32,673 nt of DNA from Acidimicrobiales bacterium (GTDB lineage Bacteria; Actinomycetota; Acidimicrobiia; Acidimicrobiales; SZUA-35), in NCBI GenBank assembly GCA_020628065.1, contig JAHDFR010000008.1, positions 18,403-51,075 on the forward strand, written 5' to 3'. Under the pieces are notes generated by a model, which had not been told where the DNA came from, made no database searches, and worked only from the letters and a program-made list of their open reading frames with translations. Numbering within the stretch: position 1 is the first letter of the stretch; the number at the start of each line of letters is the position of its first letter. A program made the translations under genes and the position numbers. Shown here in pieces: positions 1 through 32,673 of the stretch.

Positions 1-210
1 GAAGTCTGCGCAGAAATCTGGGTTGTCCCTACGAGATGATCGTCGAAGAGTGGCATGTTCCCTCCAAGCCACGGTAGCTGTCGCCGCACATCTGGACGAT
101 GTCGGTACCGGTTATGGCGACCATGAAGGGCGAAACGTTGCAGCCGCCTGGAGATTTTTGAAACGGTGGTCCCCTGGCCCGCCGGTGAGGCCGACGTTAC
201 AGTCGGGTCG

Positions 211-1071
211 ATGTCATCAAGATCTTCGCTTGGAGCAGGTAGAAGTGCTCCGCCGACGGCCTCGCTTCGAGAACAGTGGGAGGCCGATGGATGTGTGTTG
301 TTGAAAGGGGTTTTCGGCGGGGAACAGTTGGCCGTGATGGAAGCCGATTTCGACCGGATCGTGCAACAACTGCAGGCGACCGGGGAAGACGTTAATGCCC
401 GCTGGGACTCGGCTGCCGCCTATCGTGGCGCTGCCGCTCAATCCATCGTTCACACCCATCACGTGCAGAACTACAGTGCCGCCTGGCTCGACGCCATGCG
501 AAGTCCGGCCCTACTGGACCCCATCGAGGAACTGATCGGGCCAGACCTGGTCCTGCACCACTCCAAGTTGTTTCAGAAACCGGCCGGCTCCGGCGCACCG
601 TTTCCCATGCATCAGGATTGGTCGTACTTTCCGACAGCCGATGACACGATGTTGGCCGCCATCATCCATCTCTCCGACGCCACGAAGGACATGGGTTGTC
701 TTCGGGCCTTCCCCGGTAGTCACAAGCTGGGCCGTCGTCGGTCGACCTCCGGGTTGACATCGAGGGACGATGCCGCAGAGTATCAACGCTTCCTCGATGA
801 GTTCCCGGATGCTGACGCCACGCTCTACCCGGCCGAAGCCGGTGACGTGTTTGTCTTCACCTACTTCACTGTCCACGGCTCGGGCCCCAATCTGAGCGAT
901 CGCACCCGCAAGACGGTGTTGTGTCAAATCTTCTCCGGCAACGACGAGGTGGAACCGGGTTCAACCCATGCGTTCAGCGGGCTGGTGCTGCGGGGTAGGA
1001 ACTCCAGGGCTACCCGTCAAAACGTCGACAACCACAGTCGAGCAGTCAACAGCGGTCCCGTGAAAACGTAG
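211..1071 (+). CDS. Phytanoyl-CoA dioxygenase (PhyH) family protein
   Basis: Predicted cytoplasmic Fe(II)/2-oxoglutarate oxygenase of the PhyH family, which hydroxylates small hydrophobic or CoA-linked substrates. The iron triad is visible: numbering from a GTG at 166, the HxD pair is H149/D151 in a MHQDW context, the distal His is H237 (TVHGSG), and the 2-oxoglutarate-binding Arg lies in the following DRTRK segment (R246/R248). The family's N-terminal lead (REQWEADGCVLLKGVF) is also present. I prefer the ATG at 211 because a TACAGT -10-like hexamer (198-203) lies 7 nt before it, the leaderless geometry seen elsewhere in the window; the GTG at 166 is the alternative, and neither has a clear ribosome site. 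The upstream 210 bases show no other credible gene. The substrate cannot be told from sequence. Confidence 0.85.
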   Translation: MSSRSSLGAGRSAPPTASLREQWEADGCVLLKGVFGGEQLAVMEADFDRIVQQLQATGEDVNARWDSAAAYRGAAAQSIVHTHHVQNYSAAWLDAMRSPALLDPIEELIGPDLVLHHSKLFQKPAGSGAPFPMHQDWSYFPTADDTMLAAIIHLSDATKDMGCLRAFPGSHKLGRRRSTSGLTSRDDAAEYQRFLDEFPDADATLYPAEAGDVFVFTYFTVHGSGPNLSDRTRKTVLCQIFSGNDEVEPGSTHAFSGLVLRGRNSRATRQNVDNHSRAVNSGPVKT

Positions 1072-1099
1072 CGAGCTTGGCCGTGAGTGGCCGTCCAGA

Positions 1100-1498
1100 T
1101 CAGGTCTGGGCCTTCTCCTGGACGATGGCGACCAGGTTGCCGCAGGTATCGTCGAACACTGCCATGATGGCCGCTCCGACGTCCATTGGTTCGACGGTGA
1201 AGTTGACACCAGCGTCGGCGAGACGCTTGTGTTCCGCTTCTACGTCATCAACGGCAAATTGGGCCGCCGGGATGCCGTCCTCGTACAGTGCGCTCTTGTA
1301 CGGCCCGACCGCTCGGTGCCCGGACGGCTCAAGCAGAAGTTGCGTACCGTCCGGTTCTTCAGGCGACACGACGGTGAGCCATGAGTCCTCACCGACCGGG
1401 ATGTCGTGCTTCTTCTCGAAGCCCAAGACGTTGGTGTAGAAGGCGAGAGCCTTGGCTTGATCGTCAACGAACACGTTTGTGAGGTTGATGCGCATCAT
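1100..1498 (-). CDS. VOC (glyoxalase/bleomycin-resistance) family protein
   Basis: A 132-residue single-module VOC protein. The N-terminal half opens with the usual beta strand and helix (INLTNVFVDDQAKALAFYTN, then LGFEKK). The second half repeats the fold (AAQFAVDDVEAEHKRLADAG) and ends in FDDTCGNLVAIVQE, the family's C-terminal metal-site strand. Such proteins dimerise and act as lyases, dioxygenases or binding proteins; substrate is not predictable. It starts at one of two adjacent ATG codons with no strong ribosome site. It is convergent with the PhyH gene and lies 53 bp from the SRPBCC gene upstream on the same strand, so the two may be cotranscribed. Confidence 0.85.
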   Translation of the reverse strand: MMRINLTNVFVDDQAKALAFYTNVLGFEKKHDIPVGEDSWLTVVSPEEPDGTQLLLEPSGHRAVGPYKSALYEDGIPAAQFAVDDVEAEHKRLADAGVNFTVEPMDVGAAIMAVFDDTCGNLVAIVQEKAQT

Positions 1499-1551
1499 CT
1501 CAGGCTAGGACCGGACCACAGGTGATCGCCATGGGCTGTAGCCGGCAAGAG

Positions 1552-2025
1552 TCAGGTTGTCGCCGGCTGACGTGTTGACAACAACTTGTTGAGGCTTCCC
1601 ATGCCCTGTCTGAACCCGATGGCTCCGAGCTTGGCCAGCACCGGCGCCACAAATTGGGGTACCCGGCCGATGGTTACATCCTCGAACCAGACAAGATCGG
1701 TTGTTTCATCTGTGGATCCCGGTCGAACGGTGAATCCGGCGGTACCTCGAAGGACCGGCCCGAGTTTTTCCACTTGGCATGTTCCGACCGACGATGCGGC
1801 GTCCCAGTCGCACTGAGTAACCCGCATATGATCCTTCAAGCTGAGGGGACCCAATCCGGTCCAGGCGGTGAACTCCGACCCGACAACCGTGGCGTCCGTC
1901 GGTGGTACGTCAACCCTGGTCATCGGGATCCAGTTTTCGTGACCTTTCCAGTCGACCATCTCGTCCCACACCCTCTGGGGCGAGGCGTCAAACGAGTAGT
2001 GGACTTCGAACGAGACGTTGGCCAT
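1552..2025 (-). CDS. SRPBCC (START/Bet v1-like) family protein
   Basis: A 157-residue protein with the SRPBCC pattern: an N-terminal strand (VSFEVHYSFDASPQRVWDEM), the W-x-G-H-x-x-W segment near residues 26-33, a central sheet, and a long C-terminal helix (FRQGMGSLNKLL). The fold gives a deep hydrophobic pocket used to bind or cyclise lipids and polyketides, or to act as a coenzyme Q/polyketide cyclase-like protein. No catalytic residue can be assigned. The ATG at 2025 is preceded by GGAG at a suitable distance on the minus strand. It lies upstream of the VOC gene in the same direction and is divergent from the methyltransferase gene at 2198. Confidence 0.8.
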   Translation of the reverse strand: MANVSFEVHYSFDASPQRVWDEMVDWKGHENWIPMTRVDVPPTDATVVGSEFTAWTGLGPLSLKDHMRVTQCDWDAASSVGTCQVEKLGPVLRGTAGFTVRPGSTDETTDLVWFEDVTIGRVPQFVAPVLAKLGAIGFRQGMGSLNKLLSTRQPATT

Positions 2026-2197
2026 GATGCTCCAGGGCTGGGGAACGCTGACTTCTGTTGTTACGTCTGCCCGGTGTTTGCAGGATGCATTCTCACCCCC
2101 GGTTGATTCAGGTGGACGGGGTACAACGGACTACTGACGGGCGGGTCGCCGCTCGACACCTGCCCAGCGGCGACAGGCTGGGCAAGCTTGATGGGCT

Positions 2198-2683
2198 GTG
2201 CAAGAATCGGAGCCTGTGAGCGCACTGGAGACCAGAATCCCCCCTCCCGTCCTGTGGGCGGTGACCGCCGCCATCACCTGGATTGTGGCGCTGATGAACC
2301 TGGACGGCAAGCCTCTGGACGGCGTCGCGTTCGACGCCATCGGCATCGTGGTTGCGCTGGCCGGTCTGGGCCTCGGCGTTGCCGGTGGCCGCTCGTTCTC
2401 CAGGGCTTCCACCACCATTGATCCCCATCAACCGGAGGAGACGACCTCGCTGGTTACCGATGGGGTGTACCGGTTCACCCGCAACCCCATGTACCTGGGT
2501 TTGACTCTCATTGTGATCGGTTGGGCGTTGGTTTTGGGCAGCGTTGTTGCCCTGGTGGTTGGTCCGACGTTGCTGGTGGTCGTTCTCACCCGTCTCCAGA
2601 TCCAACCGGAGGAGCGGGTCCTGGCCGACAAGTTCGGTGACGAGTACGAGGCCTTTCGAGGCCGGGTACGCCGTTGGCTGTAA
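2198..2683 (+). CDS. Isoprenylcysteine carboxyl methyltransferase (ICMT)-family membrane protein
   Basis: A roughly 155-161 residue membrane protein of the ICMT/PEMT superfamily. It has hydrophobic helices around residues 18-33 and 48-62, the family signature VYRFTRNPMYLG, a long double helix after it (LTLIVIGWALVLGSVVALVV), and the C-terminal EERVLADKFGDEYEAFRGRV motif that forms part of the S-adenosylmethionine site. Bacterial members are integral membrane methyltransferases of uncertain substrate. Start is ambiguous between GTG 2198 and GTG 2216; the second has GGAG only 3 nt upstream. It stands alone, about 94 bp before the next plus-strand gene. Confidence 0.85.
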   Translation: MQESEPVSALETRIPPPVLWAVTAAITWIVALMNLDGKPLDGVAFDAIGIVVALAGLGLGVAGGRSFSRASTTIDPHQPEETTSLVTDGVYRFTRNPMYLGLTLIVIGWALVLGSVVALVVGPTLLVVVLTRLQIQPEERVLADKFGDEYEAFRGRVRRWL

Positions 2684-2777
2684 CGGTTGAGGGGACACAC
2701 AACCTGTTCTCCCTGGCTGATCGGGATGTTCTTATCACGGGACATGACGGCGGTCGCCTGAGTCCCGCTTCGAGACG

Positions 2778-3305
2778 ATGTTGACTGCGTCGAAGAACCT
2801 GGACAGTCACCTGGTGATCCTGGGGCCGATGGGTGTCGGCAAATCGACGCTGGGTTCGGCATTGGCTCAACGGCTGCAACGCCGTTATCGGGACTCCGAC
2901 TCTGACATCGTCCGGCTCTATGGAACCAGCGGCCGTGAGCTGGCCGACTTGTTTGGCGTGGCGCATCTGCATGAGATCGAACGGGCCGTGTTGCTAGGGG
3001 CGCTGGCCGACCCCGAACCGCTGGTTGTGAGCGCCGCTGCATCGGTGGTTGAAAACGCGGCGGTGGGCACCGCCTTGGCCGCCCGGGCTTTCGTAGTGGT
3101 CCTCGACGCGCCGGCTGATGTCATCGTGGCCCGGCAGGCGGCTGATGAATCCAAGCATCGTCGAGCCATGAGTGAAGGCGAGCTGGCGGCGTTGGTGGAA
3201 CGCCGGGCACCGATGATGGCCGAGTTGGCGGATCTGACACTCGACGCTCAAGGAGAACCGAGCGTGCTGGTCGATGCTGTGCTGTCGGCGTTGCCGGTGA
3301 GCTAG
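2778..3305 (+). CDS. Shikimate-kinase-like P-loop kinase, key substrate residues altered
   Basis: A 175-residue protein of the shikimate kinase/gluconate kinase group. The Walker A loop is GPMGVGKST at residues 16-24, an acidic DSDSD follows near 37-41 (position of the shikimate-binding DxD), and the C-terminal RRAPMMAELADLTLDA matches the RRxPxYxExAD end of AroK proteins. However, the FRxxE motif carrying a substrate-binding Arg reads LHEIE here, and the GGG segment reads SAAAS. I therefore call it AroK-like but doubt it phosphorylates shikimate. It starts at ATG 2778 and has no aromatic-pathway neighbours, which fits a divergent kinase. Confidence 0.7.
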   Translation: MLTASKNLDSHLVILGPMGVGKSTLGSALAQRLQRRYRDSDSDIVRLYGTSGRELADLFGVAHLHEIERAVLLGALADPEPLVVSAAASVVENAAVGTALAARAFVVVLDAPADVIVARQAADESKHRRAMSEGELAALVERRAPMMAELADLTLDAQGEPSVLVDAVLSALPVS

Positions 3306-3404
3306 TCCATCACTTCAACCTGGTTGGGCTTGGGCTGTCGGTTTGGAATCGGCCGTAACGGCTCATTCTCTCCGCCCACCACTGAACTCAAGGAGACATC
3401 TCCA

Positions 3405-3947
3405 ATGGTCAAAACCGAGAATTCGATCGCAGCCCCACCTGTGCTGAACGAGGTCAACGGCAAAGCCGTCGCCGGGCTCGTAGACAAGATCACCGAAGAA
3501 CCGGATGTGGCTGATACCACCTGGTCGGCTTCGGTGAGGTGGAAAGGCGGCTTTCGGTCCGAATCCGAAGTCCGAAGCTTCGAGCCCATTGCATCCGATG
3601 AGCCCATTGGTTTGGGCGGCTCTGATGCCGCCCCCAATCCGGTTGAACAGTTGCTCAGCGCACTCGGTAACTGCCTGGCCGTCGGCTACGCCGCCAACGC
3701 CACCGCCGCCGGAATCACCATTAACGAATTGACCATTGACGTCGACGGCGACCTCAATCTCAATACCTTCCTCGGGCTCGATCCGGACGGCAACGCCGGC
3801 TTCAACGGCATTCAAGCCACCGTCCACCTTGATAGCGACGCCGACCGGCAACAACTGGATCGGCTCCATCAGAAGGTGTTCAGCACGTCACCGGTCGGGC
3901 ACACCCTCCAACGCCCAGTACCGGTCACCGTGGTCGAGTCGAGTTAG
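3405..3947 (+). CDS. OsmC family protein
   Basis: A 180-residue OsmC/Ohr-superfamily protein. These are cytoplasmic dimeric thiol peroxidases of organic hydroperoxides or related redox proteins. The first catalytic-type Cys is in the helix motif LLSALGNCLAVGYA. The position of the second Cys is FSTSPVGHTLQRPVPV, with Ser/Thr where Ohr has Cys, as in the SPV-type OsmC subgroup, so a classical two-Cys Ohr mechanism is not supported. The reading frame is open further 5', but ATG 3405 has a strong AAGGAG (3390-3395) at good spacing, which fixes the start. A 27-bp gap separates it from the next gene, so the two may share a transcript. Confidence 0.85.
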   Translation: MVKTENSIAAPPVLNEVNGKAVAGLVDKITEEPDVADTTWSASVRWKGGFRSESEVRSFEPIASDEPIGLGGSDAAPNPVEQLLSALGNCLAVGYAANATAAGITINELTIDVDGDLNLNTFLGLDPDGNAGFNGIQATVHLDSDADRQQLDRLHQKVFSTSPVGHTLQRPVPVTVVESS

Positions 3948-3974
3948 AAAGCCCCGGAGCTCTAGACTTCGCCC

Positions 3975-5318
3975 GTGACTGACCTCACGCCACTGGACCG
4001 CAAACAAACCCATCCCGGCTATTGGCCTTCGCCGTGGCCGGTGGAGTGCGGCGGCAATCGTCGCCAGAAAGCGGCCTCGGGGGCACTCAACGCCGCCGGT
4101 GGAACAGCCCGCGTCGTCAGCCGGCGGGACGGTCAGTGGCATGTCATGGTGGTACGGCGTGACCCAGGGGAGTGGTTTGTCGGCGGAACAATGCCGGCGT
4201 TCAGCGGGCCACCACCCTTCGGTTGGGTGGAACGGCTCGATGTCGAGACCCTGGAGCCCATTGTCCGTTCGCCACAGCTACCGTGCGGAGACCACGTCTG
4301 GTGCGGGGCGATATTGGCTCATGCCAACGGCAGCATTCACTCGGTCAACGGCTCGTACCTTCACCGACTCGATGCTTACACCTTGGAGATCATCGCCGAA
4401 CGTGAGCTCCCAGCCGATCGATCGCACAACGGGCTACTGGCGTTGAGCGACGGAACACTGATAACGAAAGACCTCCAGCTCGAAGGGCAGGACGGCACGA
4501 CGTTGACCCGGCTCCACCCCGACACCCTTGAGCTTGTCGGCGATCCGGTCACGCTCCCCGAAGGGTCTATGGGGCGAATAGCCGCCGATCTTCAGCCCGA
4601 CGGCAACGAAGTGGTGTACGTTCCCGGCATCGAAACGCTGATGCGTTTGCGAGTTTCGGATGAGACGCTCGACCTCGATGATTGGCGGCCACGCTACCGC
4701 GCCGCCAACAGTGATCAGGGATTGTCGTGGGATGCATGCCTGTCCGACGGGGCGTGCTGGCTGATGGACTGCGGCGACATCTGGTCGGTCCGGCGGATCC
4801 ATGAGCGTTCACCAAATGGCAGGTTTGACGATCCACCCGGTAGCGCCCTGTCGTGGCGACAGCCTGCTCCGTGGACTGGTGCGCTCCGTCTGCTTCGGAT
4901 CAACCTGGCCGACGACAGTGATGTGACTGACGCGGTTCCCTTTGGTCTCCTCGGCGGAGGCATCATTGCCCCTCCCGTCCATGTCCCCGAGTTTCAGATG
5001 GCGGTGGCCTGGGACTCCGTGAACGGTGGTTTGGCCGGAGTTGGTACCGAAGGCGATTTGACCATTCGCTGGGTCCTTCCTGATGTGAGACCGTCGATGC
5101 AACCGGTGGTATTTCCGGAGTCGGGCGAATTGGTGATCAACGACTTCACCGTCGAGGGCAGCGACGATGTGATTGTGGTTGATCTGGCTGGAGGAGACGT
5201 TCTCGATCGGGTCGCCACCGGATCTCGAATCGCCAACGGTATGTTCCTGACCGCTGGAGGCGAGCGAGACGTCTACTATTGCTCGACGACCCATTTGGCT
5301 CGCATCGTGTGGGAGTAG
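3975..5318 (+). CDS. Beta-propeller-like protein of unknown function
   Basis: A 447-residue protein I cannot assign to a named family. It is rich in beta-strand and turn segments. It carries a visible blade-like repeat: a hydrophobic strand followed by Leu-(Asp/His)-x-x-Thr-Leu-Glu at about residues 87-93, 130-137 and 179-186, spaced 44-49 residues, as in quinoprotein/WD-like propellers. There is no signal peptide or membrane segment, so it is probably cytoplasmic. Several Cys and Trp residues (for example WDACLSDGACWLMDCGDIW) cluster in the middle. It starts at GTG 3975, 27 bp after the OsmC gene, and could be cotranscribed with it. It may be a lactonase-like or ligand-binding propeller; no active site is evident. 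Confidence 0.65.
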   Translation: MTDLTPLDRKQTHPGYWPSPWPVECGGNRRQKAASGALNAAGGTARVVSRRDGQWHVMVVRRDPGEWFVGGTMPAFSGPPPFGWVERLDVETLEPIVRSPQLPCGDHVWCGAILAHANGSIHSVNGSYLHRLDAYTLEIIAERELPADRSHNGLLALSDGTLITKDLQLEGQDGTTLTRLHPDTLELVGDPVTLPEGSMGRIAADLQPDGNEVVYVPGIETLMRLRVSDETLDLDDWRPRYRAANSDQGLSWDACLSDGACWLMDCGDIWSVRRIHERSPNGRFDDPPGSALSWRQPAPWTGALRLLRINLADDSDVTDAVPFGLLGGGIIAPPVHVPEFQMAVAWDSVNGGLAGVGTEGDLTIRWVLPDVRPSMQPVVFPESGELVINDFTVEGSDDVIVVDLAGGDVLDRVATGSRIANGMFLTAGGERDVYYCSTTHLARIVWE

Positions 5319-5433
5319 GTCGTGAGCTTCGCAAGTTGCCGTCCGGGACTAGGCGGGGTGACGACCAAGGCGGCTAGCGTGGCGGGCGTGGCCGATGGAG
5401 GAGCTCGCGCCACTCACCGAGGGAGGAGACGGC

Positions 5434-7020
5434 ATGGCGATTCAGCAGGCGGGAGTTGACCCGGCCAACGCACGTAGAGCGGAGATTGTTCGACGAGTTC
5501 GAGGGTTCACGCAACGCAATGTGGCTGTTCGCAGCACGAAGTCGTTCCGGCATCGTGTCATCCCGGTGAGCGGGCCGCCTCGGTTGATTCCGGCGGCCAG
5601 CAAGTATCGGGGGATGGGATGGCTTCCCACTACTCTCCTGGTTCCCGACGAGCTTCCGAAAGAAGCCCGCCTTCCTACCGGCTACGTCCTCGGCTACTAC
5701 GGGGCAGGCAAGGCTCTGTTCTGGACCTACGACAAGACGCCCATCCCCCAAGACGTGTTGTGGAGTCCTGACCTTCCTTGGAGCAATGACTTTTTGCCAC
5801 CGGTAGCGGACGTCGATCGTCCTACCGCTGATGACAACTTCACTGATCTGCGGACCCAGGGCCCCAACCCGTTCATGCTTCGTTCGGCCGATCCTGAGTC
5901 CGCGCTGGGTGATGATCTCAACGCCCGCTACTACGAGGCCGACTTCACCGGACTGCTGAAGGGTCTGGCACCTGAGCTGCGGGCCCGATTCCGCAATGAG
6001 CCGGGCCGGGGGCTGCAACCGTCGGGCATCGTCGAGGGCCATCACGTGCACCACCCGGGCAGCCGGACTTGGGAGGGGGCCAAACAGTTGGTCAACGCGG
6101 TTGATGCCCGGGTCACAGTCTTTCTCAACCACCTTCTTTTCAGCCATCTGATCGTCGGGCAGGCCTTCGCCCTGGCCGCTTGGCGGCTTCCCAACTGGCA
6201 CCCACTGCGGCCCATCTGCGACTTCTTCACCTACGGAACGCTGGCGGTCAGTGACTTCGCCTATCGCTCGTTGTTAACCAAGACCAGCTACTTCATCATG
6301 TCCAACTTCTTGTCGCTACCGTCAGCCCGACTGCTGGTGGAGAACGGTTCGCGTGAGTTTCGTTTCAACCAGTGGTTACCGATGATTGATGTGGAAGAGC
6401 GAGGGGTGGACGACCTCGAAGGCTACGCCTACGGTGAAGACGCAGCGCTGATATGGCCGGTTATCGAGGAGCTGGTTCGCGGTCATCTGTCCGACCTGCG
6501 AATCGATGACAGTGACATCGCCGCCGACCTGGATCTCCACGAGTGGTACCTGACGCTGCTGCGGGTTCTGCCGACCGACGGTGGCGTCCCCGAACTGACC
6601 GGGCTGGAGTCGCTGGTCGAGTTGCTGACGGCGATGATCTACAACAATGTCGTCCACGAGGTGTGTGGGAACTTCAAGCCGCTGGTGTCGTGGGCCGATG
6701 AACGTGACCGGGTGGGGTTGAACTTCGATGAGTACCTGGCCGCTCGGGCGGCGGGAGTCGAACCGCCACGCCCCAAAGCGTCCGATGCGCTCTTGATCGA
6801 TCAGGGGGCCGTGGCCTCAACGGTCAACGTCGCCGGCAACAACCTGCTCGACTTGAACATCAGCCGTGTGGTCGACGACCCGCAACTGGAGCGGTCACTC
6901 AAGTCGATGCAGCAGCGGCTCCGAGAGTTGGGCGAAGAAATCGATCGACGCAACGCCACCAGGCGCCGTTCGTTCACCGCCCTGGAGCCTCGCCGATGGG
7001 AAGCGTCGGTGAGCTACTAG
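5434..7020 (+). CDS. Lipoxygenase family protein
   Basis: A 528-residue protein with the catalytic core of the lipoxygenase family, which inserts O2 into polyunsaturated fatty acids using a non-haem metal. The signature WEGAKQLVNAVDARVTVFLN leads into the H-x4-H pair at H233/H238, then LAAWRLPNWHPL, matching the canonical W..AK...D...H....H....A..LP..HP order. The third His is H408 in VVHEVCGNF, followed by Asn at 413. The chain ends SVSY, not the C-terminal Ile whose carboxylate is the fifth ligand in classical enzymes. It lacks an N-terminal PLAT domain, as bacterial forms often do. The ATG at 5434 has GGGAGGAG (5421-5428) in front of it, preferred over 5395. It is convergent with the catalase-like gene, 36 bp apart. 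Confidence 0.85.
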   Translation: MAIQQAGVDPANARRAEIVRRVRGFTQRNVAVRSTKSFRHRVIPVSGPPRLIPAASKYRGMGWLPTTLLVPDELPKEARLPTGYVLGYYGAGKALFWTYDKTPIPQDVLWSPDLPWSNDFLPPVADVDRPTADDNFTDLRTQGPNPFMLRSADPESALGDDLNARYYEADFTGLLKGLAPELRARFRNEPGRGLQPSGIVEGHHVHHPGSRTWEGAKQLVNAVDARVTVFLNHLLFSHLIVGQAFALAAWRLPNWHPLRPICDFFTYGTLAVSDFAYRSLLTKTSYFIMSNFLSLPSARLLVENGSREFRFNQWLPMIDVEERGVDDLEGYAYGEDAALIWPVIEELVRGHLSDLRIDDSDIAADLDLHEWYLTLLRVLPTDGGVPELTGLESLVELLTAMIYNNVVHEVCGNFKPLVSWADERDRVGLNFDEYLAARAAGVEPPRPKASDALLIDQGAVASTVNVAGNNLLDLNISRVVDDPQLERSLKSMQQRLRELGEEIDRRNATRRRSFTALEPRRWEASVSY

Positions 7021-7056
7021 CTGGCCGGAGCGTGGGAGGAGACGAGGTACGTCGCC

Positions 7057-8016
7057 TTAGGGGATCTTGGCTTCGGGCTCGCCCACCCAGTGACGGAAGA
7101 ACAACCTGTCGCCTCCGGTGGCGGCCACAAAGTTGGTGGTGGAGGCGATGGAGCCGATTGGGCTCCTCTCTCCAGCTGCATTCTCGGCTACCACGTCGAA
7201 CAGCGGTGAGTCGGAACCGAGCCGAGGCAGGGTGAAACGAAAGTCTTCTCCGGGATGACGGCGAAAGTATCGAGCAGCCTCAACCCGTGGCCGGAAAATC
7301 ACCCGATGAGGGCTCACCGGTTGGTGTTGTTGAACACCGGCGCCGTCCCAGATGGTCAGATGATCGATCCGTAGTCGTCGGGTTTCCGGCGACGCTCGTT
7401 TGAACAACACGGCCATGATTCGTTGCGGGAGCCTCAGCTCGTTGTGGCCGTCGGTTATGTCGTGTGACATCGGGTTAGCGAACAGATTGTGGTTGCGCCC
7501 CTGGCCGTTGGTGTGATTGACGGCCACCACATCGAGCGACGGTCTACCGTCGACCAGGAACTTCAACCCCGCTCCGGGAATGAACGACTTCCGTAAACCA
7601 GGCGGAGCGGCCAGCGACATTCGTATTAGCCCGATAGCGGTGTGGTTAGAGCCGAGTAGACCGGTAAACGGCGACTTTGGGCCGATCGTCATAGTGATGC
7701 AGGCCACCGATCCGAACTCGTGAATCACTTTCGGCCGCCCGGCCGGCATAGTGTCCCCGGCATGTTCCAGCGTCTTGGTCAGCTCCTCGACCGACAGAAC
7801 CAGCTTGGCCCGGCTTGGGATCTCCGATAGGGGCGGAACCATGAGGTCGGGAAGCTCAACCGGTCGGTAGGTGGTTTCCGCGATGGCCGTTTCCCACAGC
7901 CATTGCTGCTTTTGCCGGGCCGACCAGGTGACGTAATCCTGTGGTGCAACCGGCTCCGCATCCTTGATCTTGGAGCTGGCCTTGGAGTTGGTCTTGGAGT
8001 TGGTGGTGTAGGTCAC
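7057..8016 (-). CDS. Catalase-related (catalase-like barrel) protein
   Basis: A 319-residue protein resembling the beta-barrel half of haem catalases. KVIHEFGSVA (H99) aligns with the distal-His motif RVVHAxG. A segment of the type GLxRMSLAxPP and GAGLKFLVDGRPSLDVVAVN resembles the catalase G-x-ALK-x-x-x-x-G-x-x-D-L-V-x-N region, and FVAATGGDRLFFRH closes the protein. The axial-Tyr motif of true catalases (RxFxYxDT) is not found, so haem binding and catalase activity are unproven. The N-terminus has a low-complexity Lys/Ser/Asn stretch. The GTG start overlaps the stop of the upstream cyclase-ATPase gene as GTGA, so the two are translationally coupled. Catalase-related proteins that pair with lipoxygenases act on fatty-acid hydroperoxides in other organisms, which suggests an oxylipin role; this is inference. 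Confidence 0.6.
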   Translation of the reverse strand: MTYTTNSKTNSKASSKIKDAEPVAPQDYVTWSARQKQQWLWETAIAETTYRPVELPDLMVPPLSEIPSRAKLVLSVEELTKTLEHAGDTMPAGRPKVIHEFGSVACITMTIGPKSPFTGLLGSNHTAIGLIRMSLAAPPGLRKSFIPGAGLKFLVDGRPSLDVVAVNHTNGQGRNHNLFANPMSHDITDGHNELRLPQRIMAVLFKRASPETRRLRIDHLTIWDGAGVQQHQPVSPHRVIFRPRVEAARYFRRHPGEDFRFTLPRLGSDSPLFDVVAENAAGERSPIGSIASTTNFVAATGGDRLFFRHWVGEPEAKIP

Positions 8017-10796
8017 GGGTCCGATGTCTCACTGTCAAATCGATCGGGTAGCTCACCTGACTGATCGACGAGTTCGTCGAGCCAGGCCACGGCCTGGATA
8101 CCGGCTTTCTTGATGGACCAACCCTGCCCAACGGCCAGGGCGTCGTCCATTTGCTCGCCAAGAGCCGCTTCGAGTGCTTTGCGAATATCGCGGCGGGGAC
8201 GGTGACCGTTGCCGATCATGGCGCCCAGCAGGGCAGCACCATCCTTCGGGCGACCAGCCCGAGCCAGGATGACCGAACCGGCCCCCAGCAGATGGCTGGC
8301 TCCCACCAGGTAGTGCTTGTCCATGGTGGCCCGAATCTCGGCTGCGTTAATTGCCGCCGCCTCTTCCACCGACCCGGTAAGGGAGCTGAAGTGCACCACC
8401 AGCCCGTTGATCAAGTGGGTGATGAGATGGTTGTTGGTAAGGGAGTTGGCCATGGCCAAGCCTTCTTTGATGGCCTCGTCGGCCACCGGCCCGTCCACGA
8501 TCAAGTTGGACACCGCCCGGGCCCAGTACGCAATGGTCAACGCACTGGCACTACCGGTCTTTGCCGCCTCGGCCATAGCCCGCTCGGCCATAGCCGAGGC
8601 TTCAGGTGTCGGTTCTCGCAGGCAAAGATGAAAAGCCCGCAAACCGTAGGCGACCACCCGCTGCTCCGGAAGGTCGTCGCTGAGGTTGGCCAACATGCCG
8701 GCGGTGGCCCGCTCGGACAACTCCGAGTCGAAGGTGTTGTTGAGGGCAATGGACGCCAACGTGGTTCGGGCCAAACCGGTCGGGTCGGCGGTGTCGAGCT
8801 CAAGGCTGGTTTCGGCCGAGTTCATGGCGTCATGATTGGCCGACAGGTATTGGCCGATGGACTTCACCGCCCACAGCTCAGCCGACTGGGCCAACGGATC
8901 CTCATCAAGTAGCCGATCGACCCAGCCGAACAGCTCCATCCTCATGGACAACGTGGCGAACCATGCCTGGCTGACCACGAGGTCTTTGGCTTTCCCGAAG
9001 TCGCCGTTGCGTACCAGTGTGTCGAAGGCGGCTCGGGTGTTGTCGCCCTCGGTGTCAATTGTGGTCCAAACGTCGGCTTCGGAGTCCGTCATCAGCCTAC
9101 GCCCGCAGCTCAGCGCCAATTCGGTGTAGAAATCGGCGTGAGCGGCCAGTAGCTGGTCGTGAGAGGGCAAACCATAAGCGGAGCCGACGCGAGCCTTAAG
9201 TCGGGTCAGGCCGAAGTGTCGAATGGTCTCCAGCATGTGGAAGCGGATCTCACCGTGGCCTGGACGGTTGCGTATCAACGAGATCTCGACCAGGTCGGTT
9301 AAGTCATCGAGAAGTTCGATCTGGTCGTCAACGCCAAGTACCGCGGAGACGGCTTCGAGGGTGAACCCGCCGGAGAAGACGCACAGGCTTTCCAAGACGT
9401 GCTGTTGGCGGGTGTCGAGCTGCTCGAAGCTCCAGGCCACCGTGGCTTCAAGCGGGTTTGGGCCACGGTTGCTTCCCGCCCCCGAGCCAAGCAGTCGAAA
9501 GCGGTCATTCAACCCGTCCAATAGTTGTTCCGGCGAGAGGATTCTGAGCCGGGCGGCGGCCAACTCCAACGCCAACGGGATGCCGTCAAGCTGCCGGCAG
9601 ATTTGACGCAGAGTGTCGTTGTTGGATCCGGCGTCAAACCCTGGATCTCGCTCCAGGGCCCTTTCGGTCAGCAGCTCCAGCGCATAAGACTGCACGTCGA
9701 GCGGTTCCAAATTGAGGCGTTGCTCACCAACAAGGTCCAATGGTTCACGTGAGGTGATCAACACCGTTGGGCCGTTAACCGAAAGCAGTTGCTGCACGGC
9801 CGCTCTGACGGCTTCTTTCACATGCTCGCAGTTGTCGATCACCACCAGGACCCGTCGATCTTCAACGAAGTTGACGATGCTGCCAAGCAGGTCGTGACCT
9901 GGTTGAGGGCGGGCTCCCAGTGCTTCGGCCAGGGCCTCGACGACACTGGTTGTCGGATCGGTGCCATCGGCGGCGATCGGTCCCAGCGGGCAGAAGACCA
10001 CGCCGTCGTCAAACAGATTGTGGTTCTCGCGGGCGACCGCCACCGCCACCCTGGTTTTGCCGATGCCGCCAAGGCCGATGAGCGATATCAGGCGACGTTC
10101 CCGCAGATACTCCGAGATGGCTTCTCGCACGTCGATGCGGTCGACCAGTCGACTGGTTTCCGCCGGAAGGTCGCTGCCGGCCAGAGCCCGTCGAATTCGT
10201 AGCGGCCGTTCGTCGAGCAGCAGGTCGTCGGCGCTGACCAGGAAGATCCGCTCCTGGCCGCAACCTTTCAACTGGGCGATCCCGCAGTCGGTGAACGCCA
10301 CCGAACCGCTTATCTGGTTGCCGGCCGCAGTGGCCACCGCTTCGGTGACGGCGATCTGATCGCCGTTGGCGGCATCGGCTACCCGGGCGGCGCGGTTGAT
10401 GACGCCGCCGTAGTAGTCGTCTCCGTCCGGGCTGGCCTCCCCGCAGTGCAACCCGACACGCACCCGCATGCGCTCGACGCCGTCCCAGGCCGGAAGTTGG
10501 AAGCGCCGTTGCATGTCGACGGCGGCGGCTACGGCGTCGCCGGGGTTGGTGAAAACCGATTCGACTCCGTCACCGGTGTGTTTGACCAGGATGCCGTTGT
10601 GCTCGACCGTCACCTGTTCGGCTGTGCGGTCGTGATAGCGCAGAGCCTTGCGGGCGTCGCTTGGCCGCTTCTCCCACGTAGCCGAGCTGTCTTCCAGGTC
10701 GGTAAACAGGAACGTTATGTGGCCGGTGGGCAGTGATGACGCTTGATCAGGTTTCACGCCGACGTTGCTCACGCCGGCCAACCCGATAGCCACCAT
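8013..10796 (-). CDS. Class III nucleotidyl cyclase / AAA (STAND-type) ATPase signalling protein
   Basis: A 927-residue multidomain regulator. Residues about 25-190 form a class III adenylate/guanylate cyclase domain with both metal-binding Asp residues (D33 in FTDLEDS, D76 in KHTGDG) and the N-x-x-x-R pair (N134, R138), so it looks catalytically complete. A STAND-type NTPase follows: Walker A GLGGIGKT at 241-248, Walker B VLVVIDNCEH ending near 325, then an ITSREPL sensor. The C-terminal half is helical and Ala/Leu-rich, like TPR or winged-helix sensor repeats, and no LuxR-type DNA-binding domain is seen at the end. It probably couples ligand or protein sensing to cyclic-nucleotide output. 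It heads a two-gene transcript with the catalase-like gene. The start at 10796 is the longest option. Confidence 0.85.
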   Translation of the reverse strand: MVAIGLAGVSNVGVKPDQASSLPTGHITFLFTDLEDSSATWEKRPSDARKALRYHDRTAEQVTVEHNGILVKHTGDGVESVFTNPGDAVAAAVDMQRRFQLPAWDGVERMRVRVGLHCGEASPDGDDYYGGVINRAARVADAANGDQIAVTEAVATAAGNQISGSVAFTDCGIAQLKGCGQERIFLVSADDLLLDERPLRIRRALAGSDLPAETSRLVDRIDVREAISEYLRERRLISLIGLGGIGKTRVAVAVARENHNLFDDGVVFCPLGPIAADGTDPTTSVVEALAEALGARPQPGHDLLGSIVNFVEDRRVLVVIDNCEHVKEAVRAAVQQLLSVNGPTVLITSREPLDLVGEQRLNLEPLDVQSYALELLTERALERDPGFDAGSNNDTLRQICRQLDGIPLALELAAARLRILSPEQLLDGLNDRFRLLGSGAGSNRGPNPLEATVAWSFEQLDTRQQHVLESLCVFSGGFTLEAVSAVLGVDDQIELLDDLTDLVEISLIRNRPGHGEIRFHMLETIRHFGLTRLKARVGSAYGLPSHDQLLAAHADFYTELALSCGRRLMTDSEADVWTTIDTEGDNTRAAFDTLVRNGDFGKAKDLVVSQAWFATLSMRMELFGWVDRLLDEDPLAQSAELWAVKSIGQYLSANHDAMNSAETSLELDTADPTGLARTTLASIALNNTFDSELSERATAGMLANLSDDLPEQRVVAYGLRAFHLCLREPTPEASAMAERAMAEAAKTGSASALTIAYWARAVSNLIVDGPVADEAIKEGLAMANSLTNNHLITHLINGLVVHFSSLTGSVEEAAAINAAEIRATMDKHYLVGASHLLGAGSVILARAGRPKDGAALLGAMIGNGHRPRRDIRKALEAALGEQMDDALAVGQGWSIKKAGIQAVAWLDELVDQSGELPDRFDSETSDP

Positions 10797-11040
10797 TGGC
10801 CGCCATGGAGCTGAGGTCTCATCTGGGACAGGTGTAGTTCTTCGGCTAGCTGTAGTTGTACGCCAAACGGCATCGAAGTCCGCGCTCTGCGGACTGCGGA
10901 CGTTCCCTCTGCACCAAGCACAAGTGCCGTGAACGCTGCCGGTTGGTCTCTTAACCGCAGTGTAGACGGTTCCCGGAAACCGGCTGAAGTTTGCCGGGGT
11001 TGGGTGATTTCACCCGGCTTGAAGCTCGCCTCTTGGAGCG
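10797..11040. other. Intergenic region with two small inverted repeats
   Basis: No gene is supported here. It must hold the promoter of the minus-strand cyclase-ATPase operon and the 3' end of the MarR transcript. I see a 7-bp perfect hairpin AGTCCGC/GCGGACT with a 5-base loop (10877-10895), followed at once by another GCGGAC copy. I also see GGGTG/CACCC with loop ATTT (11002-11015), about 25 bases past the MarR stop, which could act as a weak terminator or operator. Neither has a T-tract. Confidence 0.4.
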
Positions 11041-11562
11041 TTATGTATTTGAGCAGTCGGGGCAGGACTCTTTGCGGCGATGGACTCGCATGTGGTTCGA
11101 AAGGCGGTCCATGATGTCGGCCACAGATTGCTGTTCGCCGCTGTCCATGCCGTCGAGAAGGAACTGTTTGATAAGGGCGGCGTGACCGACGGCGGCGTCG
11201 GCCAGGGCCGCTTGTCCTTCGGGAAGAAGGGTTGCCATCAGGCCCCGTCCGTCTTCCTCGATCGGTAGTCGGGCGATCCAGCCCCGCTTCTCCAACCGGT
11301 TGGCGGTGTGGGTCAACTTCTGGGCCGACGATACAACCTGCTCGGCCAGCGTGGTCATTCGCATCTGACCTCCGGCTCCGTCGAGGCGGACCAACACCTC
11401 GTAGTCGCTGTGGGTCATGTTGTGGTTCTCGGCCAGGTGTCGAGCGAGCAGCTCCTCCAGCAGGCGGGAGGCATCGAGAAACCTGGTCCAGGTGCGCAGT
11501 TCGGTTTTTGACAGGTGATGCCCGGTCCCGGCCAGCTGTGTCGGTTCGTAGTCGTCACTCAT
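11041..11562 (-). CDS. MarR-family transcriptional regulator
   Basis: A 173-residue winged-helix repressor-type protein. The N-terminal dimerisation helix (TWTRFLDASRLLEELLARHL) is followed by the helix-turn-helix MTTLAEQVVSSAQKLTHTAN and the wing RLPIEEDGRGLMATLLPEG, then the C-terminal dimer helices. It ends in a Cys-x-x-Cys tail (ESCPDCSNT), which could make it thiol- or metal-responsive; that is speculation. MarR proteins usually control a neighbouring gene. Here the candidate is the SnoaL-type gene 79 bp upstream on the same strand. Confidence 0.9.
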   Translation of the reverse strand: MSDDYEPTQLAGTGHHLSKTELRTWTRFLDASRLLEELLARHLAENHNMTHSDYEVLVRLDGAGGQMRMTTLAEQVVSSAQKLTHTANRLEKRGWIARLPIEEDGRGLMATLLPEGQAALADAAVGHAALIKQFLLDGMDSGEQQSVADIMDRLSNHMRVHRRKESCPDCSNT

Positions 11563-11641
11563 GGTTGTGCCACAAGTCTACGACGAGCTGTGAATCCGAG
11601 GAACAGCTGGCCGGGGGTGGAAGCGGACGGACCTTCGACGG

Positions 11642-12405
11642 CTAGAACTTGCCGGAGTTGACGTCGTTCTCCGGTACCGGTTCAACGTTGTCCCAGTGCT
11701 CGACGATCTTTCCGTCTTCCAGCCGGAAGATGTCGACCTGAGCGTACGGTGCACCCTCCCAGTTGGCTTTGCACAGTGTGGCCACAAAGTTGCCCTGGCC
11801 GACCAGCAATACGATTTCGTCGTAGTTGAGTGGGCGGTTCGGGTCCTGGGCCAACTGTTTGAAGTGGTCCATACCGTCGGCCACGTCGGGATTGTGTTGG
11901 ATGTAGGTCGGTCCGACAAACTCTTCGATACGACTGGCATCGCCGCCGGTCATCAAACAGTTCTCGATCATTTCCCGCACGGTGGCCTTGTTGGCTTCGG
12001 TGGAGTCCAGGTCGATGATCTCGGTCGGGTCGTCCACTTTGGTCCGCCCCGACGGGTTGGGTGGGTGAAGGCGGAGATGACGTCCCAATGCTCGATGATT
12101 TTGCCGTTGTCGTCGGTGTCGAAGAAGTCGGTGGTAACCCACTCGGCTTCGCCGTTGTTGATGTTCTGATAGGCCTGAAGAAAGACGTACTGGCCGTCCT
12201 CCCAGCCGCGCACGATCTGAATGTCTCGTGATGGGTTGCGTTTGATGAATTCGGTGAAGAACTCGATAAACCCGTCACGGCCGTCTTTGACGCCGGTGGA
12301 GTGCTGGGTGTAGCGGTCTCCGGTGTAGGCGTTGATCGCCTCCACCGGGTTGCCTTCGGCGATGCCTTCTCTGTACAAGGCTTTGGCGTTCTCAAGTCGT
12401 GTCAC
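11642..12405 (-). pseudogene. Tandem SnoaL/NTF2-like protein, frameshifted near 12060
   Basis: Two SnoaL-type (NTF2-fold) domains lie in different frames. Domain 1 (12405 down to about 12060) runs from the GTG start, preceded by AAGGAG, to GKIIEHWDVISAFTHP. Domain 2 (about 12050 to 11642) begins SGRTKVDDPTEIIDLD and ends HWDNVEPVPENDVNSGKF. One extra C in the CCC-rich run (plus strand about 12056-12066) would join them as a 254-residue two-domain protein reading FTHPNPSGRTKVDD across the junction. Without it, domain 1 continues into an unrelated tail that ends at 11968. SnoaL proteins are small cyclases, isomerases or binding proteins. This may be a real frameshift or a sequencing error in a homopolymer. 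It sits between the secreted protein gene and the MarR gene, both on the same strand. Confidence 0.75.
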
Positions 12406-12445
12406 GGTTGGGCTCCTTGGCCTTCTCCTTTACCGTCGGTTGGCT

Positions 12446-12988
12446 TCAGCGCTCGATGTTGATGACGGCGTCGAATCCGTCGCCGATAGTGGTTCCTCCG
12501 GGGATGGAGATAACCAATGTGTAGTCGCCTTCGATGCGGGTGTTGGGGACCAGCGGCATCGAGTCGTCAGCGGTGAACGTCAGGTCGGAGATCGGCTTGC
12601 TGAAGGTGATCCAGTACTCGTCGGCCAGGGGCAGCGCTGCCGCTTCCTCCTGGGTCAGTCCGGCCAGGCCGCCGACGTAGGGTTCGAAGATGTCCCACTC
12701 GGCGTCGGTATTCCAGCTCATGGAGATGGACCGCTGACCGAAGTCGATGTCGTAGATGTAGCCGCCGGGAATCTCAACCTTTGGGCCGATCCGATCGGAG
12801 TAGGCGTCGAAGAACGGGGTCAGCTCACCGAAGAAGTTCAGATTGTTCTGGAGCTGATAGTTGGTGCCGTAGAGCTGGGGCTGGTTGTTGGCTTCCACCG
12901 GCTGTCCGGCGGACGCAGCGGTGGCCGCTACTCCAATGCCGAGAACAGTGGCGACGGTTGCGGTGGCTAAACGATGACGTAGACGCAT
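12446..12988 (-). CDS. Small secreted protein of unknown function
   Basis: A 180-residue protein with a clear Sec signal peptide: a basic start (MRLRHR), a hydrophobic Ala/Val core, and an ASA-G type cleavage site near residues 26-28. The mature part is acidic, rich in beta-type residues and has no Cys. It includes the segments FFGELTPFFDAYSDRIGP, YDIDFGQRSISMSW and GDYTLVISIPGGTTIGDGFD. I do not recognise a family. The frame is open to 13162, but ATG 12988 with an AAGG box and a signal peptide is the sensible start. It is the first gene of a possible three-gene transcript (secreted protein, SnoaL, MarR) and diverges from the AraC gene. Confidence 0.7.
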   Translation of the reverse strand: MRLRHRLATATVATVLGIGVAATAASAGQPVEANNQPQLYGTNYQLQNNLNFFGELTPFFDAYSDRIGPKVEIPGGYIYDIDFGQRSISMSWNTDAEWDIFEPYVGGLAGLTQEEAAALPLADEYWITFSKPISDLTFTADDSMPLVPNTRIEGDYTLVISIPGGTTIGDGFDAVINIER

Positions 12989-13101
12989 TTCCAGTACCTT
13001 TCGTGTACTTGCACCGAGACGGTGTGCTGTTGGTCTTGAGTCATGGTCTCCCGAGCACGGTTCCGGGCCAAGGTCGGTACCCGACAGCTGATGGTTGTTT
13101 T

Positions 13102-13129
13102 TTGACATTGGCCTGTATCTGGCTACCAT
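13102..13129 (+). promoter_or_regulatory. Sigma-70-like promoter of the AraC gene, leaderless
   Basis: TTGACA (13102-13107), a 16-base spacer, then TACCAT (13124-13129). The expected transcription start falls at about 13136, directly before ATG 13137, so the mRNA would be leaderless. This supports the 13137 start. Confidence 0.55.
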
Positions 13130-13136
13130 CCGCCCG

Positions 13137-14006
13137 ATGACGTCGGGTGACAGTGCCCCCAAAGAGGTTCCCTGGTCGCCGATGGCCGCTGACAGCGGGT
13201 TTCAGATACTTCAACGCCGTGATCTGGTTGCCCGGTTCGGCGACACTCTTTGGCGGAGCGCCGAGCGTCTTGAGTTCGAGTTGGTGATCCACTGCCGTTC
13301 GGGTTCAGGAGTCCACATGGTGGACTTCGCTGAGGTCGACCTGGAGCAGAATCATGTGCTGCACATTCGACCGGGTCAGATCCACCAGTGGCGAGCGGAG
13401 CCGGACTACCAGGGCACGCTTCTGCTCTTCCAACAATTTCGCCAGAGACCGCAGGCCCATTGGCCGTCGGAACCGACAGCTCATGCACTGGGGGTCGATC
13501 AGCTTGAGCGGCTTGAGTCGGCCTACAGAACCTACTGGTCGCTGGTTGAACCAAACTGGGTGGCCGTGGTGGGCGGTAGTCGACACGACTTGGCCCTGGC
13601 TGGACTGCGCGATGTCTTTCAAGCCGTTTTGGGGATTCCGCCTTCCGGCCACGACAGCGCTCCCGGCGGGGGAGGGCCGTACTTCGAGTTGAGGGCTGAC
13701 ATCGAACGCCATCTGGATCATCACCAGACCGTGCAGGACCGAGCGGCCCGGCTGGGTTACTCGACGAGAACCCTTGATCGGGCCTGTAGGGCAGTGGTGG
13801 GCCTGACGGCCAAGCGCCTGGTTGATGAACGGTTGGCCTTGGAGGCCCGCCGGATGTTGGTACTACCGAACTCGCAGGTGTCAGCCGTAGCCCGTTCGTT
13901 GGGGTTCGACGAGGCCACCAACTTCACCAAGTTTGTGAAGCGGACAACCGGTCGCCTGCCTTCGGACTGGCAAGATCCCCAGTCGCCGGTCGACCGAGGG
14001 CGATGA
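13137..14006 (+). CDS. AraC-family transcriptional regulator
   Basis: A 289-residue regulator. The N-terminal half is a cupin-like sensor (a FELVIHCRSGSG strand and HVLHIRPGQIHQW, the typical AraC ligand-barrel motif). The C-terminal roughly 100 residues hold two helix-turn-helix units: DRAARLGYSTRTLDRACRAV, then VSAVARSLGFDEATNFTKFV with the classic GF-x-x-x-x-x-F-x-x-x-F-K-x-x-G-x-x-P-S-x-W end. The reading frame extends to 13095, but the promoter places the start at 13137. Its likely targets are itself and the divergent secreted-protein operon. Its 3' end overlaps the convergent antiporter gene by 83 bp, so the two transcripts are antisense there. Confidence 0.9.
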   Translation: MTSGDSAPKEVPWSPMAADSGFQILQRRDLVARFGDTLWRSAERLEFELVIHCRSGSGVHMVDFAEVDLEQNHVLHIRPGQIHQWRAEPDYQGTLLLFQQFRQRPQAHWPSEPTAHALGVDQLERLESAYRTYWSLVEPNWVAVVGGSRHDLALAGLRDVFQAVLGIPPSGHDSAPGGGGPYFELRADIERHLDHHQTVQDRAARLGYSTRTLDRACRAVVGLTAKRLVDERLALEARRMLVLPNSQVSAVARSLGFDEATNFTKFVKRTTGRLPSDWQDPQSPVDRGR

Positions 14007-15768
14007 CGGTGTGGTCCTCGGTCAGTTCGGTCTTGTCGTCGAAGAGTTCGGTTTGGCCGTTGTGTCGAACCACGAGGGGGAGCGTCCCCAGGGAGGCGGC
14101 GTCCTGTGCCTGCCGCTCGGCTTCGTCCACGTGGTCGGGATCGTCGCTGGTGCCGAAGGTCAACTCAACTGTTCGACTCTGCTCAACGTCGGCGTCCCAC
14201 GAATCGATGTCCACCGGTCGGGTGAACAGCAGCTCGGCGCCTATGTCACCCAACATGGCCATGACCGAGTCCGGTGTGTTTTCCGGTAGCGCCACGTGGA
14301 TGTCGGGAACGCCGAAGGTCTGTCGGGCGATACGTGCCGCCAGCAGATTGACTTCGGAGTTGGGGGTGGCGGCGATAAACAGCCGGGCGTCCATGGCTCC
14401 GGCGTCATCCAAGATTTCACTGTCGACCCCGCTCCCGACGATCACCTCAAGGCCGGCCGACGAGGCCAACCTGGCGTGATCCGGGTTGGTGTCGATTACG
14501 GTCACGTGAGTTTGGCCGGCCAGCAGCTGTCCGAGAGCTCGGCCAACACCGCCGGCGCTGACGATGATGACACCGTTGCGCTCGGATTCGGCCAGCTCCC
14601 CCATGGACCGCAGCCAGTTGATGGCCATCGGAAGCAACACGGGAACGGTAGCGGTGGTGAAGATGGCCATGAACACCAGGATGGAGAACACAGTGGCGTT
14701 GATCAGCCCGGCCTGCAACGCCAATTCGGCCACGATTATCTCCACCGCACCTCGGCCGTTCATACCGGCGCCGACCGCTAAACCTTCCCGGAATCCGTGG
14801 CCGGTCGGCAGGTAGAACAGCGCCGTGCCCACGATCTTTCCCACGGTGGCCAGCACGATGACAGCGGCAATCAGCCACGGCGCTTCGGTGAAGACGGCGA
14901 AGGACACGTCGAATCCGGCGGTAACGAAGAAGATCGGGGCCAGGAGACCCACTGAGGCCATGTGGACTTTGGCTTCAACATCGTGGTGTTCCTGGTGTCC
15001 GATTACGCCTTCACGGATGAACAGTCCGGCCAGGAACGCTCCAAGGATGGCGTGAAGCCCGGCAGCGTCGGCTGCGGCGGCGAAAGCCAGTCCAACCAGC
15101 ACAACTCCGCTGAACAGCACGGTTGGGTCGATCGTTCGGGTCGCCAACCGGCTGCCGACCAGTGGGAACAGCTTGGTGCCGACGAGCCAAGAGCCGAGTA
15201 GAAATACGGTCGCCTTGGCCACCGTGGCGATCAAGCCTCCGGCGGCTGCCGCTCCGGCGGTGGCCAAACCAAGCACCCCGGCGAAGACGATGAGGGCGAC
15301 CACGTCGGAGAAGAGTGCCCCGGCCATGAGGACGTGGGAGATCCGCGTGTCGAGGATGCCAAGATCGACCAGGATGCGTGACTTGGTGGCCAGCGATGTC
15401 ACCCCCATGGCCACGGCGACGAAGGTGGCGGCGATCAAACCTTCACCAACCAACATCATGAGCCCAAACCCGAGGGCGGCCGGAACGATGAATCCTCCGG
15501 CGGCCGCCCACGCCGCTGGTTTGGCCGCTTTACCCAGATCGCCGGGGTCGAGGTGCAGCCCGATGTACAGCATCAACAGGACAACACCGAACTTGCCCAG
15601 CACGGACAGAGCGTCATCTGAGCCGAGTAGTCCGAGGATCGGCGGTCCAAGAAGGATGCCGACGCTGATCTCCCCGAGAATGGCCGGATAGCCCAGCCGC
15701 ACCGCCACCCTGCCTCCGGCCAGAGCGGCCAAGAGAACCAGTAGGAGGTTGAGAACATCGAGGCTCAT
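13924..15768 (-). CDS. CPA2-family (Kef-type) monovalent cation:proton antiporter with TrkA-N domain
   Basis: A 614-residue membrane antiporter. Residues about 1-380 form the Na+/H+ exchanger-type domain with some 12 hydrophobic helices, starting LNLLLVLLAALAGGRVAVRL and including the LGEISVGILLGP motif. A cytoplasmic RCK/TrkA-N nucleotide-binding domain follows (VIIVSAGGVGRALGQLLAGQ, then VTVIDTNPDHARLASSAG), and a C-terminal extension with a TrkA-C-like end. The pattern is that of K+/H+ or Na+/H+ antiporters gated by NAD(H) or ligands; the ion is not predictable. ATG 15768 has AAAGGGG upstream; a GTG at 15816 is the alternative. It is part of the ion-transport block. Confidence 0.9.
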   Translation of the reverse strand: MSLDVLNLLLVLLAALAGGRVAVRLGYPAILGEISVGILLGPPILGLLGSDDALSVLGKFGVVLLMLYIGLHLDPGDLGKAAKPAAWAAAGGFIVPAALGFGLMMLVGEGLIAATFVAVAMGVTSLATKSRILVDLGILDTRISHVLMAGALFSDVVALIVFAGVLGLATAGAAAAGGLIATVAKATVFLLGSWLVGTKLFPLVGSRLATRTIDPTVLFSGVVLVGLAFAAAADAAGLHAILGAFLAGLFIREGVIGHQEHHDVEAKVHMASVGLLAPIFFVTAGFDVSFAVFTEAPWLIAAVIVLATVGKIVGTALFYLPTGHGFREGLAVGAGMNGRGAVEIIVAELALQAGLINATVFSILVFMAIFTTATVPVLLPMAINWLRSMGELAESERNGVIIVSAGGVGRALGQLLAGQTHVTVIDTNPDHARLASSAGLEVIVGSGVDSEILDDAGAMDARLFIAATPNSEVNLLAARIARQTFGVPDIHVALPENTPDSVMAMLGDIGAELLFTRPVDIDSWDADVEQSRTVELTFGTSDDPDHVDEAERQAQDAASLGTLPLVVRHNGQTELFDDKTELTEDHTVIALGRPATGDLASPKAGDRLSASQTW

Positions 15769-15833
15769 AGTCGGGGCCCCTTTCTGTGTCGGTGTCGGCG
15801 GAGCCGACTTGGACACTTGTGGATGAGCACCTT

Positions 15834-15861
15834 AGATTACAGCCCTATAGAAAAGTGTCAA
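15834..15861 (-). promoter_or_regulatory. Promoter for the CPA2 antiporter gene
   Basis: Read on the minus strand: TTGACA (15861-15856), a 16-base spacer, then TAATCT (15839-15834). The predicted transcription start is about 15827, roughly 59 bases before ATG 15768. The AAAGCTA word and the palindrome at 15865-15884 lie immediately upstream of the -35 element. Confidence 0.55.
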
Positions 15862-15871
15862 GAAAAAGCTA

Positions 15872-15884
15872 CTACTAATAGTAG
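15872..15884. promoter_or_regulatory. Palindrome CTACTA-A-TAGTAG, candidate operator
   Basis: A perfect 6-bp inverted repeat around one base, directly next to an AAAGCTA word (15865-15871). It lies just upstream of the antiporter -35 element, in an AT-rich patch that contrasts with the flanking DNA. Regulator unknown. Confidence 0.45.
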
Positions 15885-15981
15885 ATATCTTGATCGACGA
15901 GGGTAGTGGTTCGGTCGTACTCGGGGGCCGTTGTCGTGCTCTGGGAGTTCGGGCTGGTGGCTGGCGTCACAGTAGAAAGCC

Positions 15982-16010
15982 TTGACACAAATATAGCTAA
16001 TTAATAACGT
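15982..16010 (+). promoter_or_regulatory. Candidate promoter with internal TAGCTA for the 16034 gene
   Basis: A consensus TTGACA (15982-15987) is followed by a very AT-rich run containing the palindromic word TAGCTA (15994-15999). The -10 element is not clear; TAACGT at 16005-16010 gives a 17-base spacer. A strong ribosome site, AAAGGAGGT, lies at 16018-16026. Confidence 0.5.
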
Positions 16011-16033
16011 GTATTTCAAAGGAGGTAATGCTT

Positions 16034-16318
16034 ATGTCAACAATGACACCAATCCAAACTGCTCAAACAGCACCGTGTGAGCGGACACTCGACGAGATGA
16101 TCGTCGACGTGAACCGATTGGGGAGAACAGAGCCTGCAATCGTAGGTGAGGCTCGAGAGCGCCTTCTGTTGGATCACCTCGACGTCAAACTCCAGCTCGA
16201 ACGCCTCGAACTCAGGCAACGATTGCGGTTGCTGGACGACGGTGACTACGTTGAGCTGTCCGACTGCTCCCGGCGGATCGAACGGTTACACACCCGCTGG
16301 AGCCGCCCACCCGATTGA
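16034..16318 (+). CDS. Small helical protein of unknown function
   Basis: A 94-residue protein with no family I recognise. After a Thr/Gln-rich start it is predicted almost entirely helical, with a Leu/Arg/Glu heptad-like centre (VKLQLERLELRQRLRLLDDG) consistent with a short coiled coil. There is no membrane segment. The ribosome site AAAGGAGGT sits 7 bases before ATG 16034; an ATG at 16028 is too close to it. It has its own consensus -35 promoter and is followed by two strong hairpins, so it looks like a single, well-expressed gene. It lies between the CPA2 antiporter and the winged-helix regulator. Confidence 0.65.
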   Translation: MSTMTPIQTAQTAPCERTLDEMIVDVNRLGRTEPAIVGEARERLLLDHLDVKLQLERLELRQRLRLLDDGDYVELSDCSRRIERLHTRWSRPPD

Positions 16319-16346
16319 CGGCCTCCCCGGCCAACATGGTCGAAAA

Positions 16347-16380
16347 ATCGAGATCAACCCGACCGATAGTTGATCTCGAT
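16347..16380. terminator. Perfect 12-bp hairpin, terminator-like on the minus strand
   Basis: ATCGAGATCAAC pairs with GTTGATCTCGAT around a 10-base loop. On the minus strand the hairpin is followed by a run of five T, so it fits an intrinsic terminator for minus-strand transcription. On the plus strand it has no T-tract and would only be an RNA structure after the 16034 gene. Confidence 0.6.
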
Positions 16381-16385
16381 GGTCA

Positions 16386-16420
16386 GAAGCCCGCTCCCGT
16401 TCCCTCCGGGAGTGGGCTTC
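16386..16420 (+). terminator. 14-bp hairpin after the 16034 gene
   Basis: GAAGCCCGCTCCCG pairs with CGGGAGTGGGCTTC (one G-T pair) around a 7-base loop. It is a long, GC-rich stem only 5 bases after the first hairpin. It lacks a T-run, as is common in actinobacterial terminators. Confidence 0.6.
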
Positions 16421-16476
16421 GCAATGCCTGACAAGCTCGCTCCCGACTGTGAAATGCCTCATTGCAAACTCGGCAA

Positions 16477-16505
16477 TAGAACACCTCAGTGCCAAAAGCT
16501 ATACT
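16477..16505 (+). promoter_or_regulatory. Candidate leaderless promoter of the winged-helix gene
   Basis: TATACT (16500-16505) is a good -10 element, with a weak TAGAAC -35 (16477-16482) at 17 bases. The -10 ends 6 bases before GTG 16512, so the start codon would be at or next to the transcript start. The word AAAGCTA (16495-16501) overlaps the -10. Confidence 0.45.
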
Positions 16506-16511
16506 CAGCAG

Positions 16512-16820
16512 GTGGCATCAACGAAGACGGAGCCCGTCAGAGGCGACGAAGCAACCTGGACGTTTCTGACCAATCATGCCCACGTGATGATTGCGATCAG
16601 TAGAGACCCCGACGTGCGCCAGCGCGACGTGGCCGATCAGGTGGGAATAACCATCGGTGCTGTTCAGCGGATCGTCCACGAGCTGGTGGATGGCGGCTAC
16701 CTGATCAGCGAACGGGTGGGACGCAGGAATCACTACCGCATCAACGGCGACAAGTCACTCCGTCACCCGATGGAGTCCGGGCACAACATCGACGAACTTA
16801 TCTCCCTGCTTAAAACCTGA
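16512..16820 (+). CDS. Small winged-helix transcriptional regulator, paralogue of the 28138 gene
   Basis: A 102-residue, single-domain DNA-binding protein. After a short tail comes TWTFLTNHAHVMIAISRDPD, then the helix-turn-helix QRDVADQVGITIGAVQRIVH, and a wing with GGYLISERVGRRNHYRIN. The end reads LRHPMESGHNIDELISLL. It is a MarR/ArsR-like one-domain regulator. Its closest relative in the window is the 28138 gene, with nearly the same sequence over the whole fold. The frame is open to 16449, but homology with the paralogue and the TATACT box support GTG 16512. It probably regulates nearby ion-transport genes; that is inference. Confidence 0.8.
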   Translation: MASTKTEPVRGDEATWTFLTNHAHVMIAISRDPDVRQRDVADQVGITIGAVQRIVHELVDGGYLISERVGRRNHYRINGDKSLRHPMESGHNIDELISLLKT

Positions 16821-16856
16821 TGGGGGCGCGTCAGGCGGTCAGTCGGAGACGATCGG

Positions 16857-19025
16857 CTAACGCTTCTCTATGACGCCCGCCCCGACCCTGACCTCCACCG
16901 GCTGACCGGTGGAAAAGAAGCGGGTGGCGCCACTCACATTGGTTATGGCCGGCACACCCCGCTCTCGGAGCAGGATGGACCCGTGCGACAGGTCCCCGCC
17001 GGTTTCGACAACCACGGCGGCCACCTGGGTGAAAGTGGGTATCCAACCGGCGTCAACCGAGCGAGCCACCAGCACCGTTGACGCTGGATCAAAGCCTTCC
17101 GGCAGATCGACCGACGGCTCGCGCAGCACCCAGGCTTTTCCGCCGACGACGCCATCGGTCAACGGTAATCCGGACAGTCGATCGCCTGTTGGGGCGTCCT
17201 GGCGCCACGACGCCGGGTCGTCGAAGCGTTTAACCACCGGCGGAGGGTCGAGCTCGGCCAGTCGGTCTCTTTCGTCCAGCCGATCCGTCCAGAACGCCGG
17301 CGCGGGGGTCCAACCCTTATCGAGGGCGCAGGCCTCATCGGTCGTCAGCAGCCAGAGGTCGTCGACTTGTCGAAGCTGCCCACGCTTCACCGCCTGATCA
17401 GCCAGATCAACCAGAGACAGGCGAATGTCGGCGAAGCCGGCCATGGCCTGATGACGCAGCGCTTCCCGCGCCGTCACCGGCTGCCGCGCCGCCGCCCAAA
17501 CAGGTCTGGTCGCCGCTCGCAGCAGGCGCTGTCGCACCGTCACCTTCTCAATATTCTCGAAGGTGGCAGTTGCCGGTCGCTCGATCGTTGCCCGGCCGCC
17601 ACCAGGCTGGCCAAGCAAACCGGGATCGTCGCTGAACCGGGGTCGGGCGATGTCGGACTCGTAGACCGCCCGGTGGCCGAACTGCGTCATGAATCGATCG
17701 ATGGAAACGGTCCCGGCTTGAACGTCGTCCAAGGCTTCAGCCAGTTCGGTGGTGATGGTGCGATGTCGCCCGGCATGGTGGGCAAGAGTGCCGGCTCGGC
17801 GCAGTACGGCCATGGGCGGTCCGATGGCCGAGGACAACGGAAACATACCGGTGACCAGTCCGACGTACGCTCGTTGGAGTTGATGTAGGGCCTCGGTGAA
17901 CGACTGGGCTTGTGGTTCGCCCATGGCGGCCAGCTTCCGCTGAATTCGACCGGCTCGAACGACGGCGGCGATCTGGGCCAGGCCCATACGAACCAGGACC
18001 GGTGACTTGACGGCGATGCGGCGTATGTCAGCCGGTCGGTCGTTGTCGGGCGGCCCACCGATGGAGTCGGCCACCAGCCGAGTCGGCAGTCCAAGGTGGC
18101 GAAGCAGATCCTCCAGCAGCGTGAGGTTGATAAAGGGCCGACCGGCGATCACCTCAAGGAACAGCCGGTTGTCCGGCAGGCTGTCGTCGAAACGCCGATA
18201 CCACCCGAACAGCTCACGCCCGGCACCCTCGATCACGCTGGTCATCAGATGCGACGGCAGCGGAGGCAGAATTTCGGCATGGTTGGCGATGGTGAAGGCT
18301 TCGTTGCGCCTGATGGGTGTGGTGATGGGGCGTATCTGCACCAGCCAGCACGTTGAGTCGTCGTCGGCCCACTCGATGTCCCAGGGCTGGTCACCGAAGA
18401 CCTCCCGCACGCTCCGCAAGAGGTGTTGCAGCCGTTGTCGCCATCCTTCAGGTTCTGATTCCAGCCGGGCCAAGGTTGTGGCGGCTCCCGGCTCGTCCCC
18501 GCCGACCAGCCGTTCGGCTGTACCGGAGGTGGCGTTCACCATGTCGTCGTAGGTCCCGGGCTCGGTGAAGGCGACGCCTGACTGGCGAGCCTGCACCATA
18601 GTCATGATCATGACGTCTCGCCGGAGCCGCCCCGGGTCGATGCCGGCTGCGAGCAGATCAGAGGTTCGGTCCTCGGCCGAGGCCCGCACCCGTTCCACCG
18701 CAGCCGCCACCTGATCGATCGGTACCCGTAGTTCGGTTCGGAACCATCCGGCCAGGCTGGACTCGGCCTGATCTTCGGCCGAGAAGACGGAGCGCACGGC
18801 AACGGTCTCGGTCAGTACTCCGGCCGCTCGGAGTTGCGCCGCCGTGGGTACGACCGCACCATCGGAAACGACCACCAAGGCAGGCACCGGTAGCCCAGCT
18901 GCGGCGCCCTCGATTAGTCGCCCGGCCTTACCACCGGTCGTGATGGAAGCTGATGACGACTCGATGGTTGGCGGGTTTCTGAAGAACGAGCGCCAGGAGT
19001 CGGTGGGACGGTTCTTGATTATCAC
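16857..19025 (-). CDS. PEP-utilising / pyruvate-phosphate-dikinase-like protein
   Basis: A 722-residue protein with the two end modules of PEP-synthase, PPDK and rifampin-phosphotransferase enzymes. The N-terminal ATP-binding part shows GGKAGRLIEGAAAGLPVP, VAVRSVFSAEDQAESSLAG, and IEWADDDSTCWLVQIRPIT (residues about 35-235). The C-terminal swivelling domain carries the phosphoryl-transfer His H681 in GGDLSHGSILLRERGVPAI. The middle, about 400 residues, is divergent and would hold the acceptor site; no substrate can be named. It may phosphorylate a small molecule using ATP, like rifampin phosphotransferase (usually longer, about 830-870 residues). The GTG start overlaps the hydrolase stop as GTGA, so it is the third gene of the peroxiredoxin-hydrolase operon. 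Confidence 0.8.
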   Translation of the reverse strand: MIIKNRPTDSWRSFFRNPPTIESSSASITTGGKAGRLIEGAAAGLPVPALVVVSDGAVVPTAAQLRAAGVLTETVAVRSVFSAEDQAESSLAGWFRTELRVPIDQVAAAVERVRASAEDRTSDLLAAGIDPGRLRRDVMIMTMVQARQSGVAFTEPGTYDDMVNATSGTAERLVGGDEPGAATTLARLESEPEGWRQRLQHLLRSVREVFGDQPWDIEWADDDSTCWLVQIRPITTPIRRNEAFTIANHAEILPPLPSHLMTSVIEGAGRELFGWYRRFDDSLPDNRLFLEVIAGRPFINLTLLEDLLRHLGLPTRLVADSIGGPPDNDRPADIRRIAVKSPVLVRMGLAQIAAVVRAGRIQRKLAAMGEPQAQSFTEALHQLQRAYVGLVTGMFPLSSAIGPPMAVLRRAGTLAHHAGRHRTITTELAEALDDVQAGTVSIDRFMTQFGHRAVYESDIARPRFSDDPGLLGQPGGGRATIERPATATFENIEKVTVRQRLLRAATRPVWAAARQPVTAREALRHQAMAGFADIRLSLVDLADQAVKRGQLRQVDDLWLLTTDEACALDKGWTPAPAFWTDRLDERDRLAELDPPPVVKRFDDPASWRQDAPTGDRLSGLPLTDGVVGGKAWVLREPSVDLPEGFDPASTVLVARSVDAGWIPTFTQVAAVVVETGGDLSHGSILLRERGVPAITNVSGATRFFSTGQPVEVRVGAGVIEKR

Positions 19026-19837
19026 CGGCGCACTTCGCTCCCCACTAGTCGGCGGGCAATGGCGACAACCTCAGTGGCGTAGTCTTTCGGCTGTTCGATC
19101 ATGGGGAAGTGGTCCCAGCCGTCCCGGATGACCACTTCAGCACCGGGAACTTTGTCGTTGATCTCGTCGGCCTGTCCGGATCGCAGAACCCGGTCGTCGG
19201 CGCCCCACAGCAGAACCACCGGCATCCCGGTGATCGGCTGGACCCCTTCGAACCATGGCCGGTTGATCAGGTCGAACATGTCTCCGAACGCCTGACAGTG
19301 CCGGTACTCGTTGAAGAAGTTGTCGAGAACGTCCTTGGGAGCACCGTGAGGAAAGAAGATGCGGCGTAGTAGCGGGCGGGGGAGCGAAGAGGAGATTCCC
19401 CGCTTGATGATTGCCCGGACCGCCTTTGTGCTCATGATCTTGGGGAACAGACGGGTGTCGAGGCTGGCACCGACCGGTGCATGAAGGATGAGCCCGTCGG
19501 CAATATCGGGCCGCCGTGATGCCAGGTCAAGGGCTATGGAGCCCCCAATTCCGTGACCCAGGAGAACCGTCTGTTCAGCCTCCGCTCCGTCGGGTGAAGG
19601 ACCCTTCATCATGTCGGCCAGTCGGTCGCCATAGTCCGACAGTGTTCTGAGACTTGGGTCTTTGGGTTTGGTGGAGAACCCGGGAAGAGTGATTGCGTCC
19701 AGCCTCACCCGGGTAGGAACGTAACCGTGGAGGAGCGCGAAGCGGGACGCGCCGCCGCCGTTGCCGTGAACCAAGACGATACGAATCGTTGGGTCGGTTG
19801 CGGTCTCGTTCTCTTGGCCTATGCGTTCGAGGCTCAT
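19022..19837 (-). CDS. Alpha/beta-hydrolase-fold protein without the nucleophilic Ser
   Basis: A 271-residue alpha/beta-hydrolase. The HGNGGG oxyanion segment, the strand order, WGADDRVL (acid region) and DGWDHFPMIEQP (catalytic His) are all in place. The nucleophile elbow reads GHGIGG where active family members have GHSxGG: residue 96, codon 19550-19552, is GGA (Gly). It therefore lacks the usual Ser and may be an inactive, ligand-binding or scaffold homologue. The frame is open to 19960, but ATG 19837 overlaps the upstream gene's stop as ATGA, which settles the start. It is the middle gene of the three-gene operon. Confidence 0.8.
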   Translation of the reverse strand: MSLERIGQENETATDPTIRIVLVHGNGGGASRFALLHGYVPTRVRLDAITLPGFSTKPKDPSLRTLSDYGDRLADMMKGPSPDGAEAEQTVLLGHGIGGSIALDLASRRPDIADGLILHAPVGASLDTRLFPKIMSTKAVRAIIKRGISSSLPRPLLRRIFFPHGAPKDVLDNFFNEYRHCQAFGDMFDLINRPWFEGVQPITGMPVVLLWGADDRVLRSGQADEINDKVPGAEVVIRDGWDHFPMIEQPKDYATEVVAIARRLVGSEVRR

Positions 19838-20436
19838 TCGGTTACCGCTTCCATGAACTTGGGGATGTTCCTGACTTCGGGATGGTGGCCGGCATGCTCG
19901 CCTCGATGAGCCCAGACGACGGTTCGGTTCCGGACGGCAAGGACGGTCGGCAACGTCCACGGATCGCCAATCTTACGGTTGATGAAGTGGCCTTGACCGA
20001 CGGCCTTCAGGCCACAGGCCCATGCTTTGGCTCCGAACATTTCACGGAAGCCACCTCGCTCGATGCCGAAGGCGGCGTACAGCTTGCCGTCCGGGTCGGC
20101 GATGGCTTGGGCGCCGGTGAACAGCTTGTCGAAGAACATGGGCCCCTGCTCAGGCGTGCCCTGGTAGACGAAGACCACTTGCGGGTAGTCGGGATTGGCT
20201 TTAACAGCGTCGGCGAACTCGTCGACCAGTTGACGGTAGAACAGTCAACCAAAGTGACGAAGAAAGACCAGGAGCGTGTCGTGGGCATTGACCAACTCGT
20301 CGAGAGTTTCGCCTTTCAGCTGGTGGCCATCGACTGGAAGCTGGAACGTGTCGGCGTCAACCGGTCTCACCGCTGGGTCATGACGGCCGGTCGACACGCT
20401 CGAATTGTGGGGTTTTGCTACCGTCTCAGCTGACAC
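19834..20436 (-). CDS. AhpC/TSA_2 (SelU/PRXL2-like) protein with in-frame TGA, candidate selenoprotein
   Basis: One continuous minus-strand frame of 200 codons is interrupted by a single TGA at codon 64 (20245-20247). Before it stands TLLVFLRHFG; after it LFYRQLVDEFADAVKANPDY. In the AhpC-TSA_2 family (PF13911), which includes vertebrate SelU, this is the first Cys of HFGCxxC, so TGA replaces the key redox Cys and Tyr the second. The rest is intact: DPDGKLYAAFGIERGG, GDPWTLPTVLAVRNRTVVW and HRGEHAGHHPE are family-typical. The GTG start has GGAG 7 bases upstream. Other genes here use TGA as stop, so the code is standard. The gene ends ATGA-coupled to the hydrolase, implying that ribosomes pass the TGA. 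The alternative is a point-mutated pseudogene or sequencing error. Confidence 0.75.
20216..20244 (-). promoter_or_regulatory. SECIS-like stem-loop just after the in-frame TGA
   Basis: Minus-strand RNA 3' of the UGA has stem AACU/AGUU (4 bp) with an 8-base loop GGUCGACG. The loop begins 18 bases after the UGA and its first two bases are G, as bacterial SECIS elements require. The loop start GGUC resembles the fdhF SECIS loop of E. coli. The stem is short, and an alternative CGUC/GACG stem is possible, so a folding test is needed. Confidence 0.4.
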
Positions 20437-20560
20437 CGTGAATCTCCGATCTCTACCGTCGATGCTGACGGCACCTACTGCCCAATACGGGGTAGAGCCA
20501 GCCCGGAGATGCAGATTGGCCCAGCTAGGGCGTGCTGGGTGTCACACCCGCCGCAAGCGG

Positions 20561-20890
20561 CTAAGTAGATTGGCCCTGGGCCGTCGGCGCTGCCAGGTCA
20601 TCGGTGATCAGATGATCGTTCTCGCCTGCCCGATAGGTGGCCCGAAACAGCAAGTGAACCCCGACCGGCAGCGTCAGGGTCATGGCGGCGGCCGCTACCA
20701 GGACGAGGCCCGCTCCGGTTGGTCCGAGCGCGATGCCGGCCCCCACAGCGGCCACAAGAAAGGCGATCGGGCTGGCCTTGCCGGCGGCGTGGAATCGAGC
20801 GTACGGGGTGTTCAACCTCAGTAAACCGATCCCGGCCAGTAGCGCCACAAGCCCACCGATTAGCATCAGGACGTTGGCCATCAAGTTCAT
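20561..20890 (-). CDS. mnhG: Na+/H+ antiporter Mrp subunit G
   Basis: A 109-residue membrane protein with three hydrophobic helices. The family lead LIGGLVALLAGIGLLRLNTPYARFHAAGKAS and an Ala/Gly-rich LGPTGAGLVLVAAAAM follow the MrpG/PhaG/MnhG pattern. It is the last gene of the seven-subunit operon. Its ATG overlaps the mnhF stop as ATGA. In the Mrp complex it belongs to the small-subunit group needed for assembly of the Na+(Li+)/H+ exchanger. A 124-bp gap with no clear gene separates it from the peroxiredoxin-like gene downstream. Confidence 0.92.
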   Translation of the reverse strand: MNLMANVLMLIGGLVALLAGIGLLRLNTPYARFHAAGKASPIAFLVAAVGAGIALGPTGAGLVLVAAAAMTLTLPVGVHLLFRATYRAGENDHLITDDLAAPTAQGQST

Positions 20891-21207
20891 GTCTTCGCCT
20901 CCCGTGATTCCTCAGTGAGCTCCGGTAGCGCCCCGGTGTCGGTTACCCGCAGTCGGGAACGTTCGGTCTCCAGGAAACGACTGGCGGCAACGGTGGCGGT
21001 GAAGCCGACGATGGCGATAACCACCAGCAAAATCAGGTAGGTAGTGTCGTTGCGTCGGGCGGCGTCGACCGAGATGGCGCCCATCAACGAGATCAAGATC
21101 ACGTCAAGAGCCATGATGCGATCTCCCAGGCCGGGTCCGACCAGAAGACGATAGGTTCCGCAAAGTGCGGCCAGCCCGAAACAACAGATGGCGGCGATGG
21201 TGATCAT
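20887..21207 (-). CDS. mnhF: Na+/H+ antiporter Mrp subunit F
   Basis: A 106-residue, three-helix membrane protein. It matches MrpF by the motif VGPGLGDRIMALDVI after the first helix, and by the second and third helices (LIGAISVDAARR-like and TYLILLVVIAIVGFTATVA). The hydrophilic tail is acidic. Overlaps of ATGA join it to mnhE and mnhG. Its role is as a small structural subunit of the antiporter. Confidence 0.93.
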   Translation of the reverse strand: MITIAAICCFGLAALCGTYRLLVGPGLGDRIMALDVILISLMGAISVDAARRNDTTYLILLVVIAIVGFTATVAASRFLETERSRLRVTDTGALPELTEESREAKT

Positions 21208-21758
21208 GTTGTTTCCTCCATGTGGAGATCATCGGCGGCCTCAGGAATCACTGGCCCGGGCACAGGCAAAGCACGGCAAGCCAGATCGGCCAATCGTTCG
21301 ACGTGGCGCAACGTGTCGTTTCGTCGACGGTCGTGGAGGATGTGGAGATACAGGGTTCCGGTGTCCAGATCGCCGTCAACAACGGCAGTACCCGGCGTCA
21401 GCGTGATGGCCACGATCAGCAAGAGGAAGTGGTCCCGGCTGCGTAACGGCAGTTGGGCGGCAACAATCGACTCTTCCGTCCGGTCCGTGGGGGTGAGAAT
21501 TTCAACTGCAACGTCAACCGTGGAGCGGACAAGGTCCACGGCCACCACCCACAGCAACTCGAGCAGAGGGCCTAGGCGGACACCGCCAACGGCGGCTGTT
21601 CCTAGACCGAGCCCTACTGTGGTGGCGGCCACCACAAATCCGGAAGCGAGGTTGGCCACCGAGAAGCTGCCCCACAGCACGCACCAGGTGGCGGTCAGTG
21701 CGGCCACTGTGGCCAGCCGTCGAGGACGGGTGAGCAGATCACGCATTCGACGAATCAT
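21204..21758 (-). CDS. mnhE: Na+/H+ antiporter Mrp subunit E
   Basis: A 184-residue protein with a basic N-terminus, a few membrane helices (residues about 14-62), and a cytoplasmic domain. The MrpE signature is seen in the LRSRDHFLLLIVAITLTPGT region, followed by VVDGDLDTGTLYLHILH. ATGA overlaps join it to mnhD and mnhF. It is an accessory subunit needed for a stable complex. Confidence 0.93.
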   Translation of the reverse strand: MIRRMRDLLTRPRRLATVAALTATWCVLWGSFSVANLASGFVVAATTVGLGLGTAAVGGVRLGPLLELLWVVAVDLVRSTVDVAVEILTPTDRTEESIVAAQLPLRSRDHFLLLIVAITLTPGTAVVDGDLDTGTLYLHILHDRRRNDTLRHVERLADLACRALPVPGPVIPEAADDLHMEETT

Positions 21759-23236
21759 GACAGCACCGCCGAGATGTAGGCGTCAGGTGTGCGCAGGTCG
21801 TCCGAGGCTTGTCGACTCAAATCGAACAGAGTCCCGGCCATCAGCGAGATGGTGAGAGTTCCGGCAACAGCCAGCCCGGTGGCGGCCAGCATGGTCCGCC
21901 GATTGCCCGGAGCCGCCTCCCGGTCGATGTCGGCGTCGTCGGTTGAACCCCAGAACACCCCGATCCAAATCTTGGCCATCGACAGCAGAGTCAGCGCACC
22001 AGCGGCCAAGGCGGCGATCACCACCGGAGTGGAGGCGGCTTCGATCCCGGCTGAGATGACGGCGAACTTGGCCACAAAACCGGAGAACGGAGGCAGCCCG
22101 GCCAAGCTCAGCGCCGGTATGGCAAACAAGGCGGCGATCAATGGTCGCCGAGCGGCCATGCCGGCCGATCGGTCAAGACTGCCGGTTCCCTGTTCGTTCT
22201 CAATCAAACCACCGACGAGGAACAGGACCGTTTTCACCGGCATGTGGTGCACCAGGAACAGGATGGCCCCTGCGGTGCCGGCGGCTGAGAACAACCCGAG
22301 ACCCATCAGCATGTAGCCGATCTGACTGATGATGTGGAACGACAGGATGCGTTTGACGTCGGACTGGGCCAAAGCCCCCAGGGCGCCAACCACCATGGTG
22401 ACACCGGCGATGACGAGCATCACCGAACCGAGGCGATCCATACCGGTCAGGGTGTGGAACCGGATCATAGCGTAGATACCGATTTTGGTCAGCAGTCCGG
22501 CAAACACGGCGGTGATGGTGGTTGGCGCAGTCGGGTAGGAGTCGGGGAGCCAGGAGAACAACGGGAAGACGGCGGCCTTGGTGCCGAAGACGACAAAGAA
22601 CCATGCGCCGATACCAAGGCGAACACCGTCCGACAGCTCGGGTATCCGTTCGGTCAGCAACGCCAGATTCACTGTTCCGGTGGCGGCGTACACAAAAGCC
22701 AGTCCGAACAGGAACAGGGTGGAGGCCAGCAGGTTCATGGCCACGTATGTCATCCCAGAGCGGATTTGGGCTCGCTGACCCTGGTGGGTCAACAGGACGT
22801 AGCTGGAGACCAGGATCAGTTCGAAGGCCACGAAGAGGGTGAAGAGGTCACCGGTGAGCATGGCCAGTGACACCCCGGCGGTCATGACGCCCAGCAACGG
22901 GCCGGCGAGCTCAGGGTTTGCGCCCCAAGCGGTCCGGCGCTGGCCGATGGCAAAAAGCTCGACCACGAAGATGATGGTCAAGGCCACCGGTAGCACTAGG
23001 GCGGCGAAGAGGTCGGCCACCAGTACGATGCCCAACTCCGGATGCCAACCGCCGACCCGGACCACATGGGTTCCGTTGGCCACCACCTGAAACAGCAGCG
23101 CCAGGGAGGCGGCGGCCGCCGCGCCCAGTCCGAGCAACGTGGCCAGATCGCGCAGCTCCGCTCGTCTACGGACCGCCATGCCGAGAGCGGCCGACGTCAA
23201 TGGGGCGAGAATAGTGGCGGCAACGAGGGTGCTCAT
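21755..23236 (-). CDS. mnhD: Na+/H+ antiporter Mrp subunit D
   Basis: A 493-residue membrane subunit related to NuoM/NuoN of complex I, with about 14 helices. The conserved proton-path residues are visible: Glu139 in FVAFELILVSSYVLL, Lys220 in FVVFGTKAAVFPLFSWLPDS, and the PTAPTTITAVFAGLLTKIG helix. It is one of the two antiporter-like ion-conducting subunits. ATGA overlaps link it to mnhC and mnhE. Confidence 0.95.
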   Translation of the reverse strand: MSTLVAATILAPLTSAALGMAVRRRAELRDLATLLGLGAAAAASLALLFQVVANGTHVVRVGGWHPELGIVLVADLFAALVLPVALTIIFVVELFAIGQRRTAWGANPELAGPLLGVMTAGVSLAMLTGDLFTLFVAFELILVSSYVLLTHQGQRAQIRSGMTYVAMNLLASTLFLFGLAFVYAATGTVNLALLTERIPELSDGVRLGIGAWFFVVFGTKAAVFPLFSWLPDSYPTAPTTITAVFAGLLTKIGIYAMIRFHTLTGMDRLGSVMLVIAGVTMVVGALGALAQSDVKRILSFHIISQIGYMLMGLGLFSAAGTAGAILFLVHHMPVKTVLFLVGGLIENEQGTGSLDRSAGMAARRPLIAALFAIPALSLAGLPPFSGFVAKFAVISAGIEAASTPVVIAALAAGALTLLSMAKIWIGVFWGSTDDADIDREAAPGNRRTMLAATGLAVAGTLTISLMAGTLFDLSRQASDDLRTPDAYISAVLS

Positions 23237-23712
23237 GATGCGGTCACCGCCTGCCGGGATGTACCGGAATGGTCGGCCGCATTGGCAATGTCATCCGACG
23301 AGGTCGTTGCCTCAGCCGGTTCCCCGTGGGCGCTGTCTCCGGGCTTGGAGTCGCCGACCTGGTCATCGCCGGCGTGAGCGATTCGTCGATCCTCCAGATC
23401 GTCCTCCACCATGTCGTCGCCCGTCAGCTGTTGCTGGCGTCCGGCCAGGGCCAGCAGGAACAGCGTCAGTCCGAAGGAGATAACGATGGCGGTGAGAGCC
23501 AGCGCTTGTGGTAGAGGGTTGGCAATCTGACTCGTCGTCCCTCCGACGATTGGAGCCTGACCGGGAGGTCCGCCGGCCGTCACCAACGCAACCACGGCGG
23601 CGTGACCGAGCAGGGTGAAACCGAGGATGACCCGGCTGAGCGACCGAGCGGTTATCAGGTAAAGGCCGACCGACGTCAAACCTCCCACGATGAACAACAG
23701 AGCGAGGCTCAT
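23233..23712 (-). CDS. mnhC: Na+/H+ antiporter Mrp subunit C
   Basis: A 159-residue NuoK-like subunit with three helices in its first 108 residues. The family motif NPLPQALALTAIVISFGLT is present. After the last helix a hydrophilic tail of about 50 residues follows, rich in Asp, Glu, Gln and Ala; many MrpC proteins are near 110-120 residues and lack this. The tail may be a lineage-specific cytoplasmic extension. ATGA overlaps join it to mnhB and mnhD. Confidence 0.93.
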   Translation of the reverse strand: MSLALLFIVGGLTSVGLYLITARSLSRVILGFTLLGHAAVVALVTAGGPPGQAPIVGGTTSQIANPLPQALALTAIVISFGLTLFLLALAGRQQQLTGDDMVEDDLEDRRIAHAGDDQVGDSKPGDSAHGEPAEATTSSDDIANAADHSGTSRQAVTAS

Positions 23713-24143
23713 GCCGGGTTGCCTTTCGAGACAAGAGAATCAGAGGTGGACAGCCCGTCCAACAGAGCGATGACGAGGCCCACCACAATTGCGGTGACCC
23801 CGATATCAAACGGAAGAGCCGAACCGGTTTTGACCGTGCCCAACAGGGGAAGGTCGAACGAAACCACTTTTTGGTCGAGCATGGCGTCACCCCACAGAAT
23901 GGGAGCGGCGGCCACGGCGACTACCAGCAACGTGCCACCGGTGATGAGAGCGGGGCCGAACGTTGGCTTCTGCAGCCCGGCCAGCGTTCGCAGAATGACG
24001 ACCGCACCGAGGACGAGCCCGGCGGCGAATCCGCCACCAGGATTGTTGTGGCCGGCGAAGAGCAAATAGACGCCGACAATGACGGCCAGTGGGCTGGCCG
24101 ACTGAACACCAAGCTGGAAAATGGGGGACCGGCTCAGGATCAT
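23709..24143 (-). CDS. mnhB: Na+/H+ antiporter Mrp subunit B
   Basis: A 144-residue four-helix membrane protein. It carries the MrpB motif GHNNPGGGFAAGLVLGAVVIL, and a second conserved helix around VTAIVVGLVIALLDGLS. It is the usual small partner of MrpA. ATGA overlaps join it to mnhA and mnhC. Confidence 0.94.
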   Translation of the reverse strand: MILSRSPIFQLGVQSASPLAVIVGVYLLFAGHNNPGGGFAAGLVLGAVVILRTLAGLQKPTFGPALITGGTLLVVAVAAAPILWGDAMLDQKVVSFDLPLLGTVKTGSALPFDIGVTAIVVGLVIALLDGLSTSDSLVSKGNPA

Positions 24144-26422
24144 GTTGAGGCCTCCAGTTGTCGGATTCGGGCCAGCGCCAGGATGCCGACGGCCACGGTG
24201 GCCAGCACCACCACTTCACCAAGAGTGTCCAGGGCACGGGTGTCGGTGAGAATCACGTTCACCACGTTCTTGCCCCCTCCTTCACTGACGGCACTGTCGG
24301 CCAGTTCGGCAACCGGGGCGGTGCCGGCCGGGGCGGCAGAGGCGGCGGCCAGGCCGACCATGACCACCAGACCACCGGCCAAGGACATGGCCAGTCGGGC
24401 CGCCCGCCAGGAGCCGCTCTTCTTCGGGAACCTGCGGGATAAGTGGCCTAGGCCGAGCACGAATCCGACCACGATAATGGTCTCCACCAGCAGCTGGGTG
24501 AGCGCCAGGTCGGGGGCCCCGTGAGTGACGAACAGGGCCGAAACACCAATGCCGACGGCGCCCAGCGTCAGTGCCGCTCCCAGCCGGGATCGAACGATGA
24601 CTCCGGCGGCGGCCGAGGCGACGATGGCCAGTGCCAATACGCCCTGTAAAGGGTGGTCCCACAGAACGAGATGATCGGTTGGAAGGTCGAACACAAACGG
24701 AAGTGCGGCCAGCGACGCGGTGGCTCCCATCGTTGCCAGGTACACGGGCAGCGATCCATGCTGTATGTGGCCGGTGAGCCTCGGGGCGAACGCCAGCACA
24801 CCGTCGATGGTGGCGTCGGCGGTGTCGGCTCCGATTGGTCGAGGGATAGCGGTGGTTCGACGGGACAAAACGACACCCAGCAGCGATCCGGAAGCGACGA
24901 TTCCCATCGACACCACAAAAGCGGTCTTCAGACCCGGCCAGCGAATGAGCGAGTACTGGGCGGCATCCGCTTGAAGCTCGACGGCCGCCGGTCCGACCAG
25001 ATCGGTGATGGTTCCGGCGGCGGCGTATCCGACCAGCCCGGCCAGCCCCAACAGCACGGCCGGTGCTGCCATTGCCGGGCGCATGGGCGCAACCTCTGTC
25101 GGCTCCGTGGTCGAAGAGGTCGTTGACGATGTTGACCGGCTGAACGGTCCGAAGACTCCGACGAGGAACCGCACGGTGTAGGCCACCGTCAGGATGGATC
25201 CGCCGATGACGGCGACGGCAGCCACCGCACCAGCGGCTCCGGTGGTTCCGAGGACGGCTTCGATGGCTGCTTCCTTGGCCATGAAACCCAGCAATGGCGG
25301 AACACCGGCCATCGATGCGCCCGCCACGGCTGCCACGGCAAAGGCCACCGGCATCGAGCGGGCCAGGCCGCTGAGTTCGTTGATGTCCCGGGTCCCGGTG
25401 CGAATGTCGATCTCGCCGACCACCAGGAACAGTGCGGCCTTGAACAGGGCGTGGGCGAACAGCAGCGAGATGGCGGCGAAGACGGCCTTGCCCGAACCCA
25501 GTGCCAGCAGGGTGATAAGCAGACCGAGTTGGGACACCGTGCCCCAGGCCAGGATCAATTTGGCGTCCCGGTGACGAAGGGCTCCAATGGCTCCCCAAAG
25601 GATCGATGTCGCACCGAAGGCCAACCCGAGCCACTGCCACGTCGCCACGCCGACAAAGGCCGGGCCGAGCACGGCTACGAGCAACACGCCGGCTTTGACC
25701 ATGGTGGCCGAGTGCAGGTAGGCGCTGACCGGTGTGGGGGCGGCCATGGCCCCCGGCAGCCACACGTGGAATGGGACCTGAGCCGACTTGGTGGCGGCTC
25801 CAATGAGGATGAGTGTCGCCGCCACGGTGGCCGATGTTCCTGAAACCGGGGTGAGACCGGTGAGGGAGGAGCCGATGTCGCCGGCCAGGACCAGCAGCCC
25901 GGCCAACAGGACAAGACCGCCACCGCCGGTGATCAGTAGCGCTCGGCGGGCTGCGGTTCGAACGGAAGCGTCAGCGTTCTTGTGGCCCACCAGCAGGAAG
26001 GACGTGATGGAGGTGAGCTCCCAAAAGATGAACAGCGTCCACACCGAGTCGGCCCACACCAATCCCAGCATCGAGGCGGAGAAGGCGAGCAGCGAGGCCG
26101 GGAAACGGCTGGATCCAGCGGCCCCGGGCGAGAAGTAGCCGGCGGCGTAGACGAACACCAGTGTCCCGATTCCGGACACCAGCAGGGTCATCATCAGAGC
26201 CAGGGCGTCGGTTCGAAAGGCAAAGGTGAGGTCCAGGGCGGGAACCCAGGACAGCTCGGAAACACGGGCCGGGCTGGACGAGACCAGATCAACCAGGGCA
26301 ACGAGTGTGGTGAGGGCCGGAGCCACGGCCGCCACCAGCAAGCCCGCACGAATATCGCGGCGGCCGGCGACAGCGGCAGCTGCGACACCGACTATGTGAG
26401 CTGCCAGGAGAAGCCAAACCAT
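24140..26422 (-). CDS. mnhA: Na+/H+ antiporter Mrp subunit A
   Basis: A 760-residue subunit related to NuoL, the largest of the complex. Key residues are visible: Glu135 in FIFWELTSITSFLLVGH and Lys212 in TKSAQVPFHVWLPGAM, with the PTPVSAYLHSATMVKAG helix next. The C-terminal part (from about residue 560) is the extra membrane domain typical of MrpA, with LALTQLLVETIIVVGFVL. It leads the seven-gene operon A-B-C-D-E-F-G, whose junctions all overlap by 4 bp. There is no ribosome site before ATG 26422, and TACGAT at 26435-26430 lies 7 bases upstream, so the transcript may be leaderless. The complex exports Na+ for H+ and sustains pH and salt tolerance. Confidence 0.95.
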   Translation of the reverse strand: MVWLLLAAHIVGVAAAAVAGRRDIRAGLLVAAVAPALTTLVALVDLVSSSPARVSELSWVPALDLTFAFRTDALALMMTLLVSGIGTLVFVYAAGYFSPGAAGSSRFPASLLAFSASMLGLVWADSVWTLFIFWELTSITSFLLVGHKNADASVRTAARRALLITGGGGLVLLAGLLVLAGDIGSSLTGLTPVSGTSATVAATLILIGAATKSAQVPFHVWLPGAMAAPTPVSAYLHSATMVKAGVLLVAVLGPAFVGVATWQWLGLAFGATSILWGAIGALRHRDAKLILAWGTVSQLGLLITLLALGSGKAVFAAISLLFAHALFKAALFLVVGEIDIRTGTRDINELSGLARSMPVAFAVAAVAGASMAGVPPLLGFMAKEAAIEAVLGTTGAAGAVAAVAVIGGSILTVAYTVRFLVGVFGPFSRSTSSTTSSTTEPTEVAPMRPAMAAPAVLLGLAGLVGYAAAGTITDLVGPAAVELQADAAQYSLIRWPGLKTAFVVSMGIVASGSLLGVVLSRRTTAIPRPIGADTADATIDGVLAFAPRLTGHIQHGSLPVYLATMGATASLAALPFVFDLPTDHLVLWDHPLQGVLALAIVASAAAGVIVRSRLGAALTLGAVGIGVSALFVTHGAPDLALTQLLVETIIVVGFVLGLGHLSRRFPKKSGSWRAARLAMSLAGGLVVMVGLAAASAAPAGTAPVAELADSAVSEGGGKNVVNVILTDTRALDTLGEVVVLATVAVGILALARIRQLEAST

Positions 26423-26429
26423 GTTGGTT

Positions 26430-26458
26430 ATCGTAAAGCTATATAGTGATTAGCACAA
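26430..26458 (-). promoter_or_regulatory. Candidate leaderless promoter of the mnh operon
   Basis: Read on the minus strand: TTGTGC (26458-26453), a 17-base spacer, then TACGAT (26435-26430), seven bases before ATG 26422. The -35 is weak. An AAAGCTA word (26435-26441, plus strand) falls across the spacer and -10 junction. A second copy lies inverted at 26480-26486 on the side of the divergent Ca2+ antiporter gene. Confidence 0.45.
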
Positions 26459-26589
26459 CAAGATTGCTATAAAAAATAGTAGCTTTCAGTCGATTGGTCT
26501 TCCCTTCGGCGCTTGATAGGTCGTCGGGCATGAATTTGGAAAGGTTTCCGGCAGGACATGAACCATCATCATTATGCGAGAGTGCTCGG

Positions 26590-27708
26590 ATGCTGACCTC
26601 AGCTGTCACGTTCGTCGTGGGACTTGCCGGATTGTTGCTGGGGGGAAGCCTCGTTGTCGGAGGTGCCTCCCGGCTCGGTATTCGAATTGGTCTCTCGCCC
26701 AGCGTGGTCGGCCTGACCATCGTGGCCGCCGGCACCAGCGCACCCGAGCTGGCCGTGGTCTTCCAGTCCTTGTCGGTCGACGACGCCCCGCTGGCCGTCG
26801 GGTCGATCATCGGGTCCAACATCGCCAACGTGCTCCTGGTGCTCGGGCTGACGGCCACGATGGGCGCAATCGCCGTCACCAACCGCATCGTCAGGATCGA
26901 CATTCCGATCATGATCGCCGCCTCGGTGGCGCTGCTCGTGCTGGCACTTGATGAACGGCTGGACCGTCTCGACGGCGCCCTTCTCTTGGTGTCCCTGTTG
27001 GTGTTCGTCGGCTGGACGCTGCGGTCGGCTACCACAGGTTCAGCCTCGCAGGTCCAGGCGGAGGGCGTGGCGGTGATGACGGACGCAGGCCGGGCTCGGG
27101 GGCACAGGCACATCGGTCTTGAAATCTTGTCGCTGGTCGCCGGCATTGGCCTTCTGGCTGTGGCTGCCCGCTTTGTCGTCTCTGGAGCTGAGGAGATCGC
27201 CACGTCTCTCGGTGTGCCTGAGCTGATCGTCGGCCTGACCATCGTGGCGCTTGGCACTTCCGCTCCTGAGATTGTCACCACCGTCTTGGCTGCCATGCGG
27301 GGTGAGCGTGACCTTGCGGTCGGAAACGCCGTTGGGTCCAACATCTTTAACATCTTGCTGGTGTTGGGCGCCGGTGGCCTGGTGGCCGATGATGGGCTGT
27401 TGGTCGGTGCTGACGCTGTTGGGCTCGATGTACCCATCCTGGTGGCGGCCGCCTTTGCCTGCCTCCCGATGGTGGCGTGGGACAATCGTCTTGACCGCTG
27501 GGAGGGTGCGGTGTTCGTGGCCTACTACGCCGCCTATCTGTTGTTCCTGATCTTCGACGCCACCGGTCATCGAGTGGCTGATCGGTTCGGCTTTGTCATG
27601 GTGGTCTTCGTAGCCCCCTTGACGTTGATCACCGTTGTGGTCGTCGCCCTTCACCGTCGTGGTCGACCCATCACTGATAGACGACTAACTGAAGGTGCTG
27701 TCAAATAA
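26590..27708 (+). CDS. Ca2+/cation antiporter (CaCA, YrbG-type sodium/calcium exchanger)
   Basis: A 372-residue membrane protein with the two inverted alpha repeats of CaCA exchangers. Alpha-1 is GLTIVAAGTSAPE at 41-53, followed by a GSIIGSNIANVLLVLG helix. Alpha-2 is GLTIVALGTSAPE at 215-227, followed by GNAVGSNIFNILLVLG. The acidic residue of each GTSAPE binds the cation. About ten helices are present, five per half, with a charged linker between. The YrbG-like group exchanges Ca2+ for Na+ or H+. The frame is open to 26494; ATG 26590, at the first membrane helix, is preferred. It is divergent from the mnh operon. Confidence 0.9.
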   Translation: MLTSAVTFVVGLAGLLLGGSLVVGGASRLGIRIGLSPSVVGLTIVAAGTSAPELAVVFQSLSVDDAPLAVGSIIGSNIANVLLVLGLTATMGAIAVTNRIVRIDIPIMIAASVALLVLALDERLDRLDGALLLVSLLVFVGWTLRSATTGSASQVQAEGVAVMTDAGRARGHRHIGLEILSLVAGIGLLAVAARFVVSGAEEIATSLGVPELIVGLTIVALGTSAPEIVTTVLAAMRGERDLAVGNAVGSNIFNILLVLGAGGLVADDGLLVGADAVGLDVPILVAAAFACLPMVAWDNRLDRWEGAVFVAYYAAYLLFLIFDATGHRVADRFGFVMVVFVAPLTLITVVVVALHRRGRPITDRRLTEGAVK

Positions 27709-27711
27709 GAG

Positions 27712-27739
27712 TTGACGAATTAGCTACATTTGGTAAGGT
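27712..27739 (+). promoter_or_regulatory. Promoter with internal TAGCTA for the 27794 gene
   Basis: TTGACG (27712-27717), a 16-base spacer and TAAGGT (27734-27739). The palindromic word TAGCTA (27721-27726) lies within the spacer, where a bound repressor would block RNA polymerase. The transcript would have a leader of about 45 bases and a GGAGG ribosome site. Confidence 0.55.
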
Positions 27740-27793
27740 GTTTTCACCGAGTGATTACGAGACCGTAGTTGCCACGAACATTCGGAGGAACCC

Positions 27794-28057
27794 GTGTCGT
27801 CGATTCTGTTCTTTCTCGCCTGGACCATCACCGGATCCACTCTTGCCATCGCCCTGGCCGAACCGGACGAACGCCGGGCCGCGTGGGTGCCCTACGGGCT
27901 CATACTCGGCCCACTGTGGGCGGCGGTTGCCATGGACCGACGAGCCAACCGGCCTTCGGTTCGGCCTTCTGCGACTACCGGCTTGGCCGACGAGGCCTCG
28001 ACCGAATGGAGCCCGGCACTTCCGCCTGAACCAGTGCTGGCCGGGGTCGGCTCGTAG
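27794..28057 (+). CDS. Small membrane protein of unknown function
   Basis: An 87-residue protein. One hydrophobic segment (residues 3-20) and a second (about 30-47, WVPYGLILGPLWAAVAMD) suggest two membrane helices, then a Ser/Pro/Ala-rich hydrophilic tail. I do not recognise it. GTG 27794 is preceded by GGAGG (27784-27788). It comes just before the second winged-helix gene on the same strand, 80 bp apart, and may be coregulated with it. The neighbourhood suggests a role in ion homeostasis; that is inference. Confidence 0.7.
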   Translation: MSSILFFLAWTITGSTLAIALAEPDERRAAWVPYGLILGPLWAAVAMDRRANRPSVRPSATTGLADEASTEWSPALPPEPVLAGVGS

Positions 28058-28137
28058 ACATCAACCTGGAACCGTCACGCTCCCCTAGACGGTCCGGCCA
28101 GGGCGACCAAACGATCACGGGAAGGAGAGCGACAGCT

Positions 28138-28452
28138 ATGACCGAGTCAACGCGCAACTGGACCTTTCTCACCAATCACGGGCACGTACTGCTCACGCTG
28201 TATCGGGATCCAAACCTGCTGCAGCGACAGATAGCCGATCAAGTCGGAATAACCGAAGGTCGCGTCCACGGGATCCTCAGCGACCTGCATGAAGGCGGCT
28301 ACATCCACATTGAGCGGCGGGGGCGCCGCAACCACTACCTGGTGGATACGTCGTTGAGCCTGCGTCATCCGGTCGAGGCCGGGCACTCGGTGGGAGAGCT
28401 GTTGGCTCAGCTGGCCGACGAACTACCGGCATCTGACCAAGAAGCGGCCTAG
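28138..28452 (+). CDS. Small winged-helix transcriptional regulator, paralogue of the 16512 gene
   Basis: A 104-residue single-domain DNA-binding protein. Motifs in order: NWTFLTNHGHVLLTLYRDPN, the helix-turn-helix QRQIADQVGITEGRVHGILS, then GGYIHIERRGRRNHYLVD and LRHPVEAGHSVGELLAQL. The alignment with the 16512 protein is gap-free and mostly identical over the fold. ATG 28138 has a strong GGAAGGAGA (28120-28127) in front. It is probably cotranscribed with the small membrane protein gene. Confidence 0.85.
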   Translation: MTESTRNWTFLTNHGHVLLTLYRDPNLLQRQIADQVGITEGRVHGILSDLHEGGYIHIERRGRRNHYLVDTSLSLRHPVEAGHSVGELLAQLADELPASDQEAA

Positions 28453-28526
28453 CCGCCAGCCTCAACGGGCCGAAAACCTGGTGTCTCGGGTTTGTGGCCG
28501 CCCGGGCGGAGCGCCACCATGTCGAG

Positions 28527-29531
28527 ATGGCCGAATACGAACCAGGGTTGGGTGAGACCGCAAGTCTTCGAACCCGAATGAAGCGTCCCCGGGGTTACGA
28601 CCCCGAGCCAATGGACCTGCCCCCGCTGTTCCAATCGCCACCGCGGCCCTTGGCCATGGTCCGATGGTTGGTCACCAAGTTCATGTGGCCGCAGTCTTTA
28701 CTGTGGATCGCCATCTCGGTGGTCATCTACCAGCTGTTCACGCCGGGCCTCGAACGATTCGCCTCGCTCGGGTTGGGCGACATCGGCCTTCTTTGGCTCC
28801 GCAACACCGTACTGATGCTCATCGTGATAGGCGGCCAGCACTGGTGGCTGCACATGAGGCGGTCTCAGGGCACCGAGTTCAAATACGAGGAGCGGTGGCT
28901 GGCCAAGAACCGCAAGACGTTCTTGTTCAACGACCAAACGCGGGACAACATGTTCTACACCCTGGTCAGCGGTGGCGGTATCGCCGCGGTGTACGAGGCC
29001 ATCATGTTTCGGCTGTACGCCACCGAGTCGATACCTCAACTGAGCTCGCTTTGGGCCATCGGCGCCATGACCTTTGCCGTCTTCTGGATTGAAGGCGTTC
29101 ACTTCTACGCCAACCACCGGCTGCTGCACGTGGACCCGTTGTACCGCTGGGCCCACGCGCTGCATCACCGAAACGTCAACACCGGGCCGTGGTCCGGGAT
29201 CTCCATGCACCCGCTGGAGCACCTGCTGTATCTGTCGTTGCCGTTTGTCTTCCTGGTCATCCCGGGTTCACCGTTCATCGTCACCTTCTGCCTGGTGTAC
29301 CTGATGATTTCGCCGTCACCGTCGCACTCCGGCTTCGACCGGTTCAAATTTGTCGGCGCCGACTTCCACGGCGGGGACTACTTCCACAACCTCCATCACC
29401 GCTACTTCGAGGTGAACTACGGAATGTTGTTGTTGCCGCTGGACAAATGGTTTGGGACGTTTCACGACGGGAGCCAAGAGGCTCACGAACAGATGAAGGA
29501 TCGTCGGCGCTCAACGGCCGATTTGGCCTAG
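28527..29531 (+). CDS. Fatty acid hydroxylase / sterol desaturase family membrane protein
   Basis: A 334-residue integral-membrane diiron enzyme of the sterol desaturase/fatty acid hydroxylase family. The His boxes are present: HFYANH and HRLLH (His 192, 197, 201), HALHH (210-214), and HNLHH (287-291). About four to five hydrophobic helices precede and bracket them. The iron pair hydroxylates or desaturates lipids using O2. Substrate is not predictable. The reading frame is open to GTG 28494; ATG 28527 is one reasonable start, with neither having a clear ribosome site. The next gene starts about 10 bp after its stop, so an operon with the SDR is likely. Confidence 0.88.
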   Translation: MAEYEPGLGETASLRTRMKRPRGYDPEPMDLPPLFQSPPRPLAMVRWLVTKFMWPQSLLWIAISVVIYQLFTPGLERFASLGLGDIGLLWLRNTVLMLIVIGGQHWWLHMRRSQGTEFKYEERWLAKNRKTFLFNDQTRDNMFYTLVSGGGIAAVYEAIMFRLYATESIPQLSSLWAIGAMTFAVFWIEGVHFYANHRLLHVDPLYRWAHALHHRNVNTGPWSGISMHPLEHLLYLSLPFVFLVIPGSPFIVTFCLVYLMISPSPSHSGFDRFKFVGADFHGGDYFHNLHHRYFEVNYGMLLLPLDKWFGTFHDGSQEAHEQMKDRRRSTADLA

Positions 29532-29541
29532 GGTGGCTGCC

Positions 29542-30306
29542 GTGAAGATCGAAGGTGGCAACATCGTCGTGACCGGTGGAGCCTCCGGGATCGGGCTTGG
29601 GCTTTGCCGTCGGTTCATCGAATTAGGTGCCGACCAGGTGGTCGTGGCCGACCTTAACGCCGAAGCCGCCCAGTCGGCCGCTGCGGAACTGGGCGATGCG
29701 GCTTCGGCCGTGGCCTGCGACGTCAGTGATGAAGCATCGGTGCAATCGCTGATAGCGACAGTGCTGGGCACGGCGGGCCACATCGACCTGTTCGTGGCCA
29801 ACGCCGGGGTCGGAACCGGGGCCGGGCTCGACGCCTCCGATGACCTGTGGGATCTGTCGTGGCGGGTCAACGTGATGGGCCCGGTGTACGCCGCCCGCCA
29901 CGTGATACCTCATATGGAGTCCCGAGGCGGGGGAGCGTTTGTGGTCACCGCGTCCTCGGCCGGGCTCACCACCGGTCCAACGTCGTTCAACTACGCAACC
30001 AGCAAACACGCTGCCATCGGAGTGGCCGAGTGGCTGGCCATCAACCACGGGCCGACTATTGCCGTGTCCGCCATCTGTCCCACCCTGGTCGACACTCCCA
30101 TGGCCTCGGAGTTCGGGACGGTGCTGAAACAGCCGTTGTCGGTCGATGATGTGGTGGCTTCGGCTGTTGACGGCATCGAAGCCGGACGGTTCCTTATAAC
30201 ACCGGAGCCGGTCGCCCTTGAAATGTTGCAGGCCAAAGCGCAGGACTACGACGGGTTCCTGGCCAACATGGCTCAGCGGGTGGCCCAGATGCGCTCCTCA
30301 GAGTGA
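29542..30306 (+). CDS. Short-chain dehydrogenase/reductase (SDR)
   Basis: A 254-residue SDR enzyme using NAD(P)H. The cofactor motif TGGASGIG is at 11-18, NAG (FVANAGVG) follows in the middle, and the catalytic residues are Ser138, Tyr151 and Lys155 (YATSK). An Asp in VVVADL after strand beta-2 suggests a preference for NAD(H). GTG 29542 has AGGGTGG just upstream; GTG 29533 is the alternative. It follows the desaturase-like gene by 10 bp and may oxidise its product; this is inference. Confidence 0.9.
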   Translation: MKIEGGNIVVTGGASGIGLGLCRRFIELGADQVVVADLNAEAAQSAAAELGDAASAVACDVSDEASVQSLIATVLGTAGHIDLFVANAGVGTGAGLDASDDLWDLSWRVNVMGPVYAARHVIPHMESRGGGAFVVTASSAGLTTGPTSFNYATSKHAAIGVAEWLAINHGPTIAVSAICPTLVDTPMASEFGTVLKQPLSVDDVVASAVDGIEAGRFLITPEPVALEMLQAKAQDYDGFLANMAQRVAQMRSSE

Positions 30307-30315
30307 GACGCGACA

Positions 30316-30354
30316 AAGGGTCCGGCGGAAAGCTTCACTGCCCGCCGGACCCTT
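30316..30354. terminator. Bidirectional terminator-like hairpin
   Basis: AAGGGTCCGGCGG pairs perfectly with CCGCCGGACCCTT (13 bp) around a 13-base loop. It lies exactly between the convergent ends of the SDR gene (plus) and the acyltransferase gene (minus), the right place for a shared terminator. Confidence 0.75.
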
Positions 30355-30370
30355 CACTTCCACCGTATGG

Positions 30371-30955
30371 CTACACGCCGACTGTTGTGAGGGTCTCGCC
30401 CACCTCCTCCCGTTGATCGGAGGTGGCCGCGTTGAGTTCGCTGCCCATGGGCACAACCGGGACCTGTTCGATCGGATGCATGTACGGCTCGGCCAACTCA
30501 AACCAGCCGAGTCGTTGGAAGATGGGTACAGCCTCCGGACGGATCGGTGCCAGAGCATGAGTCGAACCACGACTGGCGGCGGCCCGCATCCCACTTGAGA
30601 CCAGCCGGAGTCCCAACGTCCCCTGGCGGCAGTCGGGCTTCACGCAAAGCATGGAACCCGACGACAGCCTGGCATCGTCCGGTAGGACGCCTGCCGGAAT
30701 GTCGAAGTCGTCGCTGGGGCTGGGCCCACCGTCGTGAATGGTGATACGCACCGTCCCGGTGACCTCGCCGTCATCGAGGGCAACGAACGTCTCCGACGAC
30801 GGCAACGCGTCGTAGACATCAAACAGCAGGCCATCGTCGGCTCGCCGATTGAGGATCTGTTCGCCGACGAAGACTCTGGCCCGCAAGGCATACGCTTGGC
30901 GAAGCTCCCGGTCCGACCTGGCCGGTCGGATCTCTGTACCGCCTGGTGAACTCAT
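30371..30955 (-). CDS. GNAT-fold N-acyltransferase of the FeeM/LuxI-like type
   Basis: A 194-residue protein. The N-terminal pattern EIRPARSDRELRQAYALRAR, then VFVGEQ, and the acidic DGLLFDVYDALPSSETFVAL match N-acyl amino acid synthases and autoinducer-synthase-like GNAT proteins. The strand GEVTGTVRITIHD and a conserved R..LA/V-type CVKPDCRQG follow. These enzymes use acyl-CoA or acyl-carrier protein to acylate an amine. It begins ATGA-coupled to the haem-oxygenase-like gene, so the two work together. Product unknown. Confidence 0.7.
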   Translation of the reverse strand: MSSPGGTEIRPARSDRELRQAYALRARVFVGEQILNRRADDGLLFDVYDALPSSETFVALDDGEVTGTVRITIHDGGPSPSDDFDIPAGVLPDDARLSSGSMLCVKPDCRQGTLGLRLVSSGMRAAASRGSTHALAPIRPEAVPIFQRLGWFELAEPYMHPIEQVPVVPMGSELNAATSDQREEVGETLTTVGV

Positions 30956-31695
30956 CGGGCGGCAACCGCACAGTCGGCCAGGAAAGCACCGTGAACATCA
31001 AGCGCCGCTGAACCGGCCGCCCCCAGTGATTCGGCGGCATCCGGTCGTTCGGCCAGAAGTTGGTTGAGTTGCTTTCGGTTGAACACCGTGTGGGCCTGGT
31101 CCAAGGCAATGTGGTCGGTCAGAAAGCTGAGCGCGTCAATCCGATCCTCACCACATACTGCGGCCACGTTCTGCATCAGCGGTGGCCCGGCCACAACCGA
31201 CAGCCGCTCAATCTCATACTCGATGGCCAGCTGACCCCAAGGTGCATCGGAAGCGATCGTTCGCTCATGTAGGTCGATGTAACGCTTGGAACCTGGCGAT
31301 GGTGGCCGGGCCAGTAGTTCGTCGGCATCCAGCGGTTGCCGGCCTGACCGGTTCCACAGCTCGACCAGCGTCCGAGTGTCGTTGATCATCATGAGGTGAT
31401 GACCGGCTTCATGTTCGGCATGCCGTTCCAACGCCTCGCCGAGTTCGCTCAACCCGAGTTCCCGACATCGCTGACCGGCACCCCGAATCCATCGGTCGAC
31501 CGGTTCGGTCATATGAACGCCGAGGGCGCAGAACTCGATCAGAAACCGATCCAGGAACTCCGGGTCGGCGTTCGGATTGGTGGCCTGCTGGTAGGTGTCG
31601 GTCGAGACATATGCCTGTCTCGCTTCTTCCACCAGAGGTTGGTAGCAGTCGGATACGCGGTCGCGCGAAACTACGCCCGCCGTTGATGTAGTCAT
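30952..31695 (-). CDS. Haem-oxygenase-like fold protein (candidate diiron oxidase)
   Basis: A 247-residue helical protein resembling iron-containing HDO-type enzymes (CADD, UndA, SznF group). Metal-ligand-like residues are E96 and H99/H100 in a HEAGHH segment, acidic residues E159-E163 on a central helix, and the H-x3-D-x2-H motif H195, D199, H202 (DHIALDQAH). These positions match the HDO pattern of Glu/His, then Glu, then H-x3-D-x2-H. Such enzymes oxidise amino acids or fatty acids. The ATG is preceded by GGAGGG, a strong ribosome site. It is the first gene of a two-gene operon with the acyltransferase. A plain TenA/PqqC-like protein is the main alternative. Confidence 0.7.
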   Translation of the reverse strand: MTTSTAGVVSRDRVSDCYQPLVEEARQAYVSTDTYQQATNPNADPEFLDRFLIEFCALGVHMTEPVDRWIRGAGQRCRELGLSELGEALERHAEHEAGHHLMMINDTRTLVELWNRSGRQPLDADELLARPPSPGSKRYIDLHERTIASDAPWGQLAIEYEIERLSVVAGPPLMQNVAAVCGEDRIDALSFLTDHIALDQAHTVFNRKQLNQLLAERPDAAESLGAAGSAALDVHGAFLADCAVAAR

Positions 31696-31825
31696 TTGTT
31701 CCCTCCAAAATGGGCCCGCCCTGAGGACGCTGAGAAGTCTCCAGGTGTAGGCCGTATGTATTTGTCGCCATGTAGACGCCGCCGAGCCTGCAACAGATAC
31801 CCTGCAGCCGCGAATTTTCTTTCTG

Positions 31826-32673
31826 CTAGACGCTGGCCGAGGTTGGCGACCGATTACCGGTTCGTAGAGCGATTGCCAGGGCGACCAGGGTTATGGCCAC
31901 GCTGACCGCATAGGTAAGGCTCCAGCCGTCTATAAACGCTCCGGTGGCACCGGCGGTTTCGGCTACGTCACCCAATGGGATGTCGAAACCCTGCGAAGAC
32001 ATGACCCCGGCCACGAGTGCAGTGGCCCCGGCCTGGCCGATCACGTTGCCCACCGTGCGGGTGACGTTGGTGAACGCCCCGCCGACCCCCAACGCATCAG
32101 CCGGCATCGATCCCATCATCACACTGTTGGCCGGAACGTTCCACAAGCCCTGACCCAGTCCGTTGCCCAAGGTGGCTGCCGCCATCAGAACGACAGCCGA
32201 CGCCTCGTCTACGGTGACCAGCAGCGCCAACATGGCGACCTGTACGAGAAGACCCACAACGATCGGCAATCGAGGGCCGAGCCGGTCGTACAGACGTCCT
32301 GAACTTTGGGCCCCGACAATCATGCCCACGGCGAACAGCGACAGCAGGGCGCCGGCGGTGCGGGCGGTCAGTTCTCGCACACCCAGCAGGTAGATGGGGG
32401 CCAGGAACATGATGGTGGTCGAAGCGGTGAAGGCCACCAGGCGAATGAGGACGGCTCGCCGGAACTCACCGATGGTGAACAGTCGCAGATCGAGCATTGG
32501 TGATTCCTGCGCCAGCTCGTGGCGGGTGAAAGCGGCCAGAAGGGTGAAGGTTGCCGCCGCTGACCCAAGAATGACCGGTGACCGCCAACCGAACGCGAAC
32601 GGATCGTTCAGGGTCAGGACCAGCATCAAGATGAACAGTGCCGCCAAGGCGGCCCCGCCGGCGTCGAACCTGG
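31826..32673 (-). CDS. DHA2-family major facilitator (EmrB/QacA-type) transporter, partial
   Basis: The C-terminal part of a 14-helix drug:H+ antiporter; about 282 codons are in the window and the 5' end lies beyond its right edge. The edge sequence reads RFDAGGAALAAL, the DHA2 motif that begins the second half. Helices follow in pairs, with SLFAVGMIVGAQSSGRLYDR, a DHA2-like motif, and the GNGLGQGLWNVPANSVMMGS region. It probably exports amphiphilic compounds. It lies 131 bp upstream of the haem-oxygenase-like gene and could export its product; that is inference. Confidence 0.85.
   Translation of the reverse strand, partial: RFDAGGAALAALFILMLVLTLNDPFAFGWRSPVILGSAAATFTLLAAFTRHELAQESPMLDLRLFTIGEFRRAVLIRLVAFTASTTIMFLAPIYLLGVRELTARTAGALLSLFAVGMIVGAQSSGRLYDRLGPRLPIVVGLLVQVAMLALLVTVDEASAVVLMAAATLGNGLGQGLWNVPANSVMMGSMPADALGVGGAFTNVTRTVGNVIGQAGATALVAGVMSSQGFDIPLGDVAETAGATGAFIDGWSLTYAVSVAITLVALAIALRTGNRSPTSASV

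Follow-up and report, generated by a model that had tools for sequence, protein, structure and literature searches.

An in-frame TGA codon in the 32,673-nucleotide stretch of DNA that was analysed here (the window) is, in our firm judgement, read as selenocysteine (Sec), and the product would be an enzyme of the thioredoxin/peroxiredoxin fold. The same TGA stands at the same active-site position in separately assembled related genomes and most of the Sec-synthesis genes are present, so that we very probably have before us a genuine selenoprotein gene, belonging to a known superfamily, carrying an uncommon motif and lying in a conserved operon.

The gene and its relatives

The gene occupies positions 19834..20436 on the minus strand of the window and runs from a GTG start (20436-20434) to a terminal TGA stop (19836-19834), comprising 200 codons when the internal TGA is read through. 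GGAG is found 7 bases 5' of the GTG, and the closest upstream in-frame stop lies at 20544. The internal TGA, codon 64 at 20245..20247 (minus strand), is the sole interruption of the frame and was taken as Sec on account of the frame and of the conservation in relatives; a standard-code gene caller would end the gene there. Residues 54-72 read TLLVFLRHFG-U-LFYRQLVD, where U stands at the column at which AhpC-TSA_2 relatives carry the first active-site Cys; Tyr occupies the second motif position. The initial annotation of this DNA had described the single frame, the placing of the TGA at the first Cys of HFGCxxC with Tyr for the second, and the coupling to two further genes; all three were borne out at the coordinates given, with the minus strand, left unstated there, to be added, and with overlaps of ATGA to the next gene and GTGA between the second and the third. 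The protein has one further Cys only (WACG), which is absent from the aligned relatives L061, L063, L064 and L066. On the same strand, 5' of the gene, the window holds genes for a Mrp-type Na+/H+ antiporter (20561-26422, minus), and the three of their proteins that were examined gave matches to families of antiporter subunits.

Searching 39 genomes of the same family gave 13 matches in 11 genomes. Five were close and had TGA at the Sec codon (the window gene, G028 with 70% identity, G004, G026 and G024), two were close and had Cys (CLFT, in G006 and G015), and six were distant, with TGA at a ULPC motif. Scanning of named genome contigs yielded ten loci, six with TGA and four with Cys at the Sec column, and six of these ten are the same contigs as in the 39-genome search. 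Their titles refer to Acidimicrobiia, Acidimicrobiales or Actinomycetota/Actinobacteria, apart from one Cys form from Thermoleophilia. Within the clade of the window gene TGA was present in all seven genomes, six of which are separately named MAGs, and the motif was ULFY in five, ULFH in one and ULFR in one. The Cys forms, CLFT, CLFC and CCFC, all fall outside this clade. Homologues with Cys and homologues with TGA at this column, which the initial annotation had proposed to look for, thus both exist; relatives of the same species with Cys, which it named as contrary evidence, were absent among the seven clade genomes, a comparison which concerns clade members and not a single species.

The seven clade members grouped together in a tree of 41 rows (support 96/94), on which the Sec/Cys state requires five changes; one row, L065 with the motif CCFC, is one codon out of register in the tree as well as in the hairpin-energy and recoding figures given below, while its lack of the AGUU loop was confirmed in register. 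Motifs lacking the second Cys (ULFY/H/R, ULFP and CLFT) were met on one side of the tree only, beside two Cys forms retaining it. Between the window gene and its six TGA-bearing relatives dN/dS ranged over 0.17-0.46 in the part preceding the TGA and over 0.17-0.38 in the part following it, rough values since several dS were high. As judged from these ratios, purifying selection is acting on both sides of the TGA.

The family was also followed through 395 genomes of the class with the NF040769 profile, which matched in 252 genomes at E up to 0.001 and exceeded its cut-off in nine. Among the best 30 loci kept from this search, 26 had one TGA (the window gene included) and four had none; their motifs were ULPC, ULHC, ULLC, UIPC, UIFC, ULFP and ULFY, as against CLPC, CLHC and CLLC. 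The genome of the window itself encodes a second TGA-bearing protein of the superfamily, with the motif HLMULPCQEH, on contig C372 (L100 3636-4133; G000:C372:57635-58132). It also has a further AhpC-TSA_2 match of 28.9 bits with no TGA (L002, G000:C353:9116-9289). A separate group of Sec genes (L084, L090, L097 and L098) has Pro at the second motif position, as in HFGULFPKEVV, and the hairpin predicted downstream of its TGA is another one.

Selenocysteine machinery and a candidate SECIS hairpin

The draft genome consists of 432 contigs, with a completeness of 95.2% and a contamination of 4.83%. Genes for selA (391.8 bits, cut-off 267.9) and selB (254.3 bits with neighbouring pieces, cut-off 242.25) adjoin each other on contig C89, and selD (366.7 bits) is found on contig C14 with an in-frame TGA of its own, HGAGUACK (L016 1501-2436; G000:C14:8510-9445). 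Contamination as the origin of these genes was rejected, as the composition of their contigs, and of C372 with the second TGA protein, agrees with that of the window (tetranucleotide r 0.97-0.98).

No tRNA-Sec was detected in this draft by the Rfam model, which was scored on 150 and 81 of some 1,090 preliminary candidates, nor by a 31-base pattern allowing up to 3 mismatches, by cmscan over all of C89 and C14, or by ARAGORN over C89, C14, C250 and parts of C45, C372 and C353. Of the 11 congeneric genomes, 10 have a tRNA-Sec scoring at least 64.8 bits, and the 31-base core recovers the same ten; the missing gene is for this reason likely to be an assembly gap. In G033, G026 and G028 the tRNA-Sec is located about 0.1, 2.7 and 9.2 kb, respectively, past a gene pair consisting of a sigma factor and a GGCT-like gene. 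The present genome has the same pair on contig C250 (6.1 kb), with 2.8 kb of sequence left between the pair and the contig end; ARAGORN found no tRNA on C250. A general placement of tRNA-Sec at contig ends was considered and is not claimed here, with 6 of 20 loci within 1 kb of an end and about 3.5 expected by a rough reckoning. In the locus L103 of a congener, the tRNA-Sec (7832-7927) and an integrase-like gene (10079-11251) are some 2 kb apart, and matches to the latter were also seen in the tRNA-Sec loci L049, L054, L057 and L104.

Downstream of the TGA there is a candidate SECIS hairpin at 20209..20226 (minus strand), with a stem of 7 pairs including one A-C mismatch and an AGUU loop at 20219-20216, 25 bases after the TGA. 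Its loop length, G position and spacing match the bacterial SECIS model as given in PMC13188914. The AGUU loop is present in 18 of 19 Sec genes from the ULF[YHR], ULHC, ULLC, UIPC and UIFC groups, as compared with none of eight Cys genes; it is lacking in the ULPC, ULFP and UIFC Sec genes, the first two of these groups having loops of a different kind. The 19 genes (18 distinct) were drawn from 32 Sec sites, nine ULPC and four ULFP sites being left out since their loops differ, while UIFC was kept despite its misfit. Over this set the covariation score was 0.539 versus 0.193 for shuffled alignments; the former was reached by 0 of 500 shuffles and lay above every slid control, though scores of this type can be inflated by relatedness. 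Paired cells amounted to 81.7% versus 60.0%. Six stem pairs were changed on both sides, a number reached by 83 of 500 shuffles and the one ordinary measure of the five. Within the window clade alone covariation was weak (31 of 500 shuffles). In addition, the loop Leu is encoded by TTG in 11 of 11 ULHC, ULLC and UIPC genes (background 0.163), against none of the three CLHC and CLLC genes.

The energy of the window hairpin equals that of synonymous recodings of the gene (z 0.03), 55% of which still give a hairpin complying with the rule, and a compliant stem also occurs in one Cys gene, L077. Hairpin energy was therefore rejected as evidence, since the recoding control was not beaten and the mean z of -0.99 in Sec genes is not separated from -0.89 in Cys genes. 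We regard the AGUU hairpin as a probable SECIS element for the group, and as an unproven candidate for the window gene taken alone. With 26 of the best 30 loci bearing TGA, several motif types, Sec/Cys switches on the tree and Cys genes devoid of AGUU, both the exchange of Sec for Cys and the SECIS rule become testable within one bacterial class.

Three explanations with no Sec in them were weighed against these data. That the TGA arose by recent nonsense mutation or by faulty sequencing or assembly, so that no whole protein is made, might be suspected in a draft, metagenome-type assembly with this number of contigs and level of contamination, and is extremely unlikely in view of the same TGA in seven clade genomes, the selection on its two sides and the conserved overlap with the next gene. 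That the TGA is a true stop, used as a regulatory device which releases a 63-residue peptide or permits a restart downstream, would agree with the use of TGA as a normal stop at other sites, the end of this very gene among them, and with in-frame restart codons past it, e.g., GTG at 20178. Against this, the TGA splits a thioredoxin-type motif and the Cys-bearing relatives are full length in a single frame, and we hold such a stop to be very improbable. Insertion of Cys or Trp through some unusual tRNA could draw on the failure to find tRNA-Sec in this assembly, but is opposed by the presence of selA, selB and a Sec-type selD and by the tRNA-Sec of congeners, which leaves it with hardly any probability. 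Reading of the UGA as Sec, as put forward in the initial annotation, thus gained support from the TGA in 7/7 clade genomes, from selection on both sides of it, from selA, selB and selD, from the overlap with the next gene, and from the second TGA protein, HLMULPC. Of the machinery that the annotation suggested searching for, selC (tRNA-Sec) was the part not recovered. Under the Sec reading, SelB and the downstream hairpin would direct the insertion, and the tRNA-Sec would sit in a gap of the assembly.

Fold, proposed chemistry and operon partners

The Sec protein scored 36.1 bits with Pfam AhpC-TSA_2 (PF13911), above the cut-off of 27. The closest named profile was NF040769 (SelL-related redox protein), which covered residues 32-193 with 117 and 117.6 bits and so fell below its cut-off of 120; the motif of SelL proper, UxxU, is absent, as the window protein has ULFY. 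AlphaFold2, given 11 aligned sequences, produced a model with pLDDT 93.3 and pTM 0.90, in which Sec (residue 41 of the model) is predicted to stand directly before a helix at 42-57, a placement resembling that in enzymes of the thioredoxin fold. Human prostamide/prostaglandin F synthase (9usa) ranked first in both structure searches (Foldseek E 8.4e-7; Z 17.1, rmsd 2.7 over 156). Peroxiredoxin Q, with Z 16.6, is within 1 Z unit of it and is counted as a tie, and 1-Cys peroxiredoxins came next. A sequence search of solved structures returned chance-level matches only (best E 0.52). The synthase is the SelU3 of PMC3473315, where it is described as reducing prostamide H2. The label SelU/PRXL2-like, assigned to the protein earlier, is reasonable in so far as SelU3 is the top fold match, and has to be qualified by the tie with peroxiredoxin Q and by a nearest named profile that is SelL-related. 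Our best reading is a single-Sec enzyme of the thioredoxin/peroxiredoxin fold within the AhpC-TSA_2 (PRXL2/SelU/SelL-like) superfamily, with no CxxC partner.

In such an enzyme the single selenol at the start of helix 1 would attack a peroxide or a similar oxidised small molecule. The motif has no second Cys and the other Cys (WACG) is not conserved, and therefore an outside thiol must presumably reduce the oxidised selenol; this may be a thiol of the mycothiol or the thioredoxin type. Mycothiol is used by Actinomycetota.

Two genes follow on the minus strand. The first, at 19022..19837, overlaps the Sec gene by ATGA and encodes a protein of the alpha/beta-hydrolase fold, and the second, at 16857..19025, overlaps the first by GTGA and encodes a PEP-synthase-like protein with PPDK_N and PEP-utiliser domains, resembling PEP synthase and rifamycin phosphotransferase. 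Both partner genes lie downstream in seven of the ten loci (5/6 Sec and 2/4 Cys), with identities of 46-74% for the hydrolase-fold protein and 43-69% for the PEP-synthase-like one, and no match to either was found in the stretches examined of L061, L067 and L068. The stop/start overlap of four bases between the Sec gene and the next gene was ATGA or GTGA in all five relatives read, i.e., the Sec loci with the operon. Both partners would be supplied with ribosomes that have run on to the true stop of the Sec gene. The usual hydrolase motif is GxSxG, with Ser as nucleophile. In the hydrolase-fold partner it is replaced by GHGIGG in 8/8 aligned sequences, and because Gly stands where the Ser nucleophile is usual, the protein may not be a hydrolase. 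The third protein keeps GGDLSHGSI in 8/8 aligned sequences, which we take to be its likely phospho-His site.

Sec may be assigned correctly and the enzyme still be no peroxidase. By analogy with SelU3 and prostamide H2, it could be a dedicated reductase acting in one step of a small-molecule pathway together with its two operon partners. The conservation of the operon in 7/10 loci and a top fold match whose reaction is the one described in PMC3473315 speak for this, whereas the equal fold score of peroxiredoxin Q and the Sec gene of L061, which has no partners in the stretch examined, speak against it; we regard it as a serious possibility, somewhat short of an even one. A more far-reaching idea is that a Sec-only branch of SelU/SelL dropped the second motif Cys (UxxY/H/R, with UxxP as a separate case) and acts together with a protein of the hydrolase fold having Gly at the nucleophile site and with a PEP-synthase-like phosphotransfer protein, in an undescribed three-protein pathway dependent on selenium. 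We offer this tentatively and consider it rather doubtful. For the single-Sec enzyme itself, the conserved operon offers an initial clue to the role of proteins of this kind.

Comparison with known selenoproteins

A literature search returned no paper on UxxY selenoproteins, none on a "SelL-related redox protein" and none that seemed on topic for selenoproteins of Acidimicrobiia. The text of PMC13188914 counts 119 selenoprotein families or subfamilies, with differing Sec motifs counted as separate subfamilies. UxxY has no entry in the whole of its table, and UxxY, UxxP, PF13911 and NF040769 gave no hits when looked for as terms in the paper. Since that review separates Sec motifs, UxxY would rank as a new subfamily, one which NCBI protein records may already annotate.

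An AhpC/TSA selenoprotein with UxxS is listed in PMC9312934 (as pfam13911) and in PMC13188914 (as cd02970). According to these entries, it is alike in its Pfam family, its single Sec and the lack of Cys at the second motif position, but has Ser there instead of Tyr, His or Arg. In the table of the 2026 catalogue UxxS is the sole form given for this Pfam family. Most Sec loci seen among the SelL-related proteins of NF040769 differ from the window protein in retaining the second Cys (ULPC, ULHC). The ULPU-containing selenoprotein named in PMC5029168 is possibly the same as the ULPC relatives, one of which is in this genome, by likeness of name only; the window protein has ULFY. SelL proper, described in PMC2398784 as a Prx-like selenoprotein common to bacteria and eukaryotes, is similar in kind but has two Sec residues (UxxU) and not one. 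The SelU family supplies the top-ranked solved fold match of the window protein, SelU3 (9usa), tied with peroxiredoxin Q, and its Sec forms are known from animals (PMC3473315). It differs in being a family of animal proteins, with 18% identity over the alignment, and the human enzyme has both C44 and C47 according to the title of 9usa.
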